This document shows, piece by piece, positions 1 through 64,000 of a DNA stretch of 64,000 bases. The notes beneath the pieces are model-generated. The model made no database searches and was not told the origin of the DNA. It saw only the letters and a program-made list of their open reading frames with translations. Source of the DNA: Marivita sp. (GTDB lineage: Bacteria > Pseudomonadota > Alphaproteobacteria > Rhodobacterales > Rhodobacteraceae). The DNA lies in assembly GCF_020055635.1 (NCBI RefSeq), contig NZ_JAIPUT010000004.1:1-64000 (forward strand), in the 5' to 3' direction. Numbering within the stretch: position 1 is the stretch's first letter; each line of letters opens with the position of its first letter. Both the position numbers and the translations under genes were made by a program.

Positions 1-137
1 GGGTTGGCGCCTGTCTTCTGACCCGCCCCAACACCCCCTTGTCCCGGCTCGCGTCAGGTTTCATCGACGCGGTGGAGGCCGCCCTGCTGCAAGACGGGCA
101 TACGCCGATCACCGCAGATCACCGCCTGGGCTCCTGA
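1..137 (+). CDS. 3' end of a probable LysR-type transcriptional regulator (partial)
   Basis: An open frame enters from the left edge (codons starting at base 3) and stops with TGA at 135-137, giving about 44 residues. The reading includes LTRPNTPLSRLASGF followed by an acidic/aliphatic helix, which resembles the last helix of the effector-binding domain of LysR-type regulators. That family assignment is from memory of such tails and is tentative. Only the carboxyl end is in the window, so its DNA-binding domain and target cannot be judged. The next strongly supported gene on this strand begins more than 380 bases later. Confidence 0.4.
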   Translation, partial: VGACLLTRPNTPLSRLASGFIDAVEAALLQDGHTPITADHRLGS

Positions 138-526
138 CATTCCGATGAAAGCGGCTGGCCGATAGCGTCATCGGTCGGGCACGCGTTTGGCCGACAGGCA
201 GGTCAGGGGGTGGTCTTTGCTTGCGCAGAACGGACACTGGCGGCGATCCGGCGGGGCGTCATCCTTGGCCCGCCGGGGTCTGTGATACTGTTGCCACACT
301 ACATCGACCTGCATGACGGCGAAGAGACCCGCCCCGCCGGGACCGCCACGAAGTCGTCATCGCAGCCCGCAGTGCAAGACCGGCTGCCCTGGATCCATCC
401 CGAGACAAGAGACAATTCGCTGATTGCGCAACCAGCTACCGGTTGCGGGAACCAAGGTGAGCCGACCTCGTTCTCAAGTCAGACACCGCGCAGCATGGCG
501 CAGCTGGCCCAGAAAGGAGACCTTCG
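138..526. other. intergenic stretch without a convincing gene
   Basis: About 390 bases with no ORF that has both a ribosome site and plausible composition. A long frame open from 210 runs in phase into the catalase gene, but its translation before 747 is proline/arginine-rich and unlike any catalase amino terminus, so I treat it as chance. One inverted repeat is visible, GCAACC at 428-433 and GGTTGC at 441-446, separated by seven bases. It could be an operator for the stress cassette downstream, but nothing else supports this. Confidence 0.5.
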
Positions 527-685
527 ATGGCGCTTTTTTCCAGTGACGGTCACCACAATGACGTTCGGGTCCTGCATGCGCCTTGCGGCCATTGGTGTGC
601 TGAACAGCAGCGCGTTTCGGCGTTGTCTGCCAGGTCTCACGCGACCTGCCTCGTGGATTTGCACATCAGCTGCGAAGCCGCCTGA
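527..685 (+). CDS. small Cys/His-containing hypothetical protein (52 aa)
   Basis: ATG at 527 follows a strong ribosome site (AAAGGAG, about 513-519) at good spacing, and the frame stops at 683-685. The 52-residue product has four cysteines (20, 24, 41, 49) and six histidines, including PCGHWC near residue 20, which could bind a metal. I do not recognise a family. It lies 61 bases before the Mn-catalase gene on the same strand, so it may be the first gene of that unit. The ribosome site is the main support; composition alone would not justify the call. It could also be a translated leader. Confidence 0.4.
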   Translation: MALFSSDGHHNDVRVLHAPCGHWCAEQQRVSALSARSHATCLVDLHISCEAA

Positions 686-746
686 ACGACATCGCCGTCC
701 GATCCCCGTCGGGCGGCCTTTCCAGACCTTCGACAGGAGACACGAG

Positions 747-1574
747 ATGTTTCATCATTCATCCAAGCTGCAATATGAAGTGCGCTGCGACACGCCCGAT
801 CCGCAATTCGCCAAATACCTTCAACAGGCGATCGGTGGCGTCGAGGGCGAGATCCGAGTTGCCATGCAGTATTTCTTCCAGGCAATGGGCGCACGCGGGG
901 ACGCAAAATACCGCGACCTGCTGATGATGACGGCGACCGAAGAGTTGAGCCATATCGAATTCCTTGGCCACGCGGTCGCGTTGAATCTCGAAGGGGCGCC
1001 GGTGTCGGTTCAGGAAGAAGCGGCAACCGATCCTGTGGTCAATGCAATCATGGGGGGCGCGAACCCGAGGCACATCCTGTCCTCGGGCCTTTCGGCCATG
1101 CCGGTCAATGCCAATGGCGTGCCGTTCGACATGAGCCACGTCTATGCCACCGGGAACATTGCCGCCGACATGATGGCCAATGTCACCGCCGAAAGCGGCG
1201 GACGGGTTCTTGCCTCGCGGCTGTACAACATGACGGACGATGCCGGGATGAAGGACATGCTGTCCTTCCTGATCGCGCGGGACACGATGCACCAGCAGCA
1301 ATGGATGGCCGTGATCGAGGAACTGGGCGGCGTGGAGGCGCAGATGCCGATCCCGAACAGCACGCCCCAGGCACATGAAGCGACCGAGCATTCCTACTAC
1401 TTCCTGAACACGTCGCTGGATGAGCCGACGCCGGAAGGGCGCTGGTCTTCGGGGCCGTCGCTTGACGGGCGCAGCGAGTTTTCCGTGAAGGAAAAGCCCG
1501 AACCGCTGGGCCAGAAGCCCGATCTCGGGAAGGCCCGCAAGCGGTCCGGGGCCCAAACGGAACAAATGGATTAA
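747..1574 (+). CDS. manganese-containing (non-haem) catalase
   Basis: The 275-residue product disproportionates hydrogen peroxide with a dinuclear manganese centre. All five expected ligands are visible at the family positions: Glu35, Glu66, His69 (in TEELSHIE), Glu149 and His182 (in RDTMHQQQW). ATG 747 is chosen because AGGAG lies at 735-739 and the family starts directly with this sequence; the frame is open back to 210 but the extra residues look non-coding. The carboxyl tail after residue 215 is polar and Pro/Lys-rich, as is common for these enzymes. The next gene begins 18 bases later, so a shared transcript with the ferritin-like gene is likely. Cytoplasmic; role in peroxide or desiccation stress inferred. 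Confidence 0.93.
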   Translation: MFHHSSKLQYEVRCDTPDPQFAKYLQQAIGGVEGEIRVAMQYFFQAMGARGDAKYRDLLMMTATEELSHIEFLGHAVALNLEGAPVSVQEEAATDPVVNAIMGGANPRHILSSGLSAMPVNANGVPFDMSHVYATGNIAADMMANVTAESGGRVLASRLYNMTDDAGMKDMLSFLIARDTMHQQQWMAVIEELGGVEAQMPIPNSTPQAHEATEHSYYFLNTSLDEPTPEGRWSSGPSLDGRSEFSVKEKPEPLGQKPDLGKARKRSGAQTEQMD

Positions 1575-1592
1575 CGCAGAAAGGACAAGGCA

Positions 1593-2036
1593 ATGACGAC
1601 AACAGTCGGAACCGAAAACCAGATGAACGACCTTCTGGGCAACCTGCTCAAGCTGGAGCACGACGCGATTGCGGCCTACGAGGCCACGATCGAGCGTCTC
1701 GACGATGCCGAAAGCAAGGCGCAGATCGAGAGCTTCCGCCAGGATCACAACAAGCATGTCGCAGAGCTCGAAAGCCACGCCGCGAAGCATGGCGTCGATG
1801 TGCCGAAGGAAGGCGACATGAAGCAGTACCTGACAACAGGCAAGGTGGCGCTTGCCGAGTTGGCGGGTGACCAGACGATCCTGAAAGCGATGAAGACCAA
1901 CGAGGATGACACCGTCCAGGCCTATGAGCAGGCGCTGAGCAACAGCCTCAGCGAAGGCGAGCTTCGGGCCACGTTCGAAAAGGCACTGGCCGACGAAAAG
2001 CGCCACCGCAGCTGGATGGAAAGCAAGGCGGCCTGA
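1593..2036 (+). CDS. ferritin-like DUF2383 four-helix protein
   Basis: A 147-residue, all-helical, Glu/Lys/His-rich protein that matches the PA2169-type DUF2383 family of ferritin-like domains. Helices can be traced around residues 10-38, 43-65, 80-105 and 112-142, with KLEHDAIAAYEA and DEKRHRSWME carrying candidate metal-binding Glu/His residues. The family is usually found with catalases and general stress genes, and its biochemical activity is not established. AGAAAGGA precedes ATG 1593. It sits 18 bases after the catalase stop and 68 bases before the SRPBCC gene, fitting one operon. Confidence 0.85.
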   Translation: MTTTVGTENQMNDLLGNLLKLEHDAIAAYEATIERLDDAESKAQIESFRQDHNKHVAELESHAAKHGVDVPKEGDMKQYLTTGKVALAELAGDQTILKAMKTNEDDTVQAYEQALSNSLSEGELRATFEKALADEKRHRSWMESKAA

Positions 2037-2104
2037 ACCCGACGCGCGGCTGCGGGGCGACGCCTCCGCCGTCGGCTCGATCTTCAATGGCAAAGGAGAG
2101 GACC

Positions 2105-2782
2105 ATGCAAACCAACCCAGCTTCCTACTTGGGACGCAATCGTCCGGAGCCGCGGTACTCGAACGACCGGTTGTTCTGGGGCGCGGTCCTTGGCGTGTTG
2201 GCCGGGGGGCTCGGCTATGCCGCGCTGCGGACTTCGCAAGGACGCAACAGCGTCACCGACCGCCCACCCGACAGCGCGCCGGGCCGGACCGCGCGGCGCA
2301 GCCGCTTTGGCCGCTATGCCGTGGTGGGACGGACCGTCACCATCGCCAAGCCCCGCAGCGAGGTTTACGCCTTCTGGCGTGATCGGTCGAACCTGGCGAG
2401 CTTCATGCAGAACGTGCGCTCGGTCGAAGAGACCGGCGGTCTGAACCACTGGACCATCGAAGGCCCGGCGGGCACCGAGGTCTACCTGGAGACACGCATG
2501 GTCGAGGACCGGCCCGACGAGATGATCTCGTGGCAGTCGACCGACGCCTCGGACATCGAGACCCAGGGCAAGGTCCTGTTCCGTGATGCCCCCGGCGACC
2601 GGGGCACCGAGATGGAAGCGATCATCGCCTATGTCCCGCCGATGGGCACGCTTGGCCGCTGGGTCGCCAAGACCTTTCAGGCCGAGCCGCGCATGCAGGG
2701 GCGGCGCGAACTCAAACGGCTCAAGATGCTGATGGAAACCGGCGAGATCGCCACATCCGCTTTGCGAAATTCCCCAAGCTGA
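2105..2782 (+). CDS. SRPBCC-family protein with N-terminal membrane segment
   Basis: A 225-residue protein. One hydrophobic helix is at about residues 23-42 ([20 protein letters not shown]), and residues 75-215 form a START/polyketide-cyclase-like (SRPBCC) domain with the usual opening [17 protein letters not shown] and a WQSTDA strand. Such COG5637-type proteins bind an unknown hydrophobic ligand. ATG 2105 is preferred over the in-frame ATG at 2087 because AAAGGAGAGG lies immediately before it. The gene is 13 bases upstream of the alcohol dehydrogenase and belongs to the same stress-type cassette. Function is inferred only from fold and company. Confidence 0.82.
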
Positions 2783-2795
2783 GGAGACACAGACA

Positions 2796-3980
2796 ATGCG
2801 CGCATTGACCTGGCACGGGAAACACGACGTTCGCGTCGACACCGTCCCCGATCCCGAAATCATCAATCCCCGCGATGCGATTCTCGAAGTCACGTCGACC
2901 GCGATCTGCGGGTCCGATCTGCACCTGTATGACGGGGTGATCCCCGGCATGATGTCGGGTGACATCCTGGGCCACGAGTTCATGGGCCGGGTTGTCGAAA
3001 CCGGATCCAAGAGCACGTTGAAGAAGGGTCAGCGGGTGGTCGTGCCCTTCACGATTTCCTGCGGCGCCTGCTTTTTCTGCCAGAAGCAGCTTTACTCGGC
3101 CTGCGACAACTCGAACCCGGTGCCCAACCAGGACGTGACCGAAAACCTGTACGGCCACGCGATCTCGGCGCTGTTCGGATATTCGCACCTGACGGGTGGC
3201 TATCCCGGCGGTCAGGCGGAATATGTCCGTGTGCCGTTCTCGGATGTCGGCCCCATCGTCATTCCCGACGGGATGGAGGATGACGAGGTGCTGTTCCTGT
3301 CGGACATCCTGCCGACTGGGTGGATGGCCGCCGAAAATGCCGACATCGAGGAAGGCGATACCGTCGCCGTCTGGGGCTGCGGGCCGGTGGGATTGTTCGC
3401 GATCCAGTCGGCGCTGGCCATGGGCGCGGCGCGGGTGATCGCCATCGACGAATACCCCAACCGGCTCGAGCTTGCCCGCACGCTGGGGGCCGACGTGATC
3501 GACTTCAAGCAGACCCGCGTTCTGGATGCGCTGATGGACATGTCGGGCGGGCTTGGCCCTGATGCGGTCATCGACGCGGTGGGCATGGAAGCGCACGGCT
3601 TCGGTGTTGACACGATGCTCGACAACGTAAAGCAGAACATCGGCATGGGGGCCGACAGCGCGCATGCCCTGCGCGAGGCGATCATGGCGGTCCGCAAGGC
3701 GGGACGCATCTCGATACCCGGCGTCTATGGCGGGTTTCTTGACAAGTTTCCGCTCGGCGCGCTGATGGAAAAGGGGGTGCAGGTCAAGACCGGCCAGACC
3801 CATGTGCAGCGCTATCTCGACGATCTTCTGCGCCGCATCGGCGACGGAGAACTCGACACGACCTTCCTGATTTCGCACCGCCTGCCATTGGAAGAGGCTC
3901 CGAAGGGTTACAAGAATTTCCGCTACAACCAGGATGACTGGACGAAGGTTGTCCTGAAACCGGGTACGGCGGCGAATTGA
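2796..3980 (+). CDS. zinc-dependent alcohol/formaldehyde-type dehydrogenase (MDR family)
   Basis: The 394-residue product is a medium-chain dehydrogenase/reductase. Catalytic zinc ligands are visible at Cys38 and His60-Glu61 (ILGHEF). The structural zinc site is the four-cysteine [15 protein letters not shown] element near residue 90, and the NAD-binding fold has [12 protein letters not shown] near residue 190. The long form with an insertion after the structural site resembles the glutathione-independent formaldehyde dehydrogenase-like subgroup, so the substrate is unknown. GGAG precedes ATG 2796. Its TGA overlaps the ATG of the next SDR gene by one base, indicating translational coupling. 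Confidence 0.88.
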
Positions 3981-4768
3981 TGGCGCAGGACAGGACATTG
4001 GCGGTCATCACGGGTGCGTCCTCGGGCATCGGGTTCGAACTGGCCCGATGCGCGGCGGCGGATGGGTGCGACCTCGTTCTGGCGGCGGAAGAGCCAGAGA
4101 TTCTAGCCGTCGGCAACATTTTGCGGAAGGAGGGCGTGCAGGTCGATGTGGTCGAGGCCGATCTGGGCACGAGGAGCGGGCTGGATCAGCTTTGGGATGT
4201 GCTCGAGGACCGTCATATCGACTACCTGATGGCGAATGCCGGACGCGGGCTTGGCCATGCGTTCCTTGAACAGGACTGGTCGGATATCGAGGACGTGGTG
4301 CATACCAATGTCACCGGCACCACGGCGTTGCTGCATCGCGCCATCCCCGAGATGCAGGCGGCGGGCAACGGTCGGATCCTCATTACCGGCTCGCTGGCGG
4401 GGTCGATCCCGGGCAGCTACCAGGCGGTCTACAATGCCACCAAGACCTATCTCGACACGTTGTCATGGGCGATCCGCGAAGAACTCAAGGGCAGCGGGGT
4501 CACGGTCACCTGCCTGATGCCCGGACCAACCGATACCGAGTTTTTCGAACGCGCCAACATGCAGGACACCCCGATCGGCCAGAGCGACAGCAAGGACGAC
4601 CCCGCCATGGTGGCGCGCAAGGGCTACCAGGCGATGCTGCGCGGCGCATCCGGCGTGACGACGGGATTCATGAACAAGGTTCAGCAGGCCTTGACGGAGA
4701 TCGTTCCCGAGACCGTGCTGGCCCGGATGCACCGCGAGACCGCTGAACCTCAGGAGCCGTCAAAATGA
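3980..4768 (+). CDS. short-chain dehydrogenase/reductase (first of a tandem pair)
   Basis: A 262-residue classical SDR. It has TGASSGIG (residues 11-18) for cofactor binding, NAGRG, a catalytic serine in ITGSLAGS, and the YNATK active-site Tyr/Lys. ATG 3980 overlaps the stop of the preceding dehydrogenase (TGATG). It ends in an ATGA overlap with the next SDR, which is clearly its paralogue: both share the acidic RSGL/RSGV, NAGR and CLMPGPT segments. Substrate unknown. The location suggests reduction of aldehydes or ketones formed under stress, an inference from the neighbours only. Confidence 0.87.
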   Translation: MAQDRTLAVITGASSGIGFELARCAAADGCDLVLAAEEPEILAVGNILRKEGVQVDVVEADLGTRSGLDQLWDVLEDRHIDYLMANAGRGLGHAFLEQDWSDIEDVVHTNVTGTTALLHRAIPEMQAAGNGRILITGSLAGSIPGSYQAVYNATKTYLDTLSWAIREELKGSGVTVTCLMPGPTDTEFFERANMQDTPIGQSDSKDDPAMVARKGYQAMLRGASGVTTGFMNKVQQALTEIVPETVLARMHRETAEPQEPSK

Positions 4769-5544
4769 CCGACAAGCTTGCCGTCGTCACCGGGGCCTCG
4801 TCGGGCCTTGGCTACCAATTTGCGCGTCTGGCGGCGCAGGACGGGTACGATCTGGTCCTCGTTGCCGATGAAGACGAGGTGCATGTCGCCGCCGACAAAC
4901 TGCGCCGATTGGGTGCCAATGTCGAGGCCATCGTGGCGGACCTGTCCACCCGGTCCGGCGTGGCTGAATTCTGGACCTTCATCGAAGACCGCAGGATCGA
5001 TTTCTTCGCTGCAAATGCCGGCCGTGCGCTGGGCGAGGCCTTCCACGATCAGAATTGGTCGGACGTGAAACGCCTGATCGACCTCAATATCCTGCAGACC
5101 ACGTCGCTGCTGTACAAGGTTGGCCAGAAAATGCACGCGGATGGTGAGGGCAGGATTCTTGTCACCGGGTCCATCGGAGGCTTCGTGCCGGGCCCCTTCG
5201 ACGCGGTCTACGATGCGACCAAGGCCTATCTGAACAGTCTGTGCTACGCGCTTCAGGATGAATGGAAGGACTCGGATGTGACCTTGACCTGCCTGATGCC
5301 GGGGCCGACCGAAACGCCGATATTCCATCGTTCCGAGAACGAACTCGAAGAGGCGCCGATTTCGGAGGCCGACAAGCAGGATCCCGTCAAGGTGGCAGAG
5401 CAGGGCTACGCTGCGGCGATGCGCGGCGACATGCGTGCCATCCCTGGGTTTTTCAGCAAGGTGATCACGATGTTCTCGGGCGTGGTGCCGGACAGCGTCT
5501 TGGCAAAATTGCATCGCCAAGGGGCAGAGCCGTCCAAAGAGTGA
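4765..5544 (+). CDS. short-chain dehydrogenase/reductase (second of a tandem pair)
   Basis: A 259-residue SDR with TGASSGLG at residues 9-16, NAGRALGE, a serine in VTGSIGGF and YDATK as the catalytic Tyr/Lys. The ATG at 4765 overlaps the stop of the previous SDR (ATGA), so the pair is probably translated together. The two proteins are alike over their whole length, pointing to duplication in place. A weak hairpin with a T-run at 5573-5590 follows and could end the cassette transcript. Specific substrate not known. Confidence 0.87.
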   Translation: MTDKLAVVTGASSGLGYQFARLAAQDGYDLVLVADEDEVHVAADKLRRLGANVEAIVADLSTRSGVAEFWTFIEDRRIDFFAANAGRALGEAFHDQNWSDVKRLIDLNILQTTSLLYKVGQKMHADGEGRILVTGSIGGFVPGPFDAVYDATKAYLNSLCYALQDEWKDSDVTLTCLMPGPTETPIFHRSENELEEAPISEADKQDPVKVAEQGYAAAMRGDMRAIPGFFSKVITMFSGVVPDSVLAKLHRQGAEPSKE

Positions 5545-5572
5545 CGCATCGGGACCTACGCCAAGGGAGACT

Positions 5573-5590
5573 GACCGGCGTCGGTTTTTT
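5573..5590 (+). terminator. weak intrinsic terminator after the SDR pair
   Basis: GACCG at 5573-5577 can pair with CGGTT at 5582-5586 around a GCGT loop, with one G-T pair, and six T residues run from 5585. The stem is short, but the T-run lies at the right place about 30 bases after the last gene of the + strand cassette. Confidence 0.4.
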
Positions 5591-5703
5591 GGCGGGCCCC
5601 GAGATGCGCGAAATTTCCAGGCGTCTTGCACCGATAAATTTACAAAGCGGAAAGCCGGGCGCTTGACCTCGGATCGCGCATGAAATACCTCGTAGGTCAT
5701 CGA

Positions 5704-5777
5704 GCGGGCGTTGTGTAATGGTAAGACCTCAGCCTTCCAAGCTGATGATACGGGTTCGATTCCCGTCGCCCGCTCCA
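5704..5777 (+). tRNA. tRNA-Gly (anticodon TCC)
   Basis: A complete cloverleaf. The acceptor arm GCGGGCG (5704-5710) pairs with CGCCCGC (5767-5773), followed by T and an encoded CCA (5775-5777). The anticodon stem TCAGC/GCTGA (5729-5733 and 5741-5745) encloses the loop CTTCCAA with anticodon TCC at 5736-5738. The T arm contains GGTTCGATTCC. A TTGACC element at 5663-5668 is a possible -35 box; no clear -10 follows. It reads GGA/GGG glycine codons. Confidence 0.97.
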
Positions 5778-5894
5778 AGCTTTTCCCTGATTCTTGTGTG
5801 ATCGCGAGCGCGGCAAATCGGCATTTCTTCAGCCTGCGTCTTGACCATTGTGGGCAGCACAATGTTTAAGCATGTCGATCAAAAAAGGTAGCCG

Positions 5895-7694
5895 ATGGCG
5901 GACGCGACACTCACACCGATGAAAAAGGAAGACCGGCAGAAGTCGAAGAAAATCGGCTCCCTTGCCGCGCTATGGCCTTTTGTGGCGCCGTATCGCCTGT
6001 TGATGTTCGCGGCTCTTTTCGCGCTGACGGCGACAGCGGCAGTTTCGCTCATCCTGCCGATGGCCGTGCGCCGCGTGGTCGACAACTTCAACACCGCCGA
6101 CGGTGCGCTGCTCGATCTGTATTTCGGTGCGGCGCTTGGCATTGCGGGCTTGTTGGCGATCGGCACGGCGCTGCGTTATGCCTTGGTCACGCGACTGGGC
6201 GAACGCGTTGTCGCCGATATCCGGATCGCCATCTTCACCCGCGTGATCGGTCTCAGCCCGAGCTTCTACGAAAAGGTGATGACGGGCGAAGTTCTGAGCC
6301 GGATCACGACCGATACCACCGTGATCCTGAGTGTGATCGGATCGTCGATCTCGATTGCGCTGCGCAATATGCTGCTCTTTTTCGGTGGCATGGTCCTGAT
6401 GCTGTTCACCTCGGCCAAATTGACCGGGATGGTGCTGCTGATCGTGCCGGCGGTTGTGGTTCCGATCCTTGTTCTTGGGCGCAAGATGCGAAAGCTCAGC
6501 CGAGAAAACCAGGACTGGATCGCGGCTTCGTCTGGAAATGCCTCGGAGGCGTTGCTTTCGGTGCAGACGGTGCAGGCGTTTACGCACGAGGCGATCTCGC
6601 GGAAGGCGTTCGAGGACGTCACGGAAAAGAGCTTTGACGCTGCGCGCCGCCGCATCTGGACCCGCGCCCAGATGACGGCCATCGTCATTTTCCTCGTCTT
6701 TACGGGGATCGTGGGTGTGCTCTGGATCGGCGCGACCGATGTGCGCGCCGGCACGATGAGCGCCGGAGCGTTGGTGCAGTTCGTCATCTACTCGGTGATG
6801 GTGGCGGGGTCGGTTGCGGCCTTGTCTGAAATCTTCGGCGAGTTGCAGCGCGCGGCAGGTGCTACCGAACGCCTGATCGAGCTGTTGCATGCCGAAGACA
6901 CGGTGAACGATCCGGAAACACCGGTCGTGCTGCCAGAGCCGGTGCAGGGCGAAATCACCTTCGAAGACGTGCATTTCTCCTATCCGTCTCGCCCCGGCGT
7001 TGCGGCGCTTGATGGCGTGAACCTGCGCATCGAGCCGGGTGAGACTGTGGCCCTGGTCGGCCCGAGCGGGGCGGGCAAGACCACGATCATTCAATTGATC
7101 CAGCGGTTTTACGACCCGGAAACCGGTGCGGTGTGCATTGACGGCATGCGGGTAGATGCGCTCAACCGCGATGCCTTTCGCAAGCATATCGCGCTGGTGC
7201 CACAGGACCCGGTCATTTTTGCCGCCTCCGCGCGTGACAATATCCGCTTTGGCCGTCCGGATGCCACCGATGCCGAAATCGAGACCGCGGCCAAGGCCGC
7301 TGCTGCGCATGAGTTCATCTCCGCATTGCCCGATGGCTATGACAGCTGGCTTGGCGAACGTGGCGTGATGCTGTCCGGGGGGCAGAAACAGCGCATTGCC
7401 ATCGCACGGGCGATCCTGCGGGATGCGCCGGTTCTTCTTCTGGACGAGGCGACGAGCGCTCTGGATGCCGAAAGCGAACGCGCAGTGCAACGCGCCGTGG
7501 ACGAGTTGTCCGTCGGGCGCACGACGGTGATCGTGGCGCACCGGCTGGCAACGGTGAAGAAAGCCGACCGGATCATCGTGATGGACCAGGGCCGCATCGT
7601 CGCGACCGGTGCGCATGATGCGCTGGTCTCCGAAGACGGTCTGTACGCCCGGCTTGCGCGGTTGCAGTTCACCGACGGTATGGCCGCGGAATAG
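5895..7694 (+). CDS. MsbA-like ABC exporter (fused membrane and ATPase domains)
   Basis: A 599-residue half-transporter. Residues 20-310 form a six-helix type I exporter membrane domain, and residues 350-595 form the nucleotide-binding domain. The ATPase has Walker A GPSGAGKTT, signature LSGGQKQR, Walker B LLLDEATSALD and the switch histidine in IVAHRLAT. It should work as a homodimer in the inner membrane. MsbA-type lipid export and multidrug efflux both fit, and the substrate cannot be told from sequence. The start is ATG 5895 in AGCCGATGG with a weak AGG nearby. It stands alone between the tRNA and an oxidoreductase gene. Confidence 0.9.
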   Translation: MADATLTPMKKEDRQKSKKIGSLAALWPFVAPYRLLMFAALFALTATAAVSLILPMAVRRVVDNFNTADGALLDLYFGAALGIAGLLAIGTALRYALVTRLGERVVADIRIAIFTRVIGLSPSFYEKVMTGEVLSRITTDTTVILSVIGSSISIALRNMLLFFGGMVLMLFTSAKLTGMVLLIVPAVVVPILVLGRKMRKLSRENQDWIAASSGNASEALLSVQTVQAFTHEAISRKAFEDVTEKSFDAARRRIWTRAQMTAIVIFLVFTGIVGVLWIGATDVRAGTMSAGALVQFVIYSVMVAGSVAALSEIFGELQRAAGATERLIELLHAEDTVNDPETPVVLPEPVQGEITFEDVHFSYPSRPGVAALDGVNLRIEPGETVALVGPSGAGKTTIIQLIQRFYDPETGAVCIDGMRVDALNRDAFRKHIALVPQDPVIFAASARDNIRFGRPDATDAEIETAAKAAAAHEFISALPDGYDSWLGERGVMLSGGQKQRIAIARAILRDAPVLLLDEATSALDAESERAVQRAVDELSVGRTTVIVAHRLATVKKADRIIVMDQGRIVATGAHDALVSEDGLYARLARLQFTDGMAAE

Positions 7695-7796
7695 CGGTTT
7701 CTGCCATTGTTGACGGAAATGCGTCGGTTTTGGCCATGACAGGGTCGGTCCGCGCGCCGCACCGTGACCCGATGGGATAACAACCGGGAGCGCAAC

Positions 7797-8747
7797 ATGA
7801 AGGTCGGATTCATCGGCTTGGGGGCGGTTGGCGCCAAACTGGCCGGGACGCTCGCGCGGAACGGTATTGATCTGACGGTTCACGATCTGGACAAGTCGCG
7901 CATCGACATTCTGAGAGAGCAGGGCGCCAAGGCCGGAGACGATCCGGCCTCGATCATGCGCGCCTGCGATATCGTGATCACCAGTCTGCCAAGCCCTGTC
8001 GCCTCGCAATCCGTGCTCGAAGACCTGCTGCCCGAGATCCGCCCCGGCAAGATATGGATCGAGATGTCCACCACCGACGCCGACGCCATTCGCGCGCAGG
8101 CGCAAGCGGTTCAGGCGATGGGTGGTCAGGCAGCGGATTGTCCCGTGTCAGGCGGCTGCCACCGCGCCGCGACAGGCAATATCGCCATCTTCGCGGGATG
8201 CGACCGGTCTACCTTCGATGCGGTCCTGCCCGTTCTGACCCATATGGGGCGCCGCGTGCTGCATACCGGAGAGGTCGGCAGCGCGTCGGTACTCAAGGTG
8301 ATGACCAATTACCTTGCCACGGTTCACCTGGGCGCCCTTTGCGAAGCCATGACGACGATGGCGGCGCATGGCATGGACCTGGCGGTCACCTACGAAGCGA
8401 TCAAGGCGTCCTCCGGAAACTCCTTCGTGCACGAAACGGAAAGCCAGTTGATCCTGTCGGGCAATCGCGATGTCGATTTCACCCTTGATCTGGTGCTCAA
8501 GGATATCGGGCTGTTCCAGGCGCTGGCAGATGCGCGGAACGTGCCTCTGGAACTGTCGCCGAAGCTGATCGAGATCGTGAAGGACGCGCAGGCGCGCTAC
8601 GGGGCGCGCGCTCAGTCTGACCGTCTGATCGAGCGGCTGGAGGAGGCGACAGGGCTTTCCATCACGGCGCCGGGCTTTCCGACCGAGCTGATCGACGACG
8701 AACCCGAGGAACGGGGGGCGGAGGTGGTTCGAGCGGTCTCGCTTTAG
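7797..8747 (+). CDS. NAD(P)-dependent oxidoreductase, 3-hydroxyisobutyrate dehydrogenase family
   Basis: A 316-residue beta-hydroxyacid dehydrogenase. Residues 1-160 carry the Rossmann domain, opening GFIGLGAVGAKLAGTL, with the substrate loop DCPVSGGCHRAATG near residue 120. Residues 165-290 form the all-helical domain with the catalytic lysine in KVMTNYLA. ATG 7797 is used rather than earlier in-frame codons because GGGAG lies at 7787-7791 and the family begins at this point. The Asp/Glu-rich tail is unusual but short. It may act on 3-hydroxyisobutyrate, tartronate semialdehyde or a related acid; the subfamily was not resolved. Confidence 0.87.
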   Translation: MKVGFIGLGAVGAKLAGTLARNGIDLTVHDLDKSRIDILREQGAKAGDDPASIMRACDIVITSLPSPVASQSVLEDLLPEIRPGKIWIEMSTTDADAIRAQAQAVQAMGGQAADCPVSGGCHRAATGNIAIFAGCDRSTFDAVLPVLTHMGRRVLHTGEVGSASVLKVMTNYLATVHLGALCEAMTTMAAHGMDLAVTYEAIKASSGNSFVHETESQLILSGNRDVDFTLDLVLKDIGLFQALADARNVPLELSPKLIEIVKDAQARYGARAQSDRLIERLEEATGLSITAPGFPTELIDDEPEERGAEVVRAVSL

Positions 8748-8792
8748 CCGCCGCAATCGGCTATCGGCGTCACTGGACAACGGAGTGACCCG

Positions 8793-9269
8793 ATGCGGAC
8801 CGAGATAATTGCAGAGATCGACCCACGCGGTCCACGACGCGTTTTGGCTATCGCCATGTTGCTTGCCCTGGGGGGGCTTGTTCTTTACCTCGCCGTCGCG
8901 CAACCGCCGTCGAACCTCGGGCTGCAGGGCTTTCTGGTGGCGATGGGGTCGATTTCGCTTTGGGCCGCCTACAAGGTCCAGATGGCGACGACGCGGAAGC
9001 TCTATCTGACGGACGAGGACCTGACGGACAGCGAAGGCACAGTGCTTGCCCGGATCGAGGACATTGTATCTGTCAATCGCGGGTTTTTGGCGCTCAAGCC
9101 TTCCAATGGGTTCATGCTGAAGACAAAAAACCCGGCGCCACGGGCGTGGCAGCCGGGTTTGTGGTGGCGTGTGGGGCGCCGGGTTGCCGTGGGCGGGGTG
9201 ACCCCGGGGGCTCAGGCCCGCCCAGTGGCTGATATCATCGCCGTGATGATCGCACGGCGCGACGGCTAG
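8793..9269 (+). CDS. small membrane protein of unknown function with PH-like C-terminal part
   Basis: A 158-residue product with two hydrophobic helices (about residues 18-37 and 44-58) and a soluble part rich in short beta-strand-like segments (KLYLTDEDLTDSEGTVLARI). This arrangement is typical of small bacterial proteins with a PH-like domain. CGGAG precedes ATG 8793. The last 50 codons contain a 15-bp nested hairpin (9128-9160) that looks like the terminator of the convergent tad-type operon, so this coding end doubles as a transcription signal for the other strand. No function can be assigned. Confidence 0.7.
   Translation: MRTEIIAEIDPRGPRRVLAIAMLLALGGLVLYLAVAQPPSNLGLQGFLVAMGSISLWAAYKVQMATTRKLYLTDEDLTDSEGTVLARIEDIVSVNRGFLALKPSNGFMLKTKNPAPRAWQPGLWWRVGRRVAVGGVTPGAQARPVADIIAVMIARRDG
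9125..9160 (-). terminator. intrinsic terminator for the minus-strand tad-type genes, inside the convergent CDS
   Basis: The stem pairs AAACCCGGC (9128-9136) with GCCGGGTTT (9152-9160), continued by GCCACG (9137-9142) with CGTGGC (9145-9150), interrupted only by one unpaired A and a GG loop. Read on the minus strand it is followed by six T residues (complement of 9125-9130). It lies 113 bases after the last minus-strand stop codon. On the plus strand the T-run is only three bases, so it points to minus-strand termination. Confidence 0.75.
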
Positions 9270-9272
9270 GCA

Positions 9273-10001
9273 TTACGACTGCTTCTTCTTGCCTTTGCCG
9301 TTTGTTGGTTTCGTGGTGGTTGTGGTGCAGTCTGTCGAGTTCTCGGCGTTGTTGTTGCAGAGTGACCCGCCAGGAGCGTCCTGGTCACCATTGCCCCATC
9401 CGTTGTTCCCCCATTGCTTGCCCGAGCCATCATTGATCCCTTCAAAGATGACCTGCGGTGCAAATCGGGGGCGCGTGAACGAATAAGTCGAGATGTCGAA
9501 CGCATCGAGGCCGGCCAGATGCAATGTCGGTTCATACCAGTCGCGTGTCTCCACGACGATGGTCTGGTCACCCGACGCCATGACGGGAAGCCGTGGCGTA
9601 TAAGTGCCCATGTCGCCTTGGGTCAGTGCGTTCCAGTCGCCACGGGCCTTTGACCAGACAAGGTCATAGCTCCCGTTATTGCCACCGCCGTTTACGTTGT
9701 ACTGCACAACTGAAATGCGCAGATCGACGTCATCCCCTTCGGCTTGCGCAAGGTGAAAGACAAGGTTCCTCGCATTGTCGATGTAGTCCTCTGTCACGAT
9801 CTCGGTTTCCCGAGAAAGGATATCGCCGATGGTATAGTTGGCCTTCTGGTTGATGGTCTGCTGGCGCATCACATCGAAATAGACCCAGGTTGCCGCGAAG
9901 ATCACCAGCAGCGCTGGAAAGACGATCATCGCTTCGACGGTGACATCCCCTTTTTCGTCGCGGCTGAAGCGCGAAAGGTACTTCTTGATAAGAGCAGTCA
10001 T
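9273..10001 (-). CDS. TadE/TadG-like pilus assembly protein with Asn/Gly- and Thr/Lys-rich tail
   Basis: A 242-residue protein with the TadE-type start: a short basic segment, then GDVTVEAMIVFPALLVIFAATWVYF as a membrane helix beginning with the conserved Glu (residues 20-45). The rest is exposed, ending in an Asn/Gly-rich stretch, two cysteines (CNNN...DC), six near-consecutive threonines and a basic GKGKKK end. TadE-type proteins are minor pseudopilins of Flp/Tad systems. ATG 10001 overlaps the stop of the upstream gene (TAATG), so translation is coupled; the open frame further upstream lies in that gene. No other tad genes are in the window. Confidence 0.78.
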   Translation of the reverse strand: MTALIKKYLSRFSRDEKGDVTVEAMIVFPALLVIFAATWVYFDVMRQQTINQKANYTIGDILSRETEIVTEDYIDNARNLVFHLAQAEGDDVDLRISVVQYNVNGGGNNGSYDLVWSKARGDWNALTQGDMGTYTPRLPVMASGDQTIVVETRDWYEPTLHLAGLDAFDISTYSFTRPRFAPQVIFEGINDGSGKQWGNNGWGNGDQDAPGGSLCNNNAENSTDCTTTTTKPTNGKGKKKQS

Positions 10002-10540
10002 TAGTATGGCTCCTGAACAAAGGCCGAGAAGGACACGAGAGCTGCATAGCCTTCGGCATCTTTTGGCATTTTGGATGCAAGCGCGCCTGTCGGAGCGATC
10101 GGCTTGTACTTGTAGCATGCGCGCAGGAACATCAGTTCGTTGGGTGTTCCGGCTTCAAACTGGCGCAAGGGGCGAACCGGCTCTGCAGAGTCGATGCAAT
10201 CCGCGCGACGTGTCGGCTCGGACCAATCACGCAGGTCGAGCGGGATCATCTCAAGGCGCAGCATCTCGTTGCAATCCGCCAGAAGCGTCGTGCTATCGCA
10301 GATCATCTGCTTCAGGTCGTCATGATCGATCTGTTCGCCCGTCCCGAGCCGCACTTCGCGTACCGCCGAATCAAGCCCCCGTTCCAACTGGGTATGCCGG
10401 ATGGACAAGGCGCCGATCTCGAGGCCCGAAATGATTACCGCAAGAAACAGGGGTAGCCAGATCGCGAAAGGCAGCAACACGGCAGAGCCACTTTCGTCCC
10501 GCAGGAAGCGGCGGAGTTTTTTCAATTCGAACCGCATCAT
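10001..10540 (-). CDS. TadE-like pilus assembly protein
   Basis: A 179-residue protein with a basic start, the DESGSAVLLPFAIWLPLFLAVI-type membrane helix at about residues 15-38, and an exposed region with four cysteines. The helix follows the TadE pattern of an acidic residue just ahead of the hydrophobic run. It overlaps the TadG/VWA gene by four bases (ATGA at 10537-10540) and the following TadE gene by one base, so the three are one operon on the minus strand. It probably acts in the cell envelope as a minor pilin-type component. Confidence 0.78.
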   Translation of the reverse strand: MMRFELKKLRRFLRDESGSAVLLPFAIWLPLFLAVIISGLEIGALSIRHTQLERGLDSAVREVRLGTGEQIDHDDLKQMICDSTTLLADCNEMLRLEMIPLDLRDWSEPTRRADCIDSAEPVRPLRQFEAGTPNELMFLRACYKYKPIAPTGALASKMPKDAEGYAALVSFSAFVQEPY

Positions 10541-12207
10541 TGTGTCAACCTCAGCTGGTTAATGGTCCGGGCAATCGCTCGGAATGCTTCGGAAATCTCA
10601 AGTCCTTCCACGGGGAAGTAGTGAGCCGGCGAAGAGGCGCAGTCGCGCATCGCGGCCTGACCTTCGTCGGGGGCCTCGAAACCGATGGCAAAGACGGTGA
10701 TGGCGGCATCACGGGCCTGTTCACAGATCACCGACAGACGATCATCTGCCTGGCTGCCGTCGACGATGGGAACGTAGGAATAGTAGGCGTTGTAGTAGTC
10801 GCTGTACGACACCCAGCCATCATAATACGGGGTGCGGAAGAACTTCTGGCCAAAGGCCCGTGTGCCCCAGCGTCCGAAGACTTCGGCATTTGTCATGCGA
10901 CGCGCGCTCCAGCCACCATCGGGCTGGTTTCGATACCGTTCGTTCCACGACCCGTTACGGTTGCGATCCCAGTAATAGACGTCGTTGCTTGAACCGCTCT
11001 GGTTCCGAACGCGATGAGAAAAACGATCATTCGTCGGATTGTTGTCGCCTCGATCGTCGATCCAGATGTCGGAGTTGCCGCTGGCGAATTCCGGGGCCAG
11101 ATTATACTGGGTGGTGTTCATCCCATCCGTCATGACCACCGCGATCTTGAGAGCGTCAGGCGCAAGATACTCTGCGGGTCGCCCGCTTGCTTCGGCCGGG
11201 ACAAGACCATCGCTGATCAGGCCGTCCACGACAGGGCGCGCGGACGGATCAAGCAGGGCAACGCCCCACTTCATGCCAAGGTCGATAGCTGTGTTGCCAC
11301 CGGCGCTCAGCCCGGCGATATGGGCGACCAATGCGTCAGTGTCATCGCTGTGGGCCATGATTGCGCCGTAGTCATCCGTTGGACACCACGAGTCGGGCGT
11401 GACAACCGAATGCTCATCCATGCTGTACGGGTCGAAATGGGCCAGACGTTGCAGTGACTCGTTCGGTGAAATACCTTTGGACCAGAATGCGTAATCGTCA
11501 AAGATTACACAGCGCGACATGTCATGTTCATCGGTCAGGCTGTAATGCTGTGACAGTGACGACCCCAGATTGACGGTCGCGTTGTAGGGAACGATGCTGA
11601 TTGTCGTCAGACCCGAGTTCTCGTCGTCGACGACCGTTTCCACGAACTCGGTGGCTGCCGTCCGCAGGTTTGCGATCTTGTCGTTTGCCCCCATAGAACC
11701 GGAAATGTCGAGGATCATCGAAATCTCGATATTGGAAATGCGTTCCTCGGCGGCTGAAAGACCGGTAGCCTGAAGGTTGTCAACGCCGACCATCTTGAGG
11801 AAGTTGGCGGGGAAGACCCGTTGTGCCTCTGCCCGGACGGTGCGATAGTTCAAACCTGAATCGACGGTGATCGTCACGTTGGACAACGTGTCCTCAAGTC
11901 CCATCTTGGTCAGGTAGTCCTGAACGATCGCTTCCGGCTCGAGCTGTTGCTCGAGATCCGCAGCCGCCAGGACCGCGCGGTCGAGCGTTCCCTGGAGACG
12001 CGCGCGTTCCACTTCAGCGTTGATCATGTCGATCCCGACACCACCATACACCATCATCATCATGGCACCCATAATGGCCACGACGGACATATTGCCATCG
12101 GTCTCTCGGGCGAAGCGGTTGAGCGTGCCGGCCACGGAGGACCGCAACATGGATTTCTTCCGTTTCGCGACCGGCACCCTTGGCAGAAGGTTGCTTAATC
12201 CGATCAT
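10537..12207 (-). CDS. TadG-like protein with von Willebrand factor A domain
   Basis: A 556-residue envelope protein. Residues 1-35 are basic; residues 38-63 form a TadG-type membrane helix (NMSVVAIMGAMMMMVYGGV, unusually methionine-rich); and residues 160-540 contain a VWA domain with the metal-site motif DISGSMG and a later VMTDGMN. A long polar insertion of about 110 residues, rich in Asn, Arg and Tyr, sits within the VWA region. Such proteins occur with Flp/Tad pili and may mediate adhesion. The start at 12207 has GGGAAAGAGG upstream. First gene of the three-gene minus-strand unit. Confidence 0.85.
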   Translation of the reverse strand: MIGLSNLLPRVPVAKRKKSMLRSSVAGTLNRFARETDGNMSVVAIMGAMMMMVYGGVGIDMINAEVERARLQGTLDRAVLAAADLEQQLEPEAIVQDYLTKMGLEDTLSNVTITVDSGLNYRTVRAEAQRVFPANFLKMVGVDNLQATGLSAAEERISNIEISMILDISGSMGANDKIANLRTAATEFVETVVDDENSGLTTISIVPYNATVNLGSSLSQHYSLTDEHDMSRCVIFDDYAFWSKGISPNESLQRLAHFDPYSMDEHSVVTPDSWCPTDDYGAIMAHSDDTDALVAHIAGLSAGGNTAIDLGMKWGVALLDPSARPVVDGLISDGLVPAEASGRPAEYLAPDALKIAVVMTDGMNTTQYNLAPEFASGNSDIWIDDRGDNNPTNDRFSHRVRNQSGSSNDVYYWDRNRNGSWNERYRNQPDGGWSARRMTNAEVFGRWGTRAFGQKFFRTPYYDGWVSYSDYYNAYYSYVPIVDGSQADDRLSVICEQARDAAITVFAIGFEAPDEGQAAMRDCASSPAHYFPVEGLEISEAFRAIARTINQLRLTQ

Positions 12208-12502
12208 TGTTACCTCTTTCCCGCCCTTATAAGACGGACTGACACCCCACTTAGATTTTGGGAGATCTGAAGGCGAAAGGCGGCGGCAATAGGGCAGGAA
12301 ATGTGGAAAAAATGTGGAATGTATTGATTATATTGAATAATCGCACACCCAAGAGCCTCATTGACGTCTCAGGTGAAACAGTTTGCGCGATTTCGCCATG
12401 CCGTGTCTCGGAGCCGGGGCAGAGATCTACGTGCGAAATTAACCAACCTGTCATAGGCTGCCCCTAATAAGGGACGAATGATCCATGACTCGGGAGGGAC
12501 AC
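12208..12502. promoter_or_regulatory. divergent control region between the tad-type operon and the Glu-type dehydrogenase
   Basis: About 295 bases that are clearly AT-richer in the middle (12300-12350) than the coding DNA on either side. Two direct copies of AATGTGGAA lie at about 12299-12307 and 12311-12319. TTATAA at 12227-12232 reads the same on both strands and could be part of a minus-strand promoter. No transcription factor site was identified with confidence. Confidence 0.4.
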
Positions 12503-13939
12503 ATGAGCACGATACCAGCCAATGAACCGACATTTCGGGAATCAGTCGACCTGATGTTCAACCGCGCCGTGGCGCTGATGGATCTGCCGCCCGGCCTCGA
12601 AGAGAAAATCCGCGTATGCAACGCCACCTATACCGTGCGGTTCGGTGTACGCCTGCGCGGCCAGATCACGACGTTCACCGGCTACCGTTCCGTGCACTCC
12701 GAACATATGGAGCCGGTCAAGGGCGGCATCCGTTTCGCGCCGTCGGTCCATCAGGACGAGGTCGAGGCGCTAGCGGCTCTCATGACTTACAAATGCGCGC
12801 TGGTCGAGGCACCGTTCGGTGGCTCGAAGGGTGGTTTGCGCATCGATCCGCGCGACTACGATGAATACGAACTGGAACAGATCACCCGGCGCTTTGCTTA
12901 CGAACTGGCCAAACGTGACATGATCCACCCGGCGCAGAACGTGCCTGCTCCGGACATGGGCACGGGGGAACGGGAAATGGCGTGGATCGCCGACCAGTAT
13001 GCCCGGATGAACACCACCGACATCAATGCACGGGCATGCGTGACGGGCAAGCCGCTCAATGCGGGGGGGATCTCGGGCCGGGTCGAGGCGACGGGACGGG
13101 GCGTTCAATACGCGCTGAGGGAATTCTTTCGTCACCCGGAGGACGTCAAGGTGGCGAAGTTGACCGGCAAACTCGACGGCAAACGGGTGATCGTTCAGGG
13201 CCTCGGGAACGTGGGCTACCACGCGGCCAAGTTTCTGCGCGATGAGGATGGTTGCACGATCGTCGGCATCATCGAACGCGACGGCGCGCTGCACGACGAG
13301 AGCGGGATCGACGTCGATGCCGTGTATGCCTGGATCCTCAAGCATGGCGGCGTCAGCGGGTATCCCGATGCGGCGCACACCGCCGAAGGCGCAACGGTCC
13401 TCGAAGCCGAGTGCGACATTCTCATCCCGGCCGCTCTGGAAGGGGTGATCAACCTGACCAATGCTGACCGGATCAAGGCTCCGTTGATCATCGAGGCTGC
13501 AAACGGCCCAATCACAGCGGGTGCCGACGATGTCCTGCGCGAGAAGGGAACGGTCGTGATCCCGGACATGTACGCAAATGCGGGCGGCGTGACGGTGTCC
13601 TATTTCGAATGGGTCAAGAACCTCAGCCATATCCGCTTTGGTCGGATGCAGCGCCGTCAGGAAGAAGCGCGGCATCAACTTGTCATCGACGAATTGCAAC
13701 GTCTGGACGAGGTGCTTGGGGATCAATGGTCGATGACGCCGAACTTCAAGGACAAGTATCTGCGCGGTGCCGACGAGCTTGAACTCGTGCGCTCGGGCCT
13801 CGATGACACGATGCGGATTGCCTACCAGTCCATGCGCGAGGTCTGGCATGATCGCGAAGACGTGCACGACCTTCGGACCGCAGCCTATATCGTGTCGATC
13901 AGCAAGGTCGCGGCAAGCTACCGTGCCAAGGGGCTCTGA
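12503..13939 (+). CDS. Glu/Leu/Phe/Val dehydrogenase (glutamate-dehydrogenase type)
   Basis: A 478-residue amino-acid dehydrogenase that catalyses reversible oxidative deamination with NAD(P). The substrate domain shows KGGIRFAPSVHQDEVEALA and the catalytic-lysine segment PFGGSKGG. The dinucleotide-binding domain has QGLGNVGYHAAKFL near residue 230. ATG 12503 is preferred to ATG 12485 because GGGAGGGA lies just ahead of it. The length fits hexameric glutamate dehydrogenases rather than the shorter leucine or phenylalanine enzymes, so glutamate is the likeliest substrate; cofactor preference is not resolved. Transcribed alone, divergent from the tad-type genes. Confidence 0.88.
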   Translation: MSTIPANEPTFRESVDLMFNRAVALMDLPPGLEEKIRVCNATYTVRFGVRLRGQITTFTGYRSVHSEHMEPVKGGIRFAPSVHQDEVEALAALMTYKCALVEAPFGGSKGGLRIDPRDYDEYELEQITRRFAYELAKRDMIHPAQNVPAPDMGTGEREMAWIADQYARMNTTDINARACVTGKPLNAGGISGRVEATGRGVQYALREFFRHPEDVKVAKLTGKLDGKRVIVQGLGNVGYHAAKFLRDEDGCTIVGIIERDGALHDESGIDVDAVYAWILKHGGVSGYPDAAHTAEGATVLEAECDILIPAALEGVINLTNADRIKAPLIIEAANGPITAGADDVLREKGTVVIPDMYANAGGVTVSYFEWVKNLSHIRFGRMQRRQEEARHQLVIDELQRLDEVLGDQWSMTPNFKDKYLRGADELELVRSGLDDTMRIAYQSMREVWHDREDVHDLRTAAYIVSISKVAASYRAKGL

Positions 13940-14023
13940 CGGATGACAATCGGAATGGGCTGAGCTAGGTGTATCCTGACATCCTTCCAGCCCATTCACC
14001 ACGCCCCTACCAAGAGGACACTC

Positions 14024-14326
14024 ATGATCCGCACACTGCTTGCCATTCCCGCCCTGATGATCGGCCTAGCCACGCCTGCGATGGCGCAGGGCGATGACAC
14101 CGAATGCCGCAAGCAGGGCCAGATTGCCACGAACATCATGTCCGAGCGCAGGAACGGGGCAAACGCGCGGCGCGCAGAACGGCGTGTCATCCGATCGCTG
14201 CCCGAGGATTCGCGGAATTACGAGGTCGCCGTTCCGGCCCTTGTCGACTGGATCTACAGCCTGCCGGAAGACCAGCTGACGCCCGAAGTCAGCAATGCGC
14301 TTTACCAGGTCTGCATGTCGCAGTAA
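14024..14326 (+). CDS. small exported protein of unknown function
   Basis: A 100-residue product with a clear signal peptide (MIRTLLAIPALMIGLATPAMA, cleavage after the AMA motif near residue 22). The mature part of about 78 residues is charged, with two cysteines near its ends that could form a disulfide in the periplasm. AGAGGA precedes ATG 14024. It lies 84 bases after the dehydrogenase and 60 bases before dnaG. I do not recognise a family. Confidence 0.72.
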   Translation: MIRTLLAIPALMIGLATPAMAQGDDTECRKQGQIATNIMSERRNGANARRAERRVIRSLPEDSRNYEVAVPALVDWIYSLPEDQLTPEVSNALYQVCMSQ

Positions 14327-14386
14327 CGCACTCTCCCGGCGCTTGCACCACTGGACTCTTGGCCACGGAGACCCGATATTCTGGGG

Positions 14387-16333
14387 ATGAGCCTGCCGCC
14401 AAATTTTCTTGATGACCTGCGCACCCGGACCAGCCTGTCACAGGTGGTCGGGCGCAAGGTCCTGTGGGACACGCGCAAGTCGAACCAGGCCAAGGGCGAC
14501 ATGTGGGCACCGTGCCCGTTCCACCAGGAAAAATCCGCCAGTTTTCATGTCGATGACCGCAAGGGCTATTATTATTGCTTTGGCTGCCACGCCAAGGGAG
14601 ACGCCATTTCCTTTGTCCGCGAGAGCGAGAACGTCGGTTTCATGGAAGCGGTCGAGATCCTGGCAGCCGAAGCCGGAATGCCGATGCCTGCGCGTGATCC
14701 GCAGGCACAGGAAAAAGCCGATCACCGCACCAGGCTTGTCGATGTCATGGAGCAGGCGGTCCGGTTCTACCGGCTGCAATTGCGCAGCGGCGCAGGGTCG
14801 GCGGCGCGCGACTACCTGACGCGCCGTGGCCTGAACGAGACGACGCAGGACCGGTTCAATATCGGTTTCGCGCCACCCGGCTGGCAAACGCTCTGGGATC
14901 ACCTGACAGGGCAGGGCGTTTCGCCCGAGCAGATCGTCGAAGCCGGGCTGGCCAAGCCCTCGCAGAAGGGCGGAAAGCCCTACGACACCTTCCGCAACCG
15001 CATCATGTTCCCGATCCGCGATGCCCGGGGGCGGGCGATCGCGTTCGGTGGGCGGGCGATGGATCCCGACGACAACGCGAAATACCTCAACAGCCCGGAA
15101 ACGCCGCTCTTCGACAAGAGCCGCACGCTTTACAATCAGGGCCCCGCCCGAGAAGCGGCGGGCAAGGGCCAGCCGCTGATCGTGGCCGAGGGCTACATGG
15201 ATGTGATCGCGCTGGCGACGGGCGGGTTCGAGGCCGCTGTTGCGCCGCTGGGAACAGCGGTCACGGAAAGCCAGTTGCAGATGCTGTGGCGCATCACAGA
15301 CGAGCCGATCCTGGCGCTGGACGGGGACAAGGCCGGGCTCAAGGCCGCCTACCGCGTCATCGACACGGCGCTGCCGCTCCTTGAGTCCGGCAAATCGCTG
15401 CGGTTCGTCTTGCTGCCGGAAGGACAGGACCCGGACGACCTGATCCGCAGCTCGGGGCGCGAGGCGATGCGTGCGCTTGTCGAGGCGGCACAGCCCATGG
15501 TCCAGCTCTTGTGGCGGCGCGAAACCGAAGGCCGCGTCTTCGACAGTCCCGAGCGCAAGGCCGCGCTCGACAAGACGCTGCGCGAACGCATCCGCACGAT
15601 CCAGGACCCGTCGCTGCGCAGTCACTATGGCGAAGAGATCAAGCGCCTCAGATGGGACCTGTTTCGGAGCCCGGCAAAACCCCGCTCCGGCACCTTTCGC
15701 CGGTTCGGCCAGCCGGGCCCCGCCAAACCTGCCGAAAACACCCGCGCCTCCATGCTGGTTTCCGGTGGAAAGGATGTCGAATTGCGGCTGCGCGAGGCGG
15801 TGATCCTGGCGGCGCTCTTGTCGACCCCCGACCTGATTTCCGAATTCGAGGCCCAGATCGACGATATGTCCTGCGTCGATCCGGATCATGCCGCCTTGAG
15901 AGCGTGTCTTTTGCAACACGTAGGCGCGTCGGCCGAAACGGTTCGGGCGGCCGCAGATGCGACAGTTGGGGGTGACGCACTTGAAATGCTTTGCCGCGCA
16001 CGCCATGTCGCGATTACGCCGTGTCTGAGAAAGCCGGGCGATCACGACCTGGTCCGCCTGACGATTGCCGAGGAGCTTGCCAAACTTGAAGCTGGCATCG
16101 GACTGGACGCGGAGATCGCCGAAGCAGCGGAGGACCTGGACGGCGCGGCGGATGAATCGCTGACATGGCGGTTGAGCCAGGCTGCACAGGCGCGCCAATC
16201 TGCCCAACGCGCGCAGTCGGAAGACAAGACAGAATACGATCTTGGTCCCAACGGGGCCGCGATCAACCGGGAAGAACGCAGCGCATTCGCCGCTTTGATG
16301 GAAACCATTCGCTTTGACAAACCCCGAGGGTGA
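14387..16333 (+). CDS. dnaG: DNA primase DnaG
   Basis: A 648-residue primase that makes RNA primers at the replication fork. The amino-terminal zinc-binding domain is visible as CPFHQEKSASFHV followed by YYYCFGCHAKGD (about residues 43-70). The RNA polymerase/TOPRIM core follows, with the acidic motif VAEGYMDVIAL near residue 268 and LALDGDKAG near residue 312. The carboxyl helicase-interaction domain is divergent, as usual. The gene directly precedes rpoD, part of the classical macromolecular synthesis arrangement; rpsU is not adjacent. Confidence 0.96.
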   Translation: MSLPPNFLDDLRTRTSLSQVVGRKVLWDTRKSNQAKGDMWAPCPFHQEKSASFHVDDRKGYYYCFGCHAKGDAISFVRESENVGFMEAVEILAAEAGMPMPARDPQAQEKADHRTRLVDVMEQAVRFYRLQLRSGAGSAARDYLTRRGLNETTQDRFNIGFAPPGWQTLWDHLTGQGVSPEQIVEAGLAKPSQKGGKPYDTFRNRIMFPIRDARGRAIAFGGRAMDPDDNAKYLNSPETPLFDKSRTLYNQGPAREAAGKGQPLIVAEGYMDVIALATGGFEAAVAPLGTAVTESQLQMLWRITDEPILALDGDKAGLKAAYRVIDTALPLLESGKSLRFVLLPEGQDPDDLIRSSGREAMRALVEAAQPMVQLLWRRETEGRVFDSPERKAALDKTLRERIRTIQDPSLRSHYGEEIKRLRWDLFRSPAKPRSGTFRRFGQPGPAKPAENTRASMLVSGGKDVELRLREAVILAALLSTPDLISEFEAQIDDMSCVDPDHAALRACLLQHVGASAETVRAAADATVGGDALEMLCRARHVAITPCLRKPGDHDLVRLTIAEELAKLEAGIGLDAEIAEAAEDLDGAADESLTWRLSQAAQARQSAQRAQSEDKTEYDLGPNGAAINREERSAFAALMETIRFDKPRG

Positions 16334-16445
16334 CGGTGTTTTGCTAAGGAAAGCGTAAACGAAAAAGGGTAAACGGGTGTGCGAATCGGTATTTCGCGCT
16401 AATGATTCGGGTCAATCGAATCGCCCCGTCCCGACAGGAGCATCC

Positions 16446-18428
<1,983 letters not shown>

Positions 18429-18431
18429 GCC

Positions 18432-18710
18432 ATGTCGTTTCTCAAGAAACTCTTCGGCGGGGGCGGGGGCTCATCAGAGCCCACCGTGCCCGCCGAAACG
18501 CATAACGGGTACACGATCCATCCCGCCCCGATCAAGGACGGGTCGGTCTGGCGCATCGGCGCGCGGATCGAGAAAGAGATCGACGGCGAGATCAAATCGC
18601 ACCGCATGGTGCGCGCCGATACGCTGCAAGGCTTTGACGAGGCTGTGACCGCCTCGGTGAGCAAGGCGCGCATGCTTGTGGATCAGCAAGGCGACGCGAT
18701 CTTCGGGTGA
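18432..18710 (+). CDS. HlyU-family protein
   Basis: A 92-residue product starting MSFLKKLFGGGGG, followed by a compact alpha/beta domain (YTIHPAPIKDGSVWRIGARI) and a helix ending in a conserved IFG tail. This pattern matches the HlyU family, named after a Vibrio haemolysin regulator; in alphaproteobacteria its role is not established. It begins three bases after the rpoD stop, so it is probably cotranscribed with rpoD. Confidence 0.78.
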   Translation: MSFLKKLFGGGGGSSEPTVPAETHNGYTIHPAPIKDGSVWRIGARIEKEIDGEIKSHRMVRADTLQGFDEAVTASVSKARMLVDQQGDAIFG

Positions 18711-18732
18711 TGCGGCGAACTGATTGTCCGGC

Positions 18733-18972
18733 ATGACCCGACTACGCACGCTCCTGGACCAGGTTCCCCTGACACTCTTGGCTGTGCTGTGCGTCACCTT
18801 GGGACTCGCGCCATTCCTGCCCGAGCCGCATGTCTGGGAAAAGCTCAGGATGCTGGTGGCTGGCACCCTGACGGCACCTGTGGATATGCTCGACCTTGCC
18901 TTTCACGGTCTGCCATGGGCGTTGCTGGTGCTGAAGCTCTTGTTGCGGCCCGGCGGTCCAACTCGGACCTGA
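18733..18972 (+). CDS. small membrane protein
   Basis: A 79-residue hydrophobic protein with two predicted membrane helices (about residues 10-27 and 55-73) separated by EPHVWEKLRMLVAGTL. Similar small proteins in related bacteria are sometimes labelled RND-transporter-associated, but nothing in the sequence shows this. The start at ATG 18733 is 22 bases after the HlyU gene. An earlier in-frame TTG lies at 18724. Confidence 0.6.
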   Translation: MTRLRTLLDQVPLTLLAVLCVTLGLAPFLPEPHVWEKLRMLVAGTLTAPVDMLDLAFHGLPWALLVLKLLLRPGGPTRT

Positions 18973-18997
18973 ACCTCCGTTCACAGGGCCAAGTGTC

Positions 18998-19195
18998 TCA
19001 GGTTTTGTCTGCCTGGTTCGGATCGCTTGTTGTTCCCGGGCCCGATGTGGGATCGGGATTGGTCTGTTTGCTGCCTGATGATTTCTCGGGCACGTCCTTG
19101 AACTTGTCCCGATCGGGATAGCCTGTCCGGTCGGCCTGGTTCGGGTCGGATGTCGTGCCGGGTCCTGTCTTCGGATCGCTGTTTTTCTGTGTCAT
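18998..19195 (-). CDS. 65-residue polar protein with an internal duplication
   Basis: ATG at 19195 is preceded on the minus strand by a perfect AAGGAGGT ribosome site. The product lacks hydrophobic segments and is rich in Asp, Pro, Thr, Gly and Lys. A 12-residue stretch, GPGTTSDPNQAD, occurs twice (about residues 12-23 and 52-63). Seven of the twelve codons differ between copies, all synonymously, which argues for selection on the protein. It lies 11 bases downstream of the SDR gene. Likely intrinsically disordered; function unknown. Confidence 0.7.
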   Translation of the reverse strand: MTQKNSDPKTGPGTTSDPNQADRTGYPDRDKFKDVPEKSSGSKQTNPDPTSGPGTTSDPNQADKT

Positions 19196-19206
19196 GGGTG
19201 ACCTCC

Positions 19207-19881
19207 TTACTGGGTGGGCATCAGGAAGATTTCCTGGACGTTCGCGCGCGGGTCCGCCTCGAGCGCAAAGATCGCCGAACGGGCGACATCTTCGGGCTGA
19301 AGCTTGTCCGGCTTGGATTCATCAAAGAACGGCGTGTTGACCATGCCCGGCGCGACCACGGTACAGCGCCCGCCGAATTCGCGCATTTCCTCGGCAATAT
19401 TGCCGCCGTAGCCGTGCACGAACCATTTGGACGCGCCATAGACAGAGCCCTTGATGTGCACACGTCCCGCTGCGGATCCGGTCATCAGCAGATGACCTTT
19501 CGTCCGTTTCAGATGCGGCATTGCCGCCTTTGTTGTCCAGAGCAGGCCAAGGATGTTCAACTGGATCATCGTCTGCCATTCATCCGGATCGCCCGCATCG
19601 GTACCGGCGGCACTCAGGCCGGTCCCCGCATTGGCATAAGCCGCATCGACCGAGCCGAAATGACCGGCGAGGTGATCCAGCGCAGCTTCCTGCTGCGAAA
19701 GCGACGTCGCATCGCCCGGCAAGGGCAGGGCGCGGTCTCCGAGGTCACGAGCCAGGGTTGCAAGCTTGTCTTCGGAGCGGGCAAAAAGCCCGACGTTCCA
19801 GCCGTGGTCCACTGCCGCACGGGCGGTTGCCTCACCGATGCCTGTGGACGCGCCGGTGATGAAAAGTGTCTTGCTGGGCAC
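19207..19881 (-). CDS. short-chain dehydrogenase/reductase
   Basis: A 224-residue SDR with ITGASTGIGEATA at the amino end, NAGTG, a catalytic serine in MTGSAAGRV and YGASK as the Tyr/Lys pair. It is shorter than the tandem SDRs near 4 kb and of a different subgroup. ATG 19881 precedes TTTTCATCAC on the reverse complement; its ribosome site is weak. It is followed by the 65-residue duplicated-peptide gene after only 11 bases, suggesting a two-gene unit. Substrate unknown. Confidence 0.85.
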   Translation of the reverse strand: MPSKTLFITGASTGIGEATARAAVDHGWNVGLFARSEDKLATLARDLGDRALPLPGDATSLSQQEAALDHLAGHFGSVDAAYANAGTGLSAAGTDAGDPDEWQTMIQLNILGLLWTTKAAMPHLKRTKGHLLMTGSAAGRVHIKGSVYGASKWFVHGYGGNIAEEMREFGGRCTVVAPGMVNTPFFDESKPDKLQPEDVARSAIFALEADPRANVQEIFLMPTQ

Positions 19882-19930
19882 AGATTATCCTTCGAATTGG
19901 TGAACGTTATCGAAACACCAACGCAAAGGG

Positions 19931-19958
19931 GGCCAATCCGGTTTCTTCCGGACTGGCC
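19931..19958 (-). terminator. hairpin downstream of the dienelactone-hydrolase gene
   Basis: GGCCA (19931-19935) pairs with TGGCC (19954-19958), and TCCGG (19937-19941) pairs with CCGGA (19948-19952), with one A-C mismatch and a six-base loop. It lies nine bases after the minus-strand stop at 19967 and is followed by a short run of T on that strand. Confidence 0.45.
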
Positions 19959-19966
19959 TGGCCGTG

Positions 19967-20872
19967 TTACGTCAGGTGTTCGTTGAAGAATGCAATTGTA
20001 CGGTCCCAGGCAAGATCTGCCGCCGCTTCGTCATAGCGGGGCGTGCTGTCATTGTGGAACCCGTGGTTCACACCCGGATAGATATGCGCCGTATAGGTTT
20101 TCCCATGTTCCTGAAGCGCAGCTTCATAGGCGGGCCAGCCTTCGTTGATCCGCTCGTCCAGTTCGGCGTAATGCAACAGGAGTGGCGCCTGGATCTTCGG
20201 GACGTCTTCCGCGCTGGCCTGCCGCCCGTAAAACGGCACCGATGCGCCCAGTTCGGGATAAGCCACTGCCATCGCATTGCACACTCCGCCGCCATAGCAG
20301 AAGCCGACGCAGCCCACGTTTCCCGTGGTATCGGAGTGATCGGCCATGAATTCGTAAGCCGCGAAGAAGTCGTTCATCAGCTTCTCGCCATCCACGGTCT
20401 GCTGAAGCTCGCGGCCTTCGGCGTCGTTGCCGGGATATCCGCCCACGCTGGACAACCCGTCCGGCGCCAGTGCGATGAAGCCCGCCTTGGCGACCCGGCG
20501 CGCCACGTCTTCGATATAGGGGTTCAGGCCGCGGTTTTCGTGGATCACCACAACCGCCGGCGCGGTGCCTTCAAGGGCTGCGGGTTTCACCAGGTAGCCG
20601 CGCACCTCGCCATGGCCGTTCGGGGACGGGTAGGTGATGTACTCGGCGATGATGTCGGGGTCGTTGAAGTTGACCTGTTCGGCCAGCGCGTAATTTGGCG
20701 ACATCATGTTCAGCAGCGCCGCAGCGGTCAGACCGCCGACCGCGAACTTGCCGGCCCGATCCAGAAACTCGCGTTTCGTGATCTTCCCATGCGCGTAGAA
20801 ATCGTACAGCTCAAGCAGTTCCTGATCGAAGTCCTTGGCGGTCATTCGTTTTGTCGGGGTAATCTCATTCAT
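19967..20872 (-). CDS. dienelactone-hydrolase-family protein, exported
   Basis: A 301-residue alpha/beta hydrolase. The amino terminus carries a Tat-like signal ([16 protein letters not shown] then a hydrophobic run, ending near ALA at residue 50). The catalytic triad is visible as the nucleophile cysteine in GFCYGGG, an acid in [11 protein letters not shown] and the histidine in [12 protein letters not shown] 20872 has GGGAG upstream and is preferred to the in-frame ATG 16 codons earlier. The family opens dienelactones or cleaves small esters; the periplasmic location and absence of catechol-pathway neighbours leave the substrate open. Confidence 0.85.
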
Positions 20873-20968
20873 GGTAATGCTCCCTGTAAGCCCATGACCG
20901 GATCTTGCATCGTCCGGCACGGGTGCAGCGAAGGTAGCTCCTGAACACGATGTGGGTATTGTTCATTT

Positions 20969-21373
20969 ATGCAGACCGTTTTTGAAATCAGCACAACTGG
21001 CCCCGGCCTTTACGAATTCACGCCGCAGGTCGCGGACTGGGTTGAGGGGACTGGACTGCTCACCCTGTTCATCCAGCACACCTCCGCCAGCCTGTTGATC
21101 CAGGAAAACGCCGATCCCGAGGTGCAAACCGATCTGACCGCGTTCTTTCACCGGCTCGTGCCGCCGACGACGGATCCGTCGATGTCCTATCTTACTCATA
21201 CCTACGAGGGGCCTGACGATATGCCGGCCCATATCAAGGCGGCGATGCTCCCGGTCAGCCTGTCGATCCCGGTCACGCGGGGGCGTCTTGCCCTGGGCAC
21301 CTGGCAGGGCATCTACCTGTTCGAGCATCGCAACGCGCCGCACAGGCGCAAGGTCGTTGCTGATCTTCGCTGA
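20969..21373 (+). CDS. YjbQ-family protein (UPF0047)
   Basis: A 134-residue compact beta-rich protein matching the YjbQ/UPF0047 family. It has the conserved LFIQHTSASLLIQENADPEV, a SYLTHTYEGPDDMPAHIKA segment with metal-type histidines, and the GTWQGIYLFEHR end. The family has been linked to secondary thiamine-phosphate synthase activity, so the physiological role is uncertain. The ATG at 20969 has no obvious ribosome site. The gene is divergent from the hydrolase gene. Confidence 0.85.
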   Translation: MQTVFEISTTGPGLYEFTPQVADWVEGTGLLTLFIQHTSASLLIQENADPEVQTDLTAFFHRLVPPTTDPSMSYLTHTYEGPDDMPAHIKAAMLPVSLSIPVTRGRLALGTWQGIYLFEHRNAPHRRKVVADLR

Positions 21374-21509
21374 GGCGATGGCGCTAAACATGACAGGCGC
21401 GCGGGCGGTCCTCCCGCCGCTCAGACGCCCTGCCTGATGCATCCGCACCACCACCGATAGGGGCGCGAAATCGCCTCTACCCAAAACTTCGCGGCTCGCC
21501 TATAGTTGC

Positions 21510-21518
21510 TGTGGATAA
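21510..21518 (-). promoter_or_regulatory. consensus DnaA box upstream of nrdR
   Basis: TGTGGATAA on the plus strand is the complement of the consensus DnaA box TTATCCACA. It lies 51 bases upstream of the nrdR start in a 196-base intergenic gap. The surrounding CTGTGG (21508-21513) also has an inverted partner, CCACAG, at 21530-21535. A single nine-base match can occur by chance. Confidence 0.4.
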
Positions 21519-21569
21519 GTGGAGCGAACCCACAGTCTGAGGCAGAGACGATTAAGAGGGGAACGGCCG

Positions 21570-22049
21570 ATGCGCTGCCCGTTTTGCGGAAATATCGATT
21601 CACAGGTGAAGGACAGCCGTCCCGCGGAAGACCATGTCGCTATCCGGCGCAGGCGCTTTTGCCCGGCTTGCGGGGGTCGCTTCACGACCTATGAACGGGT
21701 GCAGCTGCGCGACCTGGTGGTGATCAAGACAAGTGGCCGACGCGAGGATTTCGACCGCGACAAGCTTGAACGCTCGATCCGCATGGCGATGCAGAAACGT
21801 CCGATCGAACCGGAACGGATCGACCAGATGATCTCGGGCATCGTGCGACGCCTCGAAAGCCTGGGCGAGACAGATATCGCGTCGAAACAGATCGGCGAGA
21901 TCGTGATGGAAACGCTGGCCCGGATCGACACCGTGGCCTATGTGCGCTTTGCCAGCGTCTACAAGAATTTCCAGGAGGCCGACGATTTCGACAAGTTCGT
22001 CAGCGAATTGCGCCCCTCGGAAAAAGACAAACCAAAATCCGAAGGCTGA
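21570..22049 (+). CDS. nrdR: transcriptional repressor NrdR
   Basis: A 159-residue regulator of ribonucleotide reductase genes. The amino-terminal zinc ribbon is MRCPFCG...[17 protein letters not shown], and residues 50-140 form the ATP-cone that senses ATP/dATP. ATG 21570 follows GAGGGG. It directly precedes ribD (9-base gap), an arrangement conserved in many alphaproteobacteria. The polar carboxyl tail of about 12 residues is common in this family. Confidence 0.95.
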
Positions 22050-22058
22050 CCGTTTCCG

Positions 22059-23171
22059 ATGAGCCCGGAGGATGCGCAGCACATGGACCGTGCGTTGGAT
22101 CTGGGCCGCCGGGGGATGGGAAACACCTGGCCCAACCCGGCCGTGGGCTGTGTTCTGGTCCGCAACGGACAGGTGATCGGCGAGGGCTGGACGCAACCGG
22201 GTGGGCGGCCGCATGCCGAAACGCAGGCATTGGCGCAGGCCGGAAAAGCGGCGCGCGGCGCGACCGCCTATGTCACGCTTGAGCCCTGTTCCCATCATGG
22301 ACAGACCCCACCCTGCACGGACGCCCTGATTGCCGCAGGCGTGGCCCGCGTGGTGGCGCCTTTCCCCGATACCGATCCGCGCGTGTCCGGAAGGGGCTTT
22401 GCGGCCTTGCGTGCCGCCGGAATCGTGGTCGATACCGGGGTCGGAACCGAGGTCGCCACCGAGGATCACGCAGGGTTTTTCTGCCGTGTCTCCCATGGAC
22501 GGCCGCTTCTGACATTGAAACTTGCCACCAGCCTCGATGGGCGGATCGCCACGGCAAACGGCGACAGTCAATGGATCACCGGAGCCGAAACGCGGGCTTA
22601 TGTGCATCATCTGCGCGCCACTCATGACGCGGTGATGGTCGGGGCCGGCACCGTGCGCGCCGATGATCCGCTGCTCACGGTGCGCGGGGGGAACGTGCCG
22701 AAACAGCCGGTCCGGATCGTCGTGTCGCGTCGCCTCGATCTGCCGCAGGACAGCCAGCTTTACCGGTCACTTGACGATGCCCCGGTGTGGCTGTGCCATG
22801 CCGAGGATGCCCCCCATGCGCTGTGCCGGACGTGGGAAACGGCCGGTGCGACCTTGATCCGGGTTCCGCTTGACGGGCGACAGCTGGATATGGCGTCGCT
22901 CCTGCACAGCCTCGGCGCGGCAGGTCTGACCCGCGTGTTCTGCGAAGGTGGCGGAGAGTTGGCGGCGAGCCTGCTGGCATCCGACCTCGTCGATCGGCTC
23001 GAGCTTCACATGGGCGGCGTGGTGATTGGCGCCGAAGGCCGCCCCGCGCTTGGCGCCTTGGGTCTTGACCGGCTGGCCGATGCGCCACGATTTGGGTTGC
23101 GGTCGCTGCGCCGGATCGGCGACGACGTGGTGCAGACATGGACCCGTCAGCGCCGCCAGAGCCAGGAATAG
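22059..23171 (+). CDS. ribD: bifunctional riboflavin deaminase/reductase RibD
   Basis: A 370-residue enzyme carrying out the second and third steps of riboflavin synthesis. The deaminase domain (residues 1-145) shows the zinc motif HAETQAL and PCSHHGQTPPC. The reductase domain (150-365) shows LKLATSLDGRIA and VFCEGGGELAASL. It follows nrdR by nine bases. Its last 25 bases overlap the 3' end of kpsC on the other strand. The partner ribE lies 4.7 kb further on, beyond the capsule cassette. Confidence 0.95.
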   Translation: MSPEDAQHMDRALDLGRRGMGNTWPNPAVGCVLVRNGQVIGEGWTQPGGRPHAETQALAQAGKAARGATAYVTLEPCSHHGQTPPCTDALIAAGVARVVAPFPDTDPRVSGRGFAALRAAGIVVDTGVGTEVATEDHAGFFCRVSHGRPLLTLKLATSLDGRIATANGDSQWITGAETRAYVHHLRATHDAVMVGAGTVRADDPLLTVRGGNVPKQPVRIVVSRRLDLPQDSQLYRSLDDAPVWLCHAEDAPHALCRTWETAGATLIRVPLDGRQLDMASLLHSLGAAGLTRVFCEGGGELAASLLASDLVDRLELHMGGVVIGAEGRPALGALGLDRLADAPRFGLRSLRRIGDDVVQTWTRQRRQSQE

Positions 23172-25171
23172 CTGGCCAGCACCCCCTGCGCCTTGGCAAG
23201 CAGACGCAAGCTGCGCGGTTGCCCGGCGCGTCCCGCTGTCAGACGGTCCAGCGCCACCTCGACAGGGCAGGCTTGGCCGGTCACCGGGTCATGGTAGCGC
23301 GGGTAGTCGATCAGCGCGGCATGCACCAGGCCCTCCAGTGTCACCGGGCCTTGCCGCCTGTCCGGCACGGTGCAAAGATCCGTGGTCAGGCCCCAACCGG
23401 CATAGAAGGGCACGCCCAGCGTGGTCACGGGCACCCCACGCAGGAGCGCCTCGAACCCGGTCAGCGAGGTCATCGTCCAGACCGCGTCGACCTGCACCAG
23501 CAACAGTGCCAAGGGGGCGTCGGCGACGATTTCGTCCGCCCAGCGCAACGCATCGGCAACCGTCCCGCGCCGCAAACCGGCCATCACATCGGGATGCGGC
23601 TTGTAGAGCAGGATCGCCTGCGGATTGGCGCGGCGCACCTGCTCCAGCAAGGCGGCGTTGGTCCGGATATCGGGGCTGCCCAACAGGATCGAGGCGTCGT
23701 CTTCAACCTGCCCGGGCACAAGGATGACCGAACCGGCCCCGGTGCGCGTCCATTCCGGCGTGGCGCGTCCGGCGGCGTATTTGGTGATCTGTTCGTCGAC
23801 AATGCGGTCCATGAGCCGACGCGCCCGGCGCAGCGTGTGATCCGGCAGCGAGACACTGTCGGCAATCAGCGCCTCCAGCCGCGAGGGGCGCGACGGGTCG
23901 AAATAGATGCCCCGATCGTCCAGCACCAGTGATATTGGCGGGACAAGCTCGGCTCCGAGCCCTTGCGATCGGATGAACCCGTCTTCGACAGCCCATTGTC
24001 CCTCAGACGCGGTGGCGCCCCACAGCATGATCCGTGGCGCAGCATCCGGAGCGGGATTCGCGAAGCGCATCGGTTTGTGCTGGCCGAACATGGCCTGCAT
24101 GCGGGGCCGTTTCCAAAGCCGGATATTCTGCCCGACCCATCCGTCGCGGTCCTCGATCCATGCGCGGCGCGTCGCTTCCAGTGTTTCGATCACCTGGCCC
24201 AGGTCGCACAGGCGATCGCGATAAGGGTCGTACCAGACCGGAAACCGTATCATGGCTCCGGCGAACAGTTGCGCCCGGGTCAGGTTGCGCTGCCGCCGGA
24301 TCAGCTGATGCTCATCCTCGCTCAGGCCCCACCCGGCATAGAAGGGCGTGCCGAAGACGCGCGGCCTGTGCCCGGCGAGGATCGCCTCGAACCCCATGTG
24401 CGACGACAGCGTATAGACGGCAACTGCACCGTCGAGAAGATCCATCGGCGCGTAGGCACCGTCGATGAAGGACACCCGACCCTGCGCTTGGTCCGGCTGG
24501 AAGTGGCCGTGCCGCTTGCCCGCCAGGGTCTCGGGATGGGACCTGATGAGGATACGCGCGCCGGGATGTTCCGTCTGTGCGTAATACAGCATTTCGGCGA
24601 AGCGGGCCTGCGCCATGTCCGGTCCGGTAACCGAGGCCAGGACCGACGCATCGCCTGCGACCTGGTCCAGCACCAGAACGTATCCAGGCTCGGGCAGGGC
24701 GAGATCGGGATCGTAGGCGCAGTATTTCGACAGGCGCAGACGGGTCATCCGATCCATCAGGTCCCGCGCCTCGTTCAGCAGCGACGTGTCGTCCAGCGCA
24801 TCCTCGAGCAGGAGCGTTTCAAGATCCGACGGCCGCGCCGCGTCGAAATGCAAACCGGTTCGGTCCAGCAAGAGACCGAGCGGTGGCTCTTTCGCGGCCC
24901 GGCCCGGATGCAGCGAGCGCAGGAACGCGTCTTCGACGCGCAACACCGGGGCCTTGCGGCTTTCGGCCACCGAAAGGCCGCGCGTCGCACTGGGGGCCGC
25001 ACCCCAGACGCCAACCCAGTCCTCGCCAGAGGGGCGGCCGAGCGTGACCTGCCAGCCCGCGAGCCCGAGGATGCGCTTGATCCGGCCCTGAGTGAGAAAG
25101 CCGCTGTTGTAGACACACAGCCGCCGGGGCGTCGTTTCCCCGGCGTCTGGTTGTGTGGTCGCGCTGTGCAC
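23147..25171 (-). CDS. kpsC: capsule polysaccharide biosynthesis protein KpsC-like (dual transferase)
   Basis: A 674-residue protein made of two homologous halves (about residues 20-335 and 360-665). Paired motifs are VLDQVAGDASV with LVPGQVEDDASI, LIRSHPE with LLYKPHPDV, and VFGTPFYAGWGLSEDE with TLGVPFYAGWGLTTDL. This matches KpsC/LpsZ, whose two domains add the Kdo linker that anchors group 2 capsules. Cytoplasmic, membrane-associated. It starts seven bases after the export-lipoprotein gene, so they are one operon. The initiator is taken at 25171. Confidence 0.88.
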   Translation of the reverse strand: MHSATTQPDAGETTPRRLCVYNSGFLTQGRIKRILGLAGWQVTLGRPSGEDWVGVWGAAPSATRGLSVAESRKAPVLRVEDAFLRSLHPGRAAKEPPLGLLLDRTGLHFDAARPSDLETLLLEDALDDTSLLNEARDLMDRMTRLRLSKYCAYDPDLALPEPGYVLVLDQVAGDASVLASVTGPDMAQARFAEMLYYAQTEHPGARILIRSHPETLAGKRHGHFQPDQAQGRVSFIDGAYAPMDLLDGAVAVYTLSSHMGFEAILAGHRPRVFGTPFYAGWGLSEDEHQLIRRQRNLTRAQLFAGAMIRFPVWYDPYRDRLCDLGQVIETLEATRRAWIEDRDGWVGQNIRLWKRPRMQAMFGQHKPMRFANPAPDAAPRIMLWGATASEGQWAVEDGFIRSQGLGAELVPPISLVLDDRGIYFDPSRPSRLEALIADSVSLPDHTLRRARRLMDRIVDEQITKYAAGRATPEWTRTGAGSVILVPGQVEDDASILLGSPDIRTNAALLEQVRRANPQAILLYKPHPDVMAGLRRGTVADALRWADEIVADAPLALLLVQVDAVWTMTSLTGFEALLRGVPVTTLGVPFYAGWGLTTDLCTVPDRRQGPVTLEGLVHAALIDYPRYHDPVTGQACPVEVALDRLTAGRAGQPRSLRLLAKAQGVLASYSWLWRR

Positions 25172-25178
25172 CGCCGGG

Positions 25179-26327
25179 TTACTCGCCCAGGGTGCCGCCC
25201 GTCGCTGCGGTGGTCAGCCCCTGCGCGCCGCCAAGCGTACCGGTGATCGACGCAATCGTACGGTTCCACTGGACGATCGGCGCTTCCGTGACATAGATCG
25301 TGTCGCGATCCCGGATCATGAAATCACGTGCCACGAACAGCCCGTTGGGTTCGGTCAGGTCCAGCACGTAGATCACACGCTGCGCGCCCACCAGATCGGT
25401 GCGGCCAAGAACCGCGTTGGCGATCTCGGCGGGTTCGTTGCGGAAGACGAAAACGCCGGTCGGGTCGGCGGTCGAGGCGCTCAGACCGCCAAGCTGGGCC
25501 AGCGCCTCGACAAGCGACAGGGTGCGGGTTTCGAATGTCATCCGGGTCTGGGACCCGGCGGCCCCAAGCGCGGTAAAGGACCGTTGGTCGGCCTCTACCA
25601 AAATGCGGTCGCCGTCGCGCAGCGCGATATCGAGACCGGGGTGATCGTACAGATCCTCGAACCAGATGGTCTCGCTATGGGCGCCCCGGGTCAGGGTGAT
25701 CTGCGCGATCTCCGGTGTCATGCCGACGCCCCCGGCGCTTGCCAGCATGGAGGCCAGGGTGCGGGTCGGGCGGGCAATCGGATAGACGCCCTGCGTCCCG
25801 GCAGAGCCGAGAATGGACACGGTCGCCCCGTCACCGGCGGTTCGACGGACCTCGACCTGCGGATCGGGGGTCTGGTCTTCAAGCTTTTGCGTGATGATGC
25901 GGCGGATCGCTTCGGGCGTGTTGCCGGCGGCCTTGATGCGTCCGGCATAGGGCACGAAGATGAAGCCCGATCCGTCGACCTGCACGTTTTCCAGAAGCGT
26001 GGCGTTCGAAGCCTCGCCGGCCAGCAAGCCATCATCGACGTTTTCCCAGATCGTGAGGCCGAGGATGTCGCCGGGCCGGATGATGTCGGCACTTTGCACG
26101 CTGGCATTCTTAAGGGCATCGGAAAACCCGAGAGCGGGGACAACCGCCGTCGTGCGTGTCACGCGATCATTGACCGCGACGATGAAGGCATCGCCTTCGC
26201 GCTGCACGGAGCCGGCAAAGATCTGGTTTTTGGTGGGTCCGACGCCCGGCAGGCCGCAAGACGCCAGTAGGGATGCGGAAAGCACCAAAGCGATGGGCCG
26301 CGCCCACCTGGATTTCGAACTGAACAC
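25179..26327 (-). CDS. polysaccharide export lipoprotein (Wza/KpsD type)
   Basis: A 382-residue outer-membrane export protein. The GTG at 26327 is chosen because AGGAG lies just upstream on this strand and it places a lipoprotein signal (basic start, hydrophobic run, LASC lipobox near residue 24) at the amino end; an ATG 18 codons earlier would bury it. After the signal come a poly-export domain (GDILGLTIWE near residue 90) and SLBB-type domains (VSILGSAGTQGVYPI; RILVEADQRSFTALGAAGS). It sits between kpsS and kpsC. Confidence 0.87.
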   Translation of the reverse strand: MFSSKSRWARPIALVLSASLLASCGLPGVGPTKNQIFAGSVQREGDAFIVAVNDRVTRTTAVVPALGFSDALKNASVQSADIIRPGDILGLTIWENVDDGLLAGEASNATLLENVQVDGSGFIFVPYAGRIKAAGNTPEAIRRIITQKLEDQTPDPQVEVRRTAGDGATVSILGSAGTQGVYPIARPTRTLASMLASAGGVGMTPEIAQITLTRGAHSETIWFEDLYDHPGLDIALRDGDRILVEADQRSFTALGAAGSQTRMTFETRTLSLVEALAQLGGLSASTADPTGVFVFRNEPAEIANAVLGRTDLVGAQRVIYVLDLTEPNGLFVARDFMIRDRDTIYVTEAPIVQWNRTIASITGTLGGAQGLTTAATGGTLGE

Positions 26328-26427
26328 TGCTCGGTCTCCTCGACCAGTTATTGTCTGCCTCGGTTTATCTTTTTCCGGCAAGCTACCGAAATCTCATGGC
26401 TTTGACCAGCGCCCTGGCCTGCACCGG

Positions 26428-27735
26428 TCAGCGAACAAGCCGCAACTGTTGCGCCATGGTCTCGGACCGATCGAGACGGATGTCGTAGGGATTGTCGGGT
26501 GCGAGCATCCTGTCGACCACCTGGCGCAGCAACTGGGCCCGGCCTTTCGGAGAATAAAAGCCGCCCGGAACCTGGCTCGTTTCGAGAAGGAACTGCCGGT
26601 AGATCGCATAGGCGTCCGGGTTTGGCGGATGCGGATCGGCAAAGAACTCGACAAGCGGTTGATACGACACCAGCCCCGGCTTGTCATAGACGCTGACGCC
26701 GAAACTGCGCACGGCAAGACCCCGCCAAAGGGCCTGATGCGCCGAGGTCGAATTGATGGTGACGGCAGACCGGGCCGATTGGAGCAGTTGCGCCAGCTTG
26801 CCGCCCCGTACGAACACGACACGTTTCGCCACCCCGAATTGCGAGGCGCATTGGCGAATGGCCGCTTCAAGAGGCGCGCGCCCGTCTTCAAGCGGATGTG
26901 CCTTGAACACCAGGCGATGATGTGGCGGCGCGCCCTTGGCGAAGCCGTCGATCACGAGGCGTACGAAGTCGGTCTGCGATCGGAAATCCGAGAACGACCG
27001 GAAGCTGGCGTCATGTTCAAGTTGCAACAGCACGACGTGATAGGGCCACCCGCCGGTCCGGATGCCCCGTGTCGCCGCCCAGCGTTCCAGCATGTGCCGA
27101 GGGCGTCGCAGCAGGCGGAGAACCTGAAGCCTGAACTCCTCGGCCACGCTCTGGTCCCGATGCGGCCGGTAGAAGGGGAAGGCCTGGTTCCTGAAGAGGA
27201 CATGCCAATGGTAAAGCGCGCCATGCACCATGTGCATGCGCAGATCGCCCCACCGGTCCGGCGGCAGTGCAGGAGCGTCAGCCGTTCGGGTCAGCGCCCG
27301 CTCCATCTGCTCGAGGCTGATATGCATGAGCCTGGAATTGCCGTTCGATCCGTCCCGCTCGTAGGTGGCCCAATAGGGGCGCAGATAGCCTTCTTCGAAA
27401 ATGTGGATGGTCAGCCCGGCGTCGCGCGCCGCGGAAACGGCCTCCGCGTGATGCCTGCGGGTGTCTCCATAAAGCACGAGATCCGTCGCTTCGGTCTGTC
27501 GCATCCACGCCGCAAATGTGCCCGGCCAGGCGTCGATCGGGTCGCGGAAGGGCAAGAGCGTCGTGCGGTCCGACCAGCGCGCCCCGTCGCCGGCATTGAA
27601 GGCGACCCGCCAGCAACGGGCCCCGGTCTCCCGCAGTTTGTCTGCAAGGGTGCTGAAGAACGGTCCATGTGGTCCTTGCAGGAAGAGGAACACCCGCTGC
27701 ATTGGCGGCTCGGGCTTGACCGTTGTGTTTGTCAT
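26428..27735 (-). CDS. kpsS: capsule biosynthesis protein KpsS-like
   Basis: A 435-residue protein of the KpsS/LipB family, which adds the first Kdo residue of the capsule linker. Visible elements are FLFLQGPHGPFFSTLA at the amino end, IFEEGYLRPYWATYE near residue 115, FKAHPLEDGR near residue 275 and TINSTSAHQAL near residue 330. ATG 27735 is chosen; earlier in-frame codons run into the ribE promoter region. First gene of the minus-strand capsule cassette, divergent from ribE. ABC export genes (kpsMT, kpsE) are not in the window. Confidence 0.86.
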   Translation of the reverse strand: MTNTTVKPEPPMQRVFLFLQGPHGPFFSTLADKLRETGARCWRVAFNAGDGARWSDRTTLLPFRDPIDAWPGTFAAWMRQTEATDLVLYGDTRRHHAEAVSAARDAGLTIHIFEEGYLRPYWATYERDGSNGNSRLMHISLEQMERALTRTADAPALPPDRWGDLRMHMVHGALYHWHVLFRNQAFPFYRPHRDQSVAEEFRLQVLRLLRRPRHMLERWAATRGIRTGGWPYHVVLLQLEHDASFRSFSDFRSQTDFVRLVIDGFAKGAPPHHRLVFKAHPLEDGRAPLEAAIRQCASQFGVAKRVVFVRGGKLAQLLQSARSAVTINSTSAHQALWRGLAVRSFGVSVYDKPGLVSYQPLVEFFADPHPPNPDAYAIYRQFLLETSQVPGGFYSPKGRAQLLRQVVDRMLAPDNPYDIRLDRSETMAQQLRLVR

Positions 27736-27842
27736 GTCGGCGCAGTATCCCTCGGACTTGCGCCACGATATCACAGACGGAGTCGCTGTGGGAACGCTTT
27801 TCCGCAAGATGTGGTGCGGGCGACGGCAACAAGGGCAAAATC

Positions 27843-28433
27843 ATGTTTACCGGCATCGTGACCGACATAGGAGACATCCGCAATCTCGAACGCCGCGGCG
27901 ACCTGCGGGCGCGGATCGGCACCCGCTACGACACCAGGAGCATCGACATCGGGGCCTCCATCGCCTGTGCCGGGGTCTGCCTGACCGTGGTTCAGCTGGG
28001 TCCGGACTGGTTCGAGGTCGAGATCAGCGCGGAAACCCTCGACAAGACCAATGTCGGGGGCTGGTCTGTCGGCGACAGGGTGAATCTGGAACGCGCGCTC
28101 AAGGTCGGAGACGAACTCGGGGGGCACATCGTGTCGGGCCATATCGACGGGCTGGCCACGATTGTCGAGATGCGACCCGAGGGCGACAGCGTCCGCTACA
28201 CCTTCGATGCACCGCATGCCCTGGCCCGGTTCATCGCGCCCAAGGGGTCGGTGGCCCTCGATGGCACCTCGCTGACGGTGAACGAGGTCGACGGGACGCG
28301 GTTCGGGGTGAACATCATCCCGCACACCCAGGAGGTGACAACCTGGGGCGGGTCCAAGGCGGGCGACAAGGTCAATCTCGAGATCGACACCCTGGCGCGC
28401 TACGTTGCCCGTCTGGCGGAAATGCAGGGTTGA
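27843..28433 (+). CDS. ribE: riboflavin synthase subunit alpha
   Basis: A 196-residue enzyme that dismutates two lumazine molecules to riboflavin. It begins with the invariant MFTGIVTDIG and has two similar lumazine-binding barrels (residues 1-95 and 96-190), with SIACAGVCLTV and SVALDGTSLTV as matching motifs. ATG 27843 is used; the frame is open further upstream but the family starts here. It is separated from ribD by the opposite-strand kps cassette, so it needs its own promoter in the 107-base gap after kpsS. Confidence 0.95.
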   Translation: MFTGIVTDIGDIRNLERRGDLRARIGTRYDTRSIDIGASIACAGVCLTVVQLGPDWFEVEISAETLDKTNVGGWSVGDRVNLERALKVGDELGGHIVSGHIDGLATIVEMRPEGDSVRYTFDAPHALARFIAPKGSVALDGTSLTVNEVDGTRFGVNIIPHTQEVTTWGGSKAGDKVNLEIDTLARYVARLAEMQG

Positions 28434-28439
28434 GGGCGG

Positions 28440-28480
28440 GGAACGCGTCGACGCGTTCCATGTTTCAGTTGACTGAAACA
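28440..28480. terminator. two adjacent hairpins between convergent ribE and MFS genes
   Basis: A perfect 20-base palindrome, GGAACGCGTCGACGCGTTCC, occupies 28440-28459. A second hairpin pairs TGTTTCAGT (28461-28469) with ACTGAAACA (28472-28480), overlapping the minus-strand stop at 28465-28467. Neither has a T-run, but both lie exactly between the two converging genes. Confidence 0.5.
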
Positions 28481-29691
28481 CGCCCCTCGTCCATCGCAGC
28501 GACCGCCCGCCGTCCGATCAGCCAGGTGACAAGGACACCGCCCCCGTAGGCAGTGATCAGAAACAGGAACGGGCCCAGCACCGGTGCTCCCTGATAAAGC
28601 GCAATCAAGAGTGGTGTGCCGCTCAGGTTGCCAAGATTTCCCATCTGGGCCAACGCCCCGTTCGCCAACGCCCGCGACGGTGCATCGGGGTTGATCTGTG
28701 GCACCACAGCAAACCCGGCGCTCTGTACCAACGCCATCGCGGCAAACAGGAGTAAAACGCTGATCGTCGTGAACCCGACCACCAGGGTCAGTACCGCCAC
28801 CACAGCGCATAACGCAAAGCCAAGCGTCACCACCGGTTGCGCCGGGCGACGCGACAGGATCGCAACTCCGACCGTCAACGCCACAGCGATTGACACCAAC
28901 GGCGCAATGGCCGCCAACCACGTCGGAGCCGCACCACCCGTCAGCAGGGGCAAGGCGGTCAGCACTGACACAAAGGTCAGCGTATAACACAGCCAGGCCA
29001 GCGCCGGTGTGGCAATGCCGGGCGTGGCATAGGCCGTCAGGTGGCGGCGCAAGACCGAGATGCGCGCACCGGGCGGCTCGGTTGTTATGATCGCTTGCGG
29101 CAACACCAAGAGAATGCCGACACACGCCACGGCCATCCAGATGCCATGAGCGCCGATCAGCAGCGAGAGCCCGCCTTGCGCGATCACCCAAGGTGCTATG
29201 ACCGCCGTCAATGCAAAGGCGACCCCAAAGAACGTGCTCCAGAGCGTCAGAGCCGCAGGCCGGTAGCGGTCCGGCGTGGCCTCGGCGATCAGGGTCGGGG
29301 CGGCCACGACGATCAACAGATGTGACGCCCCCTCCAGCACCCGGCTGAACATCATCACGGGCAAGGCAGGCAGCGTCGCCTGCCAGAGCGACATCACCGC
29401 CCCGAGCGCCAGTGCCGCAACCAGCGCCCGCCGCGCGCCGATCCGCGACACCACGATCCCGGCCACCAGCCCGAGGATCAGGCCGACAAGGCTTATCAGG
29501 GAAACCGCAAGCCCGAGAACGGTCTCGCTTTGATCCGCATAAACCCGTGTCAGACTCACAAAGCTGACCGCCAGCTTGGAAAACTGCCCAGCCGCGCCCA
29601 GCCCCGCGAGATAAAGCGTCAGGGTCAACAAAAGCGGATGTGGGGTGCGCATCGGATCGGGCCTTTGGGACATGCGCGGACCATCTGTCAT
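28465..29691 (-). CDS. major facilitator superfamily transporter
   Basis: A 408-residue integral membrane protein with twelve hydrophobic segments. The loop after the second helix reads SRIGARRALVAALALG, the usual MFS loop between helices 2 and 3. No substrate can be inferred. The start at 29691 is chosen as the first ATG after which the protein becomes typical; an in-frame frame continues 32 codons further upstream into the divergent helicase gene. 65 bases separate it from that gene. Confidence 0.82.
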   Translation of the reverse strand: MTDGPRMSQRPDPMRTPHPLLLTLTLYLAGLGAAGQFSKLAVSFVSLTRVYADQSETVLGLAVSLISLVGLILGLVAGIVVSRIGARRALVAALALGAVMSLWQATLPALPVMMFSRVLEGASHLLIVVAAPTLIAEATPDRYRPAALTLWSTFFGVAFALTAVIAPWVIAQGGLSLLIGAHGIWMAVACVGILLVLPQAIITTEPPGARISVLRRHLTAYATPGIATPALAWLCYTLTFVSVLTALPLLTGGAAPTWLAAIAPLVSIAVALTVGVAILSRRPAQPVVTLGFALCAVVAVLTLVVGFTTISVLLLFAAMALVQSAGFAVVPQINPDAPSRALANGALAQMGNLGNLSGTPLLIALYQGAPVLGPFLFLITAYGGGVLVTWLIGRRAVAAMDEGRVSVN

Positions 29692-29756
29692 CGGCCCACC
29701 GCCTGCAATGCGCGATCGGCGTTTTTCTTTGCGTCTCGACGGCATATGTAGAGGGT

Positions 29757-32204
29757 ATGACCGCCTTGCCGCCCTCCCTTCAGACATGGTTCGACACGCG
29801 CGGATGGTCCATCCATCCGCACCAGCAACAGATGCTGGACCGCGCGGCTGATCCCTGCCTCTTGCTCATCGCTCCAACCGGTGGCGGCAAGACGCTGGCC
29901 GGTTTCCTGCCGACTCTGGTGGATCTGGCCCTGACCCCGCGCGACGGGTTGCACACGCTCTATGTCAGCCCGTTGAAGGCACTGGCGGCGGATATCAAAC
30001 GCAACCTGCGCACGCCGATTGACGAGGCTGGCCTGCCGATCCGGGTCGAGGACCGCACCGGCGACACCTCGGCCCATGTCAAGAAACGCCAACGCGCAGA
30101 CCCGCCGCATATCCTGCTGACCACACCGGAATCACTGGCGCTGCCGACCAGTTACGAAGACGCGCCGCGCATGTTCCAAGGCGTCCAACGCGTTGTAGTG
30201 GATGAGATCCATGCGCTCGCGGAATCCAAGCGCGGTGACCAGTTGATGCTCGCGCTGGCGCGGTTGCAGGCCATGTGTCCCGACCTGCGCCGCGTCGGCC
30301 TGTCCGCAACTGTCGAAGACCCGGCTGCCATCGCCCGGCTTCTGGCCCGCCATCCCGATCCCTGCGAGGTCATTCTTGCCGATCCGGGTCCGGAGCCGGA
30401 CATCTCCATGCTGGTGACGGACGAAGCGCCGCCCTGGTCCGGTGGCGGTGCGAAATACGCGATTCCGGCAGTGCTGGACGAGGTGAAGAAACATAAGACC
30501 ACGCTGATCTTCCACAACACCCGCGCGCAGGCCGAGATCTTCTTTCACAACCTCTGGCTTGCCAACGAAGACGCCTTGCCCATCGGCATCCATCACGGCA
30601 GCCTCGATCGCGGTCAGCGCGAAAAGGTCGAAGCGGCGATGGTGCGCGGCGATCTGCGGGCGATTGTTTGCACCGGGAGCCTCGATCTGGGCATCGACTG
30701 GGGCGATGTGGATCTGGTCATCCAGATCGGCGCGCCAAAGAACGTCAAGCGGCTGGTCCAACGGATCGGCCGCGCCAACCACCGCTACAACGCGCCGTCA
30801 AAGGCGCTTCTGGTGCCGGCCAACCGGTTCGAAGTGGTGGAATGCGTCGCAGCTTTGGAAGCGGTCAAGGCACATGATCTGGACGGCGAATGGCGGGGCA
30901 GCGGCCCGCGTGACGTGCTCTGCCAGCACATTCTGATCGCCGCCTGTTCCGGCCCGTTCGACGCCGATGCGCTTTATGCCGAGATGACCGCCGCGGGGGC
31001 CTATGCGGATCTGGGTCGCGAGGCGTTCGACGCCTGCCTGAATTTCTGCGCCACCGGTGGCTATGCCCTGCGCGCCTATGACCAGTGGCAGCGGCTCAAG
31101 CAGCTTCCCGACGGGCGCTGGCAATTGCGTGATCCTAGATCCGCCCTGCGCATCCGACAGAATATCGGCACGATCCAGGACACCGACACGCTCAAGGTCA
31201 AATGGCGGGGGCGCGGCGGCGCGCCACTGGGCGAGATCGAGGAAGGGTTTGCCGCCACCCTGACCAAGGGCGACACCTTCCTGATCGGTGGCCAGATCGT
31301 GCGTTACGAAGGGCTGCGCGAACTGACCGTCGAAGTGACGCGAGACCCCGGACGGAAACCCAAGATCGCCACCTTCATGGGCACCAAATTTGCCACCTCC
31401 ACGCAGCTTTCCAACCGCATTGTCCGAATGTTCCAACAGGACGACTGGCCCGACCTGCCACGCCACACAAGCGACTGGCTGCACATGCAGCGCCGGATCA
31501 GCCGCCTCCCCGAACCGGGCCGCTTATTGATCGAAAGCTTTCCGCATGACGGGCGCGAACAACTGGTGGCCTACGGGTTCGCCGGGCGCAACGCGATGCA
31601 GACGCTGGGGCTGCTCCTGACCAAGCGGATGGAGGAAGAGGGGCTTGCCCCGATGGGCTTTGTCGCCACCGATTACGCGGTGCTGATCTGGGGGCTGGAC
31701 GCGGTGATCGACCCTGCGCCACTCTTCGATCTGGCAGCCTTGGAGGCGGGTCTGGAGGGCTGGCTGGCCGGCAACGCGGTGATGAAACGCACCTTCCGGG
31801 CGTCCGCCACCATCGCCGGTCTGATCGAACGCAATCTTGGCGGTCAGCGCAAGACCGGACGGCAGGCGACCATGTCGTCGGACATCCTTTATGACACGCT
31901 GCTCAAATATGACCCCGACCACCTGCTGATGCAGATCACCCGCGAAGAGGCGATGCGCGGGCTGGTGGATTTTGCCCGTATCCGAGAAATGGCCGAGCGT
32001 GTGGGTGACCGCATCGACCTTCTGCGCCTTGATCGGGTCACACCGCTTGCCGCACCGCTGTTTCTCGAGCCCGGACGCGTCCCGGTGCGCGGCATGGCGG
32101 ATGAGCGGCTGCTTGAGGAGGAGATCACGCGCCTGATGGAGACCAGCGGTCTGGCACAGGTCGAGGCACCGCCGAGCAAGCCGAAATGGCGGGTGCCCTA
32201 TTGA
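29757..32204 (+). CDS. ligase-associated Lhr-type DEXH-box DNA helicase
   Basis: An 815-residue superfamily 2 helicase. Motif I is LIAPTGGGKTLAGF, motif II is VVVDEIHAL, motif III is LSATV and motif VI is QRIGRANHRYN. The carboxyl half is the DEAD-associated domain typical of the Lhr group. Length and sequence fit the subgroup usually encoded next to an ATP-dependent DNA ligase, an exonuclease and the PdeM phosphoesterase, acting in DNA repair. None of those partners is next to it here. GAGGGT precedes ATG 29757. Confidence 0.87.
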   Translation: MTALPPSLQTWFDTRGWSIHPHQQQMLDRAADPCLLLIAPTGGGKTLAGFLPTLVDLALTPRDGLHTLYVSPLKALAADIKRNLRTPIDEAGLPIRVEDRTGDTSAHVKKRQRADPPHILLTTPESLALPTSYEDAPRMFQGVQRVVVDEIHALAESKRGDQLMLALARLQAMCPDLRRVGLSATVEDPAAIARLLARHPDPCEVILADPGPEPDISMLVTDEAPPWSGGGAKYAIPAVLDEVKKHKTTLIFHNTRAQAEIFFHNLWLANEDALPIGIHHGSLDRGQREKVEAAMVRGDLRAIVCTGSLDLGIDWGDVDLVIQIGAPKNVKRLVQRIGRANHRYNAPSKALLVPANRFEVVECVAALEAVKAHDLDGEWRGSGPRDVLCQHILIAACSGPFDADALYAEMTAAGAYADLGREAFDACLNFCATGGYALRAYDQWQRLKQLPDGRWQLRDPRSALRIRQNIGTIQDTDTLKVKWRGRGGAPLGEIEEGFAATLTKGDTFLIGGQIVRYEGLRELTVEVTRDPGRKPKIATFMGTKFATSTQLSNRIVRMFQQDDWPDLPRHTSDWLHMQRRISRLPEPGRLLIESFPHDGREQLVAYGFAGRNAMQTLGLLLTKRMEEEGLAPMGFVATDYAVLIWGLDAVIDPAPLFDLAALEAGLEGWLAGNAVMKRTFRASATIAGLIERNLGGQRKTGRQATMSSDILYDTLLKYDPDHLLMQITREEAMRGLVDFARIREMAERVGDRIDLLRLDRVTPLAAPLFLEPGRVPVRGMADERLLEEEITRLMETSGLAQVEAPPSKPKWRVPY

Positions 32205-32208
32205 GATA

Positions 32209-32257
32209 GGTGCGTGCAAGCACGGCACCCTACGTAGGGTGTGTGCTTGCACGCACC
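32209..32257. terminator. large nested hairpin between convergent helicase and leuA
   Basis: A perfect 15-bp stem pairs GGTGCGTGCAAGCAC (32209-32223) with its complement at 32243-32257. Its loop contains the 16-base palindrome CACCCTACGTAGGGTG (32226-32241). It starts five bases after the helicase stop and ends six bases before the leuA stop, so it can serve both strands. There is no T-run on either side. Confidence 0.7.
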
Positions 32258-32262
32258 GGAAC

Positions 32263-33825
32263 TCAGGTCACATCCCGATACGAGATTTCCTTGACATCCT
32301 TGCCGGTCTTGCCGCGCCGCACGATCAGGCGGTTGAGCGCGTGGATATAGGCCTTTGCGGACGCCACAACCGTATCGGTGTCCGCCGACTGGCCGGTGGC
32401 GATCATGCCGTCCTCTTCGAGCCGAACGCTGACGGTGGCCTGCGCGTCGGTGCCCTCGGTCACGGCGTGCACTTGGTACAACTGCAACCGCGCCTTGTTC
32501 GGGTGCAGCATGCGGATCGCCTTGAAGGTCGCATCCACCGGGCCGTCACCTTCGCTGACCGCCGATTTGTCTTCGCCGTTGATCTCCATCTCCAGCGTCG
32601 CTTCGGCAGGGCCGCCAGTGCCGCAGACCACCTTGAGGTTCACCAGCTGAAGCGCATCGTCGCCTTCAGTCGTCGCGGTGACAAGCGCAAGGATATCGTC
32701 GTCGAACACCTCTTTCTTGCGGTCAGCGAGATCCTTGAACCGCACAAAGATGTCCTTGAGCTGGTTGTCACCCACCTCGGTGCCCAATTCCCTGAGCTTG
32801 GCGCGCAGCGCGGCGCGGCCCGAATGCTTGCCCAGCGGCAACGACGTCCCCGCAAGCCCCACATCCTCTGGGCGCATGATCTCGAAGGTCTCGGAATTCT
32901 TGAGCATGCCGTCCTGGTGGATGCCAGACTCGTGCGCAAAGGCGTTCTTGCCGACGATGGCCTTGTTGAACTGCACCGCAAAGCCCGACACGGTCGCGAC
33001 GCGGCGCGAGATATGCATGATCTTCCTGGTATCGATACCGGTGTGGAACGGCATGATGTCGTTGCGCACCTTGAGCGCCATCACCACCTCTTCGAGCGCG
33101 GTGTTGCCGGCGCGTTCGCCAAGGCCGTTGATCGTGCATTCGATCTGTCGTGCGCCGCCTTCGACCGCGGCCAGCGCGTTGGCGGTCGCCATGCCAAGAT
33201 CGTTGTGGCAATGGGTGGCGAACACCACCTCGTCGGCCCCCGGCACGGTGTCGATCAGGCGACGGATCAAATCCGCGCTTTCCACCGGCGCAGTATACCC
33301 CACGGTGTCGGGAATGTTGATTGTCGTGGCGCCCGCCTTGATGGCGATCTCGACCACGCGGCAAAGATAATCCCACTCTGTGCGCGTCGCATCCATCGGC
33401 GACCATTGCACGTTGTCGCACAGGTTGCGCGCATGGGTCACGGTCTGTTCGATCCGGTCGGCCATCTCGTCCTGCGTGAGGTTCGGAATGGCGCGGTGCA
33501 GCGGCGAGGTGCCGATGAAGGTGTGGATGCGTGGCTGCTTGGCGTGTTTGACCGCCTCCCAGCAGCGGTCGATATCGGGCAGTTGCGCCCGCGCCAAGCC
33601 GCAGATCACAGCCGACTTCGACCGCTGCGCGATCTCGCTCACGGCGCGGAAATCACCTTCGGAGGCGATCGGGAAACCAGCCTCGATGATGTCCACACCC
33701 ATGTCGTCCAGAAGCTCGGCAATCTCGAGCTTCTCGTCATGGGTCATGGTCGCGCCGGGGGATTGTTCGCCGTCGCGCAATGTGGTGTCGAAGATCACCA
33801 CGCGGTTCTTGTCAGTGCTTGTCAT
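32263..33825 (-). CDS. leuA: 2-isopropylmalate synthase
   Basis: The 520-residue enzyme catalyses the first committed step of leucine synthesis. The catalytic barrel shows IFDTTLRDGEQSPGATM at the amino end, the metal motif THCHNDLGMA and NGLGERAGNT. The carboxyl third (after residue 390) is the leucine-binding LeuA allosteric domain. ATG 33825 is the family start; a nine-codon extension upstream lacks a ribosome site. It is preceded by a leucine-rich leader peptide at 33907-33993, suggesting attenuation in addition to feedback inhibition. Confidence 0.95.
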   Translation of the reverse strand: MTSTDKNRVVIFDTTLRDGEQSPGATMTHDEKLEIAELLDDMGVDIIEAGFPIASEGDFRAVSEIAQRSKSAVICGLARAQLPDIDRCWEAVKHAKQPRIHTFIGTSPLHRAIPNLTQDEMADRIEQTVTHARNLCDNVQWSPMDATRTEWDYLCRVVEIAIKAGATTINIPDTVGYTAPVESADLIRRLIDTVPGADEVVFATHCHNDLGMATANALAAVEGGARQIECTINGLGERAGNTALEEVVMALKVRNDIMPFHTGIDTRKIMHISRRVATVSGFAVQFNKAIVGKNAFAHESGIHQDGMLKNSETFEIMRPEDVGLAGTSLPLGKHSGRAALRAKLRELGTEVGDNQLKDIFVRFKDLADRKKEVFDDDILALVTATTEGDDALQLVNLKVVCGTGGPAEATLEMEINGEDKSAVSEGDGPVDATFKAIRMLHPNKARLQLYQVHAVTEGTDAQATVSVRLEEDGMIATGQSADTDTVVASAKAYIHALNRLIVRRGKTGKDVKEISYRDVT

Positions 33826-33858
33826 GGTCAGGGTCTTTCTTGTCTTGTCCAAATCCGT

Positions 33859-33913
33859 CGGCGCGAAACGGTCATCCTCTGAGCGGTCGCGCCGGTTGGG
33901 CCGCGCTCAGAGG
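33859..33913 (-). promoter_or_regulatory. candidate leuA attenuator with two mutually exclusive hairpins
   Basis: Helix 1 pairs two 10-base arms, plus-strand 33876-33885 with 33904-33913; its 5' arm on the RNA contains the last Leu codon and stop of the leader peptide. Helix 2 pairs two 8-base arms, 33859-33866 with 33887-33894. One arm of each lies in the loop of the other, so they cannot form together as simple helices. No strong T-run follows, so termination could be Rho-dependent or the control could be translational. Confidence 0.6.
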
Positions 33914-33993
33914 CGGATTAGGAGAAGACGGGTGGCCAGCGCAAGAGGCGCGCGAAAGCGCGGCAGGATTGCGGTATGAGCCAAACGTGTCAT
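33907..33993 (-). CDS. leucine-rich leader peptide of leuA (28 aa)
   Basis: ATG at 33993 opens a 28-codon frame ending at 33907. It encodes eight leucines, and its end reads Arg-Leu-Leu-Leu-Ile-Arg-Leu-stop, using CTT, CTC and CTA in succession; CTA is rare in such high-GC genomes. This is the hallmark of a transcription-attenuation leader for branched-chain amino-acid genes. It lies 81 bases upstream of leuA on the same strand. No ribosome site is seen, but TATAGT at 34001-34006 (minus strand) places a possible start of transcription close to the ATG, so a leaderless peptide is plausible. Confidence 0.72.
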   Translation of the reverse strand: MTRLAHTAILPRFRAPLALATRLLLIRL

Positions 33994-34105
33994 GAACGCG
34001 ACTATACGCGGCAAATCCCAAAAGAAAAGTCATCACAGAAAAAAAGACGCCCCCGGTACCGGGAACGTCCTGCGCTTCTTCGGTTCAGAAATATCCCGGG
34101 GGTTT

Positions 34106-34164
34106 GGGGGCTGGCCCCCAGGAGTTTCCGTCACCGGAAACTCCACGATGCATCGACGCATCGT
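34106..34164 (-). terminator. hairpin cluster downstream of glyA
   Basis: Three stems lie within 60 bases: GGGGG/CCCCC (34106-34119), GGAGTTTCCG with CGGAAACTCC (34121-34130 and 34135-34144, loop TCAC), and ACGATGC with GCATCGT (34145-34151 and 34158-34164). They begin ten bases after the glyA stop on the minus strand. The G-run hairpin next to an AT-rich AGAAATAT segment resembles intergenic repeats common in this bacterial group. Confidence 0.6.
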
Positions 34165-34173
34165 GCGCCCCGC

Positions 34174-35469
34174 TCAGAGATCGGGATAGATCGGGAAGCG
34201 GGCGCACATCTCCGCGACCTCAGTCCGGACCTTGTCCTCGACCGCGGCGTTGCCGTCCTCGCCATTGGCGGCCAGCCCATCGGTCACCTCGATGATCCAG
34301 TCGGCGATCTGGCGGAACTCGGCCTCGCCGAAGCCGCGCGTCGTGCCCGCGGGCGTGCCAAGGCGAATGCCGGAGGTGACCGTGGGCTTTTCCGGATCGA
34401 ACGGCACGCCGTTCTTGTTGCAGGTGATATGCGCCCGGCCCAGCGCCTTTTCGGTCGCGTTGCCCTTCACGCCCTTGGGGCGCAGGTCGACCAGCACGAC
34501 ATGGGTGTCGGTGCCGTGGGTCACGGTGTCCAGCCCGCCCTTGATCAACTGGTCCGACAGCGCCTGCGCGTTGCGGATGACCTTCTGCTGGTAGGTCTTG
34601 AACTCGGGGCGCAGCGCTTCGCCGAAGGCCACGGCCTTGGCCGCGATCACATGCATCAGCGGACCACCCTGAATGCCGGGGAAGATGGCCGAGTTGAACT
34701 TCTTGGCCAGCGCCTCGTCATTGGTCAGGATCATGCCGCCGCGTGGGCCGCGCAGGGTCTTGTGCGTGGTTGTGGTCGCCACATGCGCATGCGGGAACGG
34801 GCTGGGGTGTTCGCCCGCCGCCACCAGACCGGCGAAATGCGCCATGTCCACGTGCAGGTAGGCGCCGACGGAGTCGGCGATTTCGCGCATCTTGGCAAAG
34901 TCGATCTGGCGCGGAATGGCCGAACCACCGGCGATGATCAGCTTGGGCTGATGCTCGGTCGCCAGCGCCTGAACCTGATCGTAATCCAGCAGGTTGTCTT
35001 CCTTGCGGACGCCGTACTGGATCGCGTTGAACCACTTGCCCGACTGGTTGGGCGCAGCACCGTGGGTCAGGTGACCACCGGCATCGAGGCTCATGCCAAG
35101 GATCGTGTCACCCGGCTGCAAGAGCGCGGTGAACACGCCCTGGTTCGCCTGGCTGCCGGAATTGGGCTGCACATTGGCAAAACCGCAATCGAACAGCTGG
35201 CAGGCACGTTCGATGGCTAGGGTCTCGGCCACGTCGACGAACTGGCAGCCGCCGTAATAGCGACGGCCCGGATAGCCTTCGGCGTATTTGTTGGTCATCA
35301 CCGAACCCTGCGCCTCCATCACGGCGCGGCTGACGATGTTTTCCGAGGCGATCAGCTCGATCTCGTCGCGCTGGCGGCCGAGCTCATCGGTGATCGACCG
35401 GAACAGGTCCGGATCGCTGTCGGCCAGAGATTTGGTGAAGAAACCGGTGTCACGGTGCGGGGCGTTCAT
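34174..35469 (-). CDS. glyA: serine hydroxymethyltransferase
   Basis: The 431-residue PLP enzyme interconverts serine and glycine and charges tetrahydrofolate with a one-carbon unit. The PLP lysine is in [14 protein letters not shown], and other family blocks are [27 protein letters not shown] and [20 protein letters not shown] precedes ATG 35469; an in-frame extension of 22 codons upstream is rejected. It works in the same pathway as the gcvTHP genes at 48-52 kb. Divergent from nadK. Confidence 0.96.
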
Positions 35470-35521
35470 GGGCAGGGCCTCCTGGAAGCGGGGATCATGT
35501 TGCCGCTTAAGTAAAGGAATC

Positions 35522-35617
35522 ATGTCGAAAGGCAAAGGTGGGAAGCGACCAGAAACGTCAAAGCTGCGCCATGGCTGGCGCTGCTGCGGCGATTGTGCTT
35601 GTTTCGGGGCCAGATGA
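35522..35617 (+). CDS. possible 31-residue basic, Cys-containing peptide
   Basis: AAAGGA lies six bases before ATG 35522, and the frame stops at 35615-35617. The product has a basic first half and ends in [12 protein letters not shown], giving four cysteines in eight residues. It is the only short frame in the glyA-nadK gap with a proper ribosome site and it stops 22 bases before nadK. It could be a leader or a small metal-binding peptide, or simply chance. Confidence 0.28.
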
Positions 35618-35639
35618 TCCCGATAGGAACGAAGCTCTC

Positions 35640-36401
35640 ATGTCTCTGCGCATCGCCTTTGCCGCCAGTAACGCGCCGATTGCCCAGGCGGCGAAAGCGG
35701 GCTTGACCCGCCATTACGGAGATCACGCCGAAGCGGGCGCAGACGTCATCGTGGCGCTGGGCGGCGACGGCTTCATGCTGGCGACGCTGCATCGCACGCA
35801 GGATCTGCAAGTGCCGGTCTATGGCATGAACCGGGGCACCGTCGGGTTCCTGATGAACGAATATTCCGAGCATGACCTCGAGACGCGGCTGACCGCGGCC
35901 GAGGAAGAGGTGATCAACCCGCTGTCGATGATGGCGACGACCCAGGATGACAAAGCGCACCGGGCGCTGGCGATCAACGAGGTCTCGCTTCTGCGGGCCG
36001 GGCCGCAGGCGGCGCGCTTGCGCATCAGTGTCGACGGCAAGGTGCGCATGTCCGAACTGGTCTGCGACGGGGCGCTGGTTTCGACCCCGGCAGGGTCCAC
36101 GGCCTATAACTATTCGGCGCATGGGCCGATCCTGCCGATCGGGTCGGATGTGCTGGCTCTCACTGCGATGTCCGCGTTCCGGCCGCGCCGCTGGCGCGGT
36201 GCGCTGCTGCCCAAGACGGCCGAAGTCACCTTTGACGTGCTGGAGCCTGACAAGCGCCCGGTCATGGCCGAGGCTGATGCGCGCGCGGTCAGGAATGTCG
36301 TCCGGGTGGACATTCGCTCGGAACCGTCAATAGCCCATCGTGTGCTGTTCGATCCGGGACACGGTCTGGAAGAACGGCTGATCCGCGAGCAGTTCGTCTG
36401 A
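35640..36401 (+). CDS. nadK: NAD kinase
   Basis: A 253-residue enzyme that phosphorylates NAD to NADP. It shows the ATP/NAD-kinase GGDG motif ([14 protein letters not shown]), the glycine-rich [12 protein letters not shown], the NEVSLLR diphosphate-binding segment and [20 protein letters not shown] 35640 is chosen because the family begins at this short sequence; the frame is open a further 34 codons without a ribosome site. Together with nadE at 40.7 kb it covers the end of NAD(P) synthesis. Confidence 0.94.
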
Positions 36402-36523
36402 AGCGGCGCGACGGTCGGCCAGAGGTGTCTCCGGGGGCATGACCGTGACACGAAACTGCCCAGCTTGTGCCATCTCCGCCGCTTAGCTTGCCGCCTGATG
36501 GTCATGGCCAAAGGTGGTTCGGC

Positions 36524-37342
36524 ATGCGGAAACGCCTGTTTCTTTTTGTTGCGATGCTCGGTCTTGTCCCGGCACTTGTCGCCGCGCAGGAGCGGGACCG
36601 GCTTGATGCGCCGGGCGAGGCGCTGGGCTGGGAAGCCGTCGGGCGACTCGACCTGGGTGTGGGCACCTGCACCGGCACGCTGATCGCGCGGGATCTCGTG
36701 CTGACGGCGGCGCATTGCGTTGTTGACGATGCAACCGGACGCGTTTTGCCACCCGGGTCGATGCGGTTTCATGCCGGCTATACCCACGGGGACACGGCCG
36801 CGACGCGGGCGGTGACCAAGGTCGTGGTCGCGCCGGGCTACGGGGCTTCCGCGGCGCTGTCCGTGACCCAGAAGGTGCAAAACGATCTGGCGCTTCTGCG
36901 CCTCGACCGTCCGGTGTTCAGCACCGAGGCCGAACCTTTCAAGCTGCACACCGCAGCGGCGAACCGAGACCTGGTGACGCTTGTGTCTTACGGGCGTGGG
37001 CGCAACACCTCGCTTCAGCGGGAAACGGGGTGTCGCCACAAGGCCACCTATCAGGGCGGGCTGATGACCTTCGACTGCGACGTGACCTTCGGGTCGTCGG
37101 GTGCGCCGGTCTTCATCAACGATCAGGGCAGATTGCGGATCGTGTCGGTGATCTCGATGATGTCCGACGCGCCGGGGCAGGAGAAAGAGGCCATCGGCAT
37201 GTCGCTCCCGGTGGTGGTCAGCGGCCTGATGCGCGAGATGCGCAACGATGCGGCGCGCGCCCCGGTCTCGGCCGGAGCCAAGCGGGTCACGGTCGGGCAG
37301 CGGTCCTCGGGCAACGGCGCGCGGTTCGTGACGGTGGATTGA
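36524..37342 (+). CDS. secreted trypsin-like serine protease
   Basis: A 272-residue exported protease. The signal peptide ends near VAA at residue 21. The catalytic triad is visible as LTAAHCVVDD (His), NDLALLRLDRP (Asp) and FGSSGAPVF (Ser). The serine motif GSSGAP departs from the classical GDSGGP, as in V8/Deg-like bacterial enzymes. Four cysteines could form two disulfides. AAAGGTGG precedes ATG 36524. No PDZ domain is present, so it is not a complete DegP. Its target is unknown. Confidence 0.85.
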   Translation: MRKRLFLFVAMLGLVPALVAAQERDRLDAPGEALGWEAVGRLDLGVGTCTGTLIARDLVLTAAHCVVDDATGRVLPPGSMRFHAGYTHGDTAATRAVTKVVVAPGYGASAALSVTQKVQNDLALLRLDRPVFSTEAEPFKLHTAAANRDLVTLVSYGRGRNTSLQRETGCRHKATYQGGLMTFDCDVTFGSSGAPVFINDQGRLRIVSVISMMSDAPGQEKEAIGMSLPVVVSGLMREMRNDAARAPVSAGAKRVTVGQRSSGNGARFVTVD

Positions 37343-37378
37343 CGGACCGGTCCGTCAGCCGCCTCGGGGCGAATGGGA

Positions 37379-37846
37379 TCAGCCCGGCAACGGCAGGGCG
37401 GTGTCGTCCTTGACCTGATCCATCACGATCTGGCTGTGCACCCGTCCGATGGCCTCGTGCGGCAACAGAACCTCCTGAACCAGACGGTTGAGCGCGGCAA
37501 GATCGGTGCAGAAGACTCGAAAGATGTAATCCGCCTCTCCGGTCAGCGTCCAGGCGGCGATGATTTCCGGCTGGCCGGACACCAGCCGTTTGACCGAACG
37601 ATGCGTGTCGCTGTGCTGTGACCGCGTCTCGATCTGGATGAACGCCTGCACGTTCAGGCCAAGCCGTTCGGGATCAAGCCGGCAGGGCGTGCTGAGGATA
37701 TAACCCTCGGCCTCGAGCCGCTGACGCCGCCGGCTGATCTGCGATGCCGACATGCCCAGTTCTTCCGAAAGCTCAAGGGCCGAAACCTGCGCATTCTTCT
37801 GAAGCCGGGCCAGCAGCTGGATATCTCTGGGGTCAAGTCTGGACAT
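37379..37846 (-). CDS. Lrp/AsnC-family transcriptional regulator
   Basis: A 155-residue regulator. Residues 1-60 form the helix-turn-helix domain (LSEELGMSASQISRRRQRLEAEGYI), and residues 65-145 form the RAM ligand-binding domain with the conserved GEADYIFRVFCTDL. It is divergent from hppD with 126 bases between the starts, so control of tyrosine degradation, with an aromatic amino acid or intermediate as effector, is a reasonable inference. ATG 37846 gives the usual family start. Confidence 0.88.
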   Translation of the reverse strand: MSRLDPRDIQLLARLQKNAQVSALELSEELGMSASQISRRRQRLEAEGYILSTPCRLDPERLGLNVQAFIQIETRSQHSDTHRSVKRLVSGQPEIIAAWTLTGEADYIFRVFCTDLAALNRLVQEVLLPHEAIGRVHSQIVMDQVKDDTALPLPG

Positions 37847-37855
37847 GCGGCAGAA

Positions 37856-37881
37856 TTGCATGATTTACTTTGAATGTGCAA
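37856..37881. promoter_or_regulatory. inverted repeat in the Lrp-hppD divergent promoter
   Basis: TTGCA (37856-37860) and TGCAA (37877-37881) form an inverted repeat with an AT-rich 16-base centre. Short inverted arms around an AT-rich core are typical of Lrp/AsnC sites. It abuts the regulator start and lies 92 bases before hppD. Confidence 0.45.
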
Positions 37882-37972
37882 GTTAACCGCATGTTTTCCG
37901 CCAAGCGCCCTGATATTTGAGCCCGAACTGCACCATCCGTGGCGTATTCTGGCCAAAATCAAGGAGGAAGTT

Positions 37973-39067
37973 ATGGGCCCGTTTCCACATGATGCGCCGA
38001 AGGCGAAGATTACCGAAAAGAACCCCGCCGGAACCGACGGTTTTGAATTCGTCGAGTTCGCCCATCCCGAGCCGGACGCGTTGCGCGACCTGTTCACCAA
38101 GATGGGCTACACCCACACTGCCACCCACAAGACCAAGCAGATCGAGCTTTGGCAGCAGGGCGACATCACATACGTCCTGAACAACGAACCCGGCACCCAC
38201 GCCATGCGCTTTGTCGAGGAGCACGGCCCCTGTGCGCCTTCGATGGGCTGGCGCGTGGTCGATGCGCAGCACGCCTATGATCACGCGGTCAAGCAGGGCG
38301 CGACGCCTTATGACGCTGACGACAAGGCGCTGGACGTTCCGGCGATCGTCGGGATCGGCGGGTCGCTGATCTATTTCATCGACAAGTATTACGAGGAAAA
38401 CCCGTATAATGATGAATTCGACTGGGTGTCCAAGGCCAATCCCGAAGGCGTCGGATTCCATTATCTCGATCACCTGACGCATAACGTGCATCGCGGCAAC
38501 ATGGATGTCTGGTTCAGATTCTACGGCGACATTTTCGGTTTCGAGGAAATCCGCTTCTTTGACATCGAAGGCAAATTCACCGGGCTTCTGAGCCGCGCGC
38601 TGACCTCGCCCTGCGGACGCATCCGCATTCCGATCAACGAGGACCGGGGCGAGACCGGGCAAATCGTCGAGTATCTCAAGCGGTACAAGGGCGAAGGCAT
38701 CCAGCACATCGCCGTCGGTGCGCGCGACATCTACGAGGCGGTGGACGAGATTGCGGATCGGGGGCTGAAATTCATGCCCGCGCCGCCCGACGCCTATTAC
38801 GAGCTGAGCAAGGACCGCGTGGTCGGCCACGAAGAGCCGATCGACCGTATGAAGAAACACGGTATCCTGATCGACGGCGAAGGTGTCGTCGGCGGCGGCG
38901 AGACCCGCATCCTGTTGCAGATCTTCTCGAAAACCGTGATCGGACCGATCTTCTTCGAATTCATCCAGCGGAAGGGCGATGACGGGTTTGGCGAAGGCAA
39001 CTTCAAGGCGCTCTTCGAGAGCATCGAGGCCGATCAGATCGAACGCGGCGTTCTCAAGGCCGGGTAA
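37973..39067 (+). CDS. hppD: 4-hydroxyphenylpyruvate dioxygenase
   Basis: The 364-residue non-haem iron enzyme converts 4-hydroxyphenylpyruvate to homogentisate in tyrosine breakdown. The three iron ligands are in GVGFHYLDHLTHNV (His), GIQHIAVG (His) and IFFEFIQRKGDDGFGEGNF (Glu); the last also contains the family signature. AAGGAGGA precedes ATG 37973. It is divergent from an Lrp/AsnC regulator and is followed by a strong terminator at 39077-39106. The next pathway genes (hmgA, fah) are not in the window. Confidence 0.96.
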   Translation: MGPFPHDAPKAKITEKNPAGTDGFEFVEFAHPEPDALRDLFTKMGYTHTATHKTKQIELWQQGDITYVLNNEPGTHAMRFVEEHGPCAPSMGWRVVDAQHAYDHAVKQGATPYDADDKALDVPAIVGIGGSLIYFIDKYYEENPYNDEFDWVSKANPEGVGFHYLDHLTHNVHRGNMDVWFRFYGDIFGFEEIRFFDIEGKFTGLLSRALTSPCGRIRIPINEDRGETGQIVEYLKRYKGEGIQHIAVGARDIYEAVDEIADRGLKFMPAPPDAYYELSKDRVVGHEEPIDRMKKHGILIDGEGVVGGGETRILLQIFSKTVIGPIFFEFIQRKGDDGFGEGNFKALFESIEADQIERGVLKAG

Positions 39068-39076
39068 GGAAACTTG

Positions 39077-39106
39077 GGCAGGCAAGGTATCTTGCCTGCC
39101 TTTTTT
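39077..39106 (+). terminator. intrinsic terminator of hppD
   Basis: A perfect 10-bp stem, GGCAGGCAAG (39077-39086) with CTTGCCTGCC (39091-39100), encloses a GTAT loop and is followed by six T residues (39101-39106), ten bases after the hppD stop. Confidence 0.93.
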
Positions 39107-39141
39107 CAGGCCTGCCTGTTTCAGGCCGCACCGCTTTTTGT

Positions 39142-40539
39142 CTAGCCGTCGGTCAGCGCACCGTTGACCCATTCGCCCGTGGCTTCTTCGCCGGACGCAT
39201 AGCGCATGGTGCCGGTTCCCTGACGTTTTCCGTCAAGGAACATGCCCTCGTAGACATCGCCGTTGGCATAGGTCGCGGTGCCCTGACCGCTGATCTCGCC
39301 CTCCTGCCATGCCCCGGTATAGGTGAACCCGTCAGCCATCGTGATGGTGCCTTCGCCGTGCCGCTGCCCGTCGCGGAACTCTCCGACATAGACGGTGCCA
39401 TCGGTATAGGTCGCGGTGCCTTGCCCGTGACGCTGACCATCCTGCCATTCGCCTTCATACCTGTAGCCATCGGGATAGGTCATGGTGCCGACCCCGTGGT
39501 TGCGGGCGTTCTTGAACGCGCCTTCATAGACAAGCCCGTTGGCATAGACCGCACGGCCCTCGCCATCGATCACGCCATCGTCCCAGGCCCCTTCATAGGT
39601 CGACCCGTCCGGATAGGTGATCTTTCCTTCGCCATTCGCCAGGTCGCCCCGGAATTCACCCACATAGACCGAGCCATCGGGATAGGTGACCTTGCCCTGT
39701 CCTTCGATCTGGCCGGCGACCCAGGCGCCTTCGTAGCGATAGCCGTCCGTGCCAATGAACGTGCCCTGTCCGTGACGCAGGTCGTCCTGGAATTCACCTT
39801 CGTAGATGTCGCCATTGGCATAGCTGACCTTGCCTTGCCCATCACGTCGGCCCGCGACCAGTTCGCCTTCGTAGACATCGCCGTTGGACTGGGTCAGCGT
39901 GCCGACCCCGTCGATCTGGCCGTCTTTCCACATGCCGTCATAGATCAGCCCGTCCGGCATGGTCAGCTTGCCCTGACCCTCCCGGTCGCCATCGGCAACG
40001 CGGCCCTCGTAGACCGACCCGTCCGGATAGGTGATCGTCCCGTTGCCTTCCTTGACGCCGTTGACCCAGTCGCCCTCGTAGACATATCCGCCAGGGCTTT
40101 GCATGGTGCCGCGACCATGGTGCAGCGCGTTGCGGAAACTGCCCTCGTAACGCACGCCATTGGCATAGAGCGCCACGCCCTGCCCGGTGATCTTGCCGTC
40201 AAGCCATGAGCCTTCATAGGTCGACCCGTCGGCAAAGACGATCTTGCCGATCCCCTCGGGCTTGCCCTTGGCGAACTGGCCCTCGTAGACCGATCCGTTG
40301 GGAAAGCGGGCGACACCGTCGCCGCGGATCTCGCCATCGACCCAGTCGCCGGTATATTCGTAGCCGTTTGGCAGACGGTAGGTGCCGGTGCCGTGCTGCA
40401 ACCCGTTCAGGAATGTGCCTTCATAGACGCCACCGTCGTCATATTGCTTGGTCTGGACCTCGTCGTCCTGCGCCTGTGCCATGTGCGCGATCGCCAGCGC
40501 GGCGGCTGCGCCCAGCATGACTGTCTTGCCCGGTCTCAT
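39142..40539 (-). CDS. exported MORN-repeat protein (18 repeats of 23 residues)
   Basis: A 465-residue protein: signal peptide ending at AQA near residue 24, a short acidic linker, then 18 consecutive 23-residue MORN repeats of the form GxxYEGxWxxGxxxGxGxxxxxx and a partial nineteenth. Repeats are in perfect register with no insertions, predicting one long beta-hairpin ladder in the periplasm or on the surface. MORN repeats bind lipids in some eukaryotic proteins; bacterial roles are poorly defined. ATG 40539 is chosen because it gives a normal signal peptide; 59 further in-frame codons upstream overlap the nadE promoter region. Divergent from nadE. Confidence 0.85.
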   Translation of the reverse strand: MRPGKTVMLGAAAALAIAHMAQAQDDEVQTKQYDDGGVYEGTFLNGLQHGTGTYRLPNGYEYTGDWVDGEIRGDGVARFPNGSVYEGQFAKGKPEGIGKIVFADGSTYEGSWLDGKITGQGVALYANGVRYEGSFRNALHHGRGTMQSPGGYVYEGDWVNGVKEGNGTITYPDGSVYEGRVADGDREGQGKLTMPDGLIYDGMWKDGQIDGVGTLTQSNGDVYEGELVAGRRDGQGKVSYANGDIYEGEFQDDLRHGQGTFIGTDGYRYEGAWVAGQIEGQGKVTYPDGSVYVGEFRGDLANGEGKITYPDGSTYEGAWDDGVIDGEGRAVYANGLVYEGAFKNARNHGVGTMTYPDGYRYEGEWQDGQRHGQGTATYTDGTVYVGEFRDGQRHGEGTITMADGFTYTGAWQEGEISGQGTATYANGDVYEGMFLDGKRQGTGTMRYASGEEATGEWVNGALTDG

Positions 40540-40693
40540 CTGTTTGTTGCCCCACTCATGTCGGTTGCCATGGCCCTGTGTCCGAAACCTAAGCGAGCCG
40601 GCGGGGTCAGACAATGTCTTATCCGACAAGATGCTTTCCCTCACGTGGCGTTCTGCTATGTCACCGGCGATATCGGGAAAGGGAGACGGCCCC

Positions 40694-42355
40694 ATGGCGG
40701 ACCGGTTTCGCATCACACTGGCTCAGCTGAACCCCACCGTGGGCGACGTTGCAGGCAATGCCGCCAAGGCGCGCGCCGCATGGGAGCAGGGCAAGGCGGC
40801 AGGCGCGGATCTGGTGGCGCTGCCCGAGATGTTCCTCACCGGCTACCAGGCCCAGGACCTGATCATGAAACCGGCGTTCGTCGCGGCGGTGCGGGCCGAA
40901 CTGGCAGCCTTGGCCGAAGCCTGCGCCGACGGGCCTGCACTGTCCATCGGTGGGCCCGCCGTGGGCGAGGATCTCAAGCTGCACAACAGCTATTTCGTGC
41001 TTCAGGGCGGCAAGGTCGCGTCTGAGGTGCACAAGTATTTCCTGCCGAATTACAACGTGTTCGACGAAGTTCGGCATTTTTCGCGCGATCTGATGCAGGG
41101 GCCCGTTGCGGTCAATGGCGTGCGCATCGGCATGCCGATCTGCGAAGACGCATGGTATCCCGACGTGGTCGAGGCGCAGGAGGAAAGCGGGGCGGAGTTC
41201 CTGCTTGTGCCGAACGGGTCACCCTATTTCCGCAACAAGTACGAGACCCGGCTGAACCACATGGTGAGCCGCGTGGTCGAAAGCGGTTTGCCGCTTGTCT
41301 ATCTGAACATGGTCGGCGGTCAGGACGATCAGGTCTTCGATGGCGGGTCATTTGCACTCAACCCCGGAGGCGCGATCGCAGTGCAGCTGCCGGTCTTCGA
41401 CGAGGTGATCAGCCATATCGACCTGACCCGCGAGGAGGCGGGATGGCGCGTCGTGCAAGGCGATTTCACGCAGCATCCGGGCGACATGGAGCAGGATTAC
41501 CGCGTCATGGTCGAGGCGCTGCGCGACTACATGCGCAAGACCGGGTTCCGGCAGGTGCTGCTGGGCCTGTCCGGCGGCATCGACAGCGCCATCGTCGCCA
41601 CCATCGCGGTGGATGCGCTTGGGGCCGAGAATGTCCGCTGCGTGATGCTGCCCTCGGAATACACATCGCAGGGATCATTGGACGATGCCAAGGCCGTGGC
41701 GAAAAACCTTGGCTGCCGGTACGACTTTCTGCCAATCGGCAAAACCCGCGACGCGGTGACCGAAACCCTTGCGCCCCTGTTCGAAGGCACCCAGCCCGAC
41801 CTGACCGAGGAAAACATCCAGTCCCGCATCCGCGGTCTGCTGCTGATGGCGCTGTCGAACAAGTTCGGCGAGATGCTGCTGACCACCGGCAACAAGTCCG
41901 AGGTCGCGGTGGGCTATGCCACGATCTATGGCGACATGGCGGGCGGCTACAACCCGATCAAGGACATGTACAAGACCCGCGTGTTCGACGCCTGCCGCTG
42001 GCGCAATGCCCATCACCGCGACTGGATGATGGGGCCGGAAGGGGCCGTGATCCCCGAGGCGATCATCACCAAGCCACCCTCGGCCGAACTGCGCGCGGAT
42101 CAGAAGGACAGCGACTCGCTGCCCGACTACCCGGTGCTTGACGCTATCCTGCACATCCTTGTCGACGAGGACGGCTCCATCGCGGATTGCGTCGCAGCAG
42201 GCTATGACCGCGCCGACGCCAAGCGCATCGAGCACCTGCTCTACATCAGCGAATACAAGCGGTTCCAGTCGGCACCGGGACCAAGACTGTCGAACCGGGC
42301 GTTCTGGCTGGATCGCCGATATCCCATCGTGAACCGCTGGCGCGATCCGGGCTGA
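40694..42355 (+). CDS. nadE: glutamine-dependent NAD(+) synthetase
   Basis: A 553-residue two-domain enzyme that amidates deamido-NAD. The nitrilase-type glutaminase domain (residues 1-250) has the triad in LPEMFLTGYQ (Glu), HKYFLPNYNVFDE (Lys) and MPICEDAW (Cys). The synthetase domain (280-553) has the ATP loop LLGLSGGIDSAIVA and TGNKSEVAVGYATIYGDMAGG. GGGAGA precedes ATG 40694. The glycosyltransferase gene follows after four bases, so they may share a transcript. Confidence 0.95.
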   Translation: MADRFRITLAQLNPTVGDVAGNAAKARAAWEQGKAAGADLVALPEMFLTGYQAQDLIMKPAFVAAVRAELAALAEACADGPALSIGGPAVGEDLKLHNSYFVLQGGKVASEVHKYFLPNYNVFDEVRHFSRDLMQGPVAVNGVRIGMPICEDAWYPDVVEAQEESGAEFLLVPNGSPYFRNKYETRLNHMVSRVVESGLPLVYLNMVGGQDDQVFDGGSFALNPGGAIAVQLPVFDEVISHIDLTREEAGWRVVQGDFTQHPGDMEQDYRVMVEALRDYMRKTGFRQVLLGLSGGIDSAIVATIAVDALGAENVRCVMLPSEYTSQGSLDDAKAVAKNLGCRYDFLPIGKTRDAVTETLAPLFEGTQPDLTEENIQSRIRGLLLMALSNKFGEMLLTTGNKSEVAVGYATIYGDMAGGYNPIKDMYKTRVFDACRWRNAHHRDWMMGPEGAVIPEAIITKPPSAELRADQKDSDSLPDYPVLDAILHILVDEDGSIADCVAAGYDRADAKRIEHLLYISEYKRFQSAPGPRLSNRAFWLDRRYPIVNRWRDPG

Positions 42356-42359
42356 CGCG

Positions 42360-43391
42360 ATGGCCTCGATCCTGTTCGTCGTTCCCCGGTTTCACACCAA
42401 CCTGTTCTTCGCCACCAAGGCACTGATCGAGGCGGGACATCGCGTTGCAGTGTTTGCCGAAACGACGTCCCGGATCGAGGACCACAGCCATGTCGCGCCG
42501 GAAGTCTTCGGCACCGCGCCCGATGCCGCCCGCTTGCGCAGCGCGCTGGCCGAATTGCAGCCCGACCTGATCTTTGCGCGCTACCCGTCAAAGCTGTCGA
42601 AGGCCATTCACGTGGCGGCGCGCAAGGCCCGGTTGCGCATCCTGTCTTACGACCAGCGGCCCCTGACGCAGCGGCGGGGTCTGAAAAAGCGGCTGTCCTA
42701 TGCGCTGGAACAGCGCGCCTGGGAACGGATCACCCCGGTGCGCGGGCTGGATGCCGAGGCACCGACCGATCCGGCGGCCCATTACCTGCCCTGGCCGATC
42801 GAGGAACTTCCGGTGCCGCGTGACACCTATCGTGACATGGCCGGGGAGCCGGTGCGCATCTTGTGCGTGGGCAAGCTGGCGCAGGTGCGCAAGCGGCAGG
42901 ACGCGGTGATCGACGCGATGCAGAGCTTGCCCGGTGGCGCGACGCTGACGCTGGTCGGAGCAACGGACCGCGACATCAGCGGTGCCGACGAGGCGCATCT
43001 TGCCCGGTTGCAGAAGGCGGTGGCGGATCATCCCTGGATCACGCTGCAATCGGATGTGAGCTATGGAGACATGCCCGCCCTGTTCGCCGCGCATCATGTC
43101 TGCGTCTTGCCGTCTGTTCACGAAACGCTGGGCTGGGCCCCGATCGAGGCGATGGCCTATGGCACGATCCCCGTCATCTCGGAAGGGGCGGGCAGCGCGG
43201 GTTACATCACTTCGGGGCAGAACGGGTTCCGGGTGGACCTGTCGGACGAAGGCGCGCTGCGGGATCGGCTGTCGGCGCTTGTCGGTGATCCGGCCCTGCG
43301 CCTGCGCCTGTCGTCCGGCGCGCGTCGGACGGCGCAGAACGATCTTTCGCCGGAGGTGTTCGTGTCGAGGGTCGCGGCGCTTCTGGCCTGA
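42360..43391 (+). CDS. glycosyltransferase family 4 protein
   Basis: A 343-residue GT-B glycosyltransferase. The amino domain opens ILFVVPRFHTNLFFATKALIEAG. The carboxyl domain has RILCVGKLAQVRKRQDAVIDAM and the nucleotide-sugar motif SVHETLGWAPIEAMAYG with its conserved glutamates. Acceptor and sugar are unknown; lipopolysaccharide or exopolysaccharide synthesis is likely in general terms. It begins four bases after nadE and ends 13 bases from the convergent zincin gene. Confidence 0.85.
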   Translation: MASILFVVPRFHTNLFFATKALIEAGHRVAVFAETTSRIEDHSHVAPEVFGTAPDAARLRSALAELQPDLIFARYPSKLSKAIHVAARKARLRILSYDQRPLTQRRGLKKRLSYALEQRAWERITPVRGLDAEAPTDPAAHYLPWPIEELPVPRDTYRDMAGEPVRILCVGKLAQVRKRQDAVIDAMQSLPGGATLTLVGATDRDISGADEAHLARLQKAVADHPWITLQSDVSYGDMPALFAAHHVCVLPSVHETLGWAPIEAMAYGTIPVISEGAGSAGYITSGQNGFRVDLSDEGALRDRLSALVGDPALRLRLSSGARRTAQNDLSPEVFVSRVAALLA

Positions 43392-43404
43392 GCAACAGGC
43401 GGGT

Positions 43405-43797
43405 CTACCGCCACCACTCGTCGATTTCCGCGATTTCCTCGTCGGTCCAGCCGAAATGATGCGCGATTTCATGCACCACGATATGTCCCACGAGATCCTC
43501 GAGCGTTTCATTGCCACGCTCGCGCCACTCGGCAAGGATCGGTTCGGCAAAAAGCCAGACCCGATCCGGGAAAGGGGCAGGGTCGGCGTTCGATTTTTCC
43601 GGCAGCGGAATACCCTCGTAAAGCCCGGTCAGTTCGAGCCGGTCGTCGATCTGCAACTCGGCAAGGATGCGCTTGGGAGGCCAGTCGACGACGTCCAGCA
43701 GGACATCCCTGCTCAGGTCTCGAAACGGTTTCGGCAGGGTCGCCAGCGCCTTTTCGGCGTAGCGCAGGATGTCGTCGATATCGGTGTCCGCGTTCAT
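43405..43797 (-). CDS. small zincin-type metallopeptidase-family protein
   Basis: A 130-residue protein with the zinc-protease motif HEIAHHFG near the carboxyl end (residues 108-115) and a conserved acidic tail, DEEIAEIDEWW. It belongs to the minimal zincin family found in many bacteria, often called the DUF1025/metallopeptidase family. Whether it is a protease in vivo is not known. ATG 43797 is chosen because upstream in-frame codons lie in the divergent gltX promoter region. Confidence 0.82.
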   Translation of the reverse strand: MNADTDIDDILRYAEKALATLPKPFRDLSRDVLLDVVDWPPKRILAELQIDDRLELTGLYEGIPLPEKSNADPAPFPDRVWLFAEPILAEWRERGNETLEDLVGHIVVHEIAHHFGWTDEEIAEIDEWWR

Positions 43798-43904
43798 GCG
43801 CGTATCAGCACGGCAGCGGTGCCCGGCGTCAAGCGATGAATGCCTGCGCCACTCGACAAAGGCGGCGTCTTGTGGGAAAGCGCAGGCCAACAGGAGGCAC
43901 CCTC

Positions 43905-45242
43905 ATGACAACCACCCGCTTTGCGCCGTCGCCCACCGGCTACATCCATGTCGGCAACCTGCGCACCGCCTTGTTCAACCACCTGATTGCCCGCAAGTCG
44001 GGCGGCACCTTCATCCTGCGGATAGACGACACCGATCCCGAACGGTCGAAGGAAGAATATGTCGATGCGATCAAGCGCGACCTGGAATGGCTGGGCCTGA
44101 CATGGGACCGGGTCGAACGGCAGTCCGAACGGCTGGATCAGTACCATGCGGCAGCCGACAAGCTGCGCGAGATGGGGCGGTTCTACGAGGCGTTCGAGAC
44201 TCCGACCGAACTGGACCTCAAGCGCAAGAAGCAGCTCAACATGGGCAAGCCGCCGGTCTATGACCGCGCCGCGCTGGCGCTGTCGGATGACGACAAGGCG
44301 AAGCTGCGCGAAGAGCGCGGTCCCGGGGTCTGGCGTTTCAAGCTCGATCAGGAGCGGATCGAGTGGACCGACGGCATCCTTGGCGACATCTCGATCGACG
44401 CCGCCAGTGTCAGTGACCCGGTGCTGATCCGGGCCGACGGGCAGATCCTTTACACGCTGGCATCGGTCGTGGACGATACCGAGATGGGTGTGACCCACGT
44501 GGTGCGCGGGTCGGATCACGTGACCAACACCGCGACGCAGATCCAGATCATCCGCGCGCTGGGCGGCACCGTGCCGTCCTTTGCGCACCATTCGCTGCTG
44601 ACCGGACCGCAGGGCGAGTCGCTGTCCAAGCGTCTTGGCACGCTGGCGCTGCGCGATCTGCGCGAACAGGGGGTGGAGCCGGAGGCGCTGCTGAGCCTGA
44701 TGGCGCGGCTGGGGTCGTCGCAGCCGGTGGAATTGCGCCTGACGCTGGACGAGATCGCCGATGGCTTCGACCTGAGCCAGTTCGGGTCAGCCCCGACCAA
44801 GTTCGATTTCGAAGACCTGTTCCCGCTGACCGCGCGCAAGCTGCATGCGCTGGACTACGGCGTGATGAAGGACGATCTGACCGCCCTGGGCGTGCCCGAG
44901 GACAAGGCCGAGGCATTCTGGACCGTGGCGCGCGAGAACATCACCACGCGGCATGACATCGCCGCCTGGTGGGACTTGTGCGCCAACGGGGCCGAGCCGA
45001 TGGTTGCCGACGAAGACGCAGAGTTCATCGCCGAAGCCATGGCGCTGTTGCCCGAAGGGCCGCTTGGCCCTGACGCATGGGGCAACTGGACCAACGCGGT
45101 GAAAGAGGCGACAGGCCGGAAGGGCAAGGGCCTGTTCATGCCGCTGCGCAAGGCGCTGACCGGGCAGGAGCGGGGGCCGGAAATGGCCGATCTGCTGCCG
45201 CTCTTGCAAACCATCCCGGCGCGAAAGCTGGCGAAAAGCTAG
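43905..45242 (+). CDS. gltX: glutamyl-tRNA synthetase
   Basis: A 445-residue class I aminoacyl-tRNA synthetase that charges tRNA with glutamate. The HIGH-type motif is in FAPSPTGYIHVGNLRTAL, and the KMSKS-type motif is SLSKRLG near residue 245. Many alphaproteobacteria carry two GluRS genes, one of which charges tRNA-Gln for later amidation; which type this is cannot be told without comparison. CAGGAGG precedes ATG 43905. Its TAG stop shares a CTAG with the stop of the convergent DUF2254 gene. Confidence 0.93.
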   Translation: MTTTRFAPSPTGYIHVGNLRTALFNHLIARKSGGTFILRIDDTDPERSKEEYVDAIKRDLEWLGLTWDRVERQSERLDQYHAAADKLREMGRFYEAFETPTELDLKRKKQLNMGKPPVYDRAALALSDDDKAKLREERGPGVWRFKLDQERIEWTDGILGDISIDAASVSDPVLIRADGQILYTLASVVDDTEMGVTHVVRGSDHVTNTATQIQIIRALGGTVPSFAHHSLLTGPQGESLSKRLGTLALRDLREQGVEPEALLSLMARLGSSQPVELRLTLDEIADGFDLSQFGSAPTKFDFEDLFPLTARKLHALDYGVMKDDLTALGVPEDKAEAFWTVARENITTRHDIAAWWDLCANGAEPMVADEDAEFIAEAMALLPEGPLGPDAWGNWTNAVKEATGRKGKGLFMPLRKALTGQERGPEMADLLPLLQTIPARKLAKS

Positions 45243-46486
45243 GTTTCCTTCGCCTTCCGGCGCAGCGTTTCGGCCGCTTTCGGGTCCTCGATCCGGCGGT
45301 CGATGATGCCGATCGCAGTCTCGTGTATGGCCAGGGCGGCTTTGGCCAGTTCGGGCCAGTCGCTCTGGCTCAGCCGGTTCGTGGCCTTGAGCACCTGGGC
45401 CATCACGTCGAACCTGTCACCGCCATCCTGCATCAGCGTGGCGTAGCCGTCCTGCATCAGGTCCGCCGGCGACACGGTGCCGATGATCACGCGATCGAAC
45501 AGGGTTTGCGGCGCGCGGTCGGGGTCACTCATGCATCGGCCCAGGTTCCACAGGATGCGTTCGATCCGGTGGATCACGTCGATGGCCGTGCCGGGATCGT
45601 TTACGCCCGGTGACAGCGCGCGCGATGCGACCTCGGACAGAATGACGAGGCCGAAGCGGGCATCCTGTTCGACGGTGCGTTCATCGCCCAGGGTGAAATT
45701 GTCGATCAGCGTTTCCGTATCGCAATCGCCTTTGAAATAGGCAAGCGGCGTGCCGGTGTTGACCCAGCGCCCGGGAGGCGCGACGATCCAGATCGTTCCA
45801 TCCCCCTTTTCAAGCGCATCGTTCAGGGAGGACAGGCTGATGAACTGGACGTAGCCTGTCGTGACTGCCAGAAGAGGCTTGGAATCGTCAGGCGCGCGGG
45901 ACGCATCGTCGGCGGGTGTCGCACCCAGGTTTGGCACCGTCGCCAGCCGTTCAAGCGGCGGCGTGGCCGACGCCTCGACGACGTTGAGCGTGTGATGCAG
46001 GCTGCCCAGCTGGCTCAGATGTGCAATCCAGCGCAGGATCGCGATGACGATCAGCAGGATGCACAGCATCGTCAGGCCGAAGATCAGGACGGCGGCGGAT
46101 GCGCCATAGACCCCGGCGCGGAACATGACGATCGAGACCAGCGAGAACAGGAACGCGCCGACGAAAACGGACATCACGTTGAGCGTCGTCATGTCTTGCA
46201 TCAGCAGACGGTAGACCCGCGGCGTGGCCTGTCCGGCGGCGGCGCGAAAGGCCTGCACCATGATGCCCAGCGAAAAGGTCGTCACCGCCAGCATCGACGA
46301 CGCAAGGATGTTGAGGATCGGCAGCACCGCCTCCCGAGAGAACCGCTCGACCATCCAGTGAGGAAGCGACCGGTCCAGCAGCGGCGCGAACAGCGCCACC
46401 AGAAGCGCGGACAGGCCGAAGGCCGAAATCCGGATGCCCGGCCGCCGCCACATCCGCGTGATCCACAGCCAGACGCGTTCGCGCAT
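45239..46486 (-). CDS. DUF2254 membrane protein
   Basis: A 415-residue inner-membrane protein of the DUF2254 family. Four hydrophobic helices (about residues 20-38, 55-80, 100-125 and 130-155) are followed by a soluble domain with LAVTTGYVQFISLSSLNDA and ILSEVASRALSPGVNDPGTA, both typical of the family. The function is unknown. It starts at an ATG that overlaps the stop of the cyclotransferase-like gene (TGATG), so they are coupled. Its end overlaps gltX by four bases. Confidence 0.85.
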   Translation of the reverse strand: MRERVWLWITRMWRRPGIRISAFGLSALLVALFAPLLDRSLPHWMVERFSREAVLPILNILASSMLAVTTFSLGIMVQAFRAAAGQATPRVYRLLMQDMTTLNVMSVFVGAFLFSLVSIVMFRAGVYGASAAVLIFGLTMLCILLIVIAILRWIAHLSQLGSLHHTLNVVEASATPPLERLATVPNLGATPADDASRAPDDSKPLLAVTTGYVQFISLSSLNDALEKGDGTIWIVAPPGRWVNTGTPLAYFKGDCDTETLIDNFTLGDERTVEQDARFGLVILSEVASRALSPGVNDPGTAIDVIHRIERILWNLGRCMSDPDRAPQTLFDRVIIGTVSPADLMQDGYATLMQDGGDRFDVMAQVLKATNRLSQSDWPELAKAALAIHETAIGIIDRRIEDPKAAETLRRKAKET

Positions 46487-47049
46487 CAGGCAAAGACCTT
46501 GGCGCGCACGCGCAGCAGCAGGTCATCGACGCACTCGCGTTCGGCCTTGGTGAGCGTCTGTGCGCGCGGGTAGACCGGTGCCGCGCGATCGTTGCGCACA
46601 GGAGTGTCCCAGCCTTCGGTCGTATCGACGAACCGTGCCGCACCGGCCTCTCCGAATTCGCGCAGATAGCCTTGCAGCACCGCGTCGACATAGCTGAGCA
46701 GGATCGGGTGATCGCTGTCGGGACGAAACGCGTTCTCGGGCGCGATGGCGTAGATCGAGATATCGCGCACATCCGTGGCCGGATGACGGACGTCGTCTGT
46801 CACGGCGATACGGTCGTAGGAATATTCGCGCGCATCCAGCGCCACCCAGTCGTCATTCGGCACCGGCGCGATCACGCCCTCGATCTCGGCGGTGGTGTCG
46901 GCGATCACCGACAGGAATGCCGCCGGGCGATGCGCGGCGCGCCGCCAGATACGTCGCCAGCCGGTGATCCGCGACGGATGAACCGGCGTGAAATCATGGG
47001 TGTTTCGGTTCACGAGCGAACCGTAGCCGAAGAAATGCGGGTGTTTCAC
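46486..47049 (-). CDS. gamma-glutamylcyclotransferase-fold protein
   Basis: A 187-residue protein with the GGCT-fold signature FFGYGSLVNRNTH near the amino end and a conserved acidic residue region DAREYSYDRIAV. The family releases 5-oxoproline from gamma-glutamyl compounds or degrades glutathione. I take GTG 47049 as start because a TTG start at 47085 would overlap the FnrL-type box exactly. The start remains uncertain. It is divergent from the nsrR-like gene and overlaps the DUF2254 gene start. Confidence 0.8.
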   Translation of the reverse strand: MKHPHFFGYGSLVNRNTHDFTPVHPSRITGWRRIWRRAAHRPAAFLSVIADTTAEIEGVIAPVPNDDWVALDAREYSYDRIAVTDDVRHPATDVRDISIYAIAPENAFRPDSDHPILLSYVDAVLQGYLREFGEAGAARFVDTTEGWDTPVRNDRAAPVYPRAQTLTKAERECVDDLLLRVRAKVFA

Positions 47050-47071
47050 GGGGTGAACTGCTCTTGTCTGG

Positions 47072-47085
47072 TTGATGTATATCAA
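47072..47085. promoter_or_regulatory. FNR/FnrL-type box
   Basis: TTGATGTATATCAA is a perfect match to the FNR/FnrL consensus TTGAT-N4-ATCAA. It lies between the divergent cyclotransferase-like and nsrR-like genes, centred 64 bases upstream of the TTG start proposed for nsrR. Oxygen-dependent control of one or both genes is predicted. Confidence 0.75.
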
Positions 47086-47141
47086 AGACAGCTTTGCACG
47101 TTCGGTTAGCTTTGGCCAATCGACATGGAAGGATGCCCGAA

Positions 47142-47612
47142 TTGCGTGTCACCAAACGGACCAATATCGCGATGCGCGTGCTGATGTTCTGCGCCACGAA
47201 CACGGGGCGGCTTGTCACCAAGGCGGAAATCGCCAAGCGTTGCAACGCATCTGAAAACCATCTTGCGCAGGTCATCAACCAGCTTGCGCAACTGGGCTAC
47301 CTGCACACCCAGCGGGGTCGCAACGGCGGGCTGTCGCTTGGCCGACCGGCCGAAGAAATCACCATCGGCGACGTGTTCCGCGTTCTCGAAGCGCCGGTGC
47401 CCGTGGCCGAATGCTTTGCCGATGTCGACAATACCTGCCCGCTGACCGAAGCCTGCCGCCTGCGCACGGCGCTGTCCGACGCGGTCGAGGCGTTCTACCG
47501 GTCGCTTGATCCGATCACGCTGGATGCGTTGATCTGCGAGAACCATGACCTGTTGCAGATCCTCAATCCCGAACTGGCCTGTTCCCTGCGCGATGCGGCG
47601 GTCGCCGTTTGA
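47142..47612 (+). CDS. nsrR: Rrf2-family iron-sulfur regulator, NsrR-like
   Basis: A 156-residue regulator. The amino helix-turn-helix opens LRVTKRTNIAMRVLMFCA, as in NsrR, and the carboxyl part has three cysteines in CFADVDNTCPLTEAC (spacings 7 and 5), suitable for an iron-sulfur cluster that senses nitric oxide. TTG 47142 is preferred because GGAAGGA lies nine bases upstream and family members start at this point; ATG 47133 is the alternative but its ribosome site would touch the codon. A perfect FnrL-type box lies upstream. Confidence 0.78.
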   Translation: MRVTKRTNIAMRVLMFCATNTGRLVTKAEIAKRCNASENHLAQVINQLAQLGYLHTQRGRNGGLSLGRPAEEITIGDVFRVLEAPVPVAECFADVDNTCPLTEACRLRTALSDAVEAFYRSLDPITLDALICENHDLLQILNPELACSLRDAAVAV

Positions 47613-47654
47613 CCCCTTGAGGCCGCTTCGAAAACGGTCTAGCGTTTGTCACAT

Positions 47655-47813
47655 CTGCGATGGGAGAACCGGTTCGACCGGTGCCGAAGGAGCAACCGCC
47701 CCCGGAAACTCTCAGGCCGAAGGACCGTCGCGGACATAGACTCTGGAGAGATTTCGGGCCTGACCCGGAACGCCGAAGGGATAACGATCTCAGGCGAAAG
47801 GACAGAGGGGGCA
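47655..47813 (+). promoter_or_regulatory. tandem glycine riboswitch upstream of gcvT
   Basis: Two consecutive glycine aptamers are readable. The first has GTGCCGAAGGAGCAA, ACTCTCAGGCCGAAGGACC and the typical ACTCTGGAGAG junction (47663-47750). The second has CGCCGAAGGGATAACG and TCTCAGGCGAAAGGACAGA (47754-47812). The pair lies 84 bases before the gcvT start and should switch on the glycine cleavage genes when glycine is high. No terminator or anti-terminator was resolved; sequestration of the ribosome site is possible. Confidence 0.93.
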
Positions 47814-47896
47814 TAGGACAAACGCGCGTTTGCGCGTTCTGGAATATGCCGGTTGTCGCTTTTCCAAGCATCCGGTCTGAAACGAAGGGATGCCGC

Positions 47897-49021
47897 GTGA
47901 GCGATCTGAAACGCACACCGCTATACGATCTGCATGTCGCGCTGAGCGCGAAGATGGTGCCGTTTGCGGGCTACGAAATGCCCGTTCAGTACCCGATGGG
48001 CGTGATGAAGGAGCATCTGCATTGCCGTGCTGCCGCCGGGCTGTTCGATGTCAGCCATATGGGGCAGGTCATCCTGCGCGCCGATGATCCCGAGACAGCC
48101 AAAGCCGCGCTGGAGCGGTTGATCCCGCAGGATGTGCTGGGTCTGGGCGAAGGGCGGCAACGCTACGGGTTCTTCACCAATGATGCCGGTGGGATCGAAG
48201 ACGACCTGATGTTCGCCAATCGCGGCGACCACCTCTTCGTCGTGGTCAACGCGGCCTGCAAGGAGGCCGACGTGGCCCGGATGCGCGCGGCGCTCGAACC
48301 GGAGGTCACGGTCAAGCTGCTGGAGAACCGGGCGCTTCTGGCGTTGCAGGGGCCAAAGGCCGAGGCGGTGCTGGCCGATCTTCACCCGCAAGTGGCGGAC
48401 ATGCGGTTCATGGATGTGGCCACGGTGCCGCTTGCGGGCGCCGAATGCTGGGTGTCGCGGTCGGGTTACACCGGGGAGGACGGATATGAGATATCCGTTC
48501 CTTTGGCGGCCGCCAAAGATCTGGCGCAGGTGTTGCTGGCGCACCCGGATGTGGAACCCATCGGTCTTGGCGCGCGGGATTCGCTGCGTCTCGAGGCGGG
48601 GCTGTGTCTTTACGGGCATGACATCGACGCCGCCACCTCCCCGGTCGAAGGCGGTCTGACATGGGCCATCCAGAAAGTGCGCCGTGCCGGGGGCGACCGC
48701 GAAGGCGGGTTTCCCGGCGCAGGGCGTATCCTGAATGAAATGACCGGCGGCGCGGCCAGGCGTCGGGTCGGATTGCAGCCGGCGGGGCGGGCGCCGATGC
48801 GCGACGGCACGCCGCTTTTTGCCAGTGCAGAGGACGACACGCCAATCGGGTCTGTCACCTCGGGTGGATTTGGCCCAACCGTGGGCGCACCCGTGGCGAT
48901 GGGCTATGTCGATGCCGCCCTTGCCAAGACCGGCACCGCGCTTTTTGGCGAAGTCCGGGGCAAACGGCTTCCTGTTGCTGTTGCCAAGCTGCCCTTCGTG
49001 GCGGCAGGGTTCAAACGATAA
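47897..49021 (+). CDS. gcvT: glycine cleavage system aminomethyltransferase (T protein)
   Basis: A 374-residue protein that transfers the methylene group from the lipoyl arm of GcvH to tetrahydrofolate. It has [41 protein letters not shown] and [20 protein letters not shown], all family blocks. GTG 47897 is chosen because AAGGGA lies just before it and the protein begins here; the open frame upstream covers the riboswitch and is not coding. First gene of gcvTHP. Confidence 0.95.
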
Positions 49022-49040
49022 TCACACCAAGAGGGAACTC

Positions 49041-49400
49041 ATGAAATTCACCGAAGAACATGAATGGCTGCGCGTCGAAGGCGACGAAGTGGTCGTGGGG
49101 ATCACCGCGCATGCCGCCGAACAGCTGGGCGATGTGGTGTTCATCGAGCTGCCGGACGAAGGCACCACCGTCAGCAAGGATGACGAGATCGTGGTGATCG
49201 AGTCGGTCAAGGCGGCCTCCGACATCCTCGCGCCGCTGGATGGCGAGATCACCGAGGTCAACGAGGCGCTGGTCGAGGAGCCGGGCAAGGTGAACGACGA
49301 TCCGGAGGGCGAATCGTGGTTCTTCAAGATGAAGATCGAGGACATGTCGGCGCTGGACGACCTGATGGACGAGGCGGCCTACAAGAAATTCATCGGCTGA
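49041..49400 (+). CDS. gcvH: glycine cleavage system H protein
   Basis: A 119-residue lipoyl carrier protein. The lipoylated lysine is in [15 protein letters not shown] near residue 60, and the family opening [13 protein letters not shown] is present. GAGGGA precedes ATG 49041, 20 bases after gcvT. A hairpin at 49408-49428 separates it from gcvP and may lower readthrough. Confidence 0.96.
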
Positions 49401-49407
49401 CATTTCG

Positions 49408-49428
49408 GGGTGGGTCGAAAACCCACCC
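49408..49428 (+). terminator. hairpin between gcvH and gcvP
   Basis: GGGTGGGT (49408-49415) pairs with ACCCACCC (49421-49428) around a five-base loop, eight bases after the gcvH stop. No T-run follows, so it may act as an attenuator or mRNA-stabilising element within the operon rather than as a full terminator. Confidence 0.5.
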
Positions 49429-49532
49429 TGTACTGATCCGACGTGGTGCCACGTGGCGACCGTCGTTTCGGCATATTTGAAAAGAGAAGAAGCAGGGGGA
49501 CGTGCGCCGTTCCCGACCGCAAGGAGAGCGAC

Positions 49533-52376
49533 ATGGGTTATGATGCCATAGACTATCTGCCGTATGATTTTGCCAACCGGCGTCACATCGGCCCATCCCC
49601 TGCGGAGATGGCCGAGATGCTGGCTGTGGTCGGAGTGTCGAAACTCGACGAGTTGATTGCGCAGACCGTACCCGAGAGTATCCGGCAGGCCGAACCGCTT
49701 GATTTCGGCAAGGCGCTGTCGGAGCGGGAATTGCTTTACCACATGCGCGAGACCGCGTCGCAGAACGAGGTTCTGACCTCGCTGATCGGCATGGGCTATC
49801 ACGGCACGGTCACGCCGCCGGCGATCCAGCGCAACATCTTCGAGAACCCGGCCTGGTACACGGCCTATACGCCCTATCAGCCCGAGATTTCGCAGGGTCG
49901 GCTCGAGGCGCTGTTGAACTACCAGACCATGGTGAGCGATCTGACCGGGCTGGAGATCGCCAACGCGTCGTTGCTGGACGAGGCAACCGCCTGCGCTGAG
50001 GCGATGACCATGGCGCAACGCGTGGCGAAATCGAAGGCGAGCGCGTTCTTCGTCGATGAGAATTGTCATCCGCAGAACATCTCGGTCATGAAGACGCGCG
50101 CGGCCCCATTGGGGATCGAGGTGATTGTCGGCGATGTGGCGGACATGGACGCCGACGCGGTGTTCGGCGCGATTTTCCAGTATCCGGGCACCTATGGGCA
50201 TCTGCGCGATTTCACGGACGATATTGCGCGTCTGCACGGTGCCAAGGCGATTGCGGTCATGTCCGCCGATCCGATGGCGCTGTGTCTGCTCAAGGAGCCG
50301 GGCGCGATGGGGGCAGATATTGCCGTTGGATCGACGCAGCGTTTTGGCATCCCGTTGGGCTATGGCGGTCCGCACGCGGCCTACATGGCGACCAAGGATG
50401 CCTACAAGCGCGCGATGCCGGGGCGGATCGTGGGCATCTCGATCGACAGCCATGGCAACAAGGCCTACCGCCTTGCGCTGCAGACCCGCGAGCAGCATAT
50501 CCGCCGCGAGAAAGCGACGTCGAATGTCTGCACCGCGCAGGCGCTGTTGGCGGTGATGGCGGGGTTCTACGCGGTGTTCCACGGCCCCAAGGGATTGCGC
50601 GCCATTGCGCAGCGCATCCATCGCAAGACCGTGCGGCTGGCCAAGGGGCTGGAAGCGGCGGGGTTCAGGGTGGAGCCCGAGGTGTATTTCGACACGATCA
50701 CGGTGGATGTGGGCCTCTTGCAGCGCGGTGTGTTGCAGGCCGCCGTGCGCGAGGGGTTGAACCTGCGGCCTGTCGGCAAGACGAAGATCGGGATCACGCT
50801 GGACGAACGGGCGCGCCCCGCGACCATCGAGGCCGTGTGGCGGGCCTTTGGATTGTTGAAGACGGATGATGATCTGACGCCGGAGTACCGCTTGCCGGAC
50901 GGGTTGATCCGGACCTCCGAGTATCTGCAGCACGACGTGTTCCACATGAACCGGGCCGAGACCGAGATGATGCGCTACATGCGGCGTCTGGCGGATCGCG
51001 ATCTGGCGCTGGACCGGGCGATGATCCCGCTTGGGTCTTGCACGATGAAGCTCAATTCGGCGGCAGAGATGATGCCGGTGAGCTGGCGCGAGTTTGCGGA
51101 CATCCACCCTTACGTGCCGGACGACCAGGTCCGCGGCTATCACGCGCTGATTGGGGATCTGAACGCAAAGCTGTGCACGATTACGGGATATGACGCGATC
51201 TCGATGCAGCCGAATTCGGGCGCGCAGGGGGAATATGCGGGGTTGTTGTCGATTGCCGGGTATCATCGGGCCAACGGTCAGGGACATCGCAACATCTGCC
51301 TGATCCCGGTGAATGCGCATGGCACCAACCCGGCCTCGGCCCAGATGGTCGGTTGGAAGGTGGTCGCGGTGAAATGCGACGCCAACGGCTCGATCGACCT
51401 TGACGATTTTCGCGCCAAGGCCGAGCAGCATTCCGAGAACCTGGCCGGGACGATGATCACCTATCCGTCCACCCACGGCGTGTTCGAAGGCACGGTCAAA
51501 GAGGTCTGCCAGATCACACATGAGCACGGTGGGCAGGTCTATATCGACGGTGCGAACATGAACGCCATGGTGGGCCTGTCGCGCCCCGGTGACCTGGGCG
51601 GGGATGTCAGCCACCTGAACCTGCACAAGACCTTCTGCATCCCGCATGGTGGCGGTGGGCCGGGTATGGGACCGATCGGCGTCAAGGCGCATCTGATCCC
51701 GCATCTGCCGGGCGATCCGGTGTCGGGTGAGGGGGCTGTGAGCGCGGCTCCATTCGGGTCGCCGTCCTTGCTGCCGATCTCGTGGGCCTATTGCCTGATG
51801 ATGGGGGGCGAGGGGCTCACCCAGGCGACGCGGGTGGCGATCCTGAACGCCAACTACATTGCGACGCGGCTTGAGGGTGCGTTTGACGTGCTCTACCGCG
51901 GAGAGAAGGGCAGGGTCGCGCATGAGTGCATTCTTGACGTGCGCCCCTTCGAAAAGACCGCAGGTGTCACGGTCGAGGATATCGCCAAGCGGCTGATGGA
52001 TGCCGGGTTCCATGCCCCCACGATGAGCTGGCCGGTGGCGGGCACGCTGATGGTGGAGCCGACAGAGAGCGAGACCAAGGCCGAGCTGGACCGGTTCTGC
52101 GATGCCATGCTGGCGATCCGCGAAGAGATCCGCGCCATCGAGGAGGGCCGGATGGACCGCGAGGTGAACCCACTCAAGCTTGCGCCGCACACGATGGAGG
52201 ATCTCGTGCGCGACTGGGATCGCCCCTATAGCCGCGAGCAGGGCTGTTTCCCGCCGGGGGCGTTTCGGGTCGACAAATACTGGCCGCCGGTCAACCGGGT
52301 CGACAATGCCTATGGCGACCGCCATCTGATCTGCACCTGCCCGCCGATGGAAGAGTATGCGGAAGCGGCAGAATAG
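49533..52376 (+). CDS. gcvP: glycine dehydrogenase (decarboxylating), P protein
   Basis: A 947-residue single-chain PLP enzyme that decarboxylates glycine. It contains both the amino ([14 protein letters not shown]...) and carboxyl domains that some bacteria encode separately. The PLP lysine is in [20 protein letters not shown] near residue 700, and [18 protein letters not shown] is also diagnostic. AAGGAG precedes ATG 49533. The 132-base gap after gcvH holds a hairpin and an AT-rich segment ending in GAGAAGAAG, but the gene is still likely to be read from the gcvT promoter. Confidence 0.96.
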
Positions 52377-52452
52377 GCTTTTGATCGGGATGTCGCGCGC
52401 GCCATTGTCGAAACACGCCTGGCCTGTGCAACTCGATCCGTCGGTCTACGTT

Positions 52453-52482
52453 GGATGTGTATGAGACATTTCATACACATCC
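52453..52482. promoter_or_regulatory. perfect 12-bp inverted repeat (candidate operator)
   Basis: GGATGTGTATGA (52453-52464) and TCATACACATCC (52471-52482) are perfect inverted copies around the six-base spacer GACATT. The arms are AT-richer than the surroundings and the site lies 77 bases after gcvP and upstream of the small ORF and the NmrA-like gene. Its size and symmetry suit a dimeric repressor, but no adjacent regulator is present. Confidence 0.55.
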
Positions 52483-52643
52483 TGACACGAATGATGCAGA
52501 GCCTTGGTGGGCAAACACTGGTGCCGGAGCGGATTGCCGTTGCCGTTGTGACGGTGGACCCCTACCGCGGAAACCTCGCGCTCAAGCATGACAGATCGCA
52601 GCATCGGCGCTATGCGTCGCATTACGAGGACCTGCTGAATTGA
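52455..52643 (+). CDS. possible 62-residue small protein, coupled to the next gene
   Basis: A frame from ATG 52455 (within the inverted repeat) or ATG 52461 to TGA 52641-52643. The stop overlaps the TTG start of the NmrA-like gene. The product is basic at the start and polar at the end and matches nothing I recognise. The overlap suggests that its translation could feed the next gene, but the frame may also be chance, since the inverted repeat occupies its first codons. Confidence 0.32.
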   Translation: MCMRHFIHILTRMMQSLGGQTLVPERIAVAVVTVDPYRGNLALKHDRSQHRRYASHYEDLLN

Positions 52644-53281
52644 GCGCGCCGATCCTGATCATGGGGGCAACGTCCGGGATCGGGCAGTGCGCCATGACCG
52701 AGGCGGTGGGCCGGGGATTGTCGGTGCGGGCCTTCGGGCGCAGCGCGGACAAGCTTGAGCCGCATCCGCTTGTCGAGCCGTTCGTGGGCGACGCCCGCAA
52801 TCCGGAAGACGTGGCGCGCGCCCTGAAGGGTTTGCGGGCAGTTGTCTATGCGCTTGGGATCACCGAGCGTCTGGCGATGCTCTGGGAAGAAGAGACGCTG
52901 TTTTCCCAGACCACACATGTCCTGCTGGACGAGATGGGCAAGAGCGACGTGACGCGGCTGGTGGTCGTCACCGGCTTTGGTGCAGGGCGCAGCAGCGAAG
53001 CCATGAGCTGGATCGAGCGGACCGGTCATCGGGCCGTGCTTGGCAAGCCCTACGCGGACAAGGGCCGGCAGGAGGCGATGATCTGCGCCTCTGACGTGGA
53101 CTGGACAATCGTTCGACCGGTCATCCTGACCAAGGGGCCGCGATCCGACAAGTACCGCGTCCTGCGCGACCCCAAGGCATGGCGCAACGGTCTGATCTCG
53201 CGTGCGAGCGTGGCGCATTACCTGATCGACGCGATCGAACAGGGGCTGGACAGGCGCGCCGATGTGGTGCTGGCGCGATAG
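52640..53281 (+). CDS. NAD(P)-binding NmrA-like/atypical SDR protein
   Basis: A 213-residue Rossmann-fold protein. The cofactor loop is IMGATSGIGQCAMTEAV, followed by the basic VRAFGRSADKL expected for NADP and VVYALGITERL. Instead of the classical YxxxK motif it has the atypical SDR pattern ending in DWTIVRPVILT. Family members serve as redox-sensing regulators or reductases. TTG 52640 with GAGGA upstream is the likely start. The next gene is convergent. Confidence 0.78.
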   Translation: MSAPILIMGATSGIGQCAMTEAVGRGLSVRAFGRSADKLEPHPLVEPFVGDARNPEDVARALKGLRAVVYALGITERLAMLWEEETLFSQTTHVLLDEMGKSDVTRLVVVTGFGAGRSSEAMSWIERTGHRAVLGKPYADKGRQEAMICASDVDWTIVRPVILTKGPRSDKYRVLRDPKAWRNGLISRASVAHYLIDAIEQGLDRRADVVLAR

Positions 53282-53315
53282 TCTCGTGCCGCGATCACGG
53301 GAGGGCCGGTTCAGC

Positions 53316-54188
53316 CTACGCCTTGCTGTCATCCTGAAGCAGAAAGGACACGGCATCGCGCACGCGGCCCCAGGTGGCGGCGTCCGAGGCGCAGAGCAGG
53401 TAGCCCGAGCGCATCTGGGCGCGATATTCGGACCCGTCCAGACAGGCCACATGACCGCCCGCGCGCCCCACGATAAGCGCGCCCGCGGCGTGATCCCAGG
53501 GGCTGAGGCTGGAACAGAGCACGAAATCGACATGACCCTGAGCCATCATGCGGAACTCGTGCGCGGCGCAGCGCAGCATGTAGAGCCGTTGGAAGCGGGT
53601 CATCAGCGCGGCCATCTGCGGGCGCTTTTCTTCGGGAATGTTGTAAAAGGACACGAAGCCCGTCAGGTTTTCGACCGGACCGCCCTTTGACACGGCGACG
53701 CTGCGCGCAGGGCGACGTGGCGCGAGGATCTGCGCCGGACCGGTTTCGTCTGCGATCAGCACGTCGTCCATCACCGGATCGTAGATCAGGCCGAAGACCG
53801 GCACGCCGAAGCGCGTCATCGACAGGATCACACCGAAGGTGCTCAGCCCGTTCGCGAAATTCCAGGTGCCATCGACCGGGTCGATGGTGAACCCCATCTC
53901 GGCCTCGGCCAGTTCTGCGATCTTGTCTTCCGTCATGCTTTCTTCGCCGACGATGAGCGCGTTGGGGAACATCGACAGCAAGCCCCGCACGATCATCTTT
54001 TCGGCCTCGCGGTCGGCGGCGGTGACGACATCCATCGGGCCGGATTTCTGGTCGATATCCGTTGCAGAAAGGGTGCGGAAGCGCGGCAGGATCTCGGCGC
54101 GCGCAGTGCGGCGGATCAAGTTGATGATCTGGCTGCGCTGGGCAGGTGAGAGCGGCGCTGGGATCGTCATCGGGAGACTGTCAGGCAT
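53316..54188 (-). CDS. inositol-monophosphatase-family phosphatase
   Basis: A 290-residue magnesium-dependent phosphatase. Metal-binding motifs are VGEESM (Glu), IDPVDGTWNFANGL and the later SPWDHAAGALIVGRAGG. Family members hydrolyse inositol phosphates, fructose 1,6-bisphosphate or 3'-phosphoadenosine 5'-phosphate; the WDHAAG block does not distinguish these. ATG 54188 is chosen; the frame is open 55 codons further upstream but that part is arginine-rich and overlaps the permease gene end region. Confidence 0.85.
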   Translation of the reverse strand: MPDSLPMTIPAPLSPAQRSQIINLIRRTARAEILPRFRTLSATDIDQKSGPMDVVTAADREAEKMIVRGLLSMFPNALIVGEESMTEDKIAELAEAEMGFTIDPVDGTWNFANGLSTFGVILSMTRFGVPVFGLIYDPVMDDVLIADETGPAQILAPRRPARSVAVSKGGPVENLTGFVSFYNIPEEKRPQMAALMTRFQRLYMLRCAAHEFRMMAQGHVDFVLCSSLSPWDHAAGALIVGRAGGHVACLDGSEYRAQMRSGYLLCASDAATWGRVRDAVSFLLQDDSKA

Positions 54189-54297
54189 CGGGCGACTCGG
54201 TTTCTTGTGGCGGATGTCCGGGGCATGCCAAGGGACGCGCCCGGGGGCAAGGCGGTATATCGTCATCCATCGGGCCGTGCGGCCTTCTTCGCGCGTG

Positions 54298-56826
54298 TCA
54301 TTCGCGCGCGCGCAGCACTTGCGCCGGGCGTGCCGCAAGCGGTCGCCAGGCAAAGACCAGCCCGGCCAGGAGCGTGGCCATCACGCCGCCGACCACGATG
54401 CCAAGGGCCGAGGGCCAGACAATGGCGAAGCTGCTGTCCATGATGAAGGTCGTCACGGCCCAGCTTCCCAGGATGCCGGCGGCAAGCGCCACAAGCCCCG
54501 CGCCTGCGCCAAGCAGGGCCGAGCGCAGGGCAAAGCTTTGCAGGATGCGCGCGCGGCTGGCGCCCAGCGTCTTGAGCACGGCGGCTTCATAGGTGCGCGC
54601 GCCTTCGCCTGCGGCAGCCGCCCCGATCAGCACGAGGAATCCGGTCAAAAGCGTTGCGGCGGCGCCCCAGCGGACGGCCGCACCGATGCCTTCGAGCAGT
54701 ACGCTCACCCTGTCGATGGCGTCCCGGACGCTGATCGCGGTGATGTTCGGGAACGCGGTGGCGAGTTCGCGCAGGATGCGGGCCTCGTCTTCGGGTTCGG
54801 CGTAGACGGTCGAGATGAAGGTATGCGGCGCGCCTTGCAGGGCATTGGGCGTGAGGGTCATCACGAAGCCCATCCCGGCGGTCGAGAAATCGACATCCCG
54901 AAAGCTGGTGATCGTCGCTTCGATGTCGCGGCCCAGGATGTTGACGGTCAGGTCATCGCCAAGGTTGAGGCCCATTTCCTCGGCTTCCTCGATGGCAAAG
55001 CTGACCTCGGGGGGGCCGTCATGGTCGGGTTGCCACCATTCGCCGGCCACGACGCGCGTGTTGGCATCGGGCTGCGCGGCGTAGGTCAGGCCACGGTCGC
55101 CGGTGACGACCCAGTGATCGCCTGCCACCTCGCGGGCCGGGCGACCGTTGATCTCGGTCAGCACGCCGCGCAGCATGGGAGCGGTGTCGATCCGGGCCAC
55201 GGCAGGGTCGTTCTCGAGCATGTCGGTATAGCGCGGCATCTGGTCAGGCTGGATGTCGACGAAGAAATAGGCCGGTGCCACTTCGGGCAGGTCACGGTCG
55301 ATGGCGGTGCGCAGGTTGCCGTCGATCTGGCCCACGGCTGCAAGCACCGACAGGCCAAGGCCGAGCGACAGCACGACGGGGGCCGCAGCGTCGCGCGGGC
55401 CGCCGATGGAGGCAAGCGCCCACCGCCAGACGGGACGTCCGCGCGCCGCCTTGGTCGACCGTTTGGCCAGCCAGCGGATCGCGATGGCGGCCAGCACCAG
55501 CACGATCAGGGAGCCGATCAACCCGCCCGCTGTCCAGAGAGTGAGGAACGGGCTGCCCGAAAAGAACGAGGCCACGCCGACCAGCAGGGCCAGCAGGACC
55601 AGAGTGGCGATCACGTAGCGCCAGGCGGGCAGCACCTTGCCGCCGTCCAGCGCATCGCGGAACAGCATCGCGGGGCGGATGTCTTCGGTGCGGGCCAGCG
55701 GCCAGAGGGTGAAGACCAGTGCCGTGAGAATGCCGTAGAGCGCCGCCTCGATCAGCGGGGCGGGGTGGATCGTGAAGATCGCAGGCACCGGCAACGAGGC
55801 GCTGATGACCGGGCCGAACAGGATCGGAACAAGCGCGCCAAGGACAAGGCCGATGGCGATGCCCAACAGGCTGAGCGCGCCGATCTGCAGGAAATAGGTC
55901 TGAAAGATCGTGGCGCGGGTGGCGCCAAGGGTGCGCAGCGTGGCGATGACGCTGGTCTTGCTGGCGAGATAGGCGCGCACCGCGGCCGACACCCCGATAC
56001 CGCCGACCGCAAGGCCCGACAGGCCGACGAGGATCAGGAAGGCTCCAAGCCGCTCCACGAATTGCGCCACACCGGGTGCGCCATTGCGGGCATCGCGCCA
56101 GCGCAGGCCGCTGCTGGGAAAGGCCGCTTCGGTGGCGGTTTCAAGTGCGTCCAGATCGCTGTCGGGCGGCAAAAGCAGGCGATATTCGGTTTCATAGAGC
56201 GTGCCCGGCTGCAACAGACCCGCCTCGCGCAGCGCGTCCGTGGTGACCATCGTGCGGGGACCAAGCGAAAAGCCGGAGGCAGAGCTGTCGGGTTCCGTCA
56301 CGAGGATTGCCGACAGGGTGAAATCCCGCGTTCCAAGGCGAAAGCTGTCACCGGGTGTCAGCCCCAGACGATCGGCCAAGAGCGGGGCCATGACCGCACC
56401 GGGCTGGGTGTCCGTGCCGGCCAGCGCTTCGGCCAACGGCATCTGCGGGTCAAGCACCACCTCGCCGGTCAAGGGATAGGCGGCGTCCACCGATTTCACC
56501 TGTGTCAGCGCGCGCTCGGCCTCGCCGTCGGGGTCGCGCACCACCATCGAACGAAAATCGGTGATCTCGGACAGGCCGGTCGAGATGCTTTCGAGATAGG
56601 CGCGTTCCTCGGGGTCGGCAAAGCGATAGGTGAATTCGACCGAGGCATCGCCCCCCAACAGGATCGAGCCCTGTGCCTCGAGCCCCGATTGGATGGCCGA
56701 TCGCACCGAGCCGACACCCGCGATCGCCGCAACGCCAAGCGCCAGGCAGGCAAGGAAGATCCGAAAGCCCTTGAGGCCGCCGCGCAATTCCCGGCGGGCG
56801 AAACGGGCCGCTGTCCGGATCGCCAT
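54298..56826 (-). CDS. ABC transporter permease, YbbP/FtsX-like
   Basis: An 842-residue membrane protein with about ten hydrophobic helices in the MacB/FtsX arrangement: one near the amino end, a large periplasmic domain, clusters of helices at about 250-480 and a final cluster at 710-830. It matches the YbbP family. Its ATG overlaps the stop of the YbbA-type ATPase gene. In Escherichia coli, ybbA-ybbP lie divergent from tesA, exactly the layout seen here. Likely role: extracting lipids or lipoproteins from the inner membrane, by analogy. Confidence 0.88.
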   Translation of the reverse strand: MAIRTAARFARRELRGGLKGFRIFLACLALGVAAIAGVGSVRSAIQSGLEAQGSILLGGDASVEFTYRFADPEERAYLESISTGLSEITDFRSMVVRDPDGEAERALTQVKSVDAAYPLTGEVVLDPQMPLAEALAGTDTQPGAVMAPLLADRLGLTPGDSFRLGTRDFTLSAILVTEPDSSASGFSLGPRTMVTTDALREAGLLQPGTLYETEYRLLLPPDSDLDALETATEAAFPSSGLRWRDARNGAPGVAQFVERLGAFLILVGLSGLAVGGIGVSAAVRAYLASKTSVIATLRTLGATRATIFQTYFLQIGALSLLGIAIGLVLGALVPILFGPVISASLPVPAIFTIHPAPLIEAALYGILTALVFTLWPLARTEDIRPAMLFRDALDGGKVLPAWRYVIATLVLLALLVGVASFFSGSPFLTLWTAGGLIGSLIVLVLAAIAIRWLAKRSTKAARGRPVWRWALASIGGPRDAAAPVVLSLGLGLSVLAAVGQIDGNLRTAIDRDLPEVAPAYFFVDIQPDQMPRYTDMLENDPAVARIDTAPMLRGVLTEINGRPAREVAGDHWVVTGDRGLTYAAQPDANTRVVAGEWWQPDHDGPPEVSFAIEEAEEMGLNLGDDLTVNILGRDIEATITSFRDVDFSTAGMGFVMTLTPNALQGAPHTFISTVYAEPEDEARILRELATAFPNITAISVRDAIDRVSVLLEGIGAAVRWGAAATLLTGFLVLIGAAAAGEGARTYEAAVLKTLGASRARILQSFALRSALLGAGAGLVALAAGILGSWAVTTFIMDSSFAIVWPSALGIVVGGVMATLLAGLVFAWRPLAARPAQVLRARE

Positions 56827-57518
56827 TATTCCGCCGCCTTGAGCGCTTCGTCGGAGATGTGCCCATCGGTCAGGCGCACGACACGCGAACATTTGGCCGC
56901 CAGTTCGCGGCTGTGGGTGACAAGCACCAGGGTTGCGCCGTGGCGGTCGCGCAGACCGAACAGCAGGTCGATGATCGCCTGACCGTTCACCCCGTCAAGA
57001 TTGCCGGTCGGTTCATCCGCCAGCAGGATCTCGGGCCGGGTGACAGAGGCGCGCGCCAATGCGACACGCTGCTGTTCGCCACCGGACATCTGCGCCGGGT
57101 AGTGATCGGCGCGGCTTTCCAGCCCGACCGCCTTGAGTTCGGCCTCGGCACGGGCATAGGCGTCTTTCTCTCCGGCCAGTTCCAGCGGGGTGGCGACATT
57201 CTCGAGCGCGGTCATGGTCGGGATCAGGTGAAACGACTGGAACACGATTCCCATGTGATCGCGGCGAAACCGGGCCATCTTGTCTTCGTCCATCGCGGTC
57301 AGGTCCTGACCGAGCGCCAGAACGCTGCCAGACGTGGCGTTTTCAAGCCCGCCCATCACCATGAGCAGCGAGGATTTGCCGGACCCGGACGGACCGATCA
57401 GGCCCAAGGTCTCGCCCTTGTGAACGGAAAGGGTGATCCCGTGCAGGATCTCGACCATTCCGGCATTGCCCCTGAGGCTGAGCGTGACATCTTTGAGGTC
57501 AAGGATGGTCTGGGTCAT
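56826..57518 (-). CDS. ABC transporter ATPase, YbbA/LolD-like
   Basis: A 230-residue ATPase with Walker [12 protein letters not shown], signature [14 protein letters not shown] and Walker [13 protein letters not shown], the DEPTGNLD form being typical of the LolD/MacB/YbbA group. It pairs with the YbbP-like permease downstream, with which it overlaps by one base. ATG 57518 is taken; ATG 57545 in frame is possible but would overlap the divergent esterase promoter. Confidence 0.9.
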
Positions 57519-57569
57519 GGGGTACGGGACTTTATCATGTTTCATTCGTTCACATATGGGGCGTCGCAG

Positions 57570-58211
57570 ATGTTGAGCAAGACGCGCGTCGCGGTTGTGT
57601 GTCTTTGCGCCGCGACAGCGGCACAGGCCGAACCGGTGGAAGTGCTCGCGCTGGGCGACAGTTTGACAGCGGGCTACGGGCTGATCGACGAGAACGGGTT
57701 TGTGCCCAAAATGCGCACCTGGCTGGAAGAGCAGGGACTCGATGTGCGGCTGGTCAATGCCGGGGTCTCCGGCGACACGACCGCTGGAGGGCTGTCGCGG
57801 GTGGCGTGGTCGCTCAACCCGTCGACGGATGCTTTGATCGTTGCGCTTGGTGGCAATGATCTTTTGCGGGGGCTGGACCCGGCGGTGTCACGGGAGAACC
57901 TGGAAGGCATCCTTGAAGTGGCACAGGAGAACGACCTTGAAGTTCTCGTCGTCGGCATGGAAGCGCCGGGAAATTACGGGCCGGACTACAAGGCCGCTTT
58001 CGACGCCATGTATCCGGAACTTGCCGAGGACTATGGCGCGCTGTATTTCCCGCGTTTCTTCGAAGGGCTTTACAGCGTGGGCGACACACCGGCTGACTTG
58101 CGTTCGGTGATGCAGATGGACGGCATCCATCCGAATGCAGAAGGTGTCGACCTCATCGTGGAGGCCATGGGACCGGCGGTGGCAGAGCTTGTGGCACGCG
58201 CGTCTGACTGA
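57570..58211 (+). CDS. SGNH-type arylesterase/lysophospholipase, TesA-like
   Basis: A 213-residue periplasmic esterase. The signal peptide is MLSKTRVAVVCLCAATAAQA. The SGNH blocks are visible: GDSLTAGYG with the catalytic serine, NAGVSGDTT, LGGNDLLRG, and DGIHPNAEG with the Asp-His pair. ATG 57570 gives a normal signal peptide; ATG 57537 would add 11 residues. It is divergent from the YbbA/YbbP pair, as in other proteobacteria, which supports a shared role in envelope lipid turnover. Confidence 0.9.
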   Translation: MLSKTRVAVVCLCAATAAQAEPVEVLALGDSLTAGYGLIDENGFVPKMRTWLEEQGLDVRLVNAGVSGDTTAGGLSRVAWSLNPSTDALIVALGGNDLLRGLDPAVSRENLEGILEVAQENDLEVLVVGMEAPGNYGPDYKAAFDAMYPELAEDYGALYFPRFFEGLYSVGDTPADLRSVMQMDGIHPNAEGVDLIVEAMGPAVAELVARASD

Positions 58212-58378
58212 AGCTCTGACGCTTGTGCATGGTTCAAGTGGCTGACGGCCCGCGATCTGAAAGGCAGTTTCCGTCAGTGTCGCAAAGTTCAGCGGCGCGC
58301 ATTGTGACTACGGGCGACGTTCGCCGCCCGTTGAGCGGTTGCCCCTGGGGCTGGTGCCCATCTGGCTGTGACCGGGAA

Positions 58379-58423
58379 ATGGCCTGAAAAAACATGACCT
58401 GAGAAAACATGGCCTGACAACAG
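58379..58423. repeat. three tandem copies of a 15-base unit
   Basis: The unit ATGRCCTGARAAAAC occurs at 58379-58393, 58394-58408 and, less perfectly, 58409-58423, between the esterase gene and the 3' end of the first cspA. It lies where the cspA transcript should end but forms no obvious hairpin. Confidence 0.6.
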
Positions 58424-58447
58424 GACGCAGCCCGGACCGTGTCGCTG

Positions 58448-58654
58448 TCAGGCGAGTGACAGGTTCACAGCGGCTTCGCGCCCATCACGACCCGCTTCGA
58501 GGTCATAGGTCACCTTTTGATTGTCGGCGAGGCCGGTCAGTCCGGACCGTTCGACCGCCGAGATGTGCACAAACACATCTTTTCCGCCGTTATCGGGTGC
58601 AATGAAGCCGTAGCCTTTGGTGGTATTGAACCATTTGACGGTGCCCGTGGCCAT
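58448..58654 (-). CDS. cold-shock-domain protein (first copy)
   Basis: A 68-residue single cold-shock domain with both RNA-binding motifs, KGYGFIAPD and [10 protein letters not shown]. It should bind single-stranded RNA and DNA as a chaperone. It differs from the second copy at 60323-60529 at about a dozen positions, mostly in the carboxyl half. AGGAG lies upstream on the minus strand. A 248-base gap upstream could contain a long untranslated leader, common for this family. Confidence 0.93.
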   Translation of the reverse strand: MATGTVKWFNTTKGYGFIAPDNGGKDVFVHISAVERSGLTGLADNQKVTYDLEAGRDGREAAVNLSLA

Positions 58655-58902
58655 CCGTTCTACTCCTGTCTGTCTTGTCTTCCGCCGGCAAGAAGGCGCG
58701 ACGGGCCTTGTCGGTCAGGTTCGCAGGACCGCCCCCGAGCGGAGCAGTGAACGAACTTTGCAACTTCGCAGTACAAGTCTTCAGGTGATTCCTGTGATCA
58801 CGCAAGAGAAATCCCGGAGCGTCGCACTGATGTGAATCCGGCCTTGCCTTGCGGGGGCCGCACGCCATATGCCTCAAGGATATGACCAAGGGGAGAGTGA
58901 AC

Positions 58903-59166
58903 ATGTCAGGTGTAGATGCGCGTCTTGCAGCAAAAGACGAACAGGAATATCTCGACGCGCGATACAAGCAGGCCCGCGCCGACCTGGAACGCCAGCGGTT
59001 GATTGAAAACGGTCAATCCGGTGCTCTGTTGTTCGCCGCGATGGCTTATGGGGAAACGCTGGAAGAGAATTCTTTGTTCCGGATGGCATCACATTGGGCG
59101 AAGCTTGTCTGCATCGCGGCGGTTTTCGTGATCCCCAACCTTCTGGTGATCCACGTCCTGTTGTGA
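58903..59166 (+). CDS. small membrane protein with coiled N-terminal part
   Basis: An 87-residue protein. The first 45 residues are charged and helical (EQEYLDARYKQARADLERQR), and the last 22 form a single hydrophobic helix (LVCIAAVFVIPNLLVIHVLL), so it is likely tail-anchored in the inner membrane. GGGGAGAG precedes ATG 58903. I do not recognise a family. Confidence 0.65.
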   Translation: MSGVDARLAAKDEQEYLDARYKQARADLERQRLIENGQSGALLFAAMAYGETLEENSLFRMASHWAKLVCIAAVFVIPNLLVIHVLL

Positions 59167-59210
59167 AGACCAAGTCCCGAATGCGGGGCACGCAGGACGG
59201 GTTTCAGGTA

Positions 59211-59381
59211 TTATTGCTCTGTGGCGCGCATTGACGCGAGACAGACCATCATCGCCACGAATCCGACGCTGGTGAACATGAAAACAAGGAATGCGGTCGA
59301 GGCCAGAGCGCCTAAAAAGAGGGCAGTAGCAGCGGCGATCCAGCCCAACACGCTGCCTATGATGCAGGAAATTGCCGCCAT
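59211..59381 (-). CDS. 56-residue hydrophobic protein
   Basis: ATG 59381 follows GAGGG on the minus strand, and the frame encodes two membrane helices rich in Ala, Leu and Phe (about residues 5-27 and 29-50). An extension of 37 codons upstream is open but lacks a ribosome site. It converges on the tail-anchored protein gene 44 bases away. Function unknown. Confidence 0.5.
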   Translation of the reverse strand: MAAISCIIGSVLGWIAAATALFLGALASTAFLVFMFTSVGFVAMMVCLASMRATEQ

Positions 59382-59465
59382 GACCGAGCCCTCTTTGGTT
59401 TCAAGATGCAGACCATCCGTTAAAACTCCATTAAAGATGCAGGATCGTGGTGACTCTGTGGCAGT

Positions 59466-59502
59466 AAAAAGAAAAACCGGGGGCCAGATCATCAGGCCCC
59501 CG
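59466..59502 (-). terminator. intrinsic terminator of the L,D-transpeptidase gene
   Basis: CGGGGGCC (59478-59485) pairs with GGCCCCCG (59495-59502) around a nine-base loop. On the minus strand it is followed by two runs of five T residues (complement of 59472-59476 and 59466-59470). It starts 13 bases after the stop codon at 59516. Confidence 0.93.
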
Positions 59503-59515
59503 ATCGAATTTCAGG

Positions 59516-60076
59516 TCAGAGCACCGTGACCACGGTCCCGATCGGCACGCGTTCGTAGAGTTCCCTGACATGCTCGTTGAGCATCCGTATGCATCCGTTC
59601 GATACGGACCGCCCGATGGATCTTGGTGATGTGGTGCCGTGAATGCGGAAGAACGTGTCGCGCCCGTTCTGGAAAAGATAGAGCGCGCGCGCGCCCAGCG
59701 GGTTTTCCGGTCCGCCCGGCTGGACATAGTCGTTCTCGACAAATTTCGCGTAGGTGTCCGGTTCGCGTTCGATCATTTCGGGTGTCGGTCGCCAGGTCGG
59801 CCATTCCTTCTTGACCGCAATCTCGGCGGTGCCGGTGAATTCGAGCCCGGCGCGACCAACCCCGACACCGTAGCGGCGGGCAACGCCGGCTTGCGTCACG
59901 TGGTAGAGGAAATGCGCGCGCGGCAGGATCAGGATCTGACCAGCCGCAACATCGGCTTTGATCCGCACGGTCTGCGGACGATAGATCGGATCGATCTGAA
60001 ACCCCTGCGCGGTCGCGATTTGCGGAGCGGCAAGGCCGGCAGCCGTCGCGGCCAGGAAATGTCGTCTGGAAATCAT
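59516..60076 (-). CDS. L,D-transpeptidase (YkuD domain), Tat-type export
   Basis: A 186-residue peptidoglycan cross-linking or lipoprotein-attaching enzyme. The twin-arginine signal is SRRHFLAATAAGLAAP. The YkuD catalytic block is IHGTTSPRSIGRSVSNGCIRM (positions 147-167 approximately), with the active cysteine in SNGCIR. AAAGGA precedes ATG 60076. It is followed by a strong terminator and stands alone. Confidence 0.9.
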   Translation of the reverse strand: MISRRHFLAATAAGLAAPQIATAQGFQIDPIYRPQTVRIKADVAAGQILILPRAHFLYHVTQAGVARRYGVGVGRAGLEFTGTAEIAVKKEWPTWRPTPEMIEREPDTYAKFVENDYVQPGGPENPLGARALYLFQNGRDTFFRIHGTTSPRSIGRSVSNGCIRMLNEHVRELYERVPIGTVVTVL

Positions 60077-60264
60077 GAGCAGCACTTTCCTTTCGATACA
60101 GCTCTTTCGGTGCGGCGGGCCGCAGGAACTTTGACAGCCCTTTAGGCAAAAACAACCTTTGGTGCATGTGTCGTGACCGCGCTTGCGGTCACATTGCGGC
60201 ACAAAGGTCACAAAACCGGGCGCCCGACACGCAAACGTGACGGCGCAAAACGCGGTCCAGATAC

Positions 60265-60302
60265 AAAAAAGCCGCCCGGACGCGGCGCATCCGGGCGGCT
60301 TT
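60265..60302 (-). terminator. intrinsic terminator of the second cspA
   Basis: GCCGCCCGGA (60271-60280) pairs perfectly with TCCGGGCGGC (60290-60299) around a nine-base loop, with six T residues on the minus strand after the stem (complement of 60265-60270). It lies 21 bases after the cspA stop codon at 60323. The three T residues on the plus strand make it weakly bidirectional. Confidence 0.95.
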
Positions 60303-60322
60303 GAGAACTGGTATCGGCGGGC

Positions 60323-60529
60323 TTATGCCAGCGCGAGGTTGATCGCGCTTTCGCGACCGTCGCGGCCGGATTCGATGTCGAAGGTCACCTTCTGATCATC
60401 CTGCAGGCCGGTGAGGCCCGAACGCTCTACGGCGGAGATATGAACGAAAACGTCCTTGGAGCCGCCATCGGGTGCGATGAAGCCGTAGCCTTTAGTGGTG
60501 TTGAACCATTTCACTGTGCCAGTGGCCAT
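60323..60529 (-). CDS. cold-shock-domain protein (second copy)
   Basis: A 68-residue cold-shock domain nearly identical to the first copy in its first half ([20 protein letters not shown]) and diverged later. RNA-binding motifs KGYGFIAPD and [10 protein letters not shown] are intact. AGGAAT precedes ATG 60529. It ends at a strong terminator. A GTTGCC/GGCAAC hairpin at 60552-60573 lies in the presumed leader. Confidence 0.93.
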
Positions 60530-60956
60530 GTGAATATTCCTTTGGTTTTCCGTTGCCCGCAACATGCGGCAACCCGGCAAAGTCACGTCTGGATCGAAAG
60601 CTGCGTGCCGGTGTCGGAAAACAGAAGGTCGAGTAGAAGATCGTTAGCCATCTCCGTATGACAGAAATCAGGGGCTCTGGCAAGAGATCCGTCACTGGTG
60701 TGATGCGAACAAGCGGCCCCTTGGCAGGTCTTGCGGCCTGATCGGCCAAACGTGTCAGAAGACGCAACATGTCGTGCATATGATGATGCGGACTGAACGG
60801 GCCGGCATGGTGGGGGGCCGTTGAAAAGCACAAGGTCCAGACTGCGAATGCAACCGGAAACTCACGAATCGCAGTCGATCCGTGACGCGGCGGGTCTTGC
60901 GATGCACTCTGCTTCAGTCATATATCAACAACGGAATGTAACTGCGGAGACAGCTC
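60530..60956. other. long gap between cspA and trxC
   Basis: About 427 bases without a supported gene. It should hold the leader and promoter of the minus-strand cspA and the promoter of trxC. Open frames here are out of phase with any ribosome site. The hairpin GTTGCC (60552-60557) with GGCAAC (60568-60573) is the only clear structure, close to the cspA start. Confidence 0.5.
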
Positions 60957-61379
60957 ATGTCGGCAAAGAAACTCACCTGCCTCGAGTGCGGCCAGATCAA
61001 CCGGGTTCCGGACGAGAAACTCACCGCGAATCCGAAATGCGGCACCTGCGGTGCGGCGTTGATGCCCGGCAAGGCGATCGAACTGGACTGGACCACGTTG
61101 CAAAAGGCCGCCCGAACCGACGAAGTGCCTCTGGTCGTGGATTTCTGGGCGCCGTGGTGCGGGCCGTGCAAGATGATGGGGCCTGAATTTTCCAAGGCCG
61201 CCGGAACGTTGCAGGGCCGCGCGCGGCTCGTCAAACTCAATACCGAGGATTTTCCGCAATCCGGCCAGACCTATGGCATCCGGGGCATCCCGACGATGAT
61301 CCGCTTTGTCGGCGGCCGCGAAAATGCGCGGCAGTCCGGCGCCATGCGGGCGGATCAGATCGTCGGCTGGGTGAGGTGA
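60957..61379 (+). CDS. trxC: thioredoxin 2 (TrxC type)
   Basis: A 140-residue disulfide reductase. The amino zinc-binding part has two cysteine pairs (TCLECGQ and CGTCG, residues 7-32), and the thioredoxin domain carries the active site WAPWCGPCKMM near residue 66, with the conserved cis-proline segment GIPTMIRF. GGAGA precedes ATG 60957. TrxC is often induced by oxidative stress; no operator was identified. Confidence 0.93.
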   Translation: MSAKKLTCLECGQINRVPDEKLTANPKCGTCGAALMPGKAIELDWTTLQKAARTDEVPLVVDFWAPWCGPCKMMGPEFSKAAGTLQGRARLVKLNTEDFPQSGQTYGIRGIPTMIRFVGGRENARQSGAMRADQIVGWVR

Positions 61380-61445
61380 GAGACGGGCGCATTGGCATTT
61401 GCCGCGCAATCTGTACTCTGCCCCGGAAAAAGCGGGGAGGGTGGA

Positions 61446-61931
61446 ATGGATTGGCTGACAATCGGTGTGCTGATGGGCCTTGGCGGAACCCTGGCCATGG
61501 ACCTCTGGGCGTTGCTGCTCAGGGCGTTCGCCGGGATGCCCCTGCCCAACTGGGGCAATGTGGGCCGCTGGTCGGCGCAGGTGTCCAGGGGGCGGGTCTT
61601 TCACGAGAGCATCACCGCCGTCGCGCCGGTCGCCGGGGAAACCGGCATCGGCTGGGCGGTGCATTACGGCGTCGGTATTGTCTACGGTGTCCTGTTTCTG
61701 GCGATTGTGGGACCCGACTGGCTTGATGGCATGCCGTTCCTGCCGCTCTGGGTTTTCTCGATCCTCACCATCGCCGCAGGGTGGTTCCTGCTCCAGCCCG
61801 GCATGGGCCTTGGCTGGGCGGCCAGCAAGACAGACGATCCGTGGCGTGCGCGTCGCATGGGGTTGATCGCACACACGGTCTTTGCGCTGGGCATGTGGGT
61901 CGTGGCGTTGGTCGTTGGCGGCCCGGTCTGA
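61446..61931 (+). CDS. DUF2938-family membrane protein
   Basis: A 161-residue protein with four hydrophobic helices (about residues 3-25, 65-88, 95-115 and 138-158) and the family element GETGIGWAVHYGVGIVYG. GGGGAGGG precedes ATG 61446. Its function is unknown. It lies 66 bases after trxC and could share the transcript. Confidence 0.8.
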   Translation: MDWLTIGVLMGLGGTLAMDLWALLLRAFAGMPLPNWGNVGRWSAQVSRGRVFHESITAVAPVAGETGIGWAVHYGVGIVYGVLFLAIVGPDWLDGMPFLPLWVFSILTIAAGWFLLQPGMGLGWAASKTDDPWRARRMGLIAHTVFALGMWVVALVVGGPV

Positions 61932-62042
61932 GCCGGGTTTTTTCTGGAAGCGCACCGTCAATCGTAGATTAGGTGCTTTGGGGTGCCAATTCGATTACAA
62001 CCCCTGCATAGTTTTTCATTTCTTTAATTACCATGAATTGAA

Positions 62043-62063
62043 GGGCGGCCAAAAAGGCCGCCC
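62043..62063 (-). terminator. hairpin after the possible small membrane peptide
   Basis: GGGCGGCC (62043-62050) pairs perfectly with GGCCGCCC (62056-62063) around a five-A loop. It lies six bases after the stop of the 31-residue minus-strand frame. There is no T-run beyond the stem, so strength is uncertain. Confidence 0.5.
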
Positions 62064-62068
62064 AACAG

Positions 62069-62164
62069 CTACAGCAACAAGCCGATAACCGTAAGTACGA
62101 GTGCTATAGTGCCAATCACGTCAGCATAACGCACACGTCCCTCCAATTTGATCGAGAAACGCAT
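62069..62164 (-). CDS. possible 31-residue single-helix membrane peptide
   Basis: A minus-strand frame from ATG 62164 to TAG 62069-62071. Residues 1-14 are polar and basic, and residues 15-31 (DVIGTIALVLTVIGLLL) form one membrane helix that ends the protein. An internal GTG (Val11) has GGAGGGAC just upstream and would give a product of about 21 residues, so the start is unsure. The hairpin at 62043-62063 follows directly. Small single-helix proteins of this kind often partner with membrane complexes, but no partner is apparent. Confidence 0.42.
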   Translation of the reverse strand: MRFSIKLEGRVRYADVIGTIALVLTVIGLLL

Positions 62165-62492
62165 AGGAAAACCCTTTGCGGTGCTCAACCGGTCGAGCGT
62201 TTAAGTTCGCTCAGTACTTCTATCCCGCCCTTATAACGGCGGCTCGGTTGCGCTTATGTACCCTCAGCGCTCCCTATCGATGGATGCCTACGAGCTTCCC
62301 GCTGTTCGGTCCACCTTAGCAAGACCAAGCTAAAGTCTCACACAGCGCCGCTAAGCGCTGGCTTGTCGGACGGTTTCCCACGGTTTGAGCGCGGTCCTCC
62401 TCAAAGTTAGAATCATACTAGTGATTATGATGCAAAGATCAACTAGATGTTGTGCCAGCTGGCCAGAGGGTTTCAACATCAGCTAACATTCA

Positions 62493-64000
62493 TTACCTCG
62501 CGAACTTCTTGAACTTCACCCGCTTCGGCTCGACCGCGTCCGGTCCGAGGCGGCGTTTCTTGTCTTCTTCGTAATCCTCGAAATTGCCCTCGAACCATTC
62601 GACATGGGCATCGCCCTCAAATGCCAGGATGTGCGTGCACAGACGGTCGAGGAAGAAGCGGTCGTGGCTGATGACCACGGCGCACCCTGCGAAATCGGCG
62701 ATGGCATCCTCAAGCGCGCGGAGGGTCTCGACGTCAAGGTCGTTTGTCGGTTCGTCGAGAAGGAGCACATTGCCACCCTCCTTGAGCAGACGCGCCATGT
62801 GGACACGGTTGCGTTCCCCGCCCGACAGCAGGCCGACCTTCTTTTGCTGGTCGCCGCCCTTGAAGTTGAACGACCCGCAATAGGCGCGGGAATTGACCTC
62901 GGCATCGCCCAGATTGATGATCTCTGCGCCGCCCGAGATGGCTTCCCAGACGGTGTCGTTGGCGTTCAGGTCGTCGCGGGACTGGTCGACATAGGCCAAC
63001 TGTACGGTATCGCCGTACGAAACGTCCCCTTCGTCAGGTTGTTCTTGCCCGGTGAGCATCTTGAACAGGGTCGACTTGCCCGCCCCGTTGGGGCCGATCA
63101 CGCCAACGATGCCGCCCGGCGGGAGGCTGAACGACAGGTCTTCGATCAGGAGCTTGTCGCCCATCGCCTTTTTCAAGCCGTTGACATCAATCACCTTGGA
63201 CCCCAATCGCGGCCCGTTCGGGATGATGATCTGGGCACGCCCGACCCGTTCGCGTTCGGATTGGCCCGCCATCTGTTCATAGGCCTGAATCCGCGCCTTC
63301 GACTTGGCCTGCCGGGCTTTCTGGCCTTGCCGCATCCATTCCAGTTCGCGTTCGAGCGTCTTCTGCTTGGCCTTGTCCTCGCGGGCCTCCTGCTCAAGCC
63401 GCTTGGCTTTTTGTTCCAGCCAGCTGGAGTAATTGCCCTCATAGGGGACGCCACGTCCGCGATCGAGTTCGAGAATCCATCCGGTGATGGAATCAAGGAA
63501 ATAGCGATCATGGGTGACGATCAGGATTGTGCCTTTGTATTCAATCAGATGGTTCTGAAGCCACGCGATGGTTTCGGCATCAAGGTGGTTGGTCGGTTCG
63601 TCGAGCAAGAGCATGTCCGGCGCTTCCAGCAACAGCTTACACAGCGCGACGCGGCGCTTTTCACCGCCCGAAAGCGATGTCACGTCGGCCTCGTCCGGCG
63701 GGCAGCGCAGCGCTTCCATCGCGACGTCGATCTGGCTGTCCAGATCCCACAGGTTGTTGGCGTCGATCTCGTCTTGCAGATTGGCCATTTCGTCAGCGGT
63801 TTCATCGCTGTAGTTCATCGCCAGTTCGTTGAAACGATCAAGCTTGCCCTTCTTTTCGGCCACGCCAAGCATGACGTTTTCGCGCACGTTCAGCGCCGGA
63901 TCAAGCTGCGGTTCCTGCGGCAGATAGCCGACCTTGGCACCTTCTGCGGACCATGCCTCGCCCGAGAAATCGGTATCGAGTCCCGCCATGATCTTGAGCA
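62493..64000 (-). CDS. ettA: energy-dependent translational throttle protein EttA (5' truncated by window edge)
   Basis: An ABC-F protein that binds the ribosomal E site and gates the first elongation step according to ATP/ADP. About 502 of roughly 550 residues are present; the start lies beyond 64000, and the first Walker A motif is cut off at LKIMAGL. Visible are signature LSGGEKRRVALCKLL with Walker B MLLLDEPTNHLD (domain 1), the arm and charged linker (KQKTLERELEWMRQGQKARQ), then Walker A GPNGAGKSTLF, signature LSGGERNRVHMARLL and Walker B LLLDEPTNDLD (domain 2). Confidence 0.94.
   Translation of the reverse strand, partial: LKIMAGLDTDFSGEAWSAEGAKVGYLPQEPQLDPALNVRENVMLGVAEKKGKLDRFNELAMNYSDETADEMANLQDEIDANNLWDLDSQIDVAMEALRCPPDEADVTSLSGGEKRRVALCKLLLEAPDMLLLDEPTNHLDAETIAWLQNHLIEYKGTILIVTHDRYFLDSITGWILELDRGRGVPYEGNYSSWLEQKAKRLEQEAREDKAKQKTLERELEWMRQGQKARQAKSKARIQAYEQMAGQSERERVGRAQIIIPNGPRLGSKVIDVNGLKKAMGDKLLIEDLSFSLPPGGIVGVIGPNGAGKSTLFKMLTGQEQPDEGDVSYGDTVQLAYVDQSRDDLNANDTVWEAISGGAEIINLGDAEVNSRAYCGSFNFKGGDQQKKVGLLSGGERNRVHMARLLKEGGNVLLLDEPTNDLDVETLRALEDAIADFAGCAVVISHDRFFLDRLCTHILAFEGDAHVEWFEGNFEDYEEDKKRRLGPDAVEPKRVKFKKFAR

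Follow-up and report, generated by a model that had tools for sequence, protein, structure and literature searches.

Upstream of leuA, the window (the whole 64,000-nucleotide stretch of Marivita sp. DNA analysed here) contains a leucine-rich leader ORF and three helices, designated S1, S2 and P1, which constitute an alphaproteobacterial variant of the LEU-element kind; this design is known from actinobacteria and is widespread in Alphaproteobacteria. We consider it probable that this LEU-type element functions in cis as a leucine sensor with translation initiation as its target. Comparison of sequences among relatives supports the conservation of the element, the placement of the leader stop codon, covariation of S1, pairing of P1 and its tracking of the first gene of the operon, and, in Rhodobacterales, pairing of S2. 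A constrained reading frame and a base stem which tracks the first gene, across much of Alphaproteobacteria, argue for a ribosome-based translational switch.

Leader ORF and helices in the window

The leader peptide (MTRLAHTAILPRFRAPLALATRLLLIRL; ATG at 33993, TGA at 33909-33907) is encoded by an ORF whose 3' end reads CTT CTC CTA ATC CGC CTC TGA and whose stop lies 81 bases from the leuA ATG (Table 1). The sequence thus confirmed the original prediction of a 28-codon, Leu-rich minus-strand frame with consecutive CTT, CTC and CTA codons 81 bases before leuA, and the two perfect helices which it had placed downstream of the Leu codons (S1, 10 bp; S2, 8 bp) were found at the same coordinates, with the leader stop codon within the 5' arm of S1. 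Its claim that only one of these helices can form at a time did not hold, because the arms of S1 and S2 do not overlap and the two can coexist as an H-type pseudoknot instead of excluding each other. The element as first described is therefore real but larger, since a third helix, P1, had been overlooked. In P1, which was first seen by folding the leader, GTCTTCTCCTAATCCG pairs with CGGATTTGGACAAGAC at 14 of 16 positions. This helix adjoins S1 on one side, is one base from S2 on the other, lies 16 bases before the leuA ATG and stops 3 nt short of the weak Shine-Dalgarno (SD) sequence, which it leaves uncovered. The arms of S1, S2 and P1 are disjoint and share no bases.

Table 1. Features of the leuA leader region in the window
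Feature	Position	Strand	Remark
Intrinsic terminator 3' of glyA	34044..34071	-	12-pair stem, 7 GC, T tail; sets glyA apart from the leuA unit
Likely -35 element TTTTCT	34023..34028	-	16-nt spacer; TTTTC or a near form recurs here in many Rhodobacterales relatives
-10 element TATAGT	34001..34006	-	7 nt before leader ATG
Leader peptide ORF	33907..33993	-	28 codons + TGA; CTT CTC CTA close to 3' end
P1 5' arm GTCTTCTCCTAATCCG	33914..33929	-	the Leu codons themselves
S1 5' arm CCTCTGAGCG	33904..33913	-	leader stop codon inside
S2 5' arm CGGCGCGA	33887..33894	-	within S1 loop (pseudoknot)
S1 3' arm CGCTCAGAGG	33876..33885	-	pairs with 33904-33913
S2 3' arm TCGCGCCG	33859..33866	-	pairs with 33887-33894
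P1 3' arm CGGATTTGGACAAGAC	33842..33857	-	ends at -17 from leuA ATG; 5' of leuA RBS
Weak Shine-Dalgarno-like AAAG of leuA	33835..33838	-	-13 to -10
leuA, 2-isopropylmalate synthase (TIGR00973 type)	32263..33825	-	ATG at 33825

Among 5000 dinucleotide shuffles of positions 33859-33993, a perfect stem of at least 10 bp arose in 49, and such a stem with a crossing stem of at least 7 bp in 5. The fold stability of the whole leader is unremarkable (z -1.06; 32 of 200 shuffles fold at least as well). A competing 8-bp stem (33957-33964/33900-33907), which overlaps S1, was rejected as weak and, by eye, not kept in relatives.

In the original prediction, this region had been read as a switch for transcription attenuation based on two alternative helices. 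On the minus strand between 33700 and 34250, the sole terminator-like site is located at 34071-34044, after glyA, and none was detected after the leader; the lack of a T-run after either helix, already pointed out in that prediction, was verified. With no terminator found and with compatible helices, the switch in that form is not supported. To classic terminator/antiterminator attenuation with S1 and S2 as the alternative helices we give hardly any credence: a Leu-rich leader does stand ahead of leuA, but S1 and S2 have no common bases and there is no T-run. Considering that P1 pairs near the RBS of the first gene, translation rather than transcription attenuation is indicated. Elsewhere in the window, a tandem pair of glycine riboswitch aptamers is present on the plus strand (47651-47807).

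Distribution of the element

A leuA protein search provided the best 80 of at least 598 named loci, which were examined together with the genomes of 17 species of the genus, the window's own included. A Leu-rich leader with S1 over its stop was identified in 90 of 96 loci, five having none and one only a low-scoring match; in 6 of those 90, a cupin gene comes next and the leader precedes leuA by approximately 450-490 bases. A covariance model (R1), built on 58 Rhodobacterales sequences, matched all 196 of 196 Rhodobacterales genomes exactly once each (E up to 0.01). No Rfam family matched the element in this analysis, and R1 now supplies a model for it. In the 7 of these 196 genomes with both features listed, the R1 match is located less than 400 bases upstream of leuA. 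The match in the window's own genome corresponds to 33842-33933. Additional copies in this genome were considered and rejected, as R1 lists this match as a single copy, under filters that are stricter over 40 genomes and may lose weak ones.

A class-wide draw yielded a leuA match in 118 of 240 genomes, and the upstream DNA of 109 places was examined (29 + 80 loci). A strict locator, defined by Leu codons, stop and stem, identified the element in 60 of 107 alphaproteobacterial loci outside Rhodobacterales, versus 7 of 535 shuffles and 0 of 25 non-alphaproteobacterial loci; the corresponding counts for a loose locator were 68 of 107, 32 of 535 and 4 of 25, and presence in non-alphaproteobacterial Pseudomonadota was rejected on the counts for these 25 loci. 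Some of the alphaproteobacterial loci missed by the strict locator show the motif by eye and others show no trace of it, several of which have another gene directly before leuA. The alphaproteobacterial core reads CTTCGACTTAGGYG-CCCCTGA or CTTCTCCTTAGCCG-CCCCTGA.

Several rows were dropped from these sets, namely L002 and L003 (other genes), L071 (contig starting inside leuA), L011 (contig beginning 245 bases before leuA), L068 (no element, low score), L178 (spurious locator match) and, in some statistics, L172 and L100. Most copies from the window's genus were left out of the swap and codon statistics, the ten weakest leuA matches were left out of the class-wide set, and the 25 non-alphaproteobacterial loci exclude L269 and L270 (short contigs). 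Comparison with the Rfam leader families gave no match above the gathering score for the window and none at E up to 1 for 7 relatives. None of the matches listed in the open-licence literature describes a leuA leader of this kind from Alphaproteobacteria.

Constraint on the reading frame and choice of Leu codons

Counted from the first base of the last Leu codon, the leader stop comes after exactly 12 nt in 47 of 49 Rhodobacterales loci and 80 of 89 other alphaproteobacterial loci. It is TGA in all 49 Rhodobacterales leaders and TGA, TAG or TAA in the other Alphaproteobacteria. The Leu codons are unusual as well: CTA accounts for 20% of them in Rhodobacterales leaders versus 1.1% in leuA, and CTT for 34% versus 8% in Rhodobacterales and 62% versus 6% in other Alphaproteobacteria. 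The frame from leader stop to leuA varies (23/18/8 of 49 in Rhodobacterales; 39/26/24 of 89 in others), and because it is not fixed, a leader-leuA fusion or frameshift was ruled out. The same variation bears on a model of coupling or re-initiation, in which the leader would enhance leuA translation, with P1 and S1 drawing its stop codon towards the leuA start. P1 does set the leader end beside the leuA start, and re-initiation at leaders has been proposed in general (PMC4833913), but this explanation would have to accommodate the variable frame and gives no reason for the unusual Leu codons; we regard it as improbable.

Covariation and swap tests of the helices

In a sequence-only alignment of 58 Rhodobacterales sequences (A1), 98.3% of the S1 cells and 81.1% of the S2 cells are paired. 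Cells of S1 and S2 changed on both sides numbered 22 versus a shuffled mean of 6.5 (58 sequences; 0 of 500 shuffles), whereas the count of pairs changed on both sides in A1 was less striking (5 versus 3.3; 40 of 500 shuffles). In 88 other Alphaproteobacteria, S1 has 72 both-changed cells versus 22.7 in shuffles (0 of 500). Two outliers, L163 (CCCCAAACGGT/ACCGTTTGGGG) and L198 (CCCAAAG/CTTTGGG), have most of the stem replaced. The leucine-linked leader control suggested in the original prediction is thus well supported by the retention of the Leu codons, the stop position and the stems, together with the covariation of S1 across the class; the Leu codons and covarying stems which it had proposed to look for in relatives were both kept (S1 class-wide).

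P1 and S2 were evaluated by a swap test, in which each leader is paired with its own partner or with that of another locus and relatedness is uncorrected. Under these conditions, P1 reached z 7.7 in Rhodobacterales (n=49) and 8.1 in others (n=88; 0 of 10000 each), and S2 reached z 3.9 in Rhodobacterales (0 of 10000) and 2.3 in others (134 of 10000). An earlier version of the test gave z 9.7 for P1 and 7.2 for S2 in 58 Rhodobacterales, and 2.2 for both in 21 other Alphaproteobacteria. The P1 score is also higher at the 5' UTR than at the coding-sequence start or upstream, both in Rhodobacterales (p 3e-7 and 5e-7; n=41) and in other Alphaproteobacteria (p 1e-3 and 3e-5; n=60 and 72). Single-sequence P1 z values are modest (means 1.33 and 1.12; above 2 in 27% and 32%), and several Bradyrhizobium loci have a P1 that is weak or in the wrong place. 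Of 113 loci having an SD match of at least 4 bases, near-identical genus copies being counted, only 39 have a P1 overlapping the SD.

By covariation or swap tests, all of them comparisons at the sequence level, S1 and P1 are supported class-wide and S2 in Rhodobacterales only; the pseudoknot as a class-wide feature was set aside as weakly supported, given the S2 swap z outside Rhodobacterales. These data also concern the possibility that a protein or small molecule binds the pseudoknot, a protein being what the discoverers of the actinobacterial element proposed. A compact pseudoknot with a base stem resembles a riboswitch or protein site (PMC1262725). However, the loop preceding S2 is variable in both sequence and length, the support for S2 beyond Rhodobacterales is weak, and the Leu codons and stop position are preserved as a reading frame, and we therefore consider such binding very improbable.

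P1 in operons with a cupin gene first

In eight loci, a gene of 117 or 118 amino acids lies between leader and leuA, which was assigned to cupins by Pfam (one tested). These loci (L010, L015, L017, L025, L040, L046, L100 and L251) are scattered over Rhodobacterales. In all eight operons, the P1 score is 15.5-27 near the cupin start versus 10.5-15.5 at the leuA start, the two regions searched differing somewhat in length. The P1 3' arm ends here between -9 and +3 of the cupin gene start. P1 thus tracks whichever gene opens the operon, and this behaviour speaks for control at translation initiation.

A possible mechanism

Ribosome stalling, the direction of control and its translational rather than transcriptional level are what we infer from the arrangement of the element. 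Transcription may begin at or next to the leader ATG, as judged from the position of the -10 element, and a ribosome would then translate the leader. When Leu-tRNA is ample, this ribosome would clear the Leu codons, terminate at the stop in S1 and leave, after which S1, the S2 pseudoknot and P1 could close and P1 would occupy the approach to the leuA RBS. When Leu-tRNA is scarce, the ribosome would wait on the Leu codons; since these codons are the 5' strand of P1, P1 could not form while it waits there, and leuA would be translated. For the same reason, the codon run would be both sensor and blocking strand.

In a folding model without pseudoknots, the leuA RBS was easier to open with a ribosome footprint over the Leu codons, the mean cost being 4.69 instead of 6.25 kcal/mol in 46 Rhodobacterales and 8.45 instead of 10.74 kcal/mol in 83 other Alphaproteobacteria; in the window, the cost was 3.60 instead of 4.73 kcal/mol. 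A control footprint 40 nt upstream gave mean costs of 6.13 kcal/mol in Rhodobacterales and 9.67 kcal/mol in others, and reductions of more than 1 kcal/mol were likewise seen with it in 12 of 46 and 34 of 83 loci.

Alternatively, control might be exerted by Rho-mediated transcription attenuation: with leucine present, leader and leuA start would be poorly translated and Rho would stop the polymerase in the leader or early leuA, which stalling would prevent. In its favour are the failure to find an intrinsic terminator, the potential of the leader to couple transcription to translation, and the proposal of Rho for cys leaders in Actinobacteria (PMC1262725); yet Rho alone leaves unexplained why P1 has its partner at the start of whichever gene is first, and we hold this account to be unlikely. 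The two readings are compatible, as Rho could act downstream of a translational switch.

Leader start and promoter

The original prediction had placed TATAGT just ahead of the leader ATG and had proposed a leaderless leader mRNA on this ground. The hexamer was confirmed, 7 nt before the ATG, and the leaderless mRNA is supported in Rhodobacterales by the spacing of the -10 element: 49 of 58 leaders carry a hexamer resembling a -10 element 6-9 nt ahead of the start codon (TATAGT itself in 24 of them) versus 12 of 1180 shuffled upstream sequences under the same rule, which requires a score of at least 5 with a start-codon bonus included and which was itself used to pick the leader start. TTTTC or a near form often occurs approximately 16 nt further upstream of the hexamer in Rhodobacterales. 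Outside this order, a -10-like site is seldom seen before the leader. A sigma-70 consensus scan did not list the TATAGT promoter, and its -35 match is poor. As judged from these sequence features, a leaderless leader mRNA in the window is likely.

At a constant distance from the leader start, codons 6-7 read CAT ATC or nearly so, even though the leader is variable in its middle part. CAT ATC occurs at offset 15 in 24 of the 58 Rhodobacterales leaders having a start, and the window has CAT ACC (33973-33978). They might serve as a site of pausing or a signal for initiation, or encode a peptide motif.

Relationship to known leader systems

The actinobacterial LEU element (Seliverstov 2005, PMC1262725) has been described with a Leu-run leader, a pseudoknot and a base stem between Leu codons and the leuA SD box, and with no terminator and no clear mechanism. 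Its position upstream of leuA, Leu-run leader, pseudoknot and described lack of a terminator are shared by the element in the window. As to the base stem, the Leu codons pair with the SD box itself in the LEU element and, through P1, with bases just 5' of the leuA ribosome-binding site in the window, where P1 ends at -17, 3 nt from a weak SD. A difference is the leader stop codon, which lies inside S1 in the alphaproteobacterial element. The type of leuA is also different (TIGR00973 in the window, TIGR00970 in Nocardia). The discoverers considered leader translation unlikely and favoured a protein limited to Actinobacteria, with a possible transposon origin of the element (PMC1262725). Mutations in the leuA leader of S. 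coelicolor had effects inconsistent with classical attenuation (cited in PMC1262725), and mutations of its Leu codons do not influence regulation according to the same source, which counts against the explanation that we favour. In S. lividans, LeuL1 (MRFGLLLLSCRGEGL) is reported to be leaderless and to have no typical terminator (PMC8079986). The literature cited for the actinobacterial LEU element offers no settled mechanism, and its alphaproteobacterial form is testable in easy hosts, e.g., Caulobacter and Cereibacter.

A Leu run with a GC-rich stem after it is present in five of eight actinobacterial leuA loci; the other three, from Streptomyces plasmids (L211, L212 and L217), showed no Leu leader. 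The core CTTCTTCTTAGCTGCC is common to Microbacterium L215 and the alphaproteobacterial L098, L099 and L162, and CTCCTTCTTAGCTGCC to Nonomuraea L296 and the alphaproteobacterial L137; the 13-base core CTTCTTAGCTGCC is present in 2 of the 5 actinobacterial leaders (2 of the 8 loci) and six alphaproteobacterial loci. The remaining three actinobacterial leaders (L213, L214 and L216) do not have these exact cores, and the base stem was clear by script in one (L215) of four actinobacterial leaders tested. In Sphingomonas L299, a core read by eye as CTTCGACTTATCCG precedes a leuA of the Nocardia kind (55% identity). The shared cores suggest possible common descent with the actinobacterial element. 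More broadly, and only tentatively, the LEU element might be an old translational amino-acid switch common to Alphaproteobacteria and Actinobacteria. In this view, the codons that sense the amino acid would themselves be the strand masking the beginning of the following gene, with CTT/CTC/CTA runs paired to AAGGA-type sites, and the stop codon would be placed in the clamp helix in Alphaproteobacteria; the ribosome would open the next gene directly, without terminator, protein or ligand, and the switch would track whichever gene is first and whichever LeuA type.

The gammaproteobacterial leu leader attenuator bears the name Leu_leader. As described for leuA in Shewanella, this attenuator has terminator and antiterminator stems (PMC2659441); a Leu-rich leader precedes leuA in both systems, but the element in the window has neither a terminator nor an Rfam match. 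In Sinorhizobium meliloti, trpL/peTrpL is likewise a leaderless leader ORF of an alphaproteobacterium, although its signal is tryptophan and it has been described as attenuating transcription, unlike the element in the window (PMC10117765). The uORFC-8-2 motif before cysS of Rhodobacterales is similarly an alphaproteobacterial uORF with codons of the sensed amino acid, but these are Cys codons and control of transcriptional read-through is presumed (PMC8632094).

Leu-rich upstream ORFs were also observed at other leuA genes. Three Rhizobiaceae loci (L218, L297 and L300) have a Nocardia-kind leuA, by similarity, with a Leu-run leader of another form (SLLLLGLxRGCRV), and GAAGAGAAG stands immediately before leuA in L218 and L300. 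Nonomuraea possesses a second and diverged leuA-like gene (L213), which is likewise preceded by a Leu-run leader with a GC-rich hairpin. Two betaproteobacterial leuA loci (L219 and L298, from Burkholderia and Cupriavidus) have Leu-rich upstream ORFs which may be further leaders.
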